A stretch of 64,000 nucleotides of DNA, taken from assembly GCA_902537815.1 (NCBI GenBank), contig CACBCS010000004.1:1-64000 (forward strand), written 5' to 3'. Both the position numbers and the translations under genes were made by a program. The DNA comes from an uncultured Pseudohongiella sp. (GTDB taxonomy: Bacteria > Pseudomonadota > Gammaproteobacteria > Pseudomonadales > Pseudohongiellaceae). Positions 1 to 64,000 of this stretch are shown here, piece by piece. Positions within the stretch are counted from its first letter, which is position 1. The number at the start of each line of letters is the position of its first letter. The notes beneath the pieces are model-generated. The model was given only the letters and a program-made list of their open reading frames with translations, was not told where the DNA came from and ran no database searches.

Positions 1-1
1 G

Positions 2-562
2 ATACAGGCGCAGATGCGTTACGGGCAATATCTTGACGCACTGGATACGACTGCTCAGCGCAAAGCAGAAATCGGTTCTGTGATAACCACCGTATTTCTC
101 GCAAGGAACGAAGCAAGCCGCAACCGGACCTCCGGCGTGATTTCTTCGGTGAGTCTGGAGGAACTGTCCTCGCCCGACTACTTGCGCGGCAAGGTCGCTG
201 AACTGCTGACTGATCGGGAACTGCGGAGCTTTGATGAGTATGAAGCCAGCTTTCAAGAACGTGTGCTACGCAGCAACTTTACCCGCCAGCTGGCGCGCGT
301 GTCCGGAGGCCTGACTGAGGCAAATCAGGAAATCGTACTCGAGGTCCTGATGCGTTATATGGGCGCCGGACAGGAGCAGGTTAACCGGTCCAACCGGGAC
401 GCCGTCGATGAAAGTCAGCGACAGATGCAGGCGCTCATGGATGCCAGAATGGAATTGAGTCAGAAGTTGAGTGATTCACAGATGCAGGAAGCCGAAAAAT
501 TTCTGGGTCAGATAATCACCGGACTGATGACCACACAATCAATGAATGAAGCAGAGCTGTAA
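2..562 (+). CDS. Hypothetical protein, probably 5'-truncated by the window edge
   Basis: The first ATG is at 14, but the frame stays open through the left edge, so the true start probably lies outside the window. The visible part is about 186 residues, mostly polar and predicted helical, with a Gln/Glu/Met-rich second half (about residues 110-180) that could form an amphipathic helix or coiled coil. No signal peptide, membrane segment or known motif is visible. It ends 38 bases before the M16 peptidase start, on the same strand, so the two may be co-transcribed. I do not recognise the family and assign no function. Confidence 0.6.
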   Translation: MQAQMRYGQYLDALDTTAQRKAEIGSVITTVFLARNEASRNRTSGVISSVSLEELSSPDYLRGKVAELLTDRELRSFDEYEASFQERVLRSNFTRQLARVSGGLTEANQEIVLEVLMRYMGAGQEQVNRSNRDAVDESQRQMQALMDARMELSQKLSDSQMQEAEKFLGQIITGLMTTQSMNEAEL

Positions 563-600
563 AACCAGCGACTGACCCTTTGAATTTATCAGGAGACCCC

Positions 601-3582
601 ATGCCGACCGCCCACAAATCTGAGTCAACAGTCAAATTCACCTGGTGGCTGACTGCCTCCCTGCTGCTCGCACTGGGGGGATGCGGAGAAACCTCAACCG
701 ACACCTCTGGAGCGGCCGACCCGTCGACAGAAAACACTGCGGCAGGCTACCGGCGCATAAACGATCCCAACCCGGAAGATCCTCTCGATGCCCATATTTT
801 CGAGCTGGATAACGGACTGCAGGTTTTCCTGACCGAAAACCATGAAGAGCCGCGCTTTTATGCGGAGATCGCTGTACGCGCCGGCAGCAAGCATGATCCT
901 GCCGACGGCACAGGGCTCGCGCACTACCTTGAACACCTTCTGTTCAAGGGCAATCGGAATCTGGGAACGCTCGACTACGAGGCCGAAAAGCCCCATCTCG
1001 ACCGGATTGTCGAACTGTATGAGGCACACTTTCAGGAAGTTGATCCGGCCAGGCGTGCAGAGATTTACGCCGAAATTAATACCGAGGCACAACTGGCTGC
1101 TGAATATGCGGTTCCCAATGAAATTGACAAACTATACAACGGCATGGGGGGCAGTGGACTGAACGCCCACACCTGGTATGAAGAAACCGTATATAAAGTA
1201 GGGCTACCTGCCAACCGGCTGGCACAATGGGCCGAAATCGAATCAGACAGATTTGTTGATCCCGTCTTCCGACTGTTTCATACCGAATTAGAAACCGTTT
1301 ACGAGGAGAAAAACAGGACACTCGACAATGGTGGCCGGATAATCGGGACTGCCGTAGATGAACTGCTTTACAAAGTGCACCCTTATGGTCAACAACCGAC
1401 AATCGGAACTGTCGAACACCTGAAAAACCCTTCTCTGGTTTATATCCAGAATTACTTTGACACCAACTATGTGCCGAACAATATGGGCATATTCATCAGC
1501 GGTGACATTGATATCGAAGCAACCATCAATCTGATCGCCGACAAATTCGGCCACTGGGAACGCAAGCCAGTCCCCGAAGTCGGCCCCTGGCAAGAGCCGC
1601 CTTTGCAGGGCGCCGAGCGGCGCACGGTTCAGTATCCGGGTGAAGAACAGGTCCAGCTGGCGTTTCGTACTGCCCCCAACGGCAGTCCGGACAAAGAGGC
1701 GCTGATTCTGATTGACATGATTCTGGACAACCGGACTGCCGGCCTGATCAACCTGAATCTCAATCAACAGCAGCTTGTTTCTCAAGCAGGTTCTTCGCCT
1801 CTGTTTCTCAATGACTTTGGCTCACAATCGCTGTACGGGGTCCCTAAACAAGATCAGACGCTTGAAGAAGTTGAGCAGCTGTTGCTGGACCAGCTCGAGA
1901 TTATTAAGTCAGGCGAATTTGACGAGTGGATCATCCCAGCGATCATCAACGACTTTCTCAAGAGCGAGAAGGCCAGCCTGGAATTCAATACTGCAAGGGT
2001 CTCAATGATGCGACAGGCATTCATCGAGGGGGCGCAGTGGGATTATCACATCGCTGAAATAGACCGCATGGAACAGCTTACCAAGCAGGATGTCGTTGAT
2101 GTCGCCAACAAATACTTCGGCGACGACTACGTCGCAGTCTACCGCGTCGATGCCCAGCATGTCGTTCCGGAAGTCGAAAAGCCTCAGATCGATCCGGTGA
2201 CTATCGATCCGACGAGACAGTCGGAATTTGCCTCTCAGATTCTGGCCATGCAGGTCGAAGAAATTGAGCCAACGTTCGTGGAGATGGACAGCGACTACCG
2301 CATCATTGAGTTCGCGCCCGGGGTTGATCTGTACTATGCGCCGAACCCGCTCAATGATCTGTTCTCATTCTCCCTTTCTGTTGATGTTGGAACAGAAGCA
2401 GACAAGCAACTCGGACTGGCGGCCGCCCTGATGGACGTTGCCGGCACTGATTCACTGAGCAACGAGGAATTACAGAAGGAGTGGTACCGCATGGGCACGG
2501 AATTCCGCTTTGGCGCCGGAGAAAACAGCTCCGCTTTCGCCGTATCGGGACTGGATGCCCAGTTTGAAAATTCAATCGATCTGATGATGCAGCTGATCAG
2601 AAGCCCCAGTGCGGACGAACAGACCCTTGAACAGTTGAAAAGCATCCTGCTCAAGTCCCGACAGGATCAAAAGAGCTCGCCTCCGGCAATCGCACAGGCA
2701 CTGTTTATGTATAACCGCTTCGGTGAGGAATCACCCATGCTGGAGGCCATGAGCAGCGAGGAAATCCTCAGCACCGCACTCGATGATCTGCTGGAGGCAC
2801 CCGGTGAGTTGCTCAACTACAAGCATACGCTGGCCTATACCGGATCCATGCCGCTTGAAGAATTGGTCGAAACGCTTCGTCGCAGCTACGAAGTCAGTGC
2901 TGATCTTCAGGACACACCTGAATACCGGTTTCGAAACGTCCGCGACATCAACAGCTCGGAAGTTCTGGTTGTCGACCAGCAAACCGCTCAGGCTCAGGTC
3001 AGGATAGAATTCGCCGATGGCGTCTACAACGCGGAAGACGGTCTGCTGGCCAATCTTTACACCAGCTATTTCGGCAGCGGTATGTCCAGCGTGGTATTTC
3101 AGGAATTGCGTGAAGCCCGGGCCCTAGCCTACTCGGCTTCGGCGCGCTACTCGGCTGGTAGCCGGATCAATGCCGAAAACCTGATGATGGGCTCAATCGG
3201 CACGCAAACCGACAAAACGGTCGATGCACTGGCCGCCTTTATCGACCTGATAGACAACATGCCCAGCTCTTCTGAACGGTTTGAGGAATCTGTGAATTCA
3301 ATGCTGAACCGGTACCGCACTTCAAAGCTCAATTTCCGCGAAGTGATCGGAGCCGTTCGCACCTGGGAACGCCAGGGACTGGAAGGCGACCCCCGACGGG
3401 ACAACTATCTGAAACTACAGCAAACCGAACTGGCTGATCTTCTGGAATTTCAGGCAGAGCACGTCAAAGACCGGGCTAAACTCATTTCAATCGTAGGTGA
3501 TTTATCGATTATCGACGCCGATGAGCTTGAGCAATTCGGCTCAGTGCAGCAGCTGCAGGTCGAGGATTTGTTTGTCAACTAG
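601..3582 (+). CDS. M16 family zinc metallopeptidase lipoprotein (pitrilysin/insulinase type)
   Basis: This is a secreted zinc peptidase of about 993 residues with the usual duplicated M16 architecture. The inverted zinc motif HYLEH (HxxEH) is at residues 108-112, and an acidic ELETVYEE stretch at about 229-236 supplies the downstream Glu ligand. The second half (about 560-990) is the non-catalytic M16 repeat. The start at 601 is preferred over an in-frame ATG at 580 because AGGAG lies just upstream and the N-terminus becomes a clean lipoprotein signal ending in LALGGC. It probably degrades peptides in the periplasm or at the outer membrane. It heads a run of closely spaced genes including an ABC exporter. 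The family assignment is firm; the substrate is unknown. Confidence 0.93.
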   Translation: MPTAHKSESTVKFTWWLTASLLLALGGCGETSTDTSGAADPSTENTAAGYRRINDPNPEDPLDAHIFELDNGLQVFLTENHEEPRFYAEIAVRAGSKHDPADGTGLAHYLEHLLFKGNRNLGTLDYEAEKPHLDRIVELYEAHFQEVDPARRAEIYAEINTEAQLAAEYAVPNEIDKLYNGMGGSGLNAHTWYEETVYKVGLPANRLAQWAEIESDRFVDPVFRLFHTELETVYEEKNRTLDNGGRIIGTAVDELLYKVHPYGQQPTIGTVEHLKNPSLVYIQNYFDTNYVPNNMGIFISGDIDIEATINLIADKFGHWERKPVPEVGPWQEPPLQGAERRTVQYPGEEQVQLAFRTAPNGSPDKEALILIDMILDNRTAGLINLNLNQQQLVSQAGSSPLFLNDFGSQSLYGVPKQDQTLEEVEQLLLDQLEIIKSGEFDEWIIPAIINDFLKSEKASLEFNTARVSMMRQAFIEGAQWDYHIAEIDRMEQLTKQDVVDVANKYFGDDYVAVYRVDAQHVVPEVEKPQIDPVTIDPTRQSEFASQILAMQVEEIEPTFVEMDSDYRIIEFAPGVDLYYAPNPLNDLFSFSLSVDVGTEADKQLGLAAALMDVAGTDSLSNEELQKEWYRMGTEFRFGAGENSSAFAVSGLDAQFENSIDLMMQLIRSPSADEQTLEQLKSILLKSRQDQKSSPPAIAQALFMYNRFGEESPMLEAMSSEEILSTALDDLLEAPGELLNYKHTLAYTGSMPLEELVETLRRSYEVSADLQDTPEYRFRNVRDINSSEVLVVDQQTAQAQVRIEFADGVYNAEDGLLANLYTSYFGSGMSSVVFQELREARALAYSASARYSAGSRINAENLMMGSIGTQTDKTVDALAAFIDLIDNMPSSSERFEESVNSMLNRYRTSKLNFREVIGAVRTWERQGLEGDPRRDNYLKLQQTELADLLEFQAEHVKDRAKLISIVGDLSIIDADELEQFGSVQQLQVEDLFVN

Positions 3583-3652
3583 CCGATAACGGAAAACAGG
3601 TCAGGGGTCGTAGCAAAAACTATCGTTTGCCCAGATTTTTGCGAGAAACACT

Positions 3653-4573
3653 ATGAGCACTCAGACCCCTGCACTTCTCATTTCGGGGCTCCGGAAAGCC
3701 TATGGCAATCTGGATGTGCTTACAGGCGTAGATCTGACGCTTGCCCCGGGGGGCATTCAGGGCCTGGTGGGTCTGAACGGTTCCGGCAAGACAACCACGC
3801 TGGAATGCATGCTCGGTCTGCAGCGGTATGACCAGGGTGAAGTCTCGGTGCTGGGACTGAAGCCGACTGATCTGTGCACGGCCCAGGGCAGAGTGACGGC
3901 GGTATTCGATTCACCGAGTCTTAACCCTAACCTGACCGTCAGGCAGTGTCTCCAGCACGCCCGCATACTCAGCAGGCACGCGAAGCGGCATCCGGAAGAA
4001 CTCGAGAAGCTGCTTGGGCTGTGCCAGTTCAGCCATTTCCCGATTAAGACCCTGTCGCTGGGCAATAAGCGCCGGGCCTCGATCGCGCATGCGCTGATTT
4101 CAGAGCCTGATCTGGTCATTCTGGACGAGCCTTTCAACGGGCTCGATGCCGGCGGGGTAGACGAAGTCCTGCTGCTGATCAAGTCGCTCAATCAAGAACG
4201 CGGCACCAGTTTCCTGCTGTCCAGCCATCAGCTCCCCTATCTGGAAGATATTTGCAGTCACCTGGCAATCCTTCACGAGGGGAAGATCATTCGAAGCGGA
4301 GAAAAATCTGCGCTGTTGCGCTCAGAAACCAGCAAGGTCAGGCTTCTTACCACTGATCCTGTTGGCGCCGTCGCAGCGCTGCAGACGATTTCAGACATCA
4401 ATTGCCAACCGGGGGCTACGGTTGAAGAAATCTGGGTGTCCTCAGACAGCATGACTGCCGCAGCAATCAACAGTCACCTGGCGCAACACCAGATCCCCGT
4501 CTATGAACTGGCCACCGAGCGCGCGTCACTCGGCTCTCTCTTCAGACGACTGACACAGGAATCATACACATGA
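3653..4573 (+). CDS. ABC transporter ATP-binding protein (ABC-2 export type)
   Basis: A cytoplasmic ATPase of 306 residues that would power the permease encoded next to it. Walker A GLNGSGKT is at residues 40-47 and Walker B with the catalytic Glu is LVILDEPFNGLD near residue 160. The signature motif is degenerate, LSLGNKRR instead of LSGGQ. The Q-loop region (FDSPSLNPNLTV) also lacks an obvious Gln, although this is common in CcmA/NatA-like ABC-2 ATPases. A C-terminal region of about 90 residues follows the nucleotide-binding domain. Its stop overlaps the permease start by four bases (ATGA), so the pair is translationally coupled. The cargo cannot be read from sequence; the neighbouring M16 peptidase and PDZ lipoprotein suggest a peptide or envelope role (inference). 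Confidence 0.9.
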   Translation: MSTQTPALLISGLRKAYGNLDVLTGVDLTLAPGGIQGLVGLNGSGKTTTLECMLGLQRYDQGEVSVLGLKPTDLCTAQGRVTAVFDSPSLNPNLTVRQCLQHARILSRHAKRHPEELEKLLGLCQFSHFPIKTLSLGNKRRASIAHALISEPDLVILDEPFNGLDAGGVDEVLLLIKSLNQERGTSFLLSSHQLPYLEDICSHLAILHEGKIIRSGEKSALLRSETSKVRLLTTDPVGAVAALQTISDINCQPGATVEEIWVSSDSMTAAAINSHLAQHQIPVYELATERASLGSLFRRLTQESYT

Positions 4574-5433
4574 GCCTGTCCAGCCTGATTCAGGCCCTGC
4601 GCAGTGAGTTCTATGTGGCACGCTATGCACTTGGCGCCCGACTGTTGATCTTGCTGCCTTCCGCGGCGGCTGCTTTTCAGTTTATTGCGTCAAAAATCTC
4701 AGATACAGGAACTGCTGCCCGGGACAGCCTGATGAATTCGAACAGTTTTGACGATGCCATCGCCAACAACGCCTGGGGACATTTTGTTGATGGTCTTGAT
4801 ACCGGTATCACGCTGCTTTTCCTGCTGCTGGTTGCACAAGCGGCACACAGCTTCAGCGCCGAACTGGAAAGCGGCGCGCTGCGGCATCAGATAATCCGCT
4901 GCAGCAGCCGCCGCTTGATTGTGATGTCGAAATTGTTACAGCTCCATGCTCTGGCACTCGTGGCAGTCGGGATTCTGATCGTTTCCAGCTATTTGCTGAG
5001 TGGGCTGCTGTGGGAGTTCGGCCCTGTTGTAGAAGACGGTTTTGAGCTAATCAGCGAAGCCGAAATTCGCGACGAAATTGCCTTGGGCCTCCGGTTGGCA
5101 CTGGCTCCGTTACCGTCTGCAATAGCCCTCGGGCTGCTGCTTTCTGTCATCGCTCATACGGCAACTCAGGCGGTAGTTTCAGCGCTCGGCATCTCGCTCA
5201 CCATGGATGTTTTCAAGGGCATGCTGGGTGATTATGCTTATTATCTTTATGCAAGCTTTCAACCCGCGCTGATCGATCAATCCTATCTGCAGGATGTGAG
5301 CAGGCTGGTGCGCGGTTATTCTGATGTTCTGATTGATGATAGAGTCATTCAGCTCAATTACTGGGTGCCCATCCCCACCTTAGTCGTTCTGGTCGCTGCA
5401 TCCCTGATTGTCGTGCAAACACGTAAACTTTGA
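4570..5433 (+). CDS. ABC-2 type transporter permease
   Basis: An integral inner-membrane protein of 287 residues with about six hydrophobic segments: one near residues 22-40, one near 75-90, several from about 115 to 215, and one at the C-terminus. A loop of about 60 residues after the first segment is probably periplasmic. It has the general pattern of ABC-2 permeases (N-terminal cytoplasmic helix, extracytoplasmic loop, then helices), including an ELESGALRH stretch after the second segment that resembles the coupling region of this class. It overlaps the ATPase gene by four bases and is followed three bases later by the PDZ lipoprotein. The substrate is unknown. Confidence 0.85.
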   Translation: MSLSSLIQALRSEFYVARYALGARLLILLPSAAAAFQFIASKISDTGTAARDSLMNSNSFDDAIANNAWGHFVDGLDTGITLLFLLLVAQAAHSFSAELESGALRHQIIRCSSRRLIVMSKLLQLHALALVAVGILIVSSYLLSGLLWEFGPVVEDGFELISEAEIRDEIALGLRLALAPLPSAIALGLLLSVIAHTATQAVVSALGISLTMDVFKGMLGDYAYYLYASFQPALIDQSYLQDVSRLVRGYSDVLIDDRVIQLNYWVPIPTLVVLVAASLIVVQTRKL

Positions 5434-5436
5434 ACT

Positions 5437-6387
5437 ATGAAAAATACTCTCCGATGCTGCGCTCTCTGGCTGACGCTAACTCTGACCGCCTGCGTCAGCT
5501 TTGAACCGAAAATTCTAGTGCCAGCTATCACACTTTCACCAGAAGAGGTTGAGCTTAAGCGCTCAACAAGCACCGGGACAGTTGACTTTGGGCTTAATGT
5601 GACCCCGAATGAGAGTGATTCCCTTTTCAACATTCAGTCCCTGCCAGGAGTCAGGGTGCGGGCAATTGCAACCAATTCACCTGCTGCCGAAGCCGGCATT
5701 GAGGTTGGAGACATCATTCTGCAAATCGACGAAACACGCCTTGATCACCCGGACAGCCTTCAGGCGCTCCAAAGCCTGCCCTCGGCAAGTAACCAATACC
5801 TGTTCCAGATTCGTCGGGACACTCTCGTCTACGAAACCACCGTTGAGGCTTTACCCGCTGCCGAGATCCCCGAACCGCGTGAACTCTACCGAGCCGACCC
5901 ACTCGCCACCCGGGCAGGCTACCAAACTGAGCTTGTCAGGATTGCCGATCAGGGCGTTATTCCCGCCGCGCGCGTCATTGAGTTGTTCCCCGGCAGCCCA
6001 CTGACCGACTCGGGTATCCAAAAAGACAGCCTGTTACTGGCTGTCAACGGCCGCTATATTAAGTCAGCGCAAGACCTGATCAACCGATTGAATCAGGAAT
6101 TCGACCACGGCGAGAGCGTGAGTTTTACCGTGCTGCAGAACGGAGCAGTGAAAAATGAATCCGTTAATCTGTGGGATCCGGGAAGGCGTATCAGCAAAGT
6201 GTCACTGGGTCCGCTGGTTCGTTATGAATCATCAGTAAATCCGAGTGCTGGCAGTTTTACACTGCTTGATCTGTGGCTGTTCTCTCTGTACCGATATCAG
6301 CGCAGCGAGAGTGAAAGATCACACACTATTCTGGGTCTGATTAATGTGAGCACAGATGACGGGGAACTCACCGAAGAGACGAATTAG
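5437..6387 (+). CDS. Lipoprotein with two PDZ domains
   Basis: A 316-residue exported lipoprotein with signal peptide and lipobox LTAC at about residues 16-19. Two PDZ-like domains follow: one around residues 65-140, with the GLGF-equivalent loop near GVRVRAIATNSPAAEAGI and the GDIILQID strand, and a second around 165-250 containing ARVIELFPGSPL. No protease domain is present, so it is not a DegP or CtpA protease. It is more likely an adaptor that binds peptide C-termini in the periplasm. It starts three bases after the ABC permease and ends seven bases before the FG-GAP gene, so co-expression is likely. Its partner is unknown. Confidence 0.8.
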   Translation: MKNTLRCCALWLTLTLTACVSFEPKILVPAITLSPEEVELKRSTSTGTVDFGLNVTPNESDSLFNIQSLPGVRVRAIATNSPAAEAGIEVGDIILQIDETRLDHPDSLQALQSLPSASNQYLFQIRRDTLVYETTVEALPAAEIPEPRELYRADPLATRAGYQTELVRIADQGVIPAARVIELFPGSPLTDSGIQKDSLLLAVNGRYIKSAQDLINRLNQEFDHGESVSFTVLQNGAVKNESVNLWDPGRRISKVSLGPLVRYESSVNPSAGSFTLLDLWLFSLYRYQRSESERSHTILGLINVSTDDGELTEETN

Positions 6388-6394
6388 GCGCTCG

Positions 6395-7978
6395 ATGAAC
6401 CATAAGCAAGTCAAGCAAAACGCATTCGCCTCTTTGCGAAGAGACCTTCCGCCTCTCACGCTACTCCTGTGGCTCTGGGGAAGCGCCGCTGTGCATGCGC
6501 AATCCAACTATACCGCTTTCGAACTGATCCGGGAAAACAACTGGGACCCTCTGATAGTTGAGGATCTGAATGGCGACGGCGCTAAAGATATCGTGTACTC
6601 AGCTTTCGATCCGGCATTCGGTCGCGAACTGCATATCCACTATCAAGAGGAGGATGGCGGGTTTACTGCCAATCCCAGCCGCATTGAAATAAAGACCGAA
6701 ATAATCGCCGTGGGCTTTGCGGATTTACGGGAAGAACCGGGCAAGGAACTGGTGCTGTTCGCAGACAGCGGTGTTTTCAGTCTTTCTGCCGCCGTCGAGG
6801 GATATGCCGGAAACCTTAAACTGCTGAGCGCATGGGATCTTATCGCAACCATTCCCGATAAACAGCGAGTCTATTTCAGCAACATCCCCACTGACATCAA
6901 CGGGGACGGACTCATGGATCTTCTGATGGCCGGAAATGACCAGTACGGTCTGTTCCTGGGCAATCAGGATGAAAGCTTCACGCTAAATGCCCGCTTTTCA
7001 ACCCTCAATCGCGACATTACACCGATACAGCGGGCCGGCGGGGCAACTGACGTAGATGGCAGACTGGAAATTAATCCTGAACAAGGGGTGGTGATCGAAG
7101 TGACGGTTGATCTGCCCTCCCCTTTCGAAGGTTTTGTCGAACAATGGGCTGACCAGCGGCGTTCTGACAGACCTCTGCTCAGAAGCGAGCAGTGGATGCC
7201 TACACCCACCCTGGCGCATCTGAATAGCGATCAATTGCTGGACATTGCCTATATCAATGCCGGCGCAAACGGTCTGGGGCAAATGAACATCCACTTCCAA
7301 CAGACTTCCGGATTCAGAGAGCAAGCTGACTGGCAGAGCGATCTGGATTCAAGCGGCCAGTTGCAGTTGATTGATATGAACAGCGACGGTCTGGCAGACA
7401 TCTTGCGTCTGTCAGGCGATGGCAATGAATGGACCGCGAGCCTTTTCCTCAATCAGTCAGGCAGTTTTGATTTCACTCAGGCCAATCAGGTCATGCGCTT
7501 CTCAGGTTACGACTTGAATCTTGATGTCATCACCCAAGCACAGGGAGATACCTTTCTGAGCGCCAGTTTTTACACAATCCCGGTCGTCGATGCGATTCGC
7601 AGCGCGAGTATCAACCGCACCCAACTGCTGTTTGGCTCACAGGAAAGCGAACCCGGCCAGGTCTTCAATCGACGGCCCAGCTCCAGCCTGGTTGAGGCCT
7701 TTTCGGCTGACAATGTTCGGGGACTGTCAGAGCAGATGTCGTTGAAATATGACGTAGACGGAGACGGCCGTAACGATGCACTTTACATCACGGAAAATGG
7801 CACCCTGGCAGCCAAAGCAATTGACGCTGATCTGAGCATTTCGGATGACGCTTTCTGGGAGTACGTCGCTCCGCGAACCGTATTCGAATTCGAAGTATTG
7901 TCGCTCAACGCAGATGAACGGCCTGACCTTATATTGCGACATGGCCGGACAACCACGCTTCTGGTGGCGCGCCCCTGA
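6395..7978 (+). CDS. Secreted FG-GAP/VCBS repeat protein (first of a tandem pair)
   Basis: A 527-residue exported protein. After a signal peptide ending near HAQS it carries repeated calcium-binding-like loops DxNxDGxxD at residues about 57 (DLNGDGAKD), 167 (DINGDGLMD), 327 (DMNSDGLAD) and 453 (DVDGDGRND), spaced as in beta-propeller FG-GAP/integrin-like repeats. No catalytic domain is visible, so it is probably a calcium-stabilised binding propeller. The ATG at 6395 is chosen because an in-frame ATG at 6356 would overlap the PDZ gene and put a basic stretch ahead of the signal peptide. The next gene begins directly after its stop and encodes a second protein of the same kind. Confidence 0.82.
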   Translation: MNHKQVKQNAFASLRRDLPPLTLLLWLWGSAAVHAQSNYTAFELIRENNWDPLIVEDLNGDGAKDIVYSAFDPAFGRELHIHYQEEDGGFTANPSRIEIKTEIIAVGFADLREEPGKELVLFADSGVFSLSAAVEGYAGNLKLLSAWDLIATIPDKQRVYFSNIPTDINGDGLMDLLMAGNDQYGLFLGNQDESFTLNARFSTLNRDITPIQRAGGATDVDGRLEINPEQGVVIEVTVDLPSPFEGFVEQWADQRRSDRPLLRSEQWMPTPTLAHLNSDQLLDIAYINAGANGLGQMNIHFQQTSGFREQADWQSDLDSSGQLQLIDMNSDGLADILRLSGDGNEWTASLFLNQSGSFDFTQANQVMRFSGYDLNLDVITQAQGDTFLSASFYTIPVVDAIRSASINRTQLLFGSQESEPGQVFNRRPSSSLVEAFSADNVRGLSEQMSLKYDVDGDGRNDALYITENGTLAAKAIDADLSISDDAFWEYVAPRTVFEFEVLSLNADERPDLILRHGRTTTLLVARP

Positions 7979-9679
7979 ATGATGGTAAAGATGAACCACT
8001 GCTCTGAAATCCATGAAGCTCGCTTCTCTGCGGTCAGAAGACTTGTCGTTGCCTGCTGTCTGATATTCAGTCACAGTGAAACCCTTATCGCCGAAGTACC
8101 CAGTTTCACTCAGCAGGCATTCGCCTTGCCGGCAAGCGCCGAATCGCTCGTGATTGCCGACCTCAATGGTGACAACCTTAACGATCTGGTAACTCTGATC
8201 GACAACCGTCTCAGGGTGTATTTCCAGCGTGAAAGCGGGTTTGATTTTGAATCGGGCTTTAAGGAGATCAGTTTTGAATCGCAGGCCGTTGGCTGGGACC
8301 TGAACAGAGGTTTCGGCACTGAAAATCAGGTCAGCGTGATCGCCTTGCTGGACGGCAAGCGGGCTGTGCACTTTCCCATCAATGATGAGCGCATTCTGCC
8401 ACCCCAGACTATTGCTTCAGAACTCCCCGGCTTCATCAGTCGGGGGATCAATCGACTGCACTTTGCAAGAGACATCAACGCCGACGGCCTGACCGATCTG
8501 GTGATTCCGGGCGCCGGCGAAATTCACCTGCTCATCAATGAGGGCGGAGGGAATTTCGAGGCCCCTCTCAGCATTCTCTCCGAAACCCGTCTGCGCACGC
8601 AGCTCAATATCAACCGCTTCAATCGCTCAGCCGGACAGGCGGTACGTATACCCAATTTGACTCTCAGGGACGTCAATGCAGACACTCGGGAAGATTTGGT
8701 TGTCCGGACGGAAGAAAAACTGGAGGTGTTTCTCGCCGGCCGCTCTCCGGGCCGTTATTTCCCCCTGACTCCCGACTTTCTCCTGGATATCGCTGCTATA
8801 GAAGAAAATCTCGGACAATTTGATATCGACAATCTTGATTTCTCCAACCTGACCGGTGTACTTGCTCTCACCCACGAAGAAATTCTGGAAGATATCGATG
8901 GAGATGGCATTGATGACCTGCTTCTCAGAGAAGGAGGAAAAGTGTCGATATTCACCGGTCAGGCAGACGGCGTGAATACTGCTCAGGCCCGCCAGATTCT
9001 CCGTTCAGGCGGCAACGTACTGAGTACGTTTCTGTATGACGAGAACGGCGATGGACTGAAAGATCTGTGGCTTTGGCGGGTTGAATCGATTTCAGTGGGC
9101 GACATCTTTGTCTGGCTTGCTTTGTCCGGATCCATCGCCATTGAAGCGTTTATCTATCCCAACAATGGTGAACGGTTTGAGAGACGCCCAGCCAGAAAAG
9201 TGACAGTTGACCTCAAATTCCCCTCAGTGCTGCGTCTGGCGAATGCCTATCAAACGCTGAATAATGAGGCGGAAACAATGCAGGTCGATGGCGTAACGCG
9301 CACCGCCTCAGCCCGGCTCGACAGCCCGGACGAAGACAACGACTTATTGGTACTGATGAATGATCAGATCAGAATCCTGCTAAACAGCATTGAGCCAGCC
9401 CGGGAAGACAGTTTCCTCGGAGCGCTGAATTACTCTCGGAACCGCGATAACTATGAAATAGACATCAGAGACATTATCAACAGCGCTTCCAGGAGTGGAA
9501 ATCCTTATCGCGACCTGATTGACAGCCGCGAGGCGACTGATGAGATCGCGCTTTCACAGACGGTCGTCGATGGCGACCTGATCGCGGCACGACTCAATGA
9601 AGACGAGCGGGACGACATCATCGTGTTCACCCACTTCGATGCTAGTCAGATTCAGGGTTTATTGTTACTCTCACAGTGA
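7979..9679 (+). CDS. Secreted FG-GAP/VCBS repeat protein (second of a tandem pair)
   Basis: A 566-residue exported protein. An N-terminal signal region around residues 22-40 is followed by DxNxDxxxD loops at residues about 61 (DLNGDNLND), 165 (DINADGLTD), 231 (DVNADTRED), 305 (DIDGDGIDD) and 354 (DENGDGLKD), with weaker copies near the C-terminus. This matches a beta-propeller FG-GAP fold. The start ATG directly follows the stop of the preceding FG-GAP gene; a second ATG at 7991 is also possible. The two proteins share repeat type but differ clearly in sequence, so they are either an old duplication or two subunits of one surface assembly. Function unknown. Confidence 0.82.
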   Translation: MMVKMNHCSEIHEARFSAVRRLVVACCLIFSHSETLIAEVPSFTQQAFALPASAESLVIADLNGDNLNDLVTLIDNRLRVYFQRESGFDFESGFKEISFESQAVGWDLNRGFGTENQVSVIALLDGKRAVHFPINDERILPPQTIASELPGFISRGINRLHFARDINADGLTDLVIPGAGEIHLLINEGGGNFEAPLSILSETRLRTQLNINRFNRSAGQAVRIPNLTLRDVNADTREDLVVRTEEKLEVFLAGRSPGRYFPLTPDFLLDIAAIEENLGQFDIDNLDFSNLTGVLALTHEEILEDIDGDGIDDLLLREGGKVSIFTGQADGVNTAQARQILRSGGNVLSTFLYDENGDGLKDLWLWRVESISVGDIFVWLALSGSIAIEAFIYPNNGERFERRPARKVTVDLKFPSVLRLANAYQTLNNEAETMQVDGVTRTASARLDSPDEDNDLLVLMNDQIRILLNSIEPAREDSFLGALNYSRNRDNYEIDIRDIINSASRSGNPYRDLIDSREATDEIALSQTVVDGDLIAARLNEDERDDIIVFTHFDASQIQGLLLLSQ

Positions 9680-9718
9680 ACAAAAAGCCAGTAACAACTG
9701 GATCCTGCTGAGCACCTC

Positions 9719-9964
9719 ATGAAGAAAATCGTCTGGACAGCGTTTGGCGTCTCTCTGGTACTTATCAACGTAATCGCTGAAATCGGCTATTACTACTCCG
9801 GCGTCTATATCCACATGTTCTTCCGCATTGCCCTGATCGTCGGTGTGACAGTGGGTGTAGCCGTACTCGGCGGCACCTTCAAGCTGATCGACGCGCTGGA
9901 AACTGAAAAACCCCTGTCCGGCACGGTCCGGGATACGCTCGGCGCCGACCGCAAGAAGCATTGA
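9719..9964 (+). CDS. Small membrane protein with two transmembrane segments
   Basis: An 81-residue protein with a hydrophobic segment at about residues 5-22 and a second at about 32-55, then a polar C-terminal tail. It lies 39 bases after the FG-GAP pair and 12 bases before the TAXI solute-binding gene on the same strand. A small membrane protein directly ahead of TAXI and TRAP genes could be an accessory of the transporter, but the TRAP permease here already carries fused small-subunit helices, so this is only positional inference. I do not recognise the family. Confidence 0.65.
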   Translation: MKKIVWTAFGVSLVLINVIAEIGYYYSGVYIHMFFRIALIVGVTVGVAVLGGTFKLIDALETEKPLSGTVRDTLGADRKKH

Positions 9965-9976
9965 ACTGACAGTCTC

Positions 9977-11047
9977 GTGTCTCCTACCTTGAAATACAGC
10001 AAAAACTCACGGCTTATCTGTGTCGTCGCGCTGGCCTCGCTGCTGCTTGGCGCCTGCAGTGATGAGCTGAGTAGGGCCAGACCCTACGTACTTACGACCG
10101 CAACGACCGGGGGCACTTTCTATCCGGTTGGGGTCGCTATTGCGACTATTGCGCACGCGCAGCTGGCCGAGAGCGACGGCATTTCTATGACCGCCATCAG
10201 CTCAGCCGGGTCCCTGGAAAACATCAAGCTGCTCCGGGATAACCAGGCGCAATTCGCTATCCTGCAGGGGCCGTTCGGCGCCTGGTCTTGGGATGGCGAG
10301 GGTCCGGTCAGTTCACCACAGACGCATCTGCGAAGTGTCAGTGCGCTGTGGAAAAATGTTGAGCACTTCGTCCTGCTGTCGGAGTTGAGTGCAACAGGCA
10401 CTATGCAGGATCTGAATCTGCTCGGCGGAGAACGTTATGTACTGGGGGCCCGAAACTCCGGCGCCGAGCAGACCGGCCGGTTTATTCTGGATTCACTGGG
10501 TATCGATTATCAGGAAAAATTTACGCTGGCCTATATGGGATATGGTCCAACAACCAGCGCCATCCAGGACGGCAACATTGTTGGTATGAATATCCCGGCG
10601 GGCGCGCCGGTGAGCTCCATCACTCAGGCTTATGCTCTGATGGGAGAGCGCATGACCATCCTGAACTGGAGCCAAGAGTCTCTTGATACAATCAACGCGC
10701 GCTACCCGCTCTGGGACTGGTATGAATTCCCGCCGGGCACCTATCCCAATCAAACCGAATTAATCCGGACCGTGGCTTCTCCTAACGTCCTGGTAACCCG
10801 CGTAGATATTCCCGATGAAGTGGTTTACAACATCACCAAGGTGATCTGGGAAAATCTGGGCACTCTGCATGAAATCCACCGGGCAACCAGAGACATGCGT
10901 ATGGAAATTGCTATTGACGGACTCGGCGCCCCACTGCATCAGGGCGCTATTCGCTATTACCGGGAAATCGGGCTGGACATTCCGCCGCGCCTGCTGCTCG
11001 CAGAAGCCAAGGATGGCGCCGGCAATCAAGCAAGTGAGGCCCTATGA
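9977..11047 (+). CDS. TAXI family TRAP transporter solute-binding lipoprotein
   Basis: A 356-residue periplasmic binding protein of the TAXI type. The GTG start gives a signal peptide with lipobox LGAC (about residues 24-27), so it is probably anchored as a lipoprotein. After the signal comes YVLTTATTGGTFYPVG, the typical TAXI opening, and the middle contains RNSGAEQTGRFIL and an aromatic-rich WYEFPPGTYPNQ segment, both characteristic of the family. It captures a small organic anion for the TRAP permease encoded next, whose start overlaps its stop by four bases. The ligand cannot be deduced; known TAXI ligands include glutamate and other dicarboxylates. Confidence 0.92.
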   Translation: MSPTLKYSKNSRLICVVALASLLLGACSDELSRARPYVLTTATTGGTFYPVGVAIATIAHAQLAESDGISMTAISSAGSLENIKLLRDNQAQFAILQGPFGAWSWDGEGPVSSPQTHLRSVSALWKNVEHFVLLSELSATGTMQDLNLLGGERYVLGARNSGAEQTGRFILDSLGIDYQEKFTLAYMGYGPTTSAIQDGNIVGMNIPAGAPVSSITQAYALMGERMTILNWSQESLDTINARYPLWDWYEFPPGTYPNQTELIRTVASPNVLVTRVDIPDEVVYNITKVIWENLGTLHEIHRATRDMRMEIAIDGLGAPLHQGAIRYYREIGLDIPPRLLLAEAKDGAGNQASEAL

Positions 11048-13071
11048 GTTCACCCCGGCTGCGCTGGACAGCTTTTCTGTTCGCACTTTTCCACATCTAC
11101 TGCAACGTGTTTGCGAGCATCTCCGAGCTCTGGCTGTCTGCGATCCATTTCGGCGGATTTGGCGCAATTTGCATGTTCATGGCCAATGAGGCGCTGAGCG
11201 ATGGCAAGCAATCTGCGCAATACTGGATCAACTTGGGCCTTGCCCTGCTGACCATCGCCTCCGCCGGATATCTCGTGCTGTTCGAGAATGCGCTGTATGC
11301 CAGAGAGACCGAATACATCCTGAGTGACTACGTTTTCTCAATCATTGCGATCGCGCTCGCCATGGAATTCACCCGGCGCACAACCGGCTGGTTCATGCCG
11401 ATCCTCATCACGCTGAGCTTATCCTACATCCTTTTTCTGGGGCGTTATATTGGTGGGGTGTTCGCATTCCCGGGACTGAGCCTCGAAACGGTCATGTACC
11501 GGAGTTACTTCACCAGTGAGGGCATGTTTGGCCTTACCGCCAATATTTCTTCTACCTTCGTGTTCATGTTCATCATTTTCGGCGCCTTTCTGTTGAAGTC
11601 TGGCGCCGGGGATTTCATTGTGCGCCTTGCAAACTGCCTGACGCGCCGACTCGTGGGTGGTGCCGGCCTGGTCTCGGTGGTGGGTTCCGGGCTGATGGGT
11701 TCCGTGACCGGCTCTGCGGTTGCCAATACCGTCTCGATCGGTGTGATCACCATACCGATGATGAAAAAATCAGGATTCACTCCGCGGTTCGCCGCTGGAG
11801 TCGAAGCCGCAGCGTCCACCGGCGGCGCGCTCATGCCGCCCGTCATGGGCGCAGGTGCCTTCGTACTCGCCAGTTATACGCAAATCTCCTACCTCACGGT
11901 AATTGCCGCCTCAGCACTGCCAGCCCTGCTCTACTTTCTGACCGTGTCCTATTTTGTCCGCATCGAGGCGAAACGACTCGGTCTGACAGCTGCCGGGAAA
12001 GGGGAAGGAGAATCAGTCCGCACGGTGCTCAAGGAGGGCTGGCATTTTGTCATTCCACTGGGAGTCCTGATCGGGTTCCTTATCGCTGGCAGAACCCCGA
12101 CCTCATCGGCCGCATTCGCGATCCTCTCGGTCATCGCAGCTTCCTGGTTATCTTCCAACCCGATGAGACTACCTGACATTTTTGATGCGGTAGTGGATGG
12201 CGTCCGTAACATGGTAACCACGGCCCTGCTGCTGATCGCAGTCGGCATTGTCATCAACGTCGTGACAACGACAGGTGTCGGCAATGCCTTTTCACTTATG
12301 ATTGTTGAATGGGCACAGGGTTCACTGCTGATCACCCTGATTCTGGTCGCGCTTGCCTCTCTGGTGCTGGGCATGGGCCTGCCTGTCACCGCATCATACA
12401 TCGTGCTGGCAACACTCTCCGCGCCGCTCATTTTTGATTTAATCAGCCAGTCTCAGCTGCTGTCGGCGCTGCAGTCAGGTGATCTGCCCGGCAACGTTGC
12501 GGCGACCATTAGGCTGTTCGGTGGAGATCCCGCAGTTGCACTACAGGAAATGCCGATGGAAATGAAACAGCTTATCCGTCGGGAAATGCTGCCTGCAGAA
12601 TTGCTCACTGGCATGCTCCTCAGCGCCCATCTGATTATTTTCTGGTTATCTCAGGACAGCAATGTCACACCGCCGGTCTGCCTCGCCTCGTTCGCCGCAG
12701 CGGGGATCGCGGGAACCCGACCCATTCCGACCGGGCTCACCAGCTGGAAGGTCGCCAAAGGCCTTTATCTGGTGCCCATCCTGTTCGCCTACTCACCACT
12801 GATCTCGGGCAGCTGGCCTGAGCGACTGGAAGTCTTTCTCTGGGCATCTATGGGTTTATACGCAATGGCCGGATTGCTGCAGTGGCATCTGGAAGCCCGG
12901 ATCACGCCAGCGGCAGCGTTGAGCCTGCTGCTCAGTGCTTTTCTGCTGATGTGGACGCCTCTTCCGATTTATTACCATGCGGCAGGTGCGCTTCTGCTCA
13001 TTGGCATCGTTTATCTCCAGCGAAAGGGCAATGAGCTGGTCACTGCACCGAACAATTTAACCGCAACGTGA
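11044..13071 (+). CDS. TRAP transporter permease, fused small and large subunits (DctQM type)
   Basis: A 675-residue inner-membrane protein with about 15 or more hydrophobic segments. The first four correspond to the small DctQ-like subunit, the rest to the DctM-like subunit, as is usual for TAXI-type TRAP systems. The family signature around GSVTGSAVANTVSIG and TGGALMPPVMGAGAFVLA lies near residues 215-280, and a second symmetric copy with GMGLPVTASYIVLA lies near 440-460. It is a sodium-driven secondary importer working with the TAXI protein encoded upstream (four-base ATGA overlap). An MDR oxidoreductase starts nine bases downstream and may act on the imported compound (inference). Confidence 0.93.
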   Translation: MSSPRLRWTAFLFALFHIYCNVFASISELWLSAIHFGGFGAICMFMANEALSDGKQSAQYWINLGLALLTIASAGYLVLFENALYARETEYILSDYVFSIIAIALAMEFTRRTTGWFMPILITLSLSYILFLGRYIGGVFAFPGLSLETVMYRSYFTSEGMFGLTANISSTFVFMFIIFGAFLLKSGAGDFIVRLANCLTRRLVGGAGLVSVVGSGLMGSVTGSAVANTVSIGVITIPMMKKSGFTPRFAAGVEAAASTGGALMPPVMGAGAFVLASYTQISYLTVIAASALPALLYFLTVSYFVRIEAKRLGLTAAGKGEGESVRTVLKEGWHFVIPLGVLIGFLIAGRTPTSSAAFAILSVIAASWLSSNPMRLPDIFDAVVDGVRNMVTTALLLIAVGIVINVVTTTGVGNAFSLMIVEWAQGSLLITLILVALASLVLGMGLPVTASYIVLATLSAPLIFDLISQSQLLSALQSGDLPGNVAATIRLFGGDPAVALQEMPMEMKQLIRREMLPAELLTGMLLSAHLIIFWLSQDSNVTPPVCLASFAAAGIAGTRPIPTGLTSWKVAKGLYLVPILFAYSPLISGSWPERLEVFLWASMGLYAMAGLLQWHLEARITPAAALSLLLSAFLLMWTPLPIYYHAAGALLLIGIVYLQRKGNELVTAPNNLTAT

Positions 13072-13080
13072 GAGACCCCT

Positions 13081-14091
13081 ATGAGCATCTATACAGCCAA
13101 TGAAATTCACCTGATTAACAGGCCCGGCGGCCTACCGAGCCACTCGGACGTCGAGCAGGTGCAACGAGAGCTCGAGCCTCCTGCATCGGGCCAGGTACTG
13201 ATCAGGAATCTGTATATGTCGGTTGACCCCTACATGCGGGGGCGCATGCGAGAGAATGCTGTTTATGCTCAGGCTTATCAGCTCAACAAACCGATGTATG
13301 GCGGCGCGATTGGCGAAGTGATCGAATCAAATTCTGACCGGGTTAAGGCCGGTGACATCGTGCTGAACCAGGGCGCCTGGCGGGACCGTCTCGTCGCCGA
13401 TGACAGCAACGTCACTGTGCTGCAGCCGTTTGATAATGACCGCCTTTCACTCTATCTGGGCGCCCTTGGCATGCCCGGCCTCACCGCTTATGTCGGGCTT
13501 CAGAAATTTGGTGAACCCAAAGCTGGAGAAACGGTCTTCGTCTCGGCAGCTTCAGGCGCGGTCGGTGCAATTGTCTGCCAAATCGCGAAGCAGCTGGGCT
13601 GCCGCGTCGTTGGGAGCGTGGGGAGTGACAAAAAAGCAGAATGGCTGAAAACGCATTGTGGCGTAGACGCTACGATTAACTACAAGACCTGCGGGCAACT
13701 CACCAAGGCACTGGCTGGGACAGCTCCGGAGGGGGTTGATGTCTACTTTGAGAACGTAGGCGGAGAGCATCTGCAGGCCGCGCTCAACATGATGAATCCA
13801 TTCGGGCGCGTGGCCGCGTGCGGAATGATTTCCGCCTACAATGACACCCAGCCGAGCCCCGGCCCTAATAATCTGATGCTCATTGTCGGCAAAAAAATTC
13901 GCATTAGCGGTTTCATCGTTTCTGACCATGCAGACATGCAGCCACAATTTATGAGCGATATGGTGGGATGGATCGAAGCGGGCAACGTTGAGTATCAGGA
14001 AACGGTTTACGAAGGTCTGGACAAGGCTCTGGATGCATTTCTGGCGCTGTTCAGTGGCGGCAACTTCGGCAAGATGATCGTAAAACTCTGA
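13081..14091 (+). CDS. NADP-dependent medium-chain oxidoreductase (leukotriene B4/CurA-like)
   Basis: A cytoplasmic reductase of 336 residues, the normal length for the zinc-independent MDR subgroup. The N-terminal GroES-like domain contains VDPYMRGRM, and the Rossmann domain shows VSAASGAVGAIVCQIAKQLG (AxGxVG nucleotide loop) near residues 150-170 followed by VVGSVGSDKK, the NADPH-phosphate contact region. The structural zinc cysteines of classical alcohol dehydrogenases are absent. Such enzymes reduce activated carbon-carbon double bonds of enones, for example 15-oxoprostaglandins or curcumin. It is the last gene of the long plus-strand run and probably co-transcribed with the TRAP permease. 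Confidence 0.9.
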   Translation: MSIYTANEIHLINRPGGLPSHSDVEQVQRELEPPASGQVLIRNLYMSVDPYMRGRMRENAVYAQAYQLNKPMYGGAIGEVIESNSDRVKAGDIVLNQGAWRDRLVADDSNVTVLQPFDNDRLSLYLGALGMPGLTAYVGLQKFGEPKAGETVFVSAASGAVGAIVCQIAKQLGCRVVGSVGSDKKAEWLKTHCGVDATINYKTCGQLTKALAGTAPEGVDVYFENVGGEHLQAALNMMNPFGRVAACGMISAYNDTQPSPGPNNLMLIVGKKIRISGFIVSDHADMQPQFMSDMVGWIEAGNVEYQETVYEGLDKALDAFLALFSGGNFGKMIVKL

Positions 14092-14410
14092 GCCGGAACA
14101 GTCAGCCTGCTGAAATGTTACCGATGAGGGATCCCTACCCGGTAGACGCAAACAGCGCGATTCGGTACTCACCGCGATGGCTTTGGAAACGGCGTCCGCC
14201 ATGGCCAGACCATGGCGGAAAACGCCCTATCCGTTCAGATATATCGGAGAAAGGATCTTACTCTGACGGCCTCTCGGTTCTCTGCCGGCTTTATGTAACA
14301 ACGCATAAGGCCGTCAGCGGCACTCCTCACCGCCATCAGATCGGGGCACCGGCGCCGGGTCGGGGAGAGGGCCTCAGCACCGGGATGATTTACCGTTCCG
14401 ACAGCGCCAC
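14092..14410. other. Intergenic region between convergent genes with two inverted repeats
   Basis: No convincing gene is present in these 319 bases. The stretch holds the hairpin at 14191-14226 and a second inverted repeat, GACGGCCT at 14265-14272 and AGGCCGTC at 14308-14315, with a 35-base spacer that itself contains TTATG/CATAA arms. Open frames crossing the region lack a plausible start signal and protein character. Confidence 0.6.
14191..14226. terminator. GC-rich hairpin between convergent genes, possible factor-assisted terminator
   Basis: A perfect 10-base stem TCCGCCATGG/CCATGGCGGA (14195-14204 and 14210-14219) with loop CCAGA is extended by GGCG/CGCC after a three-A bulge. It lies about 100 bases after the MDR reductase stop. 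No T-run follows on the plus strand; on the minus strand the stem is preceded rather than followed by the T-rich bases. It could stop or stabilise transcripts, but the terminator role is inferred. Confidence 0.45.
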
Positions 14411-15151
14411 TCACTCTTCTGTCCGAGGAAGCCTGAGACGCACACCGCTGCGGCCGGCCAGTTCAATATTCCCTCTCAGTCGGTAGCCCGGCACAGCCGC
14501 TCGCATGACACCGAATATCCAGCGGGCTAGATCATCACTCGGCGCGGTTATCAGAAAAAATGCCTCATGCTCTCGGGCCTGCCGGGCGATCATGGCGATC
14601 TCCTGCTGAATTTCGGCAGTCTGCTTTCTCAAAGCGTTTCCGTCCAGCACGAAGAAGAGATCCCCCGAAGCGCGCTCATTCTCAAGAACCGCGGCAGCAG
14701 CGGCGATTGCCGGGTGAGTTTGGTCAACGAACCGCGCGCGGTCAAGGAAGCCAACTGCTTCCTCAAACTGCCCCTGCCTTGAGGCATCTTCCGCCAGTTC
14801 AACATATCGAAGCACGATGTCCTGCAACCCTTTCAGGGCAATTTGGTTAACGGGATCATAAGCGAGAACGCGCTGGAATCGCCCATGGGCATTGTCGTCG
14901 ACGGGAGTCAGCAAGCGATCGGCGTCAAGCGCCTGCAAACCGGCAAACAACAAGTCGGCAATAAGACGCGACTCATTGTCCGGCAATGCCGACGATCGCT
15001 GCGCTGCGGGCAACGGGCGAATCTGCAAAATCTGTTCATCAGCTTCCGAGTCAGGTTCGGCAGCGGGTTCCGTGGCACAGGAAACGAGACTCACAGCACA
15101 GGCCATGAGGCACGTTCGGGTCAGAAAGCGGTGAAGAAAGCTGCAGTTCAC
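14411..15151 (-). CDS. Putative lipoprotein with TPR-like helical repeats
   Basis: A 246-residue protein with a GTG start and a signal peptide ending in lipobox LVSC near residues 22-25. The mature part begins with an acidic linker, then helical segments resembling tetratricopeptide repeats at about residues 50-160 (GLQALDADRL, YDPVNQIALKGLQDI, GQFEEAVGFLDRARFVDQ, HPAIAAAAAVLE). A distinct C-terminal region ends in RSGVRLRLPR. The pattern suggests an outer- or inner-membrane-anchored protein-binding lipoprotein. It follows moeA by 16 bases on the minus strand, so it may be co-transcribed, but there is no functional link I can show. Family not recognised. Confidence 0.75.
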   Translation of the reverse strand: MNCSFLHRFLTRTCLMACAVSLVSCATEPAAEPDSEADEQILQIRPLPAAQRSSALPDNESRLIADLLFAGLQALDADRLLTPVDDNAHGRFQRVLAYDPVNQIALKGLQDIVLRYVELAEDASRQGQFEEAVGFLDRARFVDQTHPAIAAAAAVLENERASGDLFFVLDGNALRKQTAEIQQEIAMIARQAREHEAFFLITAPSDDLARWIFGVMRAAVPGYRLRGNIELAGRSGVRLRLPRTEE

Positions 15152-15167
15152 GGAAAGCTAATAGACC

Positions 15168-16394
15168 TCAGACAAGTTCAGAAAATGGCAGAAATTTCAG
15201 CCTGTCACCCACCAAAACGGCGGTTTTCGGCGGCACGACTGCCAGACCATCGGCAAGACTCAGAGAAGCACCAACCCCGGAACTCTGGTTGTCAAATCTT
15301 TCGAGCGAAGCATTGCCTTCACCGTCTTCCTGGACACGGACTCGGAGATATTCCTGTCGCTCCCCTGATCGGTCAATGGCAAAACCGGCCGGCACGTCAA
15401 GCCAGTCCGGAAACAGGCGCGAGGTTCCCTGCATGAAAAGCAGCGCAGGCCGCACCAACAGCACGAATGTCACAAAGGCGGAAACGGGGTTGCCCGGCAA
15501 ACCAAAAAACTGTTTACCGCAAACCTTACCGCTGGCGAAAGGCTTACCCGGCTTAATCGCTAGTTTCCACAAATCCAGTCCACCCAGAGACTCAACAGCA
15601 GCCTTAACATGATCTTCTTCGCCAACGGAAACGCCCCCGGTACTGACAATGACATCCGCCTCCTCTGCCGCCTGCACCAGCACCGACCTAGTGGCCTCAT
15701 AATCGTCCTGCACCATGCCCATCTCAATGACCTCGGCACAGAGATTGCTCAACAGTGCATGAAGCGTAAAGTAATTTGAATTGTAGATTTGACCGGGCCG
15801 CAACGGCGTACCGGGCATCGCCAATTCATCTCCCGTCACGAGAAGCGCAACCCGGAGTCGCCGTCGCACGGCTATGTGAGACAGACCAACCGAAGCCAAC
15901 ACGCCAAGATCTTGCGGGTACAATCTCCGGCCCGGCTCGAATAACAGCTGGCCTGTTTTGATATCTTCGCCGGCAGCGCGCACATTCTCGCCCGGATGAA
16001 CAGACTGCAGAATTCTGATCCCTTCGCTCAATGACTCGATATTTTCCTGCATGACAACCGCATCAGCACCGGGCGGCAAAGGGGCACCCGTAAAAATTCT
16101 CGCAACACACCCAGTGTTCAGCGAATTGCCAACCTCGCCCGCTGCGATGCGCTGACTGATAGGGAAAATCCGCTCTTTGCTGAACTCGACGGCGCGAACC
16201 GCATAACCATCCATCGCGCTGTTAGCATGGGGCGGCACATCAATGCCGGCCAGCACCTCGGTTCCCAGAATTCTGCCAACCGCGACACGAAGCGGTACCT
16301 CCTCTGTCTCTTCCATGCGTGGAAGCGAAGCCAGTAGTTCGGGTAGCGCTTCAGCGATAGGGGTCAGCTTGCGGTCTGCTGGGTGGAGGTTCAT
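15168..16394 (-). CDS. moeA: Molybdopterin molybdenumtransferase MoeA
   Basis: MoeA inserts molybdate into adenylated molybdopterin in the last step of molybdenum cofactor synthesis. At 408 residues it has family length. Visible landmarks are the N-terminal SAMDGYAVRA motif near residues 60-70, the MoCF-biosynthesis domain with VSTGGVSVGEEDHVK near 250-265, and GLPGNPVSAFVTF near 295-310, followed by the C-terminal beta domain. The window also encodes two molybdoenzymes (Pao-like hydroxylase and SoxC-like sulfite dehydrogenase) that need the cofactor, although they are not adjacent. A TPR-like lipoprotein gene follows 16 bases downstream. Confidence 0.95.
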   Translation of the reverse strand: MNLHPADRKLTPIAEALPELLASLPRMEETEEVPLRVAVGRILGTEVLAGIDVPPHANSAMDGYAVRAVEFSKERIFPISQRIAAGEVGNSLNTGCVARIFTGAPLPPGADAVVMQENIESLSEGIRILQSVHPGENVRAAGEDIKTGQLLFEPGRRLYPQDLGVLASVGLSHIAVRRRLRVALLVTGDELAMPGTPLRPGQIYNSNYFTLHALLSNLCAEVIEMGMVQDDYEATRSVLVQAAEEADVIVSTGGVSVGEEDHVKAAVESLGGLDLWKLAIKPGKPFASGKVCGKQFFGLPGNPVSAFVTFVLLVRPALLFMQGTSRLFPDWLDVPAGFAIDRSGERQEYLRVRVQEDGEGNASLERFDNQSSGVGASLSLADGLAVVPPKTAVLVGDRLKFLPFSELV

Positions 16395-16454
16395 CGGTAA
16401 ACCTTGGAACGAGTATTAGGTGATTCTGAGGGCATCTGAGTCAGAATATCGGAT

Positions 16455-17420
16455 TCAGGCAGCGTGATTCCCTGCTCTGCTGTCGTCGGTGCTGCCGCTA
16501 CTGCCGGTATCCTTGGCATAGCCCGCATTCGGCCCGTATAAGCGTTTCACAACTTCCTGCAGATTTCCCCGCCAGGACTTCTGCTTGATACCAAAAGTGT
16601 CGAAAATTTTCTTGCTGGAGAGAGTCGAATTGCGGATTTCAGGCGCTCGCGACTCACGCTCGATAAACTCTAGCGAGTCCAGTAGCTGATAGATCGACTC
16701 GTCATAATTGGCCGCATATTTCAGCGCCAACTCCGCAAATTCAATTTCCTCTTTACTCTCAAGCCCGCTGTAGTGGTAAGCACCCCACACACTGGCTCCG
16801 CAATCGACTTGCTGGGCCATGGCAAGAATCGCGGAGGCAAGATCGCCCGTATAAGTCGGACTGAAACGACGTTTGGTCACTTGAACAACCCCCTGATTCT
16901 TGATCGCAGTGCGAATCCAGGACTTGATGAGCCCGCGCTTCCATTTCCCGAACAGCCATCCCGGCCGGATAATCAGATGCTCGGCATGCTGGCGAACACC
17001 CTGCTCTCCTTTAAGCGCCGATGCGCCGTAAATCCCGCGCGGGTTGGTTTCATCGTTTTCGTTATAGGCCAGTCGCTTGTCACCCTCAAACACATAAGCT
17101 GTCGACAAATGCATCATGGGGACCTTCAGTCCAGCACAGACCTCTGCCAGCGTGGCAGGAAGGTCTGCGTTAACTTTTAAACAGCGCTCACTGGCGGATT
17201 CTGCCCTTCTCAAGGCACTGTGATTCCCCGAAATAAAGTCAGTCAGGTTGATCAGCTGCGTCGGACCGTAATCGGTGACCATCTTAGCGATAGCGGTTCG
17301 ATTATCAGGATCAAAGAGCTTATCGGGAGGCGCCATGAAGCGGATTTTGCGTCTTCGCAAAATTTCGATGAGATCCTTAGCGGTTGGACTGTTCGTTCCG
17401 GCCAGAAACAGGCGCATCAT
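16455..17420 (-). CDS. RmlD-like NAD(P)-dependent short-chain reductase, atypical catalytic motif
   Basis: A 321-residue extended SDR related to dTDP-4-dehydrorhamnose reductase. The N-terminal beta-strand and dinucleotide loop read MRLFLAGTNSPTAKDLIEIL, a relaxed form of GxxGxxG. The STAYVFEGDK motif is typical of RmlD. The catalytic Tyr region reads YGASALKGE where active relatives have YGxxKxxGE, so the usual YxxxK lysine position is Ala. A lysine two residues later might substitute, or the protein may be a non-catalytic regulator, as in the MAT2B branch of this family. The two start ATGs at 17420 and 17417 are adjacent. There are no sugar-nucleotide genes nearby to support a rhamnose pathway. 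Confidence 0.75.
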   Translation of the reverse strand: MMRLFLAGTNSPTAKDLIEILRRRKIRFMAPPDKLFDPDNRTAIAKMVTDYGPTQLINLTDFISGNHSALRRAESASERCLKVNADLPATLAEVCAGLKVPMMHLSTAYVFEGDKRLAYNENDETNPRGIYGASALKGEQGVRQHAEHLIIRPGWLFGKWKRGLIKSWIRTAIKNQGVVQVTKRRFSPTYTGDLASAILAMAQQVDCGASVWGAYHYSGLESKEEIEFAELALKYAANYDESIYQLLDSLEFIERESRAPEIRNSTLSSKKIFDTFGIKQKSWRGNLQEVVKRLYGPNAGYAKDTGSSGSTDDSRAGNHAA

Positions 17421-17637
17421 CTGATCAAGGTTCCAGTGTGGTCTAGCGCTGACACGGGCTAACTTCGGGCAAGACGGCGTTCAAGTCAAGTTGCCGAAAC
17501 TTCGAAACACTGAGCGCTTGATACCTGAAGCCGGTCGCCGCAAAGTTCGTCAGAATCACGTTTCGCACAGCGATCCAGACAGCCGACACCCGGGCCGTGC
17601 AACGGCGGACAACACGTCGGCATTCGATGGATAGGCG

Positions 17638-18099
17638 CTAGAATGGAATGTCGTCGTCAAAATTGTCGAAATTCTGAGGCGGCGCTGCAGCCTGCTGCTG
17701 ACTGGGCTGGGCTGCCGGTGCCGCGGCCATCTGGGAGCCGCCGAAATCCTGTGACACGCCGCCGCGGGAATCGAGCATTTGCATCTCGTTTGCCACAACT
17801 TCCGTGCTGTATCGTTTTACGCCATCCTGCTCCCAGGATCGTGTTTGGAGACGCCCTTCGACGTAAAGCTTGGTGCCCTTCTTGACGTACTGCTCGACAA
17901 TTTCCGCAAGACGATTGAAAAAGACCACTCGGTGCCACTCGGTCTTTTCCTGCTGCTCCCCGGTACTTTTGTCCTTCCAGGTCTCACTGGTTGCCAGTGA
18001 GACATTGGCCACCGCATTGCCGTTGGGCATGTACCGAACCTCAGGGTCGTTACCCAGATTTCCCACCAGAATCACTTTATTTACACCGCGACTTGCCAC
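17638..18099 (-). CDS. ssb: Single-stranded DNA-binding protein Ssb
   Basis: Ssb coats single-stranded DNA during replication, recombination and repair. It is 153 residues with the N-terminal OB-fold ([15 protein letters not shown] through about residue 110), a Gln/Ala/Pro-rich flexible linker and the conserved acidic tip FDDDIPF, which docks partner proteins. The GTG start is supported by AAGGGAG just upstream. It is divergent from uvrA, an arrangement also seen in Escherichia coli. In that organism a LexA box sits between them; I see no CTGT-N8-ACAG site here. Confidence 0.97.
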
Positions 18100-18308
18100 T
18101 CTGTTCTCCCTTGCTGAGCTTTGTCATGTTCACCGACTAAAACTATACCATCGATCTGATTAAGTGGAAATTTATACGGCTTTTCATTCAAACAGCGGCA
18201 CTCGCGAGCGAGCGAAGCTCAATCTGAAAGATTGAAATCCATCTCCGCTTTACTCTCGTAGTGGAATGCTCTGATAATAGACGGTTTGACTCTGCTCGCG
18301 GTAAACCA

Positions 18309-21131
<2,823 letters not shown>

Positions 21132-21494
21132 ATGACCCAAGGTCAGTCAATTATGAACGACGTCATGCCGGCGCTGACAGACGGACTCTGGCAGGATGTA
21201 ATCTTCACAAAGCGCTTGGGGTCACGGGCCGACTGTGCGAAAACGCCGCCCGCCCTGCATAGGCGCGTCGTGGTCGACAGCGGGATCTGTCAAGGGAGCT
21301 CAAGCTTTGAGCCCACGAATGCAGCAGACCTCTGATTGACTGGATTTTGTAATAAAAATGCAACCATCGGGCTATTACAATTCAGCCGCAAATATAGACC
21401 CGCAGCCAGCGTATGGAAGCGCAATCAAGCAATCAGCAGCCGCGGTCCGACAGGAACCAAAACCTATTTAGACCAAACCTATCAGGAGGAGCGC
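21132..21494. other. Intergenic region between uvrA and the TonB receptor gene
   Basis: No supported gene lies in these 363 bases. A 67-codon open frame starts at once after uvrA but has no protein character. A hairpin GGG-A-GCTCAA/TTGAGCCC spans 21294-21314 without a T-run. TTGACT at 21336-21341 is a possible -35 element, but no well-spaced -10 box follows, so I do not call a promoter. AGGAGGAG at about 21484-21491 is the ribosome-binding site that fixes the receptor start at 21495. Confidence 0.5.
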
Positions 21495-24400
21495 ATGCGT
21501 AACCCACGTAATGCAAGAAACATTCTTTGTGCCTCAGTCCTGGCAGCCGTCGGAACGATCTCCGGCGAACTGGCAGCTCAGGACACTTCATCAGGCATCC
21601 GCGGCAGACTGGTTGATGGCTCGGGCAGTCCGCTGGCCAACGCCACCGTGGTCGTTCAGGATTCACGAACCGGCGCCACCCGCACCCTCGAATCCAACAA
21701 CACCGGTACTTTCTACGCGACCAACCTGCCAGTCGGCGGCCCGTATATTGTCACCATCAACAATTCCAAAACGGTGACCATTGACTCGATCCAACTGGGT
21801 GATGTCTACAACCTGACGGTTGACATGGACGCCCCAAGCGAGATCGAAGAAATCATCGTGTTTGGCGAGGCCAATACGCTTGTTGATATCGCTGCGGGCC
21901 CTGCCGCGACTTTCGGCACCTTCGATCTTGATACGGCTGTGTCATATAACAGGGATATTCGGGACGTCTATGCCCTGGACCCTCGATTTAACCTTGATGG
22001 AGATGCGCGGGACTCTCAGACCAACTGCATTGGAAAGCATCCCAGATTCAATTCGGTCATGCTTGACGGTATCTCTCAAACTGACCGGTTTGGGCTCAAC
22101 AGTAACGGATACGCCACTGCGACGGGTATGCCCTTCCCCTACGCCGCTGTAGCTCAAGTCTCGGCTGAACTAGCTCCTTTCGACGTGACTTACGGGGGCT
22201 TCAGTGCCTGTAATATCAATGCGGTAACTCGATCTGGAACGAACGAGTTCTCTGGCAACGTTTTCTACGAATTCACCAATGAAGGCCTTCGCGGAGACAG
22301 CATTGAGCGCCGCGATGGATCCTTACAATCTTTCTCTACTCCGGACTACGACGAGGAATACAAAGGCTTCAGCTTTGGCGGGCCAATTCTTAAAGACAAA
22401 CTATTCTTCTTTACTGCCTATGAAGAATCAGAACAACCTGAATTCATCGGTCAAGGTGTTGCAGGGTCGAGTTCGGGTGTTGCTCGAGATTGGCTCGATT
22501 TGGAAACGTTTAACTTGGTAAATAATGCTGCGCGCGATCTTTACAACATCGATACTGGTGGAGCTCCTTCTGATGGGGTTCAGACAGCAGAGAGCTGGAT
22601 GGGGCGACTCGATTGGAATATCAGCGATAGACACACGGCTTCTCTGATTTATAACAAATATGATGGTGTTGAAGACAGAGCCTCCGATGGCGATCAGAAC
22701 GAGTTTGAGTTCGCCAATCACTTTTACAAAAAGTCAGCTGAACTTGAGACCTTCAACCTAAAGTTGAAGTCCCAATGGACTGACTCGTTTTCGACTGATA
22801 TTTTTTACAACACAAATGAGATGGTTGATGGTCAGAATACTGTGGGGCCCAAAGACGTGGGAGACCATCAAATTTCTGTCAACGGCCGAAATAATGTGAT
22901 TTATCTCGGTGCTGATGATTCCAGGCAAGCCAATAACCTCAACTGGGAGTCGGTGTACTTCCGATTTCTTGGTGAATATCTGATTGGTGATCATGTAGTA
23001 ACCTTTGGTTATGAACGCGACGAATTAGATGTGTTCAATCAGTTCGTGCAACACTCTAATGGCGGTGAGTGGGACTACTACGATGATTCTTTGTCGAACC
23101 CAGCATCGTGTGCCGCGCTGGATGCACAAGGAAGATTCGAAGACCCAACTTGCGGGCTGTCCGGAATCGATCGATTCCTGCTTGGCCGACCAAGCCAAAT
23201 CTACTACGGCAGTGGCGGGGGAACCAATAATCCAGATGACGCGGCCGCGAAATTTCGTAACAACGTGGATATGTTTTATATCCAGGATGAGTGGTTCATT
23301 CCTCAGTATGACCTAACACTCGTCGGCGGCTTGCGATATGAACGAATGAGCATGGATGATCGACCCCAGTTCAATCAGGCCTTCACATCGCTTGCTGGTG
23401 TGCGAAATGACGCCAATTTAGACGGAGTAGACTTGTGGATGCCTCGCTTAGGCTTTACCTGGGAAGCGAATAACAATCTCACTGTGCGAGGCGGAATCGG
23501 CCTTTATTCTGGCGGTAATCCCAACGTCTGGGTAACCAACGCTTGGAGTAATGATGGCATCTCCAATGTCCAGCTCAGGTACCGAAACTTTTCAGGCGCT
23601 GAGTCTGTGTTTTCGGACGTCACCCTGTCTGGCCAAGGACGCCCGGGCTACGACGTTCCGCAAAGCCTAGTCGATCAAGTGGCTGCGACGACTGCAGCCA
23701 GCGCATCCGATGAGGGTTTGGTACTTATCGATCCTAGCTATGAACAGCCGTCTGAGTGGAAGTACTCCCTAGGAGCCACCTATGCATTCGATAGCGGCTT
23801 AACACTTGATGGCGATTTAATTTACTCTCGCCAGGACAATCCTGCTTACTACGAAGATTTGTCTCAGGACCAAGTCGGAACGACTGCGGCTGCCGCACCA
23901 ATTTTCGATTATGTGCGCGGTGAAGATAACTTTATGCTGACCAATGCGCAGACCTATGGCGAAGGCACAGCATTCTCGCTGGTCGCCAAACACAGCTATG
24001 ATTGGGGGCTGGATTGGAGTTTCGGATACGCCTACACGGACCAGACCGATGTCAGCCCAATGACTTCGTCCGTCGCTGGATCCAATTTCAGCAACCTGGC
24101 TCTCACGACTCTAGTCGATCCCATGGCTGCGACATCAAATTACGTGTCGCCACACAGGTTCACGGGGCGCTTGAGCTATGCCAAGGATTTTATTCCAGGG
24201 CATGACACACGCTTCACCATGTATATGTATCGGAAGCAAGGTCAGCCGGCTGGTCACGTCATGAGCTCATCGGAACTTGAGGGGGAAGGCCGGTTTGGCC
24301 GTCATCAGCTCTATGTTCCAAGTCTTAATGACCCGAACGTTGTGATTGGTCCTAACTTCGACGTAAATGCATGGGCTAATTTTGTTTATGAGAATGGGTA

Positions 24401-24728
24401 CGAGCAGTTCGCGGGCGGATTCGTTCCACGTAACCAAAACTTCACAGATTGGTCTACGCGTGTCGATTTTAGAATAGATCAGGAGTTACCACTGCTCTTC
24501 GGAACCCAAGCACGCGCGTATCTTAAGGTTTACAACCTACTCAACATGCTGAACGACAGCTGGGGGCGACAGTCTGACGCATTCTTCTTCAATCAGCAGG
24601 TTGTTACCGCATCACTTGATGCCCAGAACCGGTACGTGTTCGAAAACTTCCGCAACCGCGGTCTTACGGATCTGCGTGAAAACGCTACGCTTTATGAGGT
24701 CCGCATGGGCATTCAGTTCGAATTCTGA
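21495..24728 (+). CDS. TonB-dependent outer-membrane receptor with N-terminal carboxypeptidase-regulatory-like domain
   Basis: A 1077-residue outer-membrane receptor. ATG 21495 is chosen over 21336 because AGGAGGAG precedes it and a proper signal peptide ending ELAAQ results. A CarboxypepD_reg-like beta-sandwich follows (about residues 35-115, GIRGRLVDGSGSPLANATV), then a plug domain and a long beta-barrel ending in the aromatic EVRMGIQFEF. This is the Oar-like/large-substrate architecture often tied to peptide or polysaccharide uptake. Base composition shifts: 60-base samples I counted are 68% GC at 21601-21660 but 42-43% at 22501-22560 and 22801-22860, with 52% near the 3' end. This suggests a replaced central barrel. 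A strong terminator follows. Confidence 0.92.
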   Translation: MRNPRNARNILCASVLAAVGTISGELAAQDTSSGIRGRLVDGSGSPLANATVVVQDSRTGATRTLESNNTGTFYATNLPVGGPYIVTINNSKTVTIDSIQLGDVYNLTVDMDAPSEIEEIIVFGEANTLVDIAAGPAATFGTFDLDTAVSYNRDIRDVYALDPRFNLDGDARDSQTNCIGKHPRFNSVMLDGISQTDRFGLNSNGYATATGMPFPYAAVAQVSAELAPFDVTYGGFSACNINAVTRSGTNEFSGNVFYEFTNEGLRGDSIERRDGSLQSFSTPDYDEEYKGFSFGGPILKDKLFFFTAYEESEQPEFIGQGVAGSSSGVARDWLDLETFNLVNNAARDLYNIDTGGAPSDGVQTAESWMGRLDWNISDRHTASLIYNKYDGVEDRASDGDQNEFEFANHFYKKSAELETFNLKLKSQWTDSFSTDIFYNTNEMVDGQNTVGPKDVGDHQISVNGRNNVIYLGADDSRQANNLNWESVYFRFLGEYLIGDHVVTFGYERDELDVFNQFVQHSNGGEWDYYDDSLSNPASCAALDAQGRFEDPTCGLSGIDRFLLGRPSQIYYGSGGGTNNPDDAAAKFRNNVDMFYIQDEWFIPQYDLTLVGGLRYERMSMDDRPQFNQAFTSLAGVRNDANLDGVDLWMPRLGFTWEANNNLTVRGGIGLYSGGNPNVWVTNAWSNDGISNVQLRYRNFSGAESVFSDVTLSGQGRPGYDVPQSLVDQVAATTAASASDEGLVLIDPSYEQPSEWKYSLGATYAFDSGLTLDGDLIYSRQDNPAYYEDLSQDQVGTTAAAAPIFDYVRGEDNFMLTNAQTYGEGTAFSLVAKHSYDWGLDWSFGYAYTDQTDVSPMTSSVAGSNFSNLALTTLVDPMAATSNYVSPHRFTGRLSYAKDFIPGHDTRFTMYMYRKQGQPAGHVMSSSELEGEGRFGRHQLYVPSLNDPNVVIGPNFDVNAWANFVYENGYEQFAGGFVPRNQNFTDWSTRVDFRIDQELPLLFGTQARAYLKVYNLLNMLNDSWGRQSDAFFFNQQVVTASLDAQNRYVFENFRNRGLTDLRENATLYEVRMGIQFEF

Positions 24729-24764
24729 GCCAGCACGGCAAAACGAATTACTGAACAGAAACAG

Positions 24765-24799
24765 AAAGCCCGGTGCTCATTCGAGCATCGGGCTTTTTT
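24765..24799. terminator. Strong intrinsic terminator, probably bidirectional
   Basis: AAAGCCCGGTGCTC (24765-24778) and GAGCATCGGGCTTT (24783-24796) form a 14-pair stem with one G-U pair and loop ATTC, followed by a T-run to 24799. It ends the TonB receptor transcript. Its T-tail touches the stop codon of the convergent M14 peptidase gene (24798-24800), so the minus-strand transcript also passes through the hairpin. Confidence 0.92.
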
Positions 24800-26489
24800 A
24801 TGTTCGACCTTTTGTTACGACCACCCTGACTCTAGGCATCCCAATACCGCAGACACAGCGCACTTTAAAAATCGGATACTCAACCGACTCAGATACACTG
24901 AGCGCTTCCGCAAGAAAGGCATCAAACAGATTCCAGTAGGCCAGACCGTCGTCAGACTCAGGCTCCAGCAGGTAGAAAATCAGGTTAGCAAGCGGGCTAT
25001 CCATTGAAACCACATAATCGCCGCGTGAGAAGGTTTTCGTGATGTCGATAAATTCGCCACTCAGCAGACTGTTGGTGTGGCCATTCTGCAATGTATTCCG
25101 CTCGTCGACCTCGTGCACCATAAACTGCTGTCCAGGGAATGCGGCATCTGCCTCCAGGGTTTCAACCCAGATACCGTGTTCCTGAAGTTTTTCTGCCAGG
25201 CCGGTGAAGGCAGCGCTGAAAATATAGGCATTCGGCACCAAAGCCGTTTGTCTGGCCTCGAACCGGTTGTAATTCAGCACCCCGGCGATGGTGACCAGTT
25301 CTGCGCTGCGCACAAAATCCGTCGACCCGTCCGGCTTCTGATAAGGAATGTAACGATAAGTCAGCAGATCCAGCGGTTCTTCACGGGGCACCATGGAAAA
25401 CTGCACACCATTTTGCTGACCAATGGCGGTGGCGGCGACTCTCCGGTCAGCCTCGTGGTTAATCTGCTGAATGGTTCTGCCATGCTGGTGGGTATATTCA
25501 AGAATTTCCTCAATAAACACATTCGCCGCATGCACCCGTTTGTAGAACCGGTCATGGGAAAACGTTTCGCTGAGAATCGCCATGCGATTCCGCAGCCCCA
25601 TATAATTGGTGAGATATCTTGGCGCATGATGATAGGTGCGTAATTCGGTGGGCGGCCAGCTGCGATAGTCATAGCCACCGTACCAGTCAATATCGAGGTT
25701 AAATTTCTCGTTCACGCTTTGCTTTAGCGCCGGCAGCATGACTTCACTGGTATAGTTTGACGTGCTGGCGTCTCCCGCCGTCGCGTAGGACGGCGCATAA
25801 GTCAGCGAGTTTCCGTGCCAGGTCCCGTTGGTCGTGTGCAGATCTACCAGCAGATCCGGATCCCAGCGCTGAATCACGTTTCTGAAGAGCGCCTTCGTCT
25901 CATCTGCCTCGACAATCATTCCGTCCCGATTCAGATCATATCCGTGCGCTGTCCGCACCCCGGTCATGACCGGACTCAATTCCTGATTGGGCCGCGAGTT
26001 CTCCCTCATGGCGTCATTGCCGTCAGCGTTATAGATCGGCACAAAAACCAGTATCTGATTGCCCAGCAGATGCTGCTTGTCTCCGAACAGAATATCGCGC
26101 ATCACAATCAGCGATGCTTCCTTACCCTCCACTTCGCCACCATGAATGTTTGCCTGAATAGCAATCACCGGTTTGCCGCTGGCTTCAGCCTGCGCCGGCG
26201 AGGAGACTGGAGGATTTGCCAGCACAACGATGGGCACGTCACGCCCTTCCCGGGTCATTAGCAGGGTTTCGCGGTACATCAGGTCAGTCTGGCTGTCCAG
26301 CGCATCCAGCACCTCAATGACCTCATTGAACGTGGAGGTACGTTCGTAATGACTGCGCTCGGCCGCAGTCATCATGCCTTGGGTGAAAGAAGGGATTATT
26401 TGCGCCTGCGCCGAATGCAGACACACGCAGGTGCAGACTGCGAACGCGGCAACTGCGTGATGATACTTAATCCTGTCAGAGCGTTTCAC
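24798..26489 (-). CDS. Secreted M14 family zinc carboxypeptidase
   Basis: A 563-residue exported metallocarboxypeptidase. The GTG start at 26489 has AAGGAG upstream and a signal peptide ending SAQA. The zinc site is NIHGGEVEGKE (H and E of the HxxE pair) near residue 115, with the third ligand in LLVDLHTTNGTWHG near residue 215. The SETFSHDRF stretch near 320 may carry the catalytic Glu region. After the peptidase domain there are about 200 further residues of unknown role, as in other environmental M14 proteins. It would release C-terminal amino acids from peptides in the periplasm. It is a single gene, convergent with the TonB receptor. Confidence 0.9.
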   Translation of the reverse strand: MKRSDRIKYHHAVAAFAVCTCVCLHSAQAQIIPSFTQGMMTAAERSHYERTSTFNEVIEVLDALDSQTDLMYRETLLMTREGRDVPIVVLANPPVSSPAQAEASGKPVIAIQANIHGGEVEGKEASLIVMRDILFGDKQHLLGNQILVFVPIYNADGNDAMRENSRPNQELSPVMTGVRTAHGYDLNRDGMIVEADETKALFRNVIQRWDPDLLVDLHTTNGTWHGNSLTYAPSYATAGDASTSNYTSEVMLPALKQSVNEKFNLDIDWYGGYDYRSWPPTELRTYHHAPRYLTNYMGLRNRMAILSETFSHDRFYKRVHAANVFIEEILEYTHQHGRTIQQINHEADRRVAATAIGQQNGVQFSMVPREEPLDLLTYRYIPYQKPDGSTDFVRSAELVTIAGVLNYNRFEARQTALVPNAYIFSAAFTGLAEKLQEHGIWVETLEADAAFPGQQFMVHEVDERNTLQNGHTNSLLSGEFIDITKTFSRGDYVVSMDSPLANLIFYLLEPESDDGLAYWNLFDAFLAEALSVSESVEYPIFKVRCVCGIGMPRVRVVVTKGRT

Positions 26490-26892
26490 AGACTGTGACT
26501 CCTTAATGACTCCATACTGATTTTTTTACGGATGCCCAGCGAACAAGCGGCTCTCCCGCGCCGCTGTGTCCGAATATCGTTTGCTACCGAAACAAAGATA
26601 CCCTGATTCTGCTCTGGAATCGCGTGGAGGTTGAAAGCGGCATCTTACGGCAGAGGAAGTACGTAACCGGTCGGCAGTCGTCGGTGATTGTGACAGTGTG
26701 TAATATTTTCGCTCAGAAGGCTTCTAGGCCCCTATTTTCAGGTGTTCTGGAGAGGTCTGATTTGCGAGTTTGTTGCTTTTGTCGCAGAAAGGGCTTAGCC
26801 TCGCAAATGACCTCAACGCCAGATAAATCGGGGAAAAACCGCATACCAAAGCCTTTCGCCGCGGATGCGCTCGTTAACCCACAAACGGAGCA
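26490..26892. other. Divergent intergenic region with a long leader hairpin
   Basis: These 403 bases separate the divergent M14 peptidase and aldehyde oxidoreductase genes and should hold both promoters. I see no convincing -35/-10 pair and no supported gene. The main structure is the long inverted repeat at 26752-26814, listed separately. Confidence 0.5.
26752..26814 (+). promoter_or_regulatory. Long leader hairpin upstream of the PaoABC-like operon
   Basis: GAGGTC-(TG)-ATTTGCGAG at 26752-26768 pairs with CTCGCAAATGACCTC at 26800-26814, giving 15 base pairs with a two-base bulge. The 31-base loop can form a further short stem (GCTTTT with AAAGGGC, using G-U pairs). It lies about 80 bases before the Fe-S subunit start. 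No T-run follows, so it is not a simple terminator. A regulatory RNA leader or protein operator is possible; I do not recognise it as a known Moco motif. Confidence 0.5.
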
Positions 26893-27483
26893 ATGTCAGT
26901 GAATTCCAAACTAACACGCAGACGTTTTATCAAGGGAGTCATCTTTTCCGGTGCTGCCGCAACCACCGGCGCAGGAGTGTATCTCGCTAACGCACAGAAC
27001 GGGGCGGGAACGGCCGAGCGCTTGATAAATCTCAACATCAACGGCCGCACACGCCCTGTCGATGTCATGCCATCGGAGACACTTGCCTACACCCTGCGGT
27101 ACAAACTCGATCTGACCGGCACCAAAATCGGCTGTAATCGCGGAGAATGCGGCGCGTGTACTGTACTGATCGACGGTGTCGCAAATTATGCCTGCTCGGT
27201 GCTGACCCACAACGTCAAGGACAAAGCGGTCGTTTCTATCGAGGGCATCAAATCGGCTGACGGAACGCTGCATGCGGTTCAACAGGCATTCATCGATGAG
27301 AATTCTCCGCAGTGCGGTTTCTGCACACCCGGCCAGGTGATGTCAGCCGTTGCGCTGCTGAGCAGCAATCCAAGACCGACCCGAGAGGAAGTTCGTACCG
27401 GCCTGTCGGGCAACCTGTGCCGCTGTGGCGCTTATGAACATTACATCAATGGCGTGTTACGCGCCTCGGGGCAAATCGCATGA
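26893..27483 (+). CDS. Periplasmic aldehyde oxidoreductase, [2Fe-2S] subunit (PaoA-like)
   Basis: The small subunit of a xanthine dehydrogenase family molybdenum hydroxylase, carrying two [2Fe-2S] clusters. The 196-residue protein has a twin-arginine signal (TRRRFIKG at residues 8-15), so the folded complex is probably exported to the periplasm as in E. coli PaoABC. The plant-type ferredoxin motif is CNRGECGACTVLIDG with a distal Cys, and the second cluster uses QCGFCTPGQ and CRCG. AACGGAG precedes the start. Its stop overlaps the molybdenum subunit start by four bases. The electron acceptor and substrate aldehyde are unknown. Confidence 0.93.
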   Translation: MSVNSKLTRRRFIKGVIFSGAAATTGAGVYLANAQNGAGTAERLINLNINGRTRPVDVMPSETLAYTLRYKLDLTGTKIGCNRGECGACTVLIDGVANYACSVLTHNVKDKAVVSIEGIKSADGTLHAVQQAFIDENSPQCGFCTPGQVMSAVALLSSNPRPTREEVRTGLSGNLCRCGAYEHYINGVLRASGQIA

Positions 27484-29924
27484 GTACACATATAGGAAAA
27501 GATTTCACGCCGCCCTGTGTACCTGGCAAGGTCACCGGCGAGATCAAATACGCGGAAGACTACAAAGCCGAAGGAATGGTCTTCGCGCGACTGCTGACCA
27601 GCCCGATGCCTTCAGGCAGAGTGGTCAACATCGATGCGACAGCTGCGCTTCGCATGGACGGCGTGATCGGGATATTTACTGCCGATGACCTCCCACCTGT
27701 CGCGCCCCCGGCCAATCCGGCTCTGGCGTCGGACTACATTACCTATGTCGGTCAACCGATTCTGGCAGTGGCGGCCACTTCTGAAGAAATCGCCGAAACT
27801 GCGCTTGACCGCATTCGAATTGATTTCGAGCGCCGGGATTTCGTCGTCGACCCCCTGGAGAGTCTCTCTCCCAATGGTCCGGATGCCTATCCCGAAGGCA
27901 ACGCGCTGGTGAGAACGCAGGAAGAGGGTCCGGAAGGCTCTCCCATCGTCGGCGCTCAGATTAAAAGCATCAAATGGCCGCAAAGCGCCATTGATGCGCT
28001 TCGGGCGGGTCAGGAACCGGTCGGTGCTGAATTCACCAATGAATGGGCCTTCGGCGATATCGAGGCTGGCTTTGCTGAGGCTGCAGCGATCATTGAAGAG
28101 CCGTTTGTCACCATGGGCTATCCGCACCATTCTCTGGAAGCAAGAACCTGTATGGCTTACTGGGAAAACGGGAAATGCTATTTCCACGGTTCTTCCCAGA
28201 GCCAGAGTGCCAATAACGCCGGTCTGGCACGCATGCTGAATATCCCGCTGGAGGATCTGGTCTTTATCAACGAGGCCACCGGCGGCGGCTTTGGCTCGAA
28301 AATCGGGCCATATCCCTACATGGCGATAACCGGCAACTTTTCCCGGGTCCTGAATCGACCGGTACAACTTCGAATCACGCGAGAACAGGAGTTCTACATC
28401 GGTTCTGCCCGCTCTGGCATGCAAGGCTGGATCAAGACCGGCGTCAAGGAAGATGGCAAGGTGTCTGCGGTTGATCTGGTGATTGTCAATGATGGCGGTA
28501 TGACCGGCGGGGGCAGTGGAAATTCTTCCGCGCAACACGTCACCGTGGCTTACCAACCGGAAAACATGCGGTTCCGGCACATATCGGTTTACACCAACAC
28601 CACCCCGCGCGGTGCTCAGCGGGGGCCGGGGCAGAACGAAATGGCTGCCGTACTGGCGCCCATGACTGACAAGCTGGCTGAGGCGATCGGCATGGATCGC
28701 GTCGAGTTCCGCAAGCGCAACGTCCTCGACAGCGATGGCTTCCAGGGTGGTAGTCAGGGACCTGTGACCAGCGCATTCGTCCGCGAAGCACTCGATCAGG
28801 GTGCACGGGCATTCAACTGGGCCGAAAGAAGCAGCCAACCCAAGGATCTCGGTGGCAGCAAGCGACGCGGTCTCGGTGTCGGGCTCGGCTATCATGGCGC
28901 AGGCGGCCGGGGCTACGACGGACTGCTGCGTATCGGTACCGATGGGAGGCTTTACATCCACAGTGGTGTCGGAAATCTGGGCACCTACTCGTACGCTGCG
29001 ACCTGTCGCGCTGCCGCAGAGGCTCTGCAAATCCCGTGGGAGCGCTGCGAAATCGTCCGGGGCCGTTCGGACCGCTATCTGCCTCACAGCTCAGGTCAGG
29101 GCGGGTCCAATACAATCTTCACGCACACACGGACCAACTGGGTAGCTGCTCAGGACGCCATTATGAAGATGAAAGAGATCGCCGCCATGGATTTTGGTGG
29201 TACAGCGGCTGACTACGAGATCGGCGGCGAGCGCGTTTTCAAAACTGCAGACAACTCTCAGGGGCTCACTTATGCAGAAGCCGCCCGGCGAGCCATGGAA
29301 CTGGGCAGTAAGTTCAGCGGGGAGCAGTATCCTGATGACATCAACCCACTGACCCAAATCGCCGTTCAGGGCATGGCCGGCTCGGGTTTGGTGGGCGTTG
29401 CCAAAGACAATATTCCCGGCGTCGGTCAACCACCCGGCAACGTGATCGGGTTTATGGAAATTGAACTGGACATCGACACGGGTAAGTACGAAATCGTTGA
29501 TTACGCCTCCGTTGCCGATTGCGGTACGGTTGTGCATCCCAAGAACTTTGAAAATGCCATGCGCGGTGGTGCGGTCTGGGGGGTCGGATTATCCGGTCTC
29601 GAGAAGCATGTCTATGATCCGCAAAACGGGCTTCCAGCCAACACTGGACTGTATCAGTGCAAGCCGCCTACCAACATGGACGTCCCTGTTGATACGATTG
29701 CTCAAGGTGTCAACATCCCGGATCCGCAAAACCCGACAGGAGGTCGAGGGATCGGCGAGCCTACACAGGGCGCCGCCGCAGCGGCTCTGTCCAGTGCGCT
29801 GCGTGATGCGCTGGGCGGACATCTGTTCAACACGGCCCCGGTAACCACCGACATGATCATCGACCACCTCGCCGGTAACAGCTACAGCTCCGGTGCAGGA
29901 ACGTTAAAGACCAATACTTTTTGA
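27480..29924 (+). CDS. Aldehyde oxidoreductase, molybdopterin-binding subunit (PaoC-like)
   Basis: The catalytic subunit, 814 residues, of the xanthine dehydrogenase family. It oxidises an aldehyde or heterocycle using water at the molybdenum centre. The substrate-domain start (VTGEIKYAEDY), the Moco-binding ATGGGFGSKIG motif near residue 265 and the C-terminal GRGIGEPTQGAAAAA with the presumed catalytic Glu near residue 758 are visible. It has no signal peptide of its own and would ride with the Tat-bearing Fe-S subunit. Start overlaps the Fe-S gene (ATGA). The FAD gene follows after eight bases. The product depends on molybdenum cofactor; moeA lies about 11 kb away. Confidence 0.93.
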   Translation: MSTHIGKDFTPPCVPGKVTGEIKYAEDYKAEGMVFARLLTSPMPSGRVVNIDATAALRMDGVIGIFTADDLPPVAPPANPALASDYITYVGQPILAVAATSEEIAETALDRIRIDFERRDFVVDPLESLSPNGPDAYPEGNALVRTQEEGPEGSPIVGAQIKSIKWPQSAIDALRAGQEPVGAEFTNEWAFGDIEAGFAEAAAIIEEPFVTMGYPHHSLEARTCMAYWENGKCYFHGSSQSQSANNAGLARMLNIPLEDLVFINEATGGGFGSKIGPYPYMAITGNFSRVLNRPVQLRITREQEFYIGSARSGMQGWIKTGVKEDGKVSAVDLVIVNDGGMTGGGSGNSSAQHVTVAYQPENMRFRHISVYTNTTPRGAQRGPGQNEMAAVLAPMTDKLAEAIGMDRVEFRKRNVLDSDGFQGGSQGPVTSAFVREALDQGARAFNWAERSSQPKDLGGSKRRGLGVGLGYHGAGGRGYDGLLRIGTDGRLYIHSGVGNLGTYSYAATCRAAAEALQIPWERCEIVRGRSDRYLPHSSGQGGSNTIFTHTRTNWVAAQDAIMKMKEIAAMDFGGTAADYEIGGERVFKTADNSQGLTYAEAARRAMELGSKFSGEQYPDDINPLTQIAVQGMAGSGLVGVAKDNIPGVGQPPGNVIGFMEIELDIDTGKYEIVDYASVADCGTVVHPKNFENAMRGGAVWGVGLSGLEKHVYDPQNGLPANTGLYQCKPPTNMDVPVDTIAQGVNIPDPQNPTGGRGIGEPTQGAAAAALSSALRDALGGHLFNTAPVTTDMIIDHLAGNSYSSGAGTLKTNTF

Positions 29925-29932
29925 GGTGAACT

Positions 29933-30922
29933 ATGCCATCACATGACGTAATGCCAAACATGGAACTGTACCAGCCGGTACAGGTTGAAGATGCGCTTGC
30001 GATTGCTGACCGCCTCGCAGAGAGGGGCTGGCTAGTAGGCGGTGGGCAAGACACCTATGGCTGGCTGAAAGACCGCGCCAAGACCGCTGATGCACTGATT
30101 GATCTGAGCGCCATTGAGTCGCTGCGCGGGATTCGTGAAACCGCAGACGGCATCGAAATCGGTGCGCTGACTACGCTGACTGAGGTTGCGACAAGCGACC
30201 TGATCCGCGGTGGTTATTCGCTGCTGGCCGACGCAGCCAGCGTCGTAGCCAGCCCTCAGATTCGGAACATCGGCACGCTGGGCGGCAACGTCAGTCAGGA
30301 CGTTCGCTGCTGGTACTATCGGCGAGGGCTGTCCTGTTACCGGGCCGGAGGAAACCTGTGCTACGCAGATACACCGCAGGGCATGAACCGGGAACACGCT
30401 CTGTTCGATCAGAGCCGCTGCGTCGCGGCCGGGGCCTCGGATACCGCGCCGGCACTGGTTGCCCTTGACGCCTCAATGGTGATTCAGAATCTCAACGGCG
30501 AGCGGGTGATTGATGCCAGAGACTTTTTCGTGGGCCCGGCTAATGACATTGAAAACACAACGGTTCTGCGCCCCGGGGATATCCTGACGTCGGTCAGAAT
30601 TCCTTCCACCTGGGCTAACGCAGAGTTTTACTGGGAGAAGGTTGCCGACCGAAACGTGTGGGATTTTTCTCTGGTGAATGTCGCGGCCGCATTTAAAACC
30701 ACTGGCGGTCAGATCGAGGATTCCCGAATTGTCGTCGGTGCCGTGCAAACCACACCGCGCCGCTTGACCGACGTCGAAAATGCCATCCGCGGAAACAGCA
30801 GAAACGCTGACACCGCCGAAGCAGTCAAAGAGCTGTGTACCACAGGTGCACGCACCCTCGCGCACAACGGCTTTAAAGTGCCCTTGATGCAAAATCTGGT
30901 CAAACGCGCGATCGTCGCCTGA
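29933..30922 (+). CDS. Aldehyde oxidoreductase, FAD-binding subunit with extra [4Fe-4S] cluster (PaoB-like)
   Basis: A 329-residue FAD subunit. The FAD-binding stretches are WLVGGGQDTYGWLKD near residue 34 and ASPQIRNIGTLGGNVSQD near 105-122. An insertion holds four cysteines at about 126, 135, 143 and 163 (RCWYYRRGLSC, NLCYAD, SRCVA), matching the [4Fe-4S] insertion of E. coli PaoB/YagS. This identifies the PaoABC branch rather than true xanthine dehydrogenase. The order here is Fe-S, Mo, FAD, while E. coli has Fe-S, FAD, Mo. GAGGTG precedes the start. A bidirectional terminator follows. Confidence 0.92.
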   Translation: MPSHDVMPNMELYQPVQVEDALAIADRLAERGWLVGGGQDTYGWLKDRAKTADALIDLSAIESLRGIRETADGIEIGALTTLTEVATSDLIRGGYSLLADAASVVASPQIRNIGTLGGNVSQDVRCWYYRRGLSCYRAGGNLCYADTPQGMNREHALFDQSRCVAAGASDTAPALVALDASMVIQNLNGERVIDARDFFVGPANDIENTTVLRPGDILTSVRIPSTWANAEFYWEKVADRNVWDFSLVNVAAAFKTTGGQIEDSRIVVGAVQTTPRRLTDVENAIRGNSRNADTAEAVKELCTTGARTLAHNGFKVPLMQNLVKRAIVA

Positions 30923-30977
30923 TCGACAGGCTAGGCGCCTGGCTCCGAGGGTGGCTTCCCTCAATCAGGCTGAAGGC

Positions 30978-31016
30978 AAAAAAAGGGGCGTCTCGCCATG
31001 CGGGAGGCCCCTTTTC
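30978..31016. terminator. Bidirectional intrinsic terminator
   Basis: AAAAGGGGC (30981-30989) pairs with GCCCCTTTT (31007-31015), with an inner TCTC/GGGA extension. On the plus strand it ends the PaoABC-like operon. On the minus strand the run of seven A bases at 30978-30984 gives seven U residues after the stem, a strong terminator for hemH, whose stop is at 31049. Confidence 0.9.
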
Positions 31017-31048
31017 TCTGTGCAGTGGGTTTGCTGTAAAAAACCCGC

Positions 31049-32089
31049 TCAGAGACTGGCGAGCGCCAACAGATGCTTGTTTGCAATGTCGTAAACGGCA
31101 CTAAACCAACTGGGCTCATTATTCAGATTCGGGACCAACTGGAAGTGCTCTCCGCCGGCCTCTTCAAATTGTTCCCGGTACTCAATGCCTATCTCAAACA
31201 GCGTTTCTAGGCAGTCTGAGATGAAACTTGGCGTCACAACCGCGATGTGCTTTTTACCTTTGGCAACCAGCGCCTCGATATGCTCATCCAAGTAGGGCTG
31301 AATCCAGGGTAAGGGACCGAAACGGGACTGGAAGGCTACCGAATATTTATCAAGCTCCCAGCCCAACTCACGGGTAATGCCCAGCGTGGTTTGCACACAC
31401 TGCATCCGGTAACAAAGGCGATTGCCTTCCGTCACTAAATGGCAGCATGTCCCGAATTCGCAAACTCCCGCGGGATCGGCTTTTTTGATCGTTTTTTCGG
31501 GCACGCCATGGTAGCTGAAGATGATATGGTCCAGCGACTCAATATCAACATGCTGCTGAATGAGCGACGCCCAGGCCTGCAGGAAAGCCGGCTCCTGAAA
31601 AAGGTCATCCACGAAATGCAGCTTGGGTGGCTTTGCCCATTTTTTTGCCGCCACCTTCACAGAATTGAATACTGAAGCTGTGGTCGCAGTTGAGTATTGC
31701 GGGAACATCGGCAGCAACAGAATCTCGGTTGCGCCTGCAGCTTCCAGATCTGCCATTGCATCCCACACATAGGGTTTGCTGTACGCCATGCCGGTGCGTA
31801 CAAGAACCTGATTACCCTGCTGATCGAACGATTTTTGAAGGCTCGCTTCCATTTCGTCGGCGTATACCTTCAGCGGCGACCCATTTTCCATCCATATCTC
31901 GGCGTAATCCTTCGCGATCCTCGGCGCCCGAAACGGGAGAATAAGCAGGTTGCGCAGTAACCACCGGCCGACTGGGTTGAAGTCAAAAACGTAAGGATCG
32001 GAAAAGAAATAGCGATAGAAATCGCGCAGCCCTTTCGCAGTCGGTTCAGAGGGGGTGCCCAGATTCATCAGTAACACGGCTTGGGTCAT
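31049..32089 (-). CDS. hemH: Ferrochelatase HemH
   Basis: Ferrochelatase inserts ferrous iron into protoporphyrin IX, the last step of protoheme synthesis, at the cytoplasmic membrane face. The 346-residue protein has the family N-terminus AVLLMNLGTPSEPT, the catalytic His motif FSYHGVPEKTIKKADPAG near residues 190-208, and the C-terminal TPSFISDCLETLFEI containing the conserved acidic residues. Cysteines in CEFGTCCHLV may reflect the [2Fe-2S]-like or metal-binding positions seen in some bacterial enzymes, though this is uncertain. It is monocistronic here, between a bidirectional terminator and a long upstream region. Confidence 0.96.
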   Translation of the reverse strand: MTQAVLLMNLGTPSEPTAKGLRDFYRYFFSDPYVFDFNPVGRWLLRNLLILPFRAPRIAKDYAEIWMENGSPLKVYADEMEASLQKSFDQQGNQVLVRTGMAYSKPYVWDAMADLEAAGATEILLLPMFPQYSTATTASVFNSVKVAAKKWAKPPKLHFVDDLFQEPAFLQAWASLIQQHVDIESLDHIIFSYHGVPEKTIKKADPAGVCEFGTCCHLVTEGNRLCYRMQCVQTTLGITRELGWELDKYSVAFQSRFGPLPWIQPYLDEHIEALVAKGKKHIAVVTPSFISDCLETLFEIGIEYREQFEEAGGEHFQLVPNLNNEPSWFSAVYDIANKHLLALASL

Positions 32090-32391
32090 GGTAGTCTGTC
32101 TATCCTGCGGTCAATTTTACAAAAGCGTTCAGCCCGGCGCTGTCCGCCCCTCATTATACGCGTCACCACTGCTTACAGATCGCGATTGGTGACTCAGCGC
32201 GCACGCGCATCAAGCGCAGCTCACAGGCAAAGCTTTATCCTGCAGACGCCACATTCCGGCCAGAGAGTCGGACAGCGAGACATCCGCCTGGCACACGATC
32301 AGACAGACAACTGCGGGTCAATTAGCCGTTCTGAGCGCTCTTAAAGATTCAGTAACTAGATTTGCTGACGTTGATCGGGTTTTCCGACATC

Positions 32392-32408
32392 AATAATCAG
32401 TGATTATT
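32392..32408. promoter_or_regulatory. 17-base AT-rich palindrome, candidate operator
   Basis: AATAATCA-G-TGATTATT is a perfect inverted repeat with eight-base arms around one central base, in the hemH/fusion gene spacer. Its size and symmetry suit a dimeric regulator. No regulator can be assigned from sequence alone. Confidence 0.4.
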
Positions 32409-32570
32409 TACCATCAGGCCAGTCTCCTCGTGGTCTGTAGGGAAGGTGAGTAGCCCGGTAACAAAAATTCCCAAAAAAAGCTGCAATCGCTGCCGATACG
32501 AGTACACTTAACTCCAGTTTTACCGTCGCTGATGCATTGCGTTCGAGGCAAGCACCGGGGCCGAATCGCG

Positions 32571-32599
32571 CAGAACACACTGTCGGTCAGTGTGTTCTG
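32571..32599 (+). promoter_or_regulatory. Perfect 12-bp leader hairpin 43 bases before the fusion gene
   Basis: CAGAACACACTG (32571-32582) and CAGTGTGTTCTG (32588-32599) pair perfectly around loop TCGGT. It ends 43 bases before the GTG start at 32643 and is not followed by a T-run. It could be a transcript-stabilising leader, a translational control element or a DNA operator of 29 bases. Confidence 0.5.
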
Positions 32600-32642
32600 G
32601 AATATCCCAGCTAACACTCTTTCAATCTAGAGGTAGGAAATT

Positions 32643-34490
32643 GTGACCAGACTTCTGCACTTCATTCTGTCTTGCACCTTTGTGGTTTTTTCAGCCGAAG
32701 CGCTCGCCGGTGAGCGCGTTGGGGATTTTGCCCTAATCGACCACGCAGGAGTGCAACACCACATGGCTTGGTACGACGACCATCAGGCAGTGGTGATCGC
32801 CCCGTTTGGCCTGAGCGCCACAGACTCCGACACTCTGTCTGCAATGACGGCTCTGCAGGCTCGGTATCAGGACCAAGTGGCCCTGTTTCTGCTGAACCCA
32901 GGTCTGGATAACGATCGCGACGCGGTCGGTGCGGAACTGGCAACAAACCACATCGAACTGCCGGTGCTAATGGATGATACGCATCTTGTTACTGAGATGC
33001 TGGGCATCGGGCGCATGGACGAAGTCGTCGTCTACGACCCGATCTCATTCGAGATTGCCTACCGGGGTCCGATTCAGTCAGGGGCCGAAGAAGCGGTTGA
33101 GGCCCTGCTTGCGGGTTCGGATGTCGAGCTGGTCAGTATAGCCGGTGCGGGATCAGCAATACCCAGTAACGAAAGCGAGCATTCTGAGTTGTCCTACGTA
33201 AATGACATCGCGCCCATCATCGCTGAAAACTGCGCACAATGTCATCGGGAAGGAGGCATTGCGCCCTTTGCCATGGACAGCAGTCTCGCCGTACAAGGCT
33301 GGTCTCCGATGATCAGAGAAGTGGTGATGACCAAGCGCATGCCACCTGGCCAGATCGACAACAAGATCGGTCACAAGATCAAAAACGAAATGAACCTGAC
33401 CGACTCAGAGATGCAAAAGCTGGTTCGGTGGGTGTCAGCGGGTGCGCCGGTTGACGTGAACGGCGGGACCGATCCTCTTAGCACTCTGGTCTGGCCGGAA
33501 GGTAAATGGTCTCTCGGTGAGCCGGATATGATCGTCAAGATTCCAGCCACCACAGTTCCGGCTACAGGCGTCGTTGATTACAAGGACATCATCGTGGACC
33601 TCGGGCTTGAAGAAGACCGCTGGGTCCGAGGCAGCGAAGTCGCACCGGGGGCTCCCGAAGTGCTTCACCACATTATCACGACTGTCGTCCCACCGGGTGC
33701 TGGCGATGACCCTCAGGCAATGTTCCTGAAAGCCATCAACAGCCTGCCCGAAGAGCGTGCTGCAACGATTCGCGCCGAAATTTTCGCAGCTGTTGCCTCT
33801 GGCCAGCAGCCACCGATCGACAGAATCTTTCAGGAAAATCCTGAAATCGATGTAGGCGCCCTGCTCGGCGGCGGCGGCCCGGATCAGGCTTCAGTTGCAG
33901 GTTATGCACCAGGGAACAGTATTTCGCTGGATCCTGAAGGTGTTGGCGGCAAACTGGTAGCCGGAACCAAACTGAGCTTTCAAATGCACTACACCACCTC
34001 TGGCAAAGAGATGACGGACGAAACTGAAGTGGGCATCTACTTCTATCCCGAAGGCTATGTCCCCGTTGAACGGATGGGCGGTGGCGTAGGCAACGCCTTC
34101 TCTATCTCTATCCCGGCTGGTGCAAAAGACCACGAAATGGAGCTGGTCACCTATGTTCCAGAGGAGTCTGATATTCACAGCCTGATGCCGCACATGCATT
34201 TCCGCGGCAAACGCATGAAGTTCAAAGCTGTCTATCCGGACGGATCAGAAGAGATGCTGCTGTCCGTGCCTGCTTACTCTTTCAACTGGCAGCTGGCGCA
34301 TGAACTGGAATCTCCGCTCAGGGTGCCTGCCGGTACCAAAATTGTCGCGACGGGAGCGTTCGACAACTCAGCGCAGAATAGTTTCAACCCAGACCCGGGT
34401 ATCGAAGTGAACTGGGGGGAACAGTCCTGGGAAGAAATGTTCATGGGATTCTACACCTGGAAGGAAGTCAATCAGGGCGGCGACGACTGA
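32643..34490 (+). CDS. Secreted redoxin-like / cytochrome c / PHM-like copper monooxygenase fusion
   Basis: A 615-residue exported protein with three parts. After the signal peptide (about 1-22) a thioredoxin-fold domain (about 25-165) resembles AhpC/TSA redoxins but has no cysteine at all. A single c-type heme motif CAQCH is at 197-201, with KRMPPG near 240 as likely axial Met region. The C-terminal 330 residues resemble type II copper, ascorbate-dependent monooxygenases: HH at 342-343, an MHYTT stretch near 440 and PHMH at 516-519 as candidate copper ligands. GTG start with GAGGTAGG upstream. Such proteins are annotated in environmental proteobacteria, but the substrate is unknown. A perfect terminator follows. 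Confidence 0.85.
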   Translation: MTRLLHFILSCTFVVFSAEALAGERVGDFALIDHAGVQHHMAWYDDHQAVVIAPFGLSATDSDTLSAMTALQARYQDQVALFLLNPGLDNDRDAVGAELATNHIELPVLMDDTHLVTEMLGIGRMDEVVVYDPISFEIAYRGPIQSGAEEAVEALLAGSDVELVSIAGAGSAIPSNESEHSELSYVNDIAPIIAENCAQCHREGGIAPFAMDSSLAVQGWSPMIREVVMTKRMPPGQIDNKIGHKIKNEMNLTDSEMQKLVRWVSAGAPVDVNGGTDPLSTLVWPEGKWSLGEPDMIVKIPATTVPATGVVDYKDIIVDLGLEEDRWVRGSEVAPGAPEVLHHIITTVVPPGAGDDPQAMFLKAINSLPEERAATIRAEIFAAVASGQQPPIDRIFQENPEIDVGALLGGGGPDQASVAGYAPGNSISLDPEGVGGKLVAGTKLSFQMHYTTSGKEMTDETEVGIYFYPEGYVPVERMGGGVGNAFSISIPAGAKDHEMELVTYVPEESDIHSLMPHMHFRGKRMKFKAVYPDGSEEMLLSVPAYSFNWQLAHELESPLRVPAGTKIVATGAFDNSAQNSFNPDPGIEVNWGEQSWEEMFMGFYTWKEVNQGGDD

Positions 34491-34520
34491 TCGCTACTAT
34501 TCAAGTCATGCTGACACATA

Positions 34521-34549
34521 AAAGGGCGAGTCAGTGACTCGCCCTTTTT
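34521..34549. terminator. Strong intrinsic terminator
   Basis: AAAGGGCGAGTCA (34521-34533) and TGACTCGCCCTTT (34535-34547) form a 13-pair perfect inverted repeat around one central base, followed by TT. It lies 30 bases after the fusion gene stop. On the minus strand the stem is followed by TTTTATG, so it may also serve the VOC gene, whose stop at 34706 is about 160 bases away. Confidence 0.9.
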
Positions 34550-34705
34550 GTGCCGGCTCGATTGTGACAGCCTCTGCAGCTCACTCTGCAAGAGCAGCAC
34601 AAATCCGTGAATGTCATCACCGAGGCGCCGCCGGAAACGGCCAGCTCAGATGCACCGCAGCCCTGAGCTTGGGTTGAAACGGACGGCTGTTAAGACGGTT
34701 TTTCG

Positions 34706-35199
34706 CTAGGAAGCTAATCGCTTGTTCCCTTTGCTGCGCTGCCACTCATCCAGAGCCGAGCGGGCAACTGAGGCATCGAAGGCTTCATCATGCAAGAGCA
34801 CGCTTCGCCGCCAATTCGATGACATAACCATTAGGGTCCCGGAAATAGATGGAGTCAATGAACCCATGATCTGACACTCCCCGTGTGTCGATACCTGCTG
34901 CCTCTCCCTTTGTCTTCATGTCCCGCAAGAAACCCGAACTGACTTCGAGCGCTATGTGCAGGTCAAAATCCCGCTGAGGTTTAAACTCAAAAGGGGCCTC
35001 AGGCTCTTCGAAAAAAGCAAGAAATGAACCATCCTCCTTCCGGTAAAAACTGTGCAGCACTTTGCTGTCACGCCCCGACTTGGTTACCGCTATTTCAAAA
35101 GCCTGCACAAGAGGCAGGCCAAAGGGACTCTTCATAGAACTTGCGCGTCTCTTCCGAATCCCGGCAACGATAGGCGTTGTGATGCAAACCTTTAATCAT
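34706..35199 (-). pseudogene. VOC (glyoxalase/bleomycin-resistance) family gene with two apparent +1 frameshifts
   Basis: Reading from ATG 35199 gives MIKGLHHNAYRCRDSEETRK, the typical start of a VOC dioxygenase-like protein, up to KFYEESL. The rest of the domain (GLPLVQAFEIAVTKSG and the NGYVIELAAKR end) lies in the next frame; removing one T from the TTT run at 35121-35123 joins them. A second shift near 34794-34795 joins the domain to a C-terminal tail, HDEAFDASVARSALDEWQ, ending at TAG 34706. With both single bases removed the gene is 492 bases, exactly 164 codons, the normal size of this subfamily. Either a recently broken gene or two sequencing errors. The intact middle frame (34788-35135) has no start of its own that makes a full domain. 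Confidence 0.75.
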
Positions 35200-35223
35200 T
35201 TTTATTGGAGCCAGTTGACAGAA

Positions 35224-35799
35224 TTACTGCCTCGTAGGCGGTGGCGTCCAGTCGCAAGTTTCGCAGTTCGGATCTCGTTCATTTTCTGCCATGACCTCAA
35301 AAATAAAATCGCGCCAGACTTCATTGGGCTGCCACACGGTATTCATGTCGGCTTTGGCCTCCTCAACAGGAACATCTTCAAACAGGACGCGGTACAGAAA
35401 GCTGAAAGCTGTTGCCCGGGCATTGACCTGACAGTGCAGCAGCGTTTTTTTGTCAGTATTACGCTGCATCGAATCTGCGAATGCGTAAAAATCATCGGGA
35501 AGCGGATTCGAGAAATCGACCGGGACCTGCATGTACTCCATCCCCAGTCGTTTCACGATCTGGTCTTCGTCAGGCAACGCATTCTGATTATTGGTAAACG
35601 CAATATAGACAACCCGCTCAAAGCTCTCGTCTGCAACCGCCTGCAGCTGGGCTTCGGTGGGTTGTCCGGAGCTGGCGAAAACCTCGCTGTACTGACGGAA
35701 GTTGGTAATCTCCTGCAGAGCAGAAGGTGCCTCTTCAACGGCCAGTACGGATTGCCCGGCTAAGGCGAGCAGCAGAGCGCTCAGTACACGTGTTTTCAT
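35224..35799 (-). CDS. Secreted protein tyrosine phosphatase-like protein (DUF442/BLH-phosphatase type)
   Basis: A 191-residue exported protein with a signal peptide (KTRVLSALLLALAGQSVLA) when started at ATG 35799, which has GGAGAAG upstream; an in-frame upstream start at 35835 would bury the signal. The Cys-loop LLHCQVNARATAF near residue 120 matches the CX4R phosphate-binding loop seen in the DUF442 / beta-lactamase-hydrolase-like phosphatases. FASSGQPTEAQ near the N-terminus is also typical. A periplasmic phosphatase role is inferred; the substrate is unknown. It lies 24 bases upstream of the frameshifted VOC gene on the same strand. Confidence 0.78.
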   Translation of the reverse strand: MKTRVLSALLLALAGQSVLAVEEAPSALQEITNFRQYSEVFASSGQPTEAQLQAVADESFERVVYIAFTNNQNALPDEDQIVKRLGMEYMQVPVDFSNPLPDDFYAFADSMQRNTDKKTLLHCQVNARATAFSFLYRVLFEDVPVEEAKADMNTVWQPNEVWRDFIFEVMAENERDPNCETCDWTPPPTRQ

Positions 35800-35939
35800 G
35801 ACTTCTCCGATTAACAGACAGTTTGGTTGCGTCAATCATAACAAACACGCGAAAGAGATACCGCATTTCCCTGCCAGTCTCCGTCTGACAGCCCCCGCTG
35901 ATTTCAGTGTGGGCAGAGGGCGTGGTATAAGCTGACAGG

Positions 35940-36881
35940 ATGAAAGAAGAGAATCTGGCCCGTTGGGCCCACTCCCACAGCTTTGGTCAGGAAAAGAAGC
36001 GTCCGGGAGAGCTGAGAACATTCATCGTAATCGCCCTGACCTCAGGCATGATGGCAGTAGAGGTTACGGCAGGCATTGCCTACGGATCGATCGCACTGCT
36101 CGCTGACGGTCTGCACATGGGATCACATGCTGTCGCCTTGTCAGTCAATGCTTTTGCTTATGTCTATGCCCGTCGGCAGGCCTTGAGTGGCCGCTTCAGC
36201 TTTGGCACCGGCAAGGTAAATACACTTGGGGGCTATACCGGTGCGATTCTGCTGGCTCTTTTTGCCTTACTGATGGCCTGGGAAAGTTGCCAGCGACTGT
36301 TCAACCCGATAAACATTGCGTTTAACCAAGCGATCGCTGTCGCCACGGTTGGTCTGGTTGTCAACGGCGCATCAGTCTTTATTCTGGGGGACCAGCATGA
36401 GCATCCCCATGAACCCGGTCATCATCACCATGAGCACGATCACAATCTGAAAGCGGCCTATCTGCACGTTCTGGCTGATGCCTTGACCTCGCTGCTGGCG
36501 ATCGCGGCCCTGCTCACTGGCAAATACTCTGGCGCACTCTGGATGGATCCGGTGATGGGCCTGATCGGTGCCCTCCTCGTCGCACGCTGGTCCTATGGAT
36601 TACTGAAGAGCACCAGTGCCATTCTGTTGGACACGCAGGAATCTGATGGGACCATAGAGGCCATCCGCCATCTGATAGAAGCATCCGGAGAGCACCGAGT
36701 CGTGGATTTTCATCTGTGGTCCATCGGTTCCGGCCTTCAGGCTGCACTCATCACCGTGGTATCCAGCGCACCTCAGTCGCCTGACTTCTACCGGCAGATG
36801 ATCGCTAAACAGCATGCGCTCGCGCATCTGACGATCGAAGTCCATGCTTACGCAGAGCGGGCCGCTGTTTCAGAACAGTGA
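35940..36881 (+). CDS. CDF family divalent metal exporter, DmeF-like
   Basis: A 313-residue cation diffusion facilitator that exports divalent metal from the cytoplasm in exchange for protons. Six hydrophobic segments are visible; the metal site residues include ADGLHMGSH in the second helix region and LHVLADALTSLLA (HxxxD) in the fifth. A His-rich cytoplasmic loop, HEHPHEPGHHHHEHDH, lies near residues 154-170, and the short N-terminal motif HSHSFG is typical of the DmeF branch (cobalt/nickel). No RcnR/CsoR-type regulator lies beside it. Metal specificity is inferred from the subfamily only. Confidence 0.88.
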   Translation: MKEENLARWAHSHSFGQEKKRPGELRTFIVIALTSGMMAVEVTAGIAYGSIALLADGLHMGSHAVALSVNAFAYVYARRQALSGRFSFGTGKVNTLGGYTGAILLALFALLMAWESCQRLFNPINIAFNQAIAVATVGLVVNGASVFILGDQHEHPHEPGHHHHEHDHNLKAAYLHVLADALTSLLAIAALLTGKYSGALWMDPVMGLIGALLVARWSYGLLKSTSAILLDTQESDGTIEAIRHLIEASGEHRVVDFHLWSIGSGLQAALITVVSSAPQSPDFYRQMIAKQHALAHLTIEVHAYAERAAVSEQ

Positions 36882-36885
36882 TCAG

Positions 36886-36939
36886 CAGACGGAACGTCCA
36901 TAGTAATCTGCCGATGGTGGCAGATAACGTTTCCGTCTG
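36886..36939. repeat. Nested inverted repeat between convergent genes
   Basis: Outer arms CAGACGGAACGT (36886-36897) and ACGTTTCCGTCTG (36927-36939, one extra T) enclose inner arms ATCTGCC (36906-36912) and GGCAGAT (36919-36925). The folded RNA would be a two-stage hairpin of about 54 bases. It starts five bases after the DmeF stop and lies 60 bases from the penicillin acylase stop. It may act as a bidirectional terminator or stabiliser, or be a remnant of a small palindromic repeat. No second copy was seen in the window. Confidence 0.55.
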
Positions 36940-36998
36940 CGCCCGGACGCTACGCGCCGGCCTGATCCCGCGGTCACTGAAATCACCCTGAAGCAGGG

Positions 36999-39428
36999 TC
37001 AATTCGCCGGGGTCAACTCCAGTGTTTCAAACAGCACGGATTCTATCTTGTCTCTTGAATAGAATGCAGGGAAGACCCCATCGTCAGCCCACAGTTCAAA
37101 AAGATTGTCATAGAGCGGGCTATTCGGGTCACCTGACTGTCCGGGCGCATTCATCCCGAGGGTATTGTCCCAATCCCGTGTGTCTACGAATATCCTGAAG
37201 GAGGCGCCGGTAGTCTGGTTGTCTCCGCTGCCGGTATTGCCCAGGGTAAAACTGTTACCCCCTCTCGGAGCCGGCCCGACATCGAGCTGTGCTCGTACCT
37301 CTTCGCTGACTGCTGCACTGAGCGGGTGACGGATCAGCGCATGTTTATAATCGGCCTGACCGTAGACCCAGTCGTCTGCATTCGGACCCAGCTTTTCCCG
37401 CAGACTGAGGATACCCTCAGCCAGGGTACGCAATAAAAATGTATCCCGCCCAGCCAGCGGATCGGGACCAAAATCTCCATCCGGAGCCAGCAGCATATCA
37501 ATCGTCGTTTTCATTCCCACAGTAAGAAAGTGCTGTGCTTCGGCGGGGACTTTCAGAGCGTTGATGTTGTCAAGCAACTGCCGCTCGAACGCCACATAAA
37601 TACCCGCGGTCACGGAATCACGATCGAGCTCAAAATCCCAGTCAAGTAACAGTTGTCGGGCCTGCTCCACCTGCGGATCGGCTGCGCGTAAATGCTTGAA
37701 AAAAGGGACAAGACTGCGTGCAGGGATAGACAGGTAGTCATGCTGGAGGGCGATCATATCGGACATGTTGAATTTACGGCCGGACGCCAAGACCTCGCTG
37801 CCACGGGCCCAGCGATACGGATCTGTCCAGGTGTAACCGATCGCATCAAGAAGTTCAAAATCCGGCGGCGTGTAGTTGCTGTTGGAAGTTTCAATGAAAC
37901 CACGCTGGGGATTCAGATCATTAGGTTTGGCTTTAATAGGCAAATAGCCGTCCCATTCGTAGCGACCGTCGCCGGGTACTGGCACCATCCCGCTGAAATT
38001 TCTTCGAATCGGCGCAATGCCCACTGCCTGCCATCCGATGTTGCCCTCGCGGTCCGCCCAGATCATATTCTCGCCGGGAATGTTGCTGTAGTTTGACGCT
38101 TCACGAAATTCTTCCCAACTCTCGGCCTGATCCATTCTCAACGATGCCAGGTAGGGCGCCCCGCCGAATTCCATCCAGGCAGGCCGCACCGCATAAGCGA
38201 GATGTTTGTCAGCGTCCTCGAAGACTACCGGGCCGTGTCTGGTGTATTTCAACTGGACAAGCTCAGGAGCCCGACCCCGCACAGGAATACTTTCCTCGAT
38301 AACAGACATAGGTTCCCACTGGCCGTTATAGCGATACTCGTCGGGGTTCTCAGGATTGACTTCGTAGACCAGTAAATCTTCACCGTCGGTGTTGAACACC
38401 GTAAGACCCCAAGCCCCGTATTCGTTATGACCTATAGAGATCCCGGGTATTGTGGGTTCGCCCCCGCCAATAACGTTCCATCCCGGTCCCACCAGATGCG
38501 CCCAATAGCGCAGCGATGGCGAGGACTGAGCCCGATGAGGATCATTAATCATCATCGGCCAGCCATCCTGAGTCAGATCCCCGCTGACGACCCAGTTGTT
38601 ACTGCCAATGTCATCCAGATCAAATCGCCGGACCAGTTCTGATTCCCTATTCAGCGTCGCAGCTAACTGTTCGTATGCGCTAGCCTCGTTGCGAGCAGAC
38701 GCTACCACAATATCTGTCGGTTCGAATCGAATGTTCCGCCTGTAGGCGTTGTACAAACGCAGGATGTCATTCTGAAGCAGTGATTCGCAGTCGATCATCG
38801 GGTCCAGACTCAGATCGGGTTGATGAGGGTGGAAATATTGCAGTTCGCGAACTTGCTCCTCGCCAATGGCGCAAACAGCACGTCCAACATTCATCTCCAG
38901 GCCGATATTGCCCAGCAACCCCTGGTGACGGGATATCACGACTTCTTCTGTCCAGTGCTTTGGCTCAATACCCAGCAATTTGAACGGTAAGGGAAGATCC
39001 TCCGGATTCTCCATAACCTGATCGATGAAGGCGTTTAAACCGTGCACGAAAGCACCAATGATATCGACACCATTGGGATGATAGTGCTGCAACTCTTCCC
39101 CCATCGCGCCGCGGAATTTGAACAGCCGGGCGCCGTGGTCCCGTTCTAACGCCTTGGGTCCGAGAATTTCTGCCATGGTACCAGTGGCTCTCGCCCGCCA
39201 AATCTCAAACTGAAACAGACGATCACGAGCTGCACTGTAGCCTTGCGCAAAAAACAGGTCGTGCTCCGTTTCCGCGTAGATATGAGAGATCCCCCATTGA
39301 TCTTTGAGGATCTCCACCGGCTGCTGTAACCCCTCAACCTCAAGTGTCTGCCGCGTTTGGGCCGCGACAGAGAGCGAGACGCCAAGCAACAAGGTCAGGA
39401 AACCGATCGAGCGCAGGGGGCTTATCAT
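36999..39428 (-). CDS. Penicillin acylase family Ntn-hydrolase (periplasmic amidase)
   Basis: An 809-residue exported N-terminal-nucleophile hydrolase that matures by self-cleavage. After the signal peptide (ends near AAQ) the alpha-subunit region contains WGISHIYAETEHDLFFAQGY, typical of the family. The nucleophile is Ser276 in DDIGSNNWVVSGD, and NDPHRAQSSPS follows. The later IPGENMIWADREGNIGWQAVG and GGNSFTLGN motifs belong to the beta subunit. Related enzymes cleave penicillins, acyl-homoserine lactones or other N-acyl compounds; which of these applies cannot be read here. Its start overlaps the ACT protein stop by four bases. Confidence 0.93.
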   Translation of the reverse strand: MISPLRSIGFLTLLLGVSLSVAAQTRQTLEVEGLQQPVEILKDQWGISHIYAETEHDLFFAQGYSAARDRLFQFEIWRARATGTMAEILGPKALERDHGARLFKFRGAMGEELQHYHPNGVDIIGAFVHGLNAFIDQVMENPEDLPLPFKLLGIEPKHWTEEVVISRHQGLLGNIGLEMNVGRAVCAIGEEQVRELQYFHPHQPDLSLDPMIDCESLLQNDILRLYNAYRRNIRFEPTDIVVASARNEASAYEQLAATLNRESELVRRFDLDDIGSNNWVVSGDLTQDGWPMMINDPHRAQSSPSLRYWAHLVGPGWNVIGGGEPTIPGISIGHNEYGAWGLTVFNTDGEDLLVYEVNPENPDEYRYNGQWEPMSVIEESIPVRGRAPELVQLKYTRHGPVVFEDADKHLAYAVRPAWMEFGGAPYLASLRMDQAESWEEFREASNYSNIPGENMIWADREGNIGWQAVGIAPIRRNFSGMVPVPGDGRYEWDGYLPIKAKPNDLNPQRGFIETSNSNYTPPDFELLDAIGYTWTDPYRWARGSEVLASGRKFNMSDMIALQHDYLSIPARSLVPFFKHLRAADPQVEQARQLLLDWDFELDRDSVTAGIYVAFERQLLDNINALKVPAEAQHFLTVGMKTTIDMLLAPDGDFGPDPLAGRDTFLLRTLAEGILSLREKLGPNADDWVYGQADYKHALIRHPLSAAVSEEVRAQLDVGPAPRGGNSFTLGNTGSGDNQTTGASFRIFVDTRDWDNTLGMNAPGQSGDPNSPLYDNLFELWADDGVFPAFYSRDKIESVLFETLELTPAN

Positions 39429-39865
39429 TTTGAATGTCCTCTTTGTGTCAGGGTTGGGTCGGAATCAGGATCTGCCAGCGCCTGCAGGTGCTCCAGCGCT
39501 TCAGTGGCTTTGTCTCGCGGTACAAAAACATGATCGTGGTAGCGGGCAGCAATGACGTTGGCCGGTATCCCGTGCTCAGCCAGACAGGAGGAGACCGCTG
39601 TGGTGAGGCCGACCGCATCCAGGCTGGAATGCACACGAAGAGTGATGCCTTTGAATACGCCTTGATAGTCCAAACCCTCTGCATCCGCCCGCTCCTGGGA
39701 GATGAGGAGACTGAGCCCTTCTGCTTCACTGAAGCTTGCCAGCGGTTTCAGGCGGGACAGACTCTCCGATTCGGGGTTTGTAACCGTGCAGAAAACATAA
39801 TCCCCATCAAGCAAGAGGGGATTCAGATTAGACAGTAAATTACCGAGGTCGGTTTCGCCGGACAA
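39425..39865 (-). CDS. ACT domain-containing protein (DUF2241-like)
   Basis: A cytoplasmic protein of 146 residues starting with SGETDLGNLLSNL, the usual beginning of this ACT subfamily. The TTG at 39865 is preferred because GGAGAGGGAAGG lies 5-17 bases upstream; another TTG at 39925 in the same frame lacks a good ribosome site and adds 20 unconserved residues. The conserved blocks DGDYVFCTV, EAEGLSLLI and HDHVFVP are visible. ACT domains usually bind amino acids, but the role of this small family is unknown. The last bases overlap the penicillin acylase start (ATGA), so translation is coupled. A ligand-responsive or salvage link to the amidase is speculative. Confidence 0.82.
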   Translation of the reverse strand: MSGETDLGNLLSNLNPLLLDGDYVFCTVTNPESESLSRLKPLASFSEAEGLSLLISQERADAEGLDYQGVFKGITLRVHSSLDAVGLTTAVSSCLAEHGIPANVIAARYHDHVFVPRDKATEALEHLQALADPDSDPTLTQRGHSK

Positions 39866-39954
39866 CTTATGCCTTCCCTCTCCTTCGAAAGCTGACAATG
39901 CCGCCAGGTTCCGGAACGCCGGCAAGCAGCCCGAGCAGCCTGTTCACCGCGGTG

Positions 39955-40800
39955 CTATTCAAGTTCAGCGGCTATTTCCGCATAGAAACCCGGAACGCTG
40001 CGGCGCATGAACAGGCCGTCTTCTGCCTGAGTCCAGCTCAGCCCCGGGTCCTTGATCTGCTCAGAAGCCTCGTCTGCCGACACTCCCGCACGGATGAGTT
40101 CAGCCATTCGCTGGCGCACAGACTCCATCTGGTTCCTGAAATTCAGGATATCGCGACGGTTCATAATCCCGCCGTGGCCGGGAATCGCGGTATCGAAATC
40201 CAGCGCCAGTATGGCGGCCAGAGTACTTACCCATCCGCGACTGCTACCGCCATTCGCATAATCCAAAAATGGCGCTGTCGTGTGCAACAGGTCACCGCCA
40301 TGGATGGTTTTGAGATCCGGAAAATACACCACTGAATCGCCATTAGTATGTCCGGTACCAAGATGGAACACCTGCACCTCTACCCCACCCAGATAAATGG
40401 CTGTACTATCGGTGTAAGCTAGCCGCGGCAAACCCTTCTGATTGCCACGAAGCATATTGTCTCGGGCATTCTTGTGAGCAACGATTTCGGCCACTTCGAG
40501 AAAACCTGCGTTACTGCCACTGTGATCACCATGGTGGTGTGTATTGACAACGTACCGCACCGGCAGTGCGCTGACGCTGGCGATGAGTGACTGTATTTCT
40601 TCAAAGTCCTGCGGAAATTTGTCATCAATCAGAATAACGCCTTCCTCTGTCAGCCTGACTCCGATATTGCCTCCCGGTCCGGTGATCATGTAGAGGCCAT
40701 CTTTTACCTGCTCGATACCGAGTCTGGGCTGGGCCCACAATGCGGCGCAAGGCACCAGTAAACTCAGGAGCAGAGCCCCGCGCAATACGAGTGGAATCAT
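39955..40800 (-). CDS. Secreted metallo-beta-lactamase fold hydrolase
   Basis: A 281-residue exported protein with signal peptide (ends near ALWAQ) and the metallo-beta-lactamase motif VNTHHHGDHSGSN (HxHxDH) near residue 90. Further likely ligands are HLGTGHTNGD near 155 and the late HGG of IPGHGGIMN near 210. The subfamily is that of periplasmic MBL-fold proteins of unknown substrate found beside quinoprotein or scavenging genes; true antibiotic resistance is not implied. ATG start with AGAGAGG upstream. An 89-base gap separates it from the ACT gene on the same strand. Confidence 0.9.
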   Translation of the reverse strand: MIPLVLRGALLLSLLVPCAALWAQPRLGIEQVKDGLYMITGPGGNIGVRLTEEGVILIDDKFPQDFEEIQSLIASVSALPVRYVVNTHHHGDHSGSNAGFLEVAEIVAHKNARDNMLRGNQKGLPRLAYTDSTAIYLGGVEVQVFHLGTGHTNGDSVVYFPDLKTIHGGDLLHTTAPFLDYANGGSSRGWVSTLAAILALDFDTAIPGHGGIMNRRDILNFRNQMESVRQRMAELIRAGVSADEASEQIKDPGLSWTQAEDGLFMRRSVPGFYAEIAAELE

Positions 40801-40991
40801 GGGGGAACCTCTCTATTTTTTTGCTTTATCGTTTTATTCTTTTTATGTCGGCTTGTTTTATGGCGTCTTCGCAAGCCCGACGCACTGTGGCTTTTCATGT
40901 CAGAAGGACCACAGCCATCATTCATACACGATCAGCCACGCAAGCGCAAATTCTGTCGCTGACCTTTCACGACCTGCAGGCGGGCACCGAT

Positions 40992-41810
40992 TTACTCGGC
41001 CGCAGCGATAAACTGCCGCATCACGTTCAACACTTCATCAGGCTCAAACAGACGACCGCCCTGCTTTGCAAATTTTGTCAAAGCGGCATCATCAGGGAAA
41101 CTGAAATAATTGCCGCTATCAGGCTGCGCATCACGTTCGAGAGCGAGACCGCGATCCAGCACCTCTACCGCTTCAAGCATCCGCGCACAGCCTGACTCAT
41201 AAAGCGACAGAACATGCCATAAATAGGAGCGATCGGGCTGAACGGGAAGTCGGGTAGTCGTCACGATGCTGCCCGTATCTATCGAACTGTCCTCAATAAA
41301 ATGCAGAGTCGTTCCTATTTCGGACTCTTTATTCAACAGTGCCCAGAATGTCGCCATCACGCCCTTGTAGTCAGGCAATAAGCCGGAATGAAGATTCAAC
41401 ACCCCGTGCTTGGGCAACGAAATAGCTGGGTCACGAAGAATCACACCATAACGCACAGATAAGACCAAATCCGGTTCTGACTCCGCATAGCGCTCGAGCC
41501 CGGCAGTCTCATTTATCGCATTCAGCGTACTCACACCTCCGGTAATCCGCGCCCCCAACTGCTCGAAGCTGAAAAGCGTCTGACCCTCGCGCACGGGACC
41601 TGACGCGTCAGGATCCAACAGGGGCGCAATCAGACCATTTAAAAGATCCTGTTCCACGAATTTCAGATGCTGCAGAGGGACGGCCAGTGGTTTGCTGCCG
41701 ACCCGTGAAGAAAGGAACACTGTCACTTGATGCTCAGTCAAACCGGGGATCAAACGATTCAGCGCGAAACAACTGGCCAGGTCGCGATTCGTAAGAATGG
41801 TAACGTTCAT
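40992..41810 (-). CDS. Formyltransferase family protein (Fmt/ArnA-N-like)
   Basis: A 272-residue protein whose middle contains KHGVLNLHSGLLPDYKGVMA, the conserved formyltransferase block with the catalytic Asn-x-His-Ser arrangement, followed by GTTLHFIEDSSIDTGSIV with the conserved Asp. Such enzymes pass a formyl group from 10-formyltetrahydrofolate to an amine. It is not the housekeeping methionyl-tRNA formyltransferase: the N-terminal region lacks the standard Fmt opening and the C-terminal tRNA-binding domain is missing. Amino-sugar or amino-acid N-formylation is more likely (inference). It sits 72 bases downstream of the ModF-like gene in a minus-strand group with a PhyH dioxygenase. Confidence 0.83.
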   Translation of the reverse strand: MNVTILTNRDLASCFALNRLIPGLTEHQVTVFLSSRVGSKPLAVPLQHLKFVEQDLLNGLIAPLLDPDASGPVREGQTLFSFEQLGARITGGVSTLNAINETAGLERYAESEPDLVLSVRYGVILRDPAISLPKHGVLNLHSGLLPDYKGVMATFWALLNKESEIGTTLHFIEDSSIDTGSIVTTTRLPVQPDRSYLWHVLSLYESGCARMLEAVEVLDRGLALERDAQPDSGNYFSFPDDAALTKFAKQGGRLFEPDEVLNVMRQFIAAAE

Positions 41811-41882
41811 CTGAAATAGCTTTCGCTGTAAATTGAGAGCATGTTGCCGCGTCCTGCCGCTGTCTATCAGCCAACCGGCGTG

Positions 41883-43397
41883 TCAGAGGTCATGTTGCAC
41901 CACGCTGTGAGTGTGTTCTCCGGCAGACACGAACTCCAGCCGCTGATTGATGCAGACAGGCCACTCCTCGGAGACATGGCTGACGTAAATCAGCCGCGTG
42001 CGAGTCTGGCTGGCAATCAGGTCGAGAACTCCGAGAATCAGCTGCCGATGGTAATCGTCCAGACCCACACAAGGTTCGTCCAGAATCAGGACGGCAGGAT
42101 TTTTCACCATTGCGCGGGCGAGGAGCACCAGACGCTGCTGGCCGAATGACAGCTCATGATAATAGCAGGCCGCAGAGTCAGCCAGGCCAAGACAGGAGAG
42201 CCACGCTTTCGCAACAGCGCGGTCGCTGGCAACACTGTCGTCGTAGAGACCAACCGAATCATAAAGACCGCTTACTACCACATCCAGAGCCTTCCAGCCT
42301 TTCACATACTTATTGTGCAGCTCGTTGGACACCAGCCCGAATTGGGATTTGATCTCCCACACTGTCTCGCCACTTCCCCGCTGTGTTCCGAACAGCCGAA
42401 CTTTCTGGCCATAGGCCATGTGATTCTCTCCGCAAATCAGACTGAGCAGAGTTGATTTGCCGCATCCGTTAAGGCCTTCAATCAAAGTGTGATGGGAGCT
42501 CGTCATGCGCCACGTCACGGATTCAAGCACCCGTTTGTCGCCATAGTTCGCATGAACACCCTCAAGATCAATGATCACTTTGGGGGACGCGGATGCCGGC
42601 ATCTCAGGAGGTTCAGCAAGCGGCAGACTATCGGGTAATTCAGGGGTCCGCGCCATCCGCTCTCGGAAATACTGAGTGGCAAGCACTTCTGCAAGCAGGC
42701 CCTGCTTCGTTAATTCCAGGTTTTCAAGCAAGGCTAGGTGCGTGGTACCGGGCAGGATGTCGCGGTGTCGACGGCACAGCAACAGGCTACTGAAGCCTGA
42801 TTTGCGACGCGCTTCAATGCAATCAATAATTCGTTGGTGAGATGCCTTGTCGATACTCTCCAGCGGGTCATCAAACACCAGCAGCTTTCGCGGATCACCG
42901 ACCGCCGCGATTAATGCTCTGCCAATCAGCGCTCGCCTGATCTGGCCCGATGACAGAAACCGGATCCCTTTGAGCAGCAGCTTGTCGAGATCCAGCTGCT
43001 CTACGATTGAGTCATACGCATCAGACAAACCGTCACCGGGAGCAAGGCCGGAGCGCAGCAGCTGACTCACCGTGGTCCCCGGGTCTTCAGCGCGATCTCT
43101 GTATTCGCTCATATCAAGCCTGTTATCTCGCTGCCACAGACGTTGCTGCTCTTCAAAGGAGACCAGCACAATATCGCGACCGGGCTCCAGCCCTTCCCGA
43201 TACGTGACGTAGCTACCCGACTCGAGTCGTTTACCGGCGATCAGGTTCGCCAGCAAGGTCTTGCCAGATCCGTTACCACCGAACAGACACCAATGTTCAC
43301 CCTGCCGCACTGAGAAATGGGTAACACGCAACTGCGACTGGCGATTGATTCGGCAGCTGGCATGATCGACCCGCAGCAAACAGTCCTCGAACGTCAT
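41883..43397 (-). CDS. Double ATP-binding-cassette protein, ModF-like
   Basis: A 504-residue soluble protein with two ABC ATPase domains in one chain. Domain 1 has GGNGSGKT near residues 39-46, signature FLSSGQIRRALIGRAL and Walker B LLVFDDPLESID. Domain 2 has EGLNGCGKST near 300 and ELSFGQQRLVLLARAM followed by LILDEPCVGLD. No membrane segment is present. Length and spacing fit E. coli ModF (PhrA), a protein of unclear role linked to the molybdate locus. No modABC or molybdate genes are adjacent here. It lies between a PhyH dioxygenase gene (27 bases upstream) and a formyltransferase gene. Confidence 0.85.
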   Translation of the reverse strand: MTFEDCLLRVDHASCRINRQSQLRVTHFSVRQGEHWCLFGGNGSGKTLLANLIAGKRLESGSYVTYREGLEPGRDIVLVSFEEQQRLWQRDNRLDMSEYRDRAEDPGTTVSQLLRSGLAPGDGLSDAYDSIVEQLDLDKLLLKGIRFLSSGQIRRALIGRALIAAVGDPRKLLVFDDPLESIDKASHQRIIDCIEARRKSGFSSLLLCRRHRDILPGTTHLALLENLELTKQGLLAEVLATQYFRERMARTPELPDSLPLAEPPEMPASASPKVIIDLEGVHANYGDKRVLESVTWRMTSSHHTLIEGLNGCGKSTLLSLICGENHMAYGQKVRLFGTQRGSGETVWEIKSQFGLVSNELHNKYVKGWKALDVVVSGLYDSVGLYDDSVASDRAVAKAWLSCLGLADSAACYYHELSFGQQRLVLLARAMVKNPAVLILDEPCVGLDDYHRQLILGVLDLIASQTRTRLIYVSHVSEEWPVCINQRLEFVSAGEHTHSVVQHDL

Positions 43398-43424
43398 ACG
43401 AAGTGGTTTCCTTTGCAGGTCATG

Positions 43425-44285
43425 TCAATTGCGCAGCCCAAGACTGCGCAATAACCTGCCCATAGCGCGAACCGGCAGCGATCGGGTGCTGAGATCTGGC
43501 GGCAGGGAAAAATTAGGCTGACTGGGAATGCGAAACGGTTTGCGATAGCAAAGTTTACCGGGGCGGCTTTCCATCGGGGTGTAGTATCGGCAATTTTCGA
43601 AAAAATAATGCGTTACCTGTGAGTGCCTGCTGCGCGTGACATCTTTCCGGGCAGCACCACCATGCAGCAGATTCGCATGCCAGATAATCGCTTCCCCCTT
43701 CTCAAGCAGGCCGAGCTCCGACTGCAACCCATGTTCTGCAATGAGATCCTGAATGCTTAGTTCATAGGCGTAGTAATTCGAATAACCCGGCCCCAGACCT
43801 AAATCCTGCATCGAGAAATAAGGCAGCTTGTGACTCCCGGGGTAGTAAACTAGGGGACCATTCTCTGCGTCAATGTTTTCAAGGGCGACCCAGACGCCCA
43901 CCATAAAACCGGCTGGGATAGTATGAAAGTGAATGCTGTCTGAGTGAGGATATTGCGAAGTGCCTACCGGAAAATTCAAGGTCTGAAAAGGCAGAGGCTC
44001 ACGGTCCATTAGCATGCGCAACGCAGCGAGCACACTGTCGTGAACAGCCAGCTGCCGAACTGCGTCAACCTTTTCCCAGCCATCCTGACAGCGGATCGTC
44101 GCCAGGGGGTCTTGTTCATAGGCCGTTCCGTAGAGAGGCCGGACCTCAGTGACGATCTGATCGATCAGCTGCGGATCGAATCCGAAATCTACCTTCAGCA
44201 GACCCTGATCGGAAAAAGTCCTCAGCTGTTCGGGGCTCAGCGTAAAACGCTTATTGGCCATCACTGCCGGTTCTCCAGTGCTCAC
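43425..44285 (-). CDS. Phytanoyl-CoA dioxygenase (PhyH) family protein
   Basis: A 286-residue 2-oxoglutarate and Fe(II)-dependent oxygenase. The iron triad is visible as HSDSIHF (HxD) near residue 120 and the distal His of HANLLHGGA near 205, with a following Arg in SRHSQVTHYF for 2-oxoglutarate. The segment WVALENIDAENGPLVYYPGS is a PhyH hallmark. It would hydroxylate a small molecule; the substrate is unknown. GTG start with GAGAGG upstream; a 62-codon open frame ending in a four-base overlap precedes it, with no clear protein character. It probably leads the PhyH, ModF-like, formyltransferase group. Confidence 0.88.
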   Translation of the reverse strand: MSTGEPAVMANKRFTLSPEQLRTFSDQGLLKVDFGFDPQLIDQIVTEVRPLYGTAYEQDPLATIRCQDGWEKVDAVRQLAVHDSVLAALRMLMDREPLPFQTLNFPVGTSQYPHSDSIHFHTIPAGFMVGVWVALENIDAENGPLVYYPGSHKLPYFSMQDLGLGPGYSNYYAYELSIQDLIAEHGLQSELGLLEKGEAIIWHANLLHGGAARKDVTRSRHSQVTHYFFENCRYYTPMESRPGKLCYRKPFRIPSQPNFSLPPDLSTRSLPVRAMGRLLRSLGLRN

Positions 44286-44576
44286 AGCATGACCTCTCGC
44301 TGGATACGCTTCATTCGGGCTGGCTCGTCACTGGACAGTGCAAGGGGCACAGCGCCTTCCGGAGACGGGGCGGATCTGAGTTCTGAGGCCTGCGAAAAGA
44401 CGCCAGTGCCCGGACGAACACCCGGCATCAGTGTCAATTGCCAGAGTTTTCGGCTCTTTATGTATCGCACAATCAGGATTTATTAGTGTCAACCGCGAAC
44501 GTTTATAGCACTTTTCAGGCGCGGAGAGTATCTTCAGGGAAACGCCCGATTAAGCAGCTCTTTAGAGGAAAACACG

Positions 44577-45116
44577 ATGACAATCGGCAGCATCTTCATC
44601 CACAGAAAATCGTGCCAACCGGTCTGGCTGAGCCGCATACTGGCCTTCGCCGCCGGCGTCAGCATCGTCACAGGCAGCGGATCCGCCGCCGCACAAGGTG
44701 CCGAGGAGCAGGCAGTCCAGAACATAGTCAACCAGTTCTTTCAGGCGCTGGCCGAACGTGACCGAGCGCTGCTGGCCAGCATCACGCTACCCGGTTCCCT
44801 GAATATTTCCACTTCGGTTTCTAATCGGGGAGCGGCTGAAATTCGCATTCAGAACTACAAACAACTGTTGGACAATCTCGGCGGAGAAGGCCCGGCCTTA
44901 CTCGAGCGGGTCTGGAACCCGACCATTTTGATCAGACGCGATATCGCGACGTTCTGGGCGCCTTATGACTTTCATGTCAACGGCGTCTTCTCCCATTGCG
45001 GTATTGATTCGTTTCAACTGATCAAGCGGCAGGAAAAATGGTTTCTCACCAACCTGAGCTGGACCGTTGAGCGTGAGAACTGCGAAGTCAGCCCGCTGGG
45101 CCCACCGGCGTTCTGA
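44577..45116 (+). CDS. Secreted NTF2-like (SnoaL/DUF4440-type) protein
   Basis: A 179-residue exported protein. The signal peptide ends at about SAAAQ (residue 40). The mature part opens with EEQAVQNIVNQFFQALAERD, the alpha-helical start of the NTF2-like fold, followed by beta-strand segments ATFWAPYDFHVNG and QEKWFLTNLSWTVE. Members act as enzymes or ligand-binding domains; no catalytic residues can be assigned here. ATG is preceded by AGAGGAAAAC. It is monocistronic, convergent with the thiolase-like gene. Confidence 0.82.
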   Translation: MTIGSIFIHRKSCQPVWLSRILAFAAGVSIVTGSGSAAAQGAEEQAVQNIVNQFFQALAERDRALLASITLPGSLNISTSVSNRGAAEIRIQNYKQLLDNLGGEGPALLERVWNPTILIRRDIATFWAPYDFHVNGVFSHCGIDSFQLIKRQEKWFLTNLSWTVERENCEVSPLGPPAF

Positions 45117-45159
45117 CTGCGCTCCGGTTTGCGGCAGTCAGGCAACGGTGAGAGCATTC

Positions 45160-46737
45160 TCACTGCAGCACGAAAACATTGGTGTCGCCGCCGGTTTCTT
45201 CGGCCACACGCACCATGCCGAGTCGGCCGACCTGATCATGGTCGATAAAGCTGCGCAGCAATTCTGGGTCAGCCATCGAATTGGCCAGAAACCGCTCGTC
45301 GCTTGCCGCAAGGCGGCCCACGATAATCACCCTGTCCGGCTCTACCTGGCGAAACGCGACGGTATAGGCCTCAATAATTGCCTGCCCTGCGGGTCTTTCT
45401 GTGAAAAGAGGGTACTTCAGACCATCAACCACCGACTGAAGCGCGTGAAAATCGGGCAACTGCCAGGACTCGTGGTAAGGCGCACAGGAGTAAACCCCAC
45501 TGGCGTGCTTGGTGAGGTACCCCCCATTGGCAGTGATAAGGCCGAAGGTTCCCGGCGCTTCCCTCAGCTTCTCCACCATACTCGCGATGGCATGCATCGA
45601 GTAATTATTGCCCGGACCACCGAAAAACGGCAGACCACCAGTCACCGTCAGACCGCGGTGGTCCAGCCGGTCTAGGCCTAATTCATCGCAGGCAATTGCG
45701 ACTGCAGCAGGAAAGCAGGAGTAGATGTCAAAATAATCAATCTCGTCCACTGTTTTATCTGCCATACCCAGCGCCTGCCGCACGTTCATTCCAAGGGCCG
45801 GAGAGCTGTGGTAGTTGACTCGCTCAGACACCAGAATCTGCTCGTTGGCTTCGCTGCACCCGTGCAGAAATACCCACTTTTTCCGATCGATCCCCAGTGC
45901 CCTGGCGTGGTCCACAGAAGTCAGAATAACCGCCGCGCCCTGATTGACGCCGTCCATGGCGTTAAACCACTTGGGGTAGGGCAGACAGATGAATCGATTC
46001 TCTCCTGTTACCATGGCAAGTTCGCTGACTGAGCGGGGTGTGGCGTAACTGGCGAAGGGGTTCTCCGCCGCAACCGCATTGAACGGTTTCATCATCTCCG
46101 CCATTGCCCTGAGATGGGCGTCCAGGCTGTGACCCGCCTGTGCCCGGAGGGCACTTTCGAACAGCGGATAAGTCTGAATAGGCACTCCCAGACCGTGGGC
46201 AAATTCGTGGGCTGTGGCCAGCGCCTCACCAATACCTCTGTCTTCAAAGGGTCGATCGTCCGATTCCTGCCAGTCAAGCGCAAGATTTTCACGACGCGCG
46301 AGTTGGGCCGTCTTCAGCGCCTCTCCTCCCACTACCATCGCCAGTTTAAGTTCACCGGCCGCGATCCGAGAGGCCATTTCATTGATGTATTTCTGAGGGG
46401 TATTGCCCCCGACATTGCCATAAACGCCTAACTCAGGATTCAGGCCGAGTCGCGATGCAATCGCGTAGGGCGGATTTTCGGCACGCCCGAATGGATTCGG
46501 CGAACGAGGTCGGTTCCAGGAATCGGGAAAGATTCTTACCGACACCAGAGCATCAAGCGTCTCACTCACCCGTTCAGCAGCACCGGTATCCCTCAGGGCT
46601 GAAGCGCCGGCGGCGGCGGCAATGCCCATGGGCGATAAACTTTCCCTCGGCGGCCTCCCCCATTCCATGTATTGACCGACACCAACAAGAATCGGTGTGT
46701 TGCCGAAAGAGTCTGAGCTAGCACGCTTCATTTCCAT
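45160..46737 (-). CDS. Thiolase superfamily acetyl-CoA acetyltransferase-like protein
   Basis: A protein of about 525 residues related to the SCP-2-like thiolases annotated as acetyl-CoA acetyltransferases. The N-terminus TPILVGVGQYMEWG and GGNTPQKYINEMASRIAAGE match the family. The later YFDIYSCFPAAVAIACDELGL and GGPGNNYSMHAIASM stretch carries the conserved His. It lacks the textbook thiolase active-site Cys context in the first half, so it may act on an unusual substrate or be degradative rather than biosynthetic. Two close starts exist (GTG 46740, ATG 46737). No beta-oxidation partners are adjacent. Confidence 0.82.
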   Translation of the reverse strand: MEMKRASSDSFGNTPILVGVGQYMEWGRPPRESLSPMGIAAAAGASALRDTGAAERVSETLDALVSVRIFPDSWNRPRSPNPFGRAENPPYAIASRLGLNPELGVYGNVGGNTPQKYINEMASRIAAGELKLAMVVGGEALKTAQLARRENLALDWQESDDRPFEDRGIGEALATAHEFAHGLGVPIQTYPLFESALRAQAGHSLDAHLRAMAEMMKPFNAVAAENPFASYATPRSVSELAMVTGENRFICLPYPKWFNAMDGVNQGAAVILTSVDHARALGIDRKKWVFLHGCSEANEQILVSERVNYHSSPALGMNVRQALGMADKTVDEIDYFDIYSCFPAAVAIACDELGLDRLDHRGLTVTGGLPFFGGPGNNYSMHAIASMVEKLREAPGTFGLITANGGYLTKHASGVYSCAPYHESWQLPDFHALQSVVDGLKYPLFTERPAGQAIIEAYTVAFRQVEPDRVIIVGRLAASDERFLANSMADPELLRSFIDHDQVGRLGMVRVAEETGGDTNVFVLQ

Positions 46738-46824
46738 CACTTCGGATACTGGCGGCTAACCGCCTGAAATCAATCACCGCCAGACTGGGCTGTTCTCACC
46801 TCGACGGACTGGTCTCTGACCAGA

Positions 46825-47340
46825 CTAGAGCCAGCGCCGCACCTTTTCTTTGTAATCAAGATACTCCTGGCCAAAAACCTGCTCCAGATAAGCCTCTTCT
46901 TTTTCGATGGCTATCCTGGTAACCAACCATGCACCCGGCAGCGCGGACAGCACAAGCCAGAGATTGTCCATGACTAACCCCAGACCCACGTTCACCAGAC
47001 AGAAGCCGGCATAAATCGGATTGCGCGAGCGTCCATAGAGACCGTCTGTCACCAGCACAGTGGTGGTTTTCCAAGGCTGGATGGCGGTCTGATGCCTTTT
47101 GACGACATCGGCGACAATCAGCACCATGGCGATGCCCGCTACGATCAGCAGATAGCCGGCAGGCTGTATCAAGGCCGGCAACCGGGTTGATAACGCCCAG
47201 ATACCATCGAGCACCAAGCCAGTAACGATGAGCAACAAGAAAATAGCAGGCGGTGGAAATCTCACGGCTGCCCCTCTTTTTCGCACGGAACCTTTGCTCT
47301 TGTCGCTTGCTACCGAATCCTGCTGCGCTTCACTTTTCAA
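46825..47340 (-). CDS. Isoprenylcysteine carboxyl methyltransferase-like membrane methyltransferase
   Basis: A 171-residue integral membrane protein of the ICMT/PEMT type. Four hydrophobic segments are visible. The S-adenosylmethionine-binding signature GRSRNPIYAGFCLVNVGLGL and the C-terminal EEAYLEQVFGQEYLDYKEKVRRWL are typical. Bacterial members methylate unknown lipids or proteins. The TTG start at 47340 is supported by GAGGAGGG directly upstream. It is transcribed in the same direction as the thiolase-like gene 88 bases downstream. Confidence 0.85.
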   Translation of the reverse strand: MKSEAQQDSVASDKSKGSVRKRGAAVRFPPPAIFLLLIVTGLVLDGIWALSTRLPALIQPAGYLLIVAGIAMVLIVADVVKRHQTAIQPWKTTTVLVTDGLYGRSRNPIYAGFCLVNVGLGLVMDNLWLVLSALPGAWLVTRIAIEKEEAYLEQVFGQEYLDYKEKVRRWL

Positions 47341-47478
47341 TTGACCCTCCTCGACTGACCTTCCTCAACTCAACCGAAAGCCCGTTACAAGCCCTAGGGT
47401 ACCTAATGTCAGGCAACCAGTAACAATCTCACTATGCGCTGCTCGAGGCACAGTCCAGACACTCTGCTTCCCCGCCTA

Positions 47479-49332
47479 TCACAATCCAGTCAGCTTCACT
47501 GATACACCGAAATAGGCCGCTAAGCCGGGTGTATTGTAGTCCACCAGTTCTCGATACGCTTCATCAAGCGCATTCTCGATTCGACCATACACCCGCAGCA
47601 TTTCTGTGACCTGGAAAGACGCGGTGAGGTCCAGAACACCAAAATCCTCGAGAGCAAGCTTGCCGACATCGATGGCCTCAGCCTGCGACCGGTAAAACGC
47701 ATTCACTGCCATCCTGTTGTTAAAACCCGCAACGCTCAGGCCCAAATTGAACAGATGTTTCGGCCTTCGCAACCTTTGGCTGCCATCAGGGCGGTTGGTC
47801 TCATTGAAGGTGTAGTTTGCACTCGCCCGCAGGGAATCTGTTATGCGGTAGTCGGCGATCAACTCGATACCTGATGAGGCACTGCGGCCCTTGTCCTGCA
47901 GGTAGCCACTGTAGCCAGAGAGATCAAAGAAAATGGCATTACTCACGCTCTGGTCGAAGAGGTTGACTTCAAGATGAGTTTTCTCGGCATCGAACTGGGC
48001 GCCCACTTCCCAGCCACGACTTTTTTCCTGCTCAAGCGCACTACTGGTCGCCGGCGCAAACGCATACTGTCCTGCGTTATATTGAATTTCAAACGGGCTG
48101 GGCGCCCTGAATCCGCTCCCCAGTGCTGCTTTAAACTTGAGAGTGCCAGCCCCGGTCTCCAACAAATAAGCCGTACTCAGACGAAAACTGGTATTCGTGC
48201 CGAAGTCCTCGTTGTCGTCGTATCGCAGGCCAGCGGTGAGGAAGAAAGTTTGCGAGAAGTCACTGAGTAACTCGATGAAGGCTCCTTGATTATCTCTCCC
48301 CACGCCGTTGGCGACATCTTCCTGATAGTCCAATCCCCAGATCAGGTCGACACCCTCCAGCGCTGTGAGCGAGCCGATGTATTCACCACGGGTTTGCTCA
48401 CCCTGACTGCTATAAGTCGGCGCAGACGCCGTAAAGTCCTGTCTGTCCGTGCTGCTTCTCATGTAGGACAGCTGATGACTGAACCCCTCACCAAGGAATT
48501 GCAGACCGAGGCGACTGGCCTGCATGCCGTAGTCACTCCTGCAATCCCCGCTTGGCCCGGAAGGGCCGAAACAGCCGTCATAGTCGTTGCTGCCGTCTAC
48601 TTCTCGATGCACCAGATCGAATCGCCATGCCTCACTCAAGACGTAACCGAATCGCCCGTGAAAGGTCTGATTTTCGTAGCCATCTTCATCCGCACTCACA
48701 TCTGATACCCGGTTATTGAATCCGTCTGTATCGAAATCAGCCACAGAGAGGAAATAATCCAGTGATTCACTCTGACCGGTGAGATTGCCACTCATCTGGC
48801 GCGTACCGAATGCGCCTCCCTGCGTCTCAAGGTTTACCTCGAACGGCTCAGAAGCCGAGCGCGAGGTCATATTGATGACGCCACCGGCATCAGCACCATA
48901 CGCCAGGCCCTGAGGGCCTCTCAGGATTTCTACGCGACCAATACCGCTGCTGAGCAGGTTTGAAAAGTCCGTGGCAATCTGAGGTGCACTGGGGTCCTGC
49001 AGGCGCATGCCGTCGAGATAGGTCAGGGTGCGGAAGCCTTCCTCCCCCCGAATACGCAGGGTTGTGGCATTGCCCAGACCCCCGTTGCTGCTGGCCGCAA
49101 CTGCTGGCATTTGCCGCATCACATCAGCGAGTGCGAGCGTACCGCGAGACTCAATCCCCTCAGAATCCAGCACTGATACCGAAGTTCCCAACTGGCGGGC
49201 CGGAACGGGTATTCGATTCGACGTCACGACGATTTCATCGATCCCCTCCTGTGCCCGCAGCTCAGCAGAGCGGGCCCAGAGCGGCACGATAAGAATCGCC
49301 ACCAAAAAACTGCGCTTAACAGATACGGACAA
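47479..49332 (-). CDS. TonB-dependent receptor, BtuB-like (probable cobalamin/corrinoid uptake)
   Basis: A 617-residue outer-membrane receptor, almost the length of E. coli BtuB (614). The signal peptide ends near LRAQ, the TonB box is DEIVVTSNR (residues about 31-39), the plug contains LRIRGEEGFRTLTYLDGMRL and ILRGPQGLAYGADAGGVINM, and a 22-strand-type barrel follows. The TTG start at 49332 has GAGGA seven bases upstream. A cobalamin riboswitch lies about 180 bases upstream in the same transcript, which strongly supports B12 or a corrinoid as substrate. No btuCDF transporter genes are in the window. Confidence 0.93.
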   Translation of the reverse strand: MSVSVKRSFLVAILIVPLWARSAELRAQEGIDEIVVTSNRIPVPARQLGTSVSVLDSEGIESRGTLALADVMRQMPAVAASSNGGLGNATTLRIRGEEGFRTLTYLDGMRLQDPSAPQIATDFSNLLSSGIGRVEILRGPQGLAYGADAGGVINMTSRSASEPFEVNLETQGGAFGTRQMSGNLTGQSESLDYFLSVADFDTDGFNNRVSDVSADEDGYENQTFHGRFGYVLSEAWRFDLVHREVDGSNDYDGCFGPSGPSGDCRSDYGMQASRLGLQFLGEGFSHQLSYMRSSTDRQDFTASAPTYSSQGEQTRGEYIGSLTALEGVDLIWGLDYQEDVANGVGRDNQGAFIELLSDFSQTFFLTAGLRYDDNEDFGTNTSFRLSTAYLLETGAGTLKFKAALGSGFRAPSPFEIQYNAGQYAFAPATSSALEQEKSRGWEVGAQFDAEKTHLEVNLFDQSVSNAIFFDLSGYSGYLQDKGRSASSGIELIADYRITDSLRASANYTFNETNRPDGSQRLRRPKHLFNLGLSVAGFNNRMAVNAFYRSQAEAIDVGKLALEDFGVLDLTASFQVTEMLRVYGRIENALDEAYRELVDYNTPGLAAYFGVSVKLTGL

Positions 49333-49415
49333 AACTATTCCTCATACAGATTCAGTGACGCAGACTCGGGTCGGAGCGCCAGACAAGAACTGATGAGGGA
49401 GAGACAAATGTGGGC

Positions 49416-49434
49416 ACGGAGCCCGATGCTCCGT
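49416..49434 (-). promoter_or_regulatory. Hairpin between riboswitch and btuB-like start, possible expression platform
   Basis: ACGGAGC/GCTCCGT arms (49416-49422 and 49428-49434) with a five-base loop lie between the cobalamin aptamer and the start codon. No U-run follows on the minus strand, so it is not an obvious intrinsic terminator. It may take part in translational or Rho-dependent control by the riboswitch. Confidence 0.4.
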
Positions 49435-49514
49435 TCAACCACCGACGCGCCCTCCGCTACATCGTGGATGCGCCATGGCAGCATGATCAGACAGCTACCG
49501 CGCGCAATTGTAAT

Positions 49515-49640
49515 CAGGCTGGTATCGGACTCATTCCGAAGCACAGGGCTCAGGACTTACCGTTGCGGGGGCAGCGTCGGGTTCGCACCGACTTCCCATT
49601 TAAGTGACGCCGCGCGCAACCTCGCGTCAGCACCACACCG
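49515..49640 (-). promoter_or_regulatory. Cobalamin riboswitch (AdoCbl-type aptamer)
   Basis: Read on the minus strand, the region shows the B12 element core: GGTGCTGACG at the 5' side, AATGGGAAGTCGGTGCGAA, then CCCGACGCTGCCCCCGCAAC and GGTAAG, and GAGTCCGATACCAGCC at the 3' end. The GGGAAn-GGTGCGAAnCC and CCCGCaaCGGTAAG blocks match the E. coli btuB leader pattern. When adenosylcobalamin binds, expression of the downstream receptor falls. It lies about 180 bases before the TTG start of the BtuB-like gene. Confidence 0.93.
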
Positions 49641-50063
49641 GATACAATCGAAGCGGAGTATGACCGGCGACCTCCGGCTTGTAAAGCCCCCCCCCAGAAT
49701 CGGTGAAGTGTTCATACTTAATTATCAGAAAAGGCCATTTCTCTGACCTCACACCACCGGCCTGTTCGCCCGGCCTGTCTAAGCGCCTGCAGTTCTCGAT
49801 GCATGCTCGGTGCTGCCAACCACTGCATCAGCGCAGCTGCCCGGGTCTCGCCCACGGGAATCGCTCGCGGCTCTCTCTGCCATCTCACTGTTCTCACTGC
49901 CACCTCGAGGCGCTCTCCAAGTTCCCTCGAAGGTCCGTCGCCGGTTCTGCCCGGCGATTTTTCCAAGTTTTCCACCGACTGATGATTCTGCTCCTCGAAA
50001 GTTCTGGCGCTGTCTGTAAAATACCAGTCAGGTGAGGGAATTGGCTTCAAGGAGGAATCGACT
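49641..50063. other. Divergent intergenic region between riboswitch and prolyl oligopeptidase gene
   Basis: This stretch must hold the promoters of the riboswitch transcript and of the plus-strand peptidase gene, but I see no clear boxes. A run of nine C bases sits near 49687-49695. A minus-strand frame of 85 codons (GTG 49975 to TAA 49718) reads like plausible protein (SPGRTGDGPSRELGERLEVA), but a plus-strand frame is also open over it, no strong ribosome site is present, and I do not call it as a gene. Confidence 0.4.
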
Positions 50064-52236
50064 GTGAATAAGAAATTGATGATTCTGGGCGGCTTACTGA
50101 TGACTGCCCTCACGGCCTGTGGCTCGCCTGAGCAAGCCACACCGGAGCTGACTGAGACCGCAGAGGTTACCGAACTGCAGGGTGCAACCGCCGCACCGGG
50201 CAGTGATGATCCATACCTCTGGCTGGAAGAAGTCGAAGGCGCCGAGGCCCTTGCTTGGGCTGCTGAGCAAAACGCGCTCTCCGTGCCGCGGCTCCAGGGT
50301 GATGCCAGATTCGAATCAGTGCGTGCCCAGATAAAAAGTCTGCTGACATCAGAAGATCGCATCCCGACGCCTGAACTGATTGACGGCCAGGTCTACAATT
50401 TTTGGCAGGACGATAGCCATATCCGCGGCCTGCTGCGACGCACTACTCTGGCAAGCTATGTCAGCGACGATCCACAATGGGAAACCGTCATTGATATCGA
50501 TTCAGTGGCGGCAGTGGAAAACGCCAACTGGGTTTACAAAGGGCGAAGCTGCCTCCCCAGCAACCCAACTCGCTGCTTGTTCCGCCTGAGTGATGGCGGT
50601 AAAGACGCAGTTGTCCTGAGAGAGTTCGATCTTGACGGGAAAAATTTTGTCGATGGCGGATTTACCGTCGCTGAAGCCAAGACCAATGTTGACTGGCTCG
50701 ATGCTGACACACTGCTCATCGGCACCGATTTTGGCGAAGACTCATTAACCAGTTCCGGTTATGCGAGAACGCTGAGGTTCTGGCGCCGAGGCACCGATAT
50801 TAATGATGCGGAGCAAATCATTGAGGTTGACTCACAGGATATGAGTGTTGGCGTGAATACCGTCGAGGGCGACGGAGCACTGTACAGTTTTGTCACCCGC
50901 AGGCCGGATTTCTTCACCGAGCAGAACTGGCTGATTACACCTCAGCAAACTCTGGCGGAAATTCCCTTCCCTATCGATGTCAACCTGCAGGGCGTGTTTG
51001 GCGGCAATCTGATTGCGCTGCTGCGTAGCGACTGGTCGCCAAACGGCCGCACCTACCCCGCCGGCAGCCTGATTGCCATTGATCTCGCAGACAGCGTCAA
51101 CAGCGGCAGCGCGACGGGCGTCAGCATATTGCTGAACCCTCTCGCCGAGGCACAGCTTGACGCCATCACGTCGGTGGCCATTACCCGTGACTCAATCTAT
51201 GTCGCCGCTCTGAAAGATGTGTCCAGCACACTTCTGAGGATCAGACCATCAGAGGACGACACCTGGGAAACGACCGGCATCCAGCTACCGGGGTAATGGC
51301 GCGATCAGACTGGTAAGCGCAGACTCTTTTAGTGACACCCTGATGGTGAATTATCAAAGCTTCCTGACCCCATCCACGCTGTATCTCATCCGCGGCGATG
51401 AACCTCCCCTCACAGTCAAGGCTCTGTTGCCTCAATTCGATGCCGCACCTTTTGCGGTCGAACAGCATTTCGCCACGAGCGCGGATGGGACCGCGATTCC
51501 TTACTATCTGGTGCGCGACCGTAATACTCCAATGACCGGCACAACACCGACACGCCTTACCGCCTATGGAGGATTTGAGCTGTCCCGGACACCCGCCTAC
51601 ATGTCGGCCCAAAGCCAGGCCTGGTTGGCACGGGGTGGCGCCTATGTGCTGGCGAATATCCGCGGTGGTGGCGAATACGGTCCTCAGTGGCATCAGGGCG
51701 CACTGCTTGAAAATCGACAGCGCGTGTTCGACGATTTCATCTCGGTGGCTGAAGACCTCATTACAAAAAACCTGACAAGCCCGGACCATCTCGGCATCAG
51801 CGGTGGCAGTAATGGTGGGTTACTGGTGACAGCAACCATGGTACAGCGGCCCGACTTATTCAATGCGGTCATCAGCTCAGTGCCCTTAATTGACATGCTT
51901 CGCTACCACCTGTTGCTGGCGGGCGCAAGCTGGACCGCGGAATACGGCAACCCCGACATCCCGGAACACCGCACTTTTATCTCTGAATATTCGCCCTACC
52001 AGAACGTGCAGGCTGAAGCTGATTATCCCGAGATATTTTTATGGACAAATCCCAAGGATGATCGGGTGCATCCGGGACATGCACGCAAAATGGCTGCGCG
52101 AATGCAGGAACAGGGGCATAAGCTGATCTATTTCGAAAATGCCGAGGGCGGGCACGGTGGCGGCGCCAATCTGAGACAACTGGCCGTGACTCAGGCCATG
52201 GAAGTGTTTTACCTGCTGCAGCAGCTGAGCGACTGA
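50064..52236 (+). pseudogene. S9A prolyl oligopeptidase lipoprotein gene interrupted by one +1 frameshift
   Basis: The first frame (50064-51296) encodes a lipoprotein signal (lipobox LTAC), the family start DDPYLWLEEVEG and the beta-propeller. It ends at TAA after GIQLPG. The second frame resumes with NGAIRLVSADSFSDTLMV and encodes the hydrolase domain: IRGGGEYG, nucleophile GISGGSNGG (Ser about 582), DDRVHPGH (Asp) and EGGHGGG (His). Removing one G from GGGG at 51290-51293 restores one 723-residue protein, the normal S9A length. All catalytic residues are intact, so this is a recent mutation or a sequence error. Intact, it would cleave proline-containing peptides in the periplasm. GTG start after AAGGAGGAA. 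Confidence 0.85.
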
Positions 52237-52290
52237 ATCAGCGGTGAAACGTTCAGTCGTATTACGCCCTGAGCAGTTGAGGAGTCCAGC

Positions 52291-52977
52291 GTGACTGTCT
52301 GGCCAGGCCTGCTGATACTGTTTATTTACCTGTTGTGGTATTGCCGCGAACAGCCTCTGACTCGCAGTCTCGAGCTGAGCACAGACGGGATAGCGCTGCC
52401 GGAGACAGAAGATCAGGACGCAGCGCTCGCGCTGCTGCCAGCAGGCTATGAATTCCTGAACTATCGGTACGCAATCAGCGGCTGCTCCCTGTCAACCTTT
52501 CACCGCGATGTGACTAGCAGCCCCTACGTATTTCACACCACACATCCGGTATACACCTTCATTTGTTATGAAAATGAGGGGGATTTGCTCACTGTGGTGC
52601 CCGGCAGTCACAGGTCGGTGCCTTTCGTCTGGGGCAGGGCCCTGACCATCAATTCGCGGCAGGGTAACGCCGTCCTGTTTCAATGCGACATTCTCCACGC
52701 TGGAGCCCTCACGCGGAATCCGAGCCGGAAAGCGGTTCAGTACAAACTGGCTCATCAAGATGACTTACCGCTTTTAGAAGGCTTGCAGGGAATCGACGTA
52801 GACAAACGGGAGCGCGTAACAATTTCCCTTCGCTACGAGTGGATATGCCGCAAACTTTCCCAGCTCTTCCCATTCCTAATCAATCATGCGTTCACCAGAC
52901 ATCTGCAGCAGCGCAGCGATTCACTCATCAACCGGGCGCTGGTCGCGCTTTTCGGGCGCTCTTTTTACAACAGGTAA
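52291..52977 (+). CDS. Membrane-anchored PhyH-like dioxygenase homologue
   Basis: A 228-residue protein with one N-terminal hydrophobic segment (GLLILFIYLLWYC, about residues 6-18) and a cytoplasmic or periplasmic domain of the cupin-fold PhyH type. FHRDVTSSP gives a possible HxD pair near residue 70, TVVPGSHRSVPF matches the family turn, and DILHAGAL supplies the distal His. The signature is weaker than in the PhyH protein at 43425-44285. GTG start with GGAG upstream. The GST gene probably begins three bases after its stop. Substrate unknown. Confidence 0.7.
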   Translation: MTVWPGLLILFIYLLWYCREQPLTRSLELSTDGIALPETEDQDAALALLPAGYEFLNYRYAISGCSLSTFHRDVTSSPYVFHTTHPVYTFICYENEGDLLTVVPGSHRSVPFVWGRALTINSRQGNAVLFQCDILHAGALTRNPSRKAVQYKLAHQDDLPLLEGLQGIDVDKRERVTISLRYEWICRKLSQLFPFLINHAFTRHLQQRSDSLINRALVALFGRSFYNR

Positions 52978-52980
52978 CTC

Positions 52981-53626
52981 ATGAACCCAGTCTGACGAGG
53001 CACGCCTTATAATCTTCTATTTCGCACCCAGAACTGTCGCTATCGCTTCTCACATCACGCTGGAAGAGGTCGGGGCAGACTATGAAACCCGGATATTGGA
53101 CTTTTCGGCCGAAGAGCAGCGCAGCGATGCATATCTAGCTCTTAATCCTAAAGGGCGCGTACCGGCCCTGGTCACGGACGAGGGGGTTATCACCGAGACG
53201 CCGGCTATTCTGCTCTATCTTGCCCAGCGGTATCCTGATGCCAACCTGGCACCGTGGAAAGATGCTTTCCAACTGGCGAAGCTTCAGGAATTGAACGCCT
53301 ATCTGTGTGCAACTGTCCACGTTGCCCATGCACACCGAGTCAGAGGCGAAAGGTGGGCCGATAAAGAAACCGCCCTCAAGGCCATGCAGCAGAAAGTACC
53401 GCAAACCATGCGAACCTGTTTCCAGTTGATCGCTGACGACTTCTTTCAGGGTCCCTGGGTGATGGGACAGTCCTACTCTCTGGCTGACCCCTATTTGTTC
53501 ACCATCAGCAACTGGCTCGAAGGGGACGGGGTAGACATCAGGGATTTTCCCAACATCGCCGAGCACAATCGCAGAATGCGTGAGCGAACAGCGGTGGCTA
53601 AAATTCTGCCCATCCATGGTATCTGA
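52981..53626 (+). CDS. Glutathione S-transferase family protein, start region apparently frameshifted
   Basis: The frame from about 52985 to 53626 encodes a GST: LIIFYFAPRTVAIASHITLEE (thioredoxin-fold start), NPKGRVPALVTDEGVITETPAIL (GSH-binding cis-Pro and acidic turn) and an all-helical C-terminal domain with VMGQSYSLADPYLFTI. No ATG, GTG or TTG opens this frame before the thioredoxin fold; the TTG at 53096 would delete the first 38 residues. ATG 52981, three bases after the preceding stop, is one base out of frame. Removing one C from CCC at 52986-52988 yields MNQSDEARLIIF and a 214-residue protein, normal GST length. I infer a +1 error or mutation. Enzymatic substrate unknown. Confidence 0.75.
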
Positions 53627-53826
53627 GCAACCGCAAAGCACCGTTTTCTGAGCAACTTCGGAGGCTGTCAGACCGCAAGTGACGCAGTTTATCCCGGTCA
53701 GGCCGGGATGGTTGAGGAGAATTTGCAATCAACCGGCAGAGTTGGCACTCTGACGGCCTGACAGGCTCATCACAGTTCCAAGGCGCGCAATTCCCGCCGG
53801 ACAGAAACCCTAAAAGAGGTCCAGAT

Positions 53827-55422
53827 ATGTCTCTCCGACAAACCAGTATTCTGCTTGTTGCGTTCTTTTTCTCAACGTTTACCCAAGCCCAGGCCACCGA
53901 CCTCAGTCGCATTGGAAGCTACGACTTTCCGACCACCACGGCCAGCGCCGAAGCTCAGGAAGCCTTTCTCGCCGGAGTCGGTTATCTGCACAGCTTTGGT
54001 ATGACACAGGCCCAGGAAGCTTTTCGCGCGGCTCAACAGCATGATCCGGACTTCGTGATGGCTTACTGGGGCGAGACATTTACCTACCAGCATCCCTTTT
54101 TCGGCGCCTTGAGTGAAGGCCCGAGCCAGGCGCTGATGAAACTGGCTCCGACCCCTGCGCTGCGTGCAGCCAAAGCGCGGAATGACAAAGAAAGAGGGTT
54201 CCTGCAGGCTGCTGAGGCGTATGCTCTAACGCCGGGTGGTATGCCGGAGCGGCGCATTGCCTGGATGGAAGCCATGAAATCCGTGTTTGATCAGTATCCG
54301 GAGGATTATGAGGTCAAGGCTTTTTATACCGTTTCTTTACTGGCCGCAGCAGTTCATTCAGGCGACAACCGCGAGCGAATGAACATGGTTGCAGGCTCCC
54401 TGGCACTGGAACTGTTCAAAGAGAACGACAACCACCCCGGCGCTGCCCACTACGTGATTCACGCTTTCGATGATCCGCTCCATGCCCCGATCGCGCTCGA
54501 GGCTGCGCAGAAGTACCGGGATATCGCGCCCGCTGTCTCCCATGCACGGCACATGCCTTCGCACATCTTCATTCAGCACGGCATGTGGGAGGAGGTATCG
54601 ATGTGGAATGAATCAGCGTGGCAAGCGGCGCGCGAACTCTGGCAACCGGGTGACCGGGTCGGCGATCAGAACCACTCTGGGGACTGGGGGCAGTACGGTG
54701 ATCTCCAGCTCGGCAATGTTGACCGGTCTGAACTCTGGATCGAGCGCGCGGAACAGACTCTCAGAGAAAATCCGGGTGACGGTCGCTCCTCCGCGACTCT
54801 GAAAACCATGCGGGCGCGACATGTGGTTGAAACACAGCAGTGGCAGTTAACAGCACTCTCTGACGAACTCAGCGCCGATGAGTTGCTCGCCCTGGGGTTG
54901 AGCGCGGCTCATCTGGGCGACCTTGATCTCGCCGAGAGGACGGCAGCTCGCATCAATAGCCTGTCCTCAGACAGCCCGGGCAACACCGGACTCAAGATCA
55001 TCTATGCCGAGGTCACCGCGCTGCTCAAAGCCAAACAGGCAGAAGAGCTGTTGCTCGAAGGATTGACTACGGACGGTCTCCCTTCCCAACAGGAGGCACT
55101 GGAACTTCTGGCTGAAGCGATCGCTCTGAAAGAAGCCGGGCAACTTCCCAATGGAGCGGCAACTCCCTTGAAACCTATCCATGAACTCGCCGGTGAAATT
55201 ACCCTGGCTTTCGGTTTCGCCGGTGATGCAGCTGCCCTGTTCGAAACGTCTCTTCAACGCCTGCCCAACCGTCCTCTGTCTTTACTGGGTGCGGCCAGAG
55301 CGCACGCTGCCGCGGGCAACAGCGACAGAGCCAATGAATTTTATGAAAAGCTGCTGACCATCCGACGCGACGAAGCGCACCCTTTTGTGCAGGAAGCCCA
55401 GCAGTTTGTTGCTATCAACTAG
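53827..55422 (+). CDS. Secreted tetratricopeptide repeat protein
   Basis: A 531-residue exported protein, signal peptide ending about TQAQA. Helical TPR-like pairs run through the chain, including FLAGVGYLHSFGMTQAQEAF and PLSLLGAARAHAAAGNSDRA. A central conserved block contains AHYVIHAFDDPLHAPIAL and HARHMPSHIFIQHGMW, with many His residues that could bind metal. Related proteins are widespread but uncharacterised. It has GAGG in its leader and is followed 22 bases later by soxC-like. The His-rich centre is noted as a possible metal or heme site (inference). Confidence 0.83.
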   Translation: MSLRQTSILLVAFFFSTFTQAQATDLSRIGSYDFPTTTASAEAQEAFLAGVGYLHSFGMTQAQEAFRAAQQHDPDFVMAYWGETFTYQHPFFGALSEGPSQALMKLAPTPALRAAKARNDKERGFLQAAEAYALTPGGMPERRIAWMEAMKSVFDQYPEDYEVKAFYTVSLLAAAVHSGDNRERMNMVAGSLALELFKENDNHPGAAHYVIHAFDDPLHAPIALEAAQKYRDIAPAVSHARHMPSHIFIQHGMWEEVSMWNESAWQAARELWQPGDRVGDQNHSGDWGQYGDLQLGNVDRSELWIERAEQTLRENPGDGRSSATLKTMRARHVVETQQWQLTALSDELSADELLALGLSAAHLGDLDLAERTAARINSLSSDSPGNTGLKIIYAEVTALLKAKQAEELLLEGLTTDGLPSQQEALELLAEAIALKEAGQLPNGAATPLKPIHELAGEITLAFGFAGDAAALFETSLQRLPNRPLSLLGAARAHAAAGNSDRANEFYEKLLTIRRDEAHPFVQEAQQFVAIN

Positions 55423-55444
55423 ATGAATCCAGTAAGGGGACCTC

Positions 55445-56737
55445 ATGACAAAGTCCAGCAAGGGTCAGAACAAAGTACTTGATTTAGACAGGGTCGCGGC
55501 CAATGGTCTGCTTAGCCGCAGACACCTGTTAAGCGCAGCACTCGGTGGTGCCGGACTCGCCATGGCGCGGCCCGTGATCGGTCAGGAGCCTGGCATAAAA
55601 TTGGAAATCCCAGCCTGGTCAAAAACCCCCGGGCCGGGTACCAGCCCGTACGGCAGCAGTTCTGCACATGCCCGACTGGAACGACAGTCGGGATTTGGCA
55701 ATCCGCTTTACCCGGGCGGAGGCGCATCCCGTTCTCCCCTGCAGCATCTGCAGGGCACCATTACACCGAACAGTTTGCATTTCGAACGCCATCATGCCGG
55801 CATTCCGGCAATAGATCCCGCTGGTCATAAACTCGTGATCCATGGACTAGTTCGTCAACCTCTGATGTTCGATTATGAAGACCTGCTGAAATACCAGATG
55901 GTCAGCAAAATCTATTTTCTGGAATGCTCCGGCAACAGTGGTGCCCTGCTCTACGGCGGCAACCCGGATGGCACAGCACAAAGCCTTCACGGCTTGGTCT
56001 CCTGCGCGGAATGGACAGGAATTCCCCTGTCTGTCCTGCTGGAGGAGGCTGGCGTGCTGCCTGAGGCGCGGTGGATCGCCGCGGTTGGCGGGGATGCCGC
56101 CAGTATGGGCAGATCTATCCCGCTGGACAAAGCCATGGATGATTCTTTGCTGGCACTGTTCCAGAACGGCGAACCGGTAAGACCGGAACAGGGCTATCCC
56201 ATACGCTTGTTTAATCCTGGCTGGGAAGGCAACACCAGTGTCAAATGGCTGACGCAGATCAAAGTCACCCGCAACCCCCTGCAGTTCCGTGATGAGACCA
56301 GCAAATACACCGACACGCTGCCGGACCGCAGCAGCCTTCAGTTCACATTCCCGATGGATGTTAAATCGCTGATCACGTCACCTTCGGGGCAAATGCGTGT
56401 GACTCAGGGAGGTATCTATCGGGTGACCGGCATAGCCTGGTCTGGCGCGGGCAGCATCAGACGTGTCGAGGTCAGTGCAGATGGCGGACAAACCTGGGGA
56501 GATGCCCTCATCGAAAGCCAGCAGCTTGATAAAGCGCTGATACGTTTCAGTATTCCATGGCGATGGGACGGCGCTCCGGCTGTGCTGCAGAGCCGGGCAA
56601 CCGACAGTGCCGGCAACGTGCAACCGACCCGCGATGCAGTAATTGCAGCAAAGGGCACGATTAATCGCTATCACAATCCCTGTATACAGAGCTGGGGAGT
56701 GAACACCGCAGGCGAGGTGACCAATGTTTACGTATAA
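55445..56737 (+). CDS. soxC: SoxC-like periplasmic sulfite dehydrogenase, molybdenum subunit
   Basis: A 430-residue molybdoenzyme of the sulfite oxidase family. It has a twin-arginine-type signal (LSRRHLLSAALGG near residue 21) for Tat export. The SoxC-specific stretch HLQGTITPNSLHFERHHAG and DPAGHKLVIHGLVR precede the molybdenum-binding Cys161 in FLECSGNSG. The C-terminal Mo-co dimerisation domain ends with RYHNPCIQSWGVN. Established SoxC works with the cytochrome SoxD as sulfur or sulfite dehydrogenase. The cytochrome gene overlaps it by 14 bases. The other sox genes (soxXYZAB) are absent from the window, so a stand-alone sulfite dehydrogenase is more likely. Confidence 0.92.
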   Translation: MTKSSKGQNKVLDLDRVAANGLLSRRHLLSAALGGAGLAMARPVIGQEPGIKLEIPAWSKTPGPGTSPYGSSSAHARLERQSGFGNPLYPGGGASRSPLQHLQGTITPNSLHFERHHAGIPAIDPAGHKLVIHGLVRQPLMFDYEDLLKYQMVSKIYFLECSGNSGALLYGGNPDGTAQSLHGLVSCAEWTGIPLSVLLEEAGVLPEARWIAAVGGDAASMGRSIPLDKAMDDSLLALFQNGEPVRPEQGYPIRLFNPGWEGNTSVKWLTQIKVTRNPLQFRDETSKYTDTLPDRSSLQFTFPMDVKSLITSPSGQMRVTQGGIYRVTGIAWSGAGSIRRVEVSADGGQTWGDALIESQQLDKALIRFSIPWRWDGAPAVLQSRATDSAGNVQPTRDAVIAAKGTINRYHNPCIQSWGVNTAGEVTNVYV

Positions 56738-57260
56738 ACGACTGCTGAAAGCAAGCACTTTGGCCGCCTGTGGTGTAGCCATGCTGGTCAGCACCGCGCA
56801 AGAGCAGGTGAAGCTGGGTCAGACCATCTCCGAAGCCAGTCTGGCGGAATTCGATTTGATTGCTGAACCCGGCGGCATGGGCTTTCCGCCCGGCAGCGGT
56901 ACCGCGAGACAAGGCAGGACGATTTTTGAGAGCCGCTGTGCGCTCTGCCATGGAAACAATGGGGAGGGTAACTCCGCTGCCACAGTGCTGGTCGGCGGCA
57001 ACATGCAATCGACGGACTCGCCGCTCAGGACGGTGGGGAGTTACTGGCCCTACGCCAGTACGGTATTCGATTTCATCCGTCGCGCTATGCCTGCCAATGC
57101 GCCAAAATCGTTGACCGACGAAGAGACCTACCAGGTGGCGGCCTATGTGCTTTACCTCAACGGCCTGGTTGCCGAAGATGAAATCATGAATGCGCAATCG
57201 CTGCCTCAGGTGCGCATGCCCAATGCAGAAGGCTTCATCGACCAAAGCCATATCCAATAA
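56724..57260 (+). CDS. soxD: SoxD-like c-type cytochrome
   Basis: A 178-residue exported monoheme cytochrome, the electron acceptor of the SoxC-like subunit. Signal peptide residues 1-25, heme motif CALCH at 72-76 (Cys72, Cys75, His76), then RRAMPANAPKSLTDEE supplying the likely axial Met near 125 and the helix ETYQVAAYVLYLNGLV. GSGTARQGRTIFESRC is typical of SorB/SoxD-type cytochromes. It is about half the length of a full diheme SoxD, so it is closer to a SorB-like partner. Start overlaps the soxC-like stop by 14 bases, preceded by GAGGTGACC. Confidence 0.87.
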   Translation: MFTYKRLLKASTLAACGVAMLVSTAQEQVKLGQTISEASLAEFDLIAEPGGMGFPPGSGTARQGRTIFESRCALCHGNNGEGNSAATVLVGGNMQSTDSPLRTVGSYWPYASTVFDFIRRAMPANAPKSLTDEETYQVAAYVLYLNGLVAEDEIMNAQSLPQVRMPNAEGFIDQSHIQ

Positions 57261-57429
57261 GCGCAAGCACCCTGATTTTCTGAATTACCGAGCCGACTGC
57301 GTAAAGCGGTGAATCCGCAATAAACTGCGGTCCTGTTGAAATTCTCTCTTAGCGGGCCTGCTGTCCGGTACTCCCCTGAAGAGGAATCAAGCCGCGAAAT
57401 GCGCTAGACTACGTGCGTTATTACTAAAT
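57261..57429. other. Intergenic segment after the soxD-like gene
   Basis: Together with the small frame and the 61 bases that follow it, this forms a 398-base gap before the MFS gene. A short stem CCGCA/TGCGG near 57317-57333 is the only visible structure; there is no T-run and no supported gene. Confidence 0.4.
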
Positions 57430-57597
57430 ATGCCCGCCAGAGAGACCCGGTCATCATGGAGCATTAACAGCAATGTGTTGCTGTTCTTCGCTGCCTTGCT
57501 TGCAGGCGTCATGCTTCATAAGATGCTTGAAGAAAAACGAGAAGGCACGTACCGGCAACCGAAACGAGCCCCGGCACTCCGAGGTTACGTCGCCTAA
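57430..57597 (+). CDS. Possible small single-span membrane protein upstream of the OFA transporter
   Basis: A 55-codon frame, ATG 57430 to TAA 57597. It encodes a polar start, one hydrophobic helix (NVLLFFAALLAGVML, about residues 15-29) and a strongly basic tail (EEKREGTYRQPKRAP), consistent with an inner-membrane protein with cytoplasmic C-terminus. It ends 61 bases before the MFS transporter start. No strong ribosome site is visible and I do not recognise the family. An accessory of the transporter is only a positional guess; a chance frame is possible. Confidence 0.45.
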   Translation: MPARETRSSWSINSNVLLFFAALLAGVMLHKMLEEKREGTYRQPKRAPALRGYVA

Positions 57598-57658
57598 CAG
57601 ATCAGCGAGTGCAGCCAGATCAAAAACAAAAGTGCGGAAAGCACAAGGAAGCGGACCT

Positions 57659-59353
57659 ATGACTGGACTGCTGGCCAAAGAGCGAATCATTGCGGCACCC
57701 GGCTACAATCGATGGCGCGTACCTATTGCCTCAATACTGATTCACCTCTGCATCGGCTCTGTGTATGCCTGGAGTATTTACAACCCCCACCTCACACGAA
57801 TAAATGGCGTGGTCACCAGCGCCGGAGATGACTGGAGTCTGAGTGAAGTCGTCTGGGTATTCACCGTTGCCATCTTTTTTCTGGGTCTGGCTGCGGCGTT
57901 CGCAGGCAAATGGCTGGAACAGGTCGGCCCACGAATGGTTGGCGTAGTCTCAGCCTGCTGCTGGGGCGGCGGCTATCTTGTCGGCGCGGCAGGCATCATG
58001 ACTCATCAGCTCTGGTTACTCTATCTGGGCTACGGGGTAATTGGCGGCTGCGGTCTCGGACTTGGCTATGTGTCTCCGGTGAGCACTTTGATTCGCTGGT
58101 TTCCGGACCGGCGAGGGATGGCAGCCGGCATGGCCATTATGGGTTTCGGTGGCGGCGCCATGATCGGCACGCCGATGAAAGAATATTTTATCCGTCTGTT
58201 CTACCGGGCCCCAGAATATCTCGGGACACAATCACAAGTTGAGCTCGTGACTGAAGCCGGACGGCGATTTGCTGAGGTCGGCGGCGTGCTGCGCGAAGTC
58301 GTCATTGTCGGTGCCACCGAGGCCCGCGATATGACACTGCCCGGCCCCGAAGGGGTTTATGTTGTTGGCAGCGGCGCCACTGGCGTCGCCGAAGCTTTCA
58401 TTCTGATTGGTCTGATCTATCTGGCTGTCATGCTGATTGCCGCATTCTCCTACCGCTTACCCCCGCAGGGATGGCAGCCCGACGGCTGGCAGGCACCCGA
58501 AGAGGACGCTCGCAACGAGCTGATTACGACGGCGAATGTGGATATAGATCAGGCACTGAGAACGCCACAGTTCTATCAGCTGTGGATCGTATTGTGCCTT
58601 AACGTGACTGCCGGAATCGGTGTTCTAGGGGTCGCGCGCACCATGATCACGGAGATTTTTGGCACCACCTTACCACAGACAGTCGATACCGTATTCGCCG
58701 GGACCTATGTTGTGATGATCAGCGCCTTCAACATGGTGGGACGCTTCATCTGGGCGAGCGCCTCTGATTACCTGGGTCGGCGCAACACCTACTGGATCTT
58801 CTTCTTGCTGGGGATAGCCCTCTACCTGTCAGTCCCCTTCACGGCACAGCAAGTAAGTGCCAGCCCGTCAATCATCTGGCTGGTGTACTTCTACGCCGCC
58901 ACGATGATTATTTTCACCATGTATGGCGGTGGATTTGCCACGATACCTGCGTACCTGGCAGATATTTTCGGCACACGCTACGTGGGTGGCATCCATGGTC
59001 GCCTGCTGACCGCCTGGAGCACCGCTGGCGTGCTGGGACCTTTAGCAATCACGTCACTGAGGCAAAACTCAGTCACCAGAGCGATAGATGATCTCGTGGC
59101 CACCATCGATCCCCAGCGTTTCGCCGAGCATTTCGGTGCACCCCTCACTCAGCTGGATGCGCTGGTTGCACAAAATTCAGTCACCATTGCCAGACTGATG
59201 GAAATAGCGCCACCCGGCACCAGCGATCCCACTAGCGGTCTCTACAACTCAACTATGATCCTCATGGCCCTGTTGCTGGCGATCGCCTTGGTCAGCAATG
59301 CACTCATTAAACCGGTCGACCCACGCCATCACATCAAAGAAGAACCCGCTTGA
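57659..59353 (+). CDS. OFA-family MFS transporter (oxalate/formate antiporter type)
   Basis: A 564-residue major facilitator protein with 12 membrane segments. ATG 57659 is chosen because AAGGAAGCGG precedes it and the protein then starts with a short tail before IASILIHLCIGSVYAWSIYN, the OFA signature in helix 1. An in-frame upstream start would add 62 residues that overlap the small frame and have no membrane character. GGGYLVGAAGI and FPDRRGMAAGMAIMGFGGG (motif A-like) follow. A long central insertion (residues about 180-290) is unusual for OxlT-like proteins. The substrate is probably a small carboxylate, uncertain. Confidence 0.9.
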   Translation: MTGLLAKERIIAAPGYNRWRVPIASILIHLCIGSVYAWSIYNPHLTRINGVVTSAGDDWSLSEVVWVFTVAIFFLGLAAAFAGKWLEQVGPRMVGVVSACCWGGGYLVGAAGIMTHQLWLLYLGYGVIGGCGLGLGYVSPVSTLIRWFPDRRGMAAGMAIMGFGGGAMIGTPMKEYFIRLFYRAPEYLGTQSQVELVTEAGRRFAEVGGVLREVVIVGATEARDMTLPGPEGVYVVGSGATGVAEAFILIGLIYLAVMLIAAFSYRLPPQGWQPDGWQAPEEDARNELITTANVDIDQALRTPQFYQLWIVLCLNVTAGIGVLGVARTMITEIFGTTLPQTVDTVFAGTYVVMISAFNMVGRFIWASASDYLGRRNTYWIFFLLGIALYLSVPFTAQQVSASPSIIWLVYFYAATMIIFTMYGGGFATIPAYLADIFGTRYVGGIHGRLLTAWSTAGVLGPLAITSLRQNSVTRAIDDLVATIDPQRFAEHFGAPLTQLDALVAQNSVTIARLMEIAPPGTSDPTSGLYNSTMILMALLLAIALVSNALIKPVDPRHHIKEEPA

Positions 59354-59446
59354 CCAGGCAAGTGACATTTCACCGTAACAACGCCTTGGTTATACTTGTG
59401 GCCCCAGTCGGCCGGTAAGCGGCCTCTTCACAACCGTGCAGTACTT

Positions 59447-60379
59447 ATGAGCAACGCAATCAAAAGACTCAGCATGAAAGACCTCGAAAAGAATCGAGAA
59501 AGCTTTCTGAATGAGCTGTTCACCGGGCTTCAGGAATATGGATTTGTGGTACTCCGTGACCATGCCATTGATCGCCAGAGACTGGATCACGCCTATCAAC
59601 TGCTGGAAAGGCTGTTCGCTCTGCCGGTCGAAACCAAGTTGAAATACGATAGCGGTGACGGTGGCCGACGGGGATACACTGCCTTTGGCCGGGAAAACGC
59701 CAAGGGCAATCCCCATGCAGATCTCAAGGAATTCTGGCACGTAGGACAAGAATTGCCTCGGGACAGCGCCTACGTCAACGATTATCCCGACAATGTCTGG
59801 CCTGAGGAAATCCCGGAATTTGAGACTTTCTTCAAATCTTTTTACAGGGATCTCGAGGCGCTTGGAAAAACAATTTTGGAAGCACTCGGTGAAGCAATGA
59901 ATCTTGAGCCGGATTTTTTCCGGAACATGGTGACCGATGGCAATTCGATTTGTCGCCTGCTGCACTATCCGGCTACCAGGCACCTCGACACGCAACATTC
60001 TGTGAGAGCGGCAGCCCATGCAGACATTAATCTGTTCACCCTGCTGGTTGGCGCGACGGATTCGGGGCTGGAACTGCTGGATCAGAACGGCGACTGGAAA
60101 CCGGTTGTCAGCAGTGAAGAAGAAATCGTTCTGGATACAGGAGACATGATGTCCCGACTGACGAATGATGTCCTGCCTGCCACCGTTCATCGGGTAGTGA
60201 ACCCAATTAACCAGGAGCGCTCCCGCTATTCAATGCCTTTCTTTCTACACCCTCACAGCAAGGCGAGTCTTGAATGTCTGCCGCAATGCGTCGGTCCGGA
60301 AGGTTCAAAATACCCGCCGATCACCGCCGGTGAATTTCTGGAACAGCGTCTAATAGAAATCGGCCTGGCAAGATCCTGA
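59447..60379 (+). CDS. Isopenicillin N synthase-like 2OG-Fe(II) oxygenase
   Basis: A 310-residue non-heme iron oxygenase. ATG 59447 is preferred to the GTG at 59396, which adds 17 poorly plausible residues. DIOX_N-like residues LNELFTGLQEYGFVVLRDHAI lead the chain. The iron triad is HADINLFTLL (HxD, about residue 192) with the distal His in ATVHRVVNP near 245, and RYSMPFFLHP gives the 2-oxoglutarate Arg-x-Ser. Family members hydroxylate or desaturate small molecules; substrate unknown. It lies 93 bases after the MFS transporter, same strand, which may suggest shared substrate handling. Confidence 0.88.
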   Translation: MSNAIKRLSMKDLEKNRESFLNELFTGLQEYGFVVLRDHAIDRQRLDHAYQLLERLFALPVETKLKYDSGDGGRRGYTAFGRENAKGNPHADLKEFWHVGQELPRDSAYVNDYPDNVWPEEIPEFETFFKSFYRDLEALGKTILEALGEAMNLEPDFFRNMVTDGNSICRLLHYPATRHLDTQHSVRAAAHADINLFTLLVGATDSGLELLDQNGDWKPVVSSEEEIVLDTGDMMSRLTNDVLPATVHRVVNPINQERSRYSMPFFLHPHSKASLECLPQCVGPEGSKYPPITAGEFLEQRLIEIGLARS

Positions 60380-60403
60380 TACTCGGCCTCTCGGCTCTGT
60401 TTG

Positions 60404-61624
60404 CTAGCCGATAGACAGGAAAAATCCCGCGATGGCCGCGCTCATCAGATTCGCCATGAAACCGGCGAGAACGGCGCGAAGCCCCAACTCGGCGATGTCC
60501 TTACGGCGATTGGGCGCCATCATTCCTATTCCTCCGAGCACAATGCCGATGGAAGAAAAGTTGGCAAATCCGCAAAGGGCGAAGGTGACGATGGCTTGAG
60601 AGCGATCGCTCATAAGCGTCATCTGATCAGTAAAGGAAACAAACGCCACAAACTCATTAAACACCAGCTTTTGGCCAATCAGACTTCCCGCCAATCTGGT
60701 TTCCTCCCACGGGATGCCAACGATGAGGGCCAGCGGTTGGAACGCATAACCGAGTAGAAGCTGCAGAGACACATCAGCGAAGCCAATCATTGCGCCCAGC
60801 GAGCCCAACAGCGTATTGACCAGCGCAATTAAACCGACGAAAGCCAGCACCATAGCGCCCACATTCAAAGCCAGTGACATGCCGCTGCTGGCGCCTGATG
60901 CCGCGGCGTCTATGACATTGACATGACTTTCGAATTCCAGCGTGAACTCTTCCTCTTCGCTCACTATTTTTTCAGCTTCGGGAAGCAACAGTTTTGCCAT
61001 CAGAAATCCACCCGGCGCCGCCATGAAACTGGCAGCCAACAGATACTGTATTTCGACGCCGAGCAGCACGTAGCCGGCCAGCACCGAGCCCGCCACTGTG
61101 GACATCCCACCGACCATGATGGCAAACAGCTCGGAGCGGGTCATGTTGGCGATATAGGGCCGCACAATCAGCGGTGCCTCAGTCTGTCCGACAAAAATAT
61201 TTGCGGTGGCCGACATTGATTCCGCCTTACTCGTTCTGAGTAAACGCTGGAGTGCACCGCCTATCATGCGGATAAGCCAGCCCATGATGCCCAGGTGATA
61301 GAGCACTGAGACCAGAGAAGAGAAGAACACAATCACCGGCAGCACATGAAAAGCAAAGATGAACCCCATCTCGAATGCGCCGATAGTGCCGAAAACAAAA
61401 TCGATGCCGTCCTGCGCGTTATTCAGTACGCTGGACACCGCATTGGATACCGCCTCCAGAACCGCGACGCCGAGCGGAAAATAGAGCGCAACGCCCCCCA
61501 GCGCGAATTGCAGCAAAAGCGCGAATCCTACGGTGCGCCAGTTGATCTGATGACGCCCGGACGACAACAAAATACCGAGACCGAACAAAATACCGATGCC
61601 TAACAGACTGATCAGAGTTTCCAT
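60404..61624 (-). CDS. NupC family concentrative nucleoside transporter
   Basis: A 406-residue inner-membrane nucleoside symporter with about ten hydrophobic segments. The CNT signature is visible in [19 protein letters not shown] near residues 145-165 (QTEAP loop, nucleoside binding) and [16 protein letters not shown] near 365-380. Its start codon overlaps the udk stop (TGATG), so import and phosphorylation of uridine or cytidine are expressed together. This neighbour pairing makes the substrate call fairly safe. Confidence 0.94.
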
Positions 61625-62283
61625 CAGAAGTGCTGCCCTAATTGTTCGTGAGGTGTGGCTTGCTTTTCCAGTTTCATCCGGTCGATCAGTTTACGCACCA
61701 GACCAGTAACCTCTTCTTCACCGGATACGATCAGATCAGCAAAGGCACGCGTCGGCTCAATAAACCTCCGGTACATTGGCTTGACTGTCTCCTCAAATTG
61801 TCTGATCACAGACTCGCGGCTGCGTCCTCGTGTCTGAACATCCCGCCGCATCCGTCTCGACAGACAAACGTCAAGTGGCGTATCGACGAACACACTCAGA
61901 TCATAGTGATCGCGCAGGCGGCTGTCATGAAGCAGTAATATACCTTCAAGAATCAGGAGGGGCGAGGGCTCTGTTATCTGACAGTGAGGCGATCTGGTAT
62001 GCACTGCATAGTCATAACAGGGAATCTCTGCAGTCAGCCCCGATCTGAGTTGTTTCAGATGCCCGAGCAAAAGGTCGTGCTCAAAAGCGTCTGGGTGATC
62101 GTAATTCACCAGCTCCCGCTCCGCCATAGGCAGATGGTCCTGATTCCGATAGTAGAAATCCTCGGAAATCAACCCGGTCGTATCCGACGGAATCTGCTCT
62201 GCCAGAGCGTGCCTGAGAGCGTTGGCCAGGTAGGTCTTGCCTGACCCGGATGCGCCGGTTATCGCGATAAGCTTGGTGATCAA
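61624..62283 (-). CDS. udk: Uridine kinase Udk
   Basis: A 219-residue cytoplasmic kinase that phosphorylates uridine and cytidine in pyrimidine salvage. The Walker [12 protein letters not shown] is at residues 9-19, with [15 protein letters not shown] and [13 protein letters not shown], both hallmark Udk blocks, and [11 protein letters not shown]. The start is TTG at 62283, with AGGG at suitable distance; no better in-frame start exists. It is the middle gene of a minus-strand group: selenoprotein, udk, nupC, separated by 55 bases and a one-base overlap. Confidence 0.93.
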
Positions 62284-62338
62284 TTCGGGCCCTGCTGTCT
62301 ATATTTCGCTCTGACAACAGCGCTGCGCTCAGAGTGAG

Positions 62339-62560
62339 TTATTCACCCGCCAGAACGCCCGCTATCTCTCCCGGCTCGGGAAAACGGTTGCTGTCCGCTT
62401 TGGAGAATAGAGTGCGGCCTTCGGCGGTCACCTCAAATACTCCGCCACTGCCGGCGACGAGATTCACCTGATGGCCACCCAGCTCCAAAACTTCATTAGA
62501 CACACGGTCTGCTGCCGGCTTGTAATTTCAGGCCGTACAGTAAGTAATCACAATCTGCAT
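62339..62560 (-). CDS. SelW-like (Rdx family) selenoprotein with in-frame UGA
   Basis: Read on the minus strand from ATG 62560, the frame gives MQIVITYCTA, then TGA (62528-62530), then NYKPAADRVSNEVLELGG and on to TAA at 62339. With TGA as selenocysteine the 73-residue protein has a CxxU motif (YCTAUNYKP) in the exact place of the Rdx/SelW redox motif, a conserved GGVFEV strand and a normal C-terminus. A short stem-loop AGAC-CGUGU-GUCU lies 18-30 bases after the UGA, in the range of bacterial SECIS apical loops. No CxxC copy or other stop occurs. Its role is probably a thiol/selenol oxidoreductase. It lies 55 bases upstream of udk. Sec machinery genes are not in the window, so direct proof is missing. 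Confidence 0.85.
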
Positions 62561-62635
62561 TGCTACACCGTTTCACCCGACTTCAGCCCGATGACTTTAT
62601 TTTCCTGTTGCGACTTCAGAGATCAGGCGGCTTTC

Positions 62636-62652
62636 CTGTACCATTGGTACAG
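62636..62652. promoter_or_regulatory. 17-base palindrome, candidate operator, between selenoprotein and phosphatase genes
   Basis: CTGTACC-ATT-GGTACAG is a perfect inverted repeat with seven-base arms, about 35 bases before the alkaline phosphatase start and 76 bases from the divergent selenoprotein start. It is one base too wide for a standard CTGT-N8-ACAG LexA site. No specific regulator is recognised. Confidence 0.4.
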
Positions 62653-62686
62653 AATCATAACAGCTTAACAGGCCTAGGTGGACAAG

Positions 62687-64000
62687 ATGACAGCTTCACC
62701 CGCAACCCTCAAGAAAACCCCTGCCCGCTTCCTGCTGCAGCTCATTGCTGTTTCCCTATGCTCATGTGTCGGAGCACAGGAGTCTGAGGAGACCTGGTAC
62801 GCGAGCGGACAGGCTGCCGTGGCACGGAATCTGGAGCTGCGCGCTGCCAGTAGCGGCACTGCCCGAAATGTGATCCTGGTTGTTGGTGACGGCATGGGAG
62901 TTTCTACCGTCACTGCAGCGCGCATCATGGAAGGTCAGCTTCTCGGCGGAACCGGCGAGGAGCATATGCTGAGTTTCGAGCAGTTTCCTAGCCTTGCTCT
63001 GTCCAAAACCTACAACACGAATCAGCAAATCGCAGATTCAGCGGGCACGATGACGGCGATGGCTACTGGGGTAAAAACCAAGGCAGGGGTCATCAGCGTG
63101 AATCAACAGGCGATTCGGGGGGAATGCCGAAGTCAATCAGGAAATCATTTGCTGACCTTTCTGGAAAGGGCAGAGAACCGCGGCCTTGCCACGGGTGTCG
63201 TCACGACGGCACGAATCACCCACGCCACTCCGGCAGCCAATTATGCGCACAGCATGGAACGCAATTACGAAGACGATGGGGACAGCAGCCAGGTCAGTAA
63301 TGCCGAAGAGTGTCCCGATATTGCGCGCCAGCTTATCGAGTTTGCTGAAAATAATACCGGCAGCGATGGCCTGGAAGTCGCTATGGGAGGCGGGCGCACG
63401 AGCTTTATTCCGCAAATCGCTGCCGACCCCGAGTATGGCAGCAGCGGTGCCAGAATAGATGGCCGCGATTTGACAGCTGAGTGGGTAGACTCACACGCAA
63501 ACAGCGCTTACGTGTGGAATCAGGAGCAGTTTGACGCCATTGACCCGGAAGCGACCGACCACCTTCTCGGGCTGTTCGAACCATCACATATGCAGTACGA
63601 CCACGATCGCCCGGTTGATGAGGCCGGCGAACCCAGCTTAAGTCAAATGACGGCTAAAGCGATAGACATTCTGAGCAGAAACGACAAAGGCTTCTTCCTT
63701 CAGGTTGAAGCGGGACGGATTGATCACGCCCACCATGCCACCAACCCGTTTCGCGCTCTCCTCGATACCATTGAACTGTCCCGCGCAGTGCGCACTGCGA
63801 TGGACAAGGTAGATCTGACTGAAACCCTGATTATCGTCACCGCAGACCACAGCCACGTATTCACCATTGCGGGATATGCAACCCGCGGGAACCCGATCCT
63901 CGGCAAGTCAATTGGCAATGACAGCCGCGGTGAACCGCGCGCCGAACCCTGGCTCGCTGCGGATGACTTACCTTATACAACGCTGGGTTACGCCAACGGT
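62687..64000 (+). CDS. Alkaline phosphatase, 3' end cut by the window edge
   Basis: The first 438 codons of a secreted alkaline phosphatase, open to the right edge. An N-terminal signal with LCSCVG may give a lipoprotein. The metal-binding VVGDGMG (Asp68), the nucleophile in DSAGTMTAMATGVKT (Ser118), EAGRIDHAHH and ADHSHVFTIAGY are all visible, so the catalytic site is intact. It releases phosphate from monoesters in the periplasm. It is divergent from the selenoprotein gene across 126 bases that contain a palindrome. No ordinary Pho box is seen. Confidence 0.92.
   Translation, partial: MTASPATLKKTPARFLLQLIAVSLCSCVGAQESEETWYASGQAAVARNLELRAASSGTARNVILVVGDGMGVSTVTAARIMEGQLLGGTGEEHMLSFEQFPSLALSKTYNTNQQIADSAGTMTAMATGVKTKAGVISVNQQAIRGECRSQSGNHLLTFLERAENRGLATGVVTTARITHATPAANYAHSMERNYEDDGDSSQVSNAEECPDIARQLIEFAENNTGSDGLEVAMGGGRTSFIPQIAADPEYGSSGARIDGRDLTAEWVDSHANSAYVWNQEQFDAIDPEATDHLLGLFEPSHMQYDHDRPVDEAGEPSLSQMTAKAIDILSRNDKGFFLQVEAGRIDHAHHATNPFRALLDTIELSRAVRTAMDKVDLTETLIIVTADHSHVFTIAGYATRGNPILGKSIGNDSRGEPRAEPWLAADDLPYTTLGYANG

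Follow-up and report, generated by a model that had tools for sequence, protein, structure and literature searches.

Comparative evidence for a SelW-like selenoprotein gene with an in-frame UGA and a short SECIS-like hairpin in an uncultured Pseudohongiella

In bacteria, selenocysteine (Sec) is decoded when hairpin-bound SelB delivers Sec-tRNA to a UGA codon. A 2005 study of the Sargasso Sea reported 48 SelW-like selenoprotein sequences (PMC1088965), and the SelW-like family (CxxU) stands at the top of the family table in the Global Ocean Sampling survey with 427 sequences (PMC2398784); in its treatment of this family, PMC1794560 describes Cys homologues of SelW-like proteins as very few in Sec-containing organisms. 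The gene that we describe here, located near the end of the window (the whole 64,000-nucleotide stretch of DNA that was analysed), adds to this SelW-like family, which is already common in marine bacteria. A preliminary description of the locus had called it an overlooked SelW-like selenoprotein; its SelW-like identity stands, and ‘overlooked’ is too strong for a field with the family models NF041051 and TIGR02174 and with papers since 2005. Our search of the literature since 2009 for SelW selenoproteins in gammaproteobacteria turned up a single review, which was unrelated. We consider it nearly certain that the gene encodes a functional bacterial SelW-like selenoprotein in which Sec is inserted at codon 11 by means of a downstream hairpin; the features of the locus are collected in Table 1.

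Table 1. Coordinates of the selW-like gene, its recoding features and its neighbors in the window
Feature	Coordinates	Strand	Description and evidence
selW-like selenoprotein gene	62339..62560	(-)	73 residues, UGA read as selenocysteine; PF10262, conservation in the genus, purifying selection
Sec UGA (codon 11), second redox position of CxxU	62528..62530	(-)	Cys in 11 UGA-free rows of a 21-row alignment
Putative bacterial SECIS hairpin	62498..62510	(-)	4-bp stem AGAC/GUCU, 5-nt loop CGUGU; covariation and RNAalifold
Phosphoribulokinase/uridine kinase family, next downstream	61624..62283	(-)	219 aa; PF00485, E 2e-42
Na+ dependent nucleoside transporter, downstream	60404..61624	(-)	406 aa; PF07662, PF01773, PF07670
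Alkaline phosphatase, upstream, divergent	62678..64000	(+)	continues beyond the window end; PF00245, E 5e-115

The frame contains a single TGA, within YCTA-UGA-NYKP, before it closes with a stop codon; we read it on the minus strand exactly as first claimed, with the TGA at the second redox position of CxxU. With the standard code, all that the same frame yields is an ORF of 54 aa that starts at an internal GTG (62503). This ORF appears in the open reading frame listing, as it should if the UGA were a true stop and translation began at the GTG; however, its product would be devoid of strand 1 and of both redox residues, which belong to the best-conserved region of the family, and we regard an internal start as extremely improbable.

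The family assignment was made on both the raw genome and the read-through protein. Against the raw genome, PF10262 (Rdx) gives 52.4 bits, above its cut-off, with ‘1 TGA’ inside the match, which is the only one in the genome; against the read-through protein, it gives 60.8 bits (cut-off 22.6; E 1.5e-16), and TIGR02174 is passed with 49 bits (cut-off 34.2). The best NCBIfam match is NF041051 (SelTWH_Campy; 83.8 bits over residues 3–69), narrowly short of the equivalog threshold of 88 bits. An AlphaFold2 model, calculated with C in place of U (mean pLDDT 87.8), has the order strand, helix, three strands and C-terminal helix. Its top fold match in the PDB is 2fa8, ‘selenoprotein W-related’ (TMq 0.89); mouse SelW (2npb) follows with a TMq of 0.75, thioredoxins rank after the SelW-related proteins, and a sequence search returns the same bacterial SelW-related set as the fold search. 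The Pfam, TIGR02174 and 2fa8/2npb matches together bear out the proposed Rdx/SelW identity. The feature that characterizes SelW/Rdx proteins, a CxxC or CxxU located after strand 1 of a thioredoxin-like fold, is found in both the alignment and the model; Y7, C8 and position 11 are invariant in the 21-row alignment. In three copies from the genus (L127, L128 and L129), F replaces the Y that precedes the Cys.

The 71% complete genome (85 contigs, 2.14 Mb) was searched for selA, selB, selD and tRNA-Sec, and all four are present. The tRNA-Sec scores 64.5 bits, above the Rfam cut-off, and ARAGORN also calls a tRNA-SeC with the anticodon UCA; SelA (E 6.7e-153), SelB (E 2.4e-117; beta-barrel and winged-helix domains above cut-off) and SelD (E 9e-86) are encoded in the same genome, and tRNA-Sec, SelB and SelA are all located inside 20 kb on contig 1. 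These genes bear on the reading that UGA has been reassigned throughout the genome (e.g., to Trp or Cys) and that selenium is uninvolved. Reassignment would open the frame likewise; however, it is opposed by the presence of a tRNA-Sec with a UCA anticodon together with SelA, SelB and SelD, by the SelA, SelB and SelD frames, which have zero inner stops under the standard code, and by the stop codons of the gene itself in 47 copies from the genus (TGA in 22, TAA in 16 and TAG in 9). Because UGA terminates 22 of these 47 copies, it still works as a stop in the genus, and we give reassignment practically no credence.

SelD is encoded by a 752-residue frame (L050:1396-3651 (-); contig C1, ~43900) in which a pyridine nucleotide-disulphide oxidoreductase domain precedes SelD; the frame is an Ndh-SelD fusion, and such fusions are mentioned in PMC2398784. 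As for other selenoproteins, a search for formate dehydrogenase alpha (TIGR01553) found nothing in this genome, of which 71% is covered. A read-through scan for single-TGA frames outside long ORFs, covering the window and the loci L010, L011 and L050, listed 28 frames, of which the selW-like frame was the only one checked against protein families.

Of the 84 genomes in the genus, 53 match; 51 of them have the gene, and every match in these 51 contains one TGA. A Cys form was not found among the 84 genomes at E <= 0.001. The preliminary description had named relatives with TGC or TGT at this codon and random decay elsewhere in the frame as evidence against Sec, and the 51 genomes display TGA instead. 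They hold 53 gene copies, the DNA of which was read (47 by script, plus L014 and five more). The family frame after the UGA is kept in 52 of the 53 copies, with a length of 60 to 75 codons in 47 copies; the exception, L135 (G325), loses the family frame in the last part of the gene. Two more genomes of the genus hold remnants, one frameshifted (L136, in G369) and one a short fragment (L137, in G349); together with L135, they suggest that selW is being lost within the genus. Two members of the genus have two UGA-selW copies each, G372 (L101) and G329 (L130/L131); the copies in G372 are ~5.5 kb apart and belong to a second sequence type (CVQUNYKPKAVSLAAK).

Outside the genus, the form of the gene was determined in samples of the order and the phylum. 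In the order, 64 of 293 genomes have a homologue, which contains the TGA in 10 of them and is free of inner stops in 54; the 10 comprise two genomes from this genus and eight from one other family (f40), and the 20 stop-free loci that were read (of the 54) have TGC or TGT at the Sec position. All 10 genomes that have the UGA form (10 of 10) encode a full-length SelA, vs 9 of the 54 whose homologue is stop-free (Fisher p 6e-7); these counts omit three weak SelA matches, none of which is within the 64 genomes. SelA does not track the gene within the genus, where it is found in 46 of the 51 gene-bearing genomes and in 30 of the 33 others; the five genomes that have the gene and are without SelA are 79 to 92% complete. 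In G328, SelA is broken into several frames, and G370 has an intact SelA plus a second, split copy. In the phylum, 82 of 398 genomes match, with the TGA in two only, this genome and G498; the latter, from another class of the same phylum, holds a distant UGA-bearing SelW homologue (L138; CGAUGYKPQ). A pattern scan of contigs, built on the UGA alignment, gave 4 loci only, probably because the patterns demand a Cys codon. The homologues L052–L055, from Cyanobacteriota and one unclassified bacterium, have C-x-x-C-x-Y according to the search pattern. The distribution is the one by which bacterial selenoproteins are recognized, that is, the UGA is conserved among orthologues and Cys takes its place elsewhere (the 11 UGA-free rows).

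The sequence 3′ of the UGA was compared between copies of equal length. All pairs in the usable range (84 of 84) have a dN/dS <1 downstream of this codon (median 0.208, maximum 0.847), which indicates that this stretch is under purifying selection. For the window gene, the ratios are 0.67 with L100, 0.40 with L112, 0.24 with L113, 0.08 with L069, 0.15 with L107 and 0.38 with L122; L100 is the nearest relative, and its value of 0.67 rests on 6 differences.

These comparisons decide against a pseudogene, that is, a Cys-form Rdx gene with a nonsense mutation at its redox codon. A lone in-frame TGA is what such a mutation would leave, and decayed copies do exist in the genus (the frameshifted L136, L135 with its altered end, and the fragment L137); however, one TGA is found in all 51 gene-bearing genomes of the genus as well as in eight f40 genomes, the frame after it is intact in all but one of the genus copies, and purifying selection after the TGA, covariation in the hairpin (vide infra) and the Sec machinery in the genome all argue against decay. 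Conservation rules out a pseudogene as the general explanation, and for the window gene itself we consider this explanation very unlikely.

A SECIS-like stem-loop had been proposed to follow the UGA, and it is present as stated: the hairpin AGAC-CGUGU-GUCU has a G at loop position 2 and lies 21 nt past the UGA. The rules for bSECIS elements in PMC13188914 call for a loop of 3–9 nt, an upper stem of 4–16 bp, a G as the first or second loop nucleotide, a distance of 16–37 nt after the UGA and an MFE of <= -7.5 kcal/mol. The window hairpin agrees with these rules in loop, stem, G and spacing, and at -6.9 kcal/mol it misses the published energy limit. When the core hairpin is enforced, 34 of 44 distinct sequences from the genus reach -7.5 kcal/mol, and 10 of 44, the window included, do not. 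Folded alone, the 51 nt from the UGA of the window (-6.9 kcal/mol; z +1.04) are no better than shuffles, and an Rfam scan of the region returned two chance matches far under gathering score and zero SECIS families. A script that selects the most stable hairpin picked other hairpins in some sequences, again including the window, so we adopted tests based on alignment.

The 48 nt from the UGA onward align gap-free in 56 genes (48 from the genus and 8 from f40). Covariation was tested on 53 distinct sequences using a seven-pair version of the hairpin, 500 shuffles, slid controls and five measures; the shuffle control ignores relatedness, whereas the slid control preserves it. Cells with two-sided change number 41 vs 15.7 in the shuffles, and the covariation score is 0.344 vs 0.102, with neither value reached by any of the 500 shuffles (0/500 each); the slid controls give at most 12 two-sided cells and a score of at most 0.060. 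The excess of pairs with two-sided change is mild (3 vs 2.0; reached by 11/500), and the number of further pair types (10 vs 9.3; reached by 187/500) is not beyond the shuffles. With the first 10 sequences alone, covariation is weaker (9/500 shuffles reach the score). The pair 62510–62498 (columns 21 and 33) joins two third codon positions, has six standard pair types and is formed in 51 of 53 sequences; the innermost of the seven tested pairs fails in 38 of 53. RNAalifold predicts exactly the four pairs of the preliminary description (columns 21–24 with 30–33), so its stem-loop is backed across relatives by two methods. The window has these four core pairs only; the two outer pairs that most relatives possess are absent. 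Support for the predicted hairpin comes, then, from the comparison of relatives, the fold of the window's own sequence being unremarkable.

The product is most likely a selenol oxidoreductase of thioredoxin fold, synthesized through UGA recoding that depends on SelB. SelB with GTP and Sec-tRNA(UCA) would bind the hairpin 21 nt 3′ of the UGA, and Sec would be placed at codon 11 to give a 73-residue protein of thioredoxin fold with a Cys-x-x-Sec pair right after strand 1. A CxxU pair in a thioredoxin-like fold suggests a selenol oxidoreductase; the protein may act as a small thiol/selenol oxidoreductase that switches between its reduced state and a selenylsulfide, probably during redox repair of proteins or small thiols.

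The neighboring genes were considered as a partner set for the selW-like gene. In 53 loci from the genus (flanks of ~1.5 to 3 kb, several cut by contig ends), the fetched flanks contain matches to alkaline phosphatase in 27, to uridine kinase in 15 and to the nucleoside transporter in 15; the partner set is thus matched in the flanks of only part of the genus, and we set it aside. A broader proposal can be framed for the SelW subgroup of the genus: some SECIS elements, that of the window included, may have been cut to a four-pair stem that is kept by covariation at third codon positions, tolerated by the SelB of the genus and missed by energy-based searches, and SelW may be linked to a locus for the salvage of nucleosides or phosphate. 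We consider this proposal as a whole rather doubtful.

The evolutionary evidence confirms a gene for a small selenoprotein, which translation by the standard code would cut short at the UGA. The locus is also a clean example of an RNA signal within a coding region, in which two third codon positions covary and so preserve a hairpin, and it suggests that a weak SECIS narrowly outside the published limit on energy can nonetheless be genuine. It does not establish a new class of system.

The relation to described systems follows from these results. The presence of only the UGA form in the genus agrees with the statement in PMC1794560 that Cys homologues are very few in Sec-containing organisms, yet nine genomes of the order that encode SelA carry the stop-free form instead. 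The Cys-form Rdx proteins (2fa8, 2oka, 2obk, 2ojl and 2p0g) share the fold, and in the aligned rows their CxxC occupies the position of CxxU; unlike the window protein, they have Cys for Sec, W for Y two residues on and ~3 extra residues mid-way, and, unlike the window genome, 45 of the 54 order genomes with the stop-free form are without SelA. With the bacterial SelW-like selenoproteins (PF10262 and TIGR02174; as represented in PMC1088965 and PMC2398784), the window gene shares the family, the CxxU motif, the Sec position and a SECIS after the UGA; we saw no fundamental difference from them, and the gene represents a U-x-Y-x-P subgroup with a short SECIS stem.
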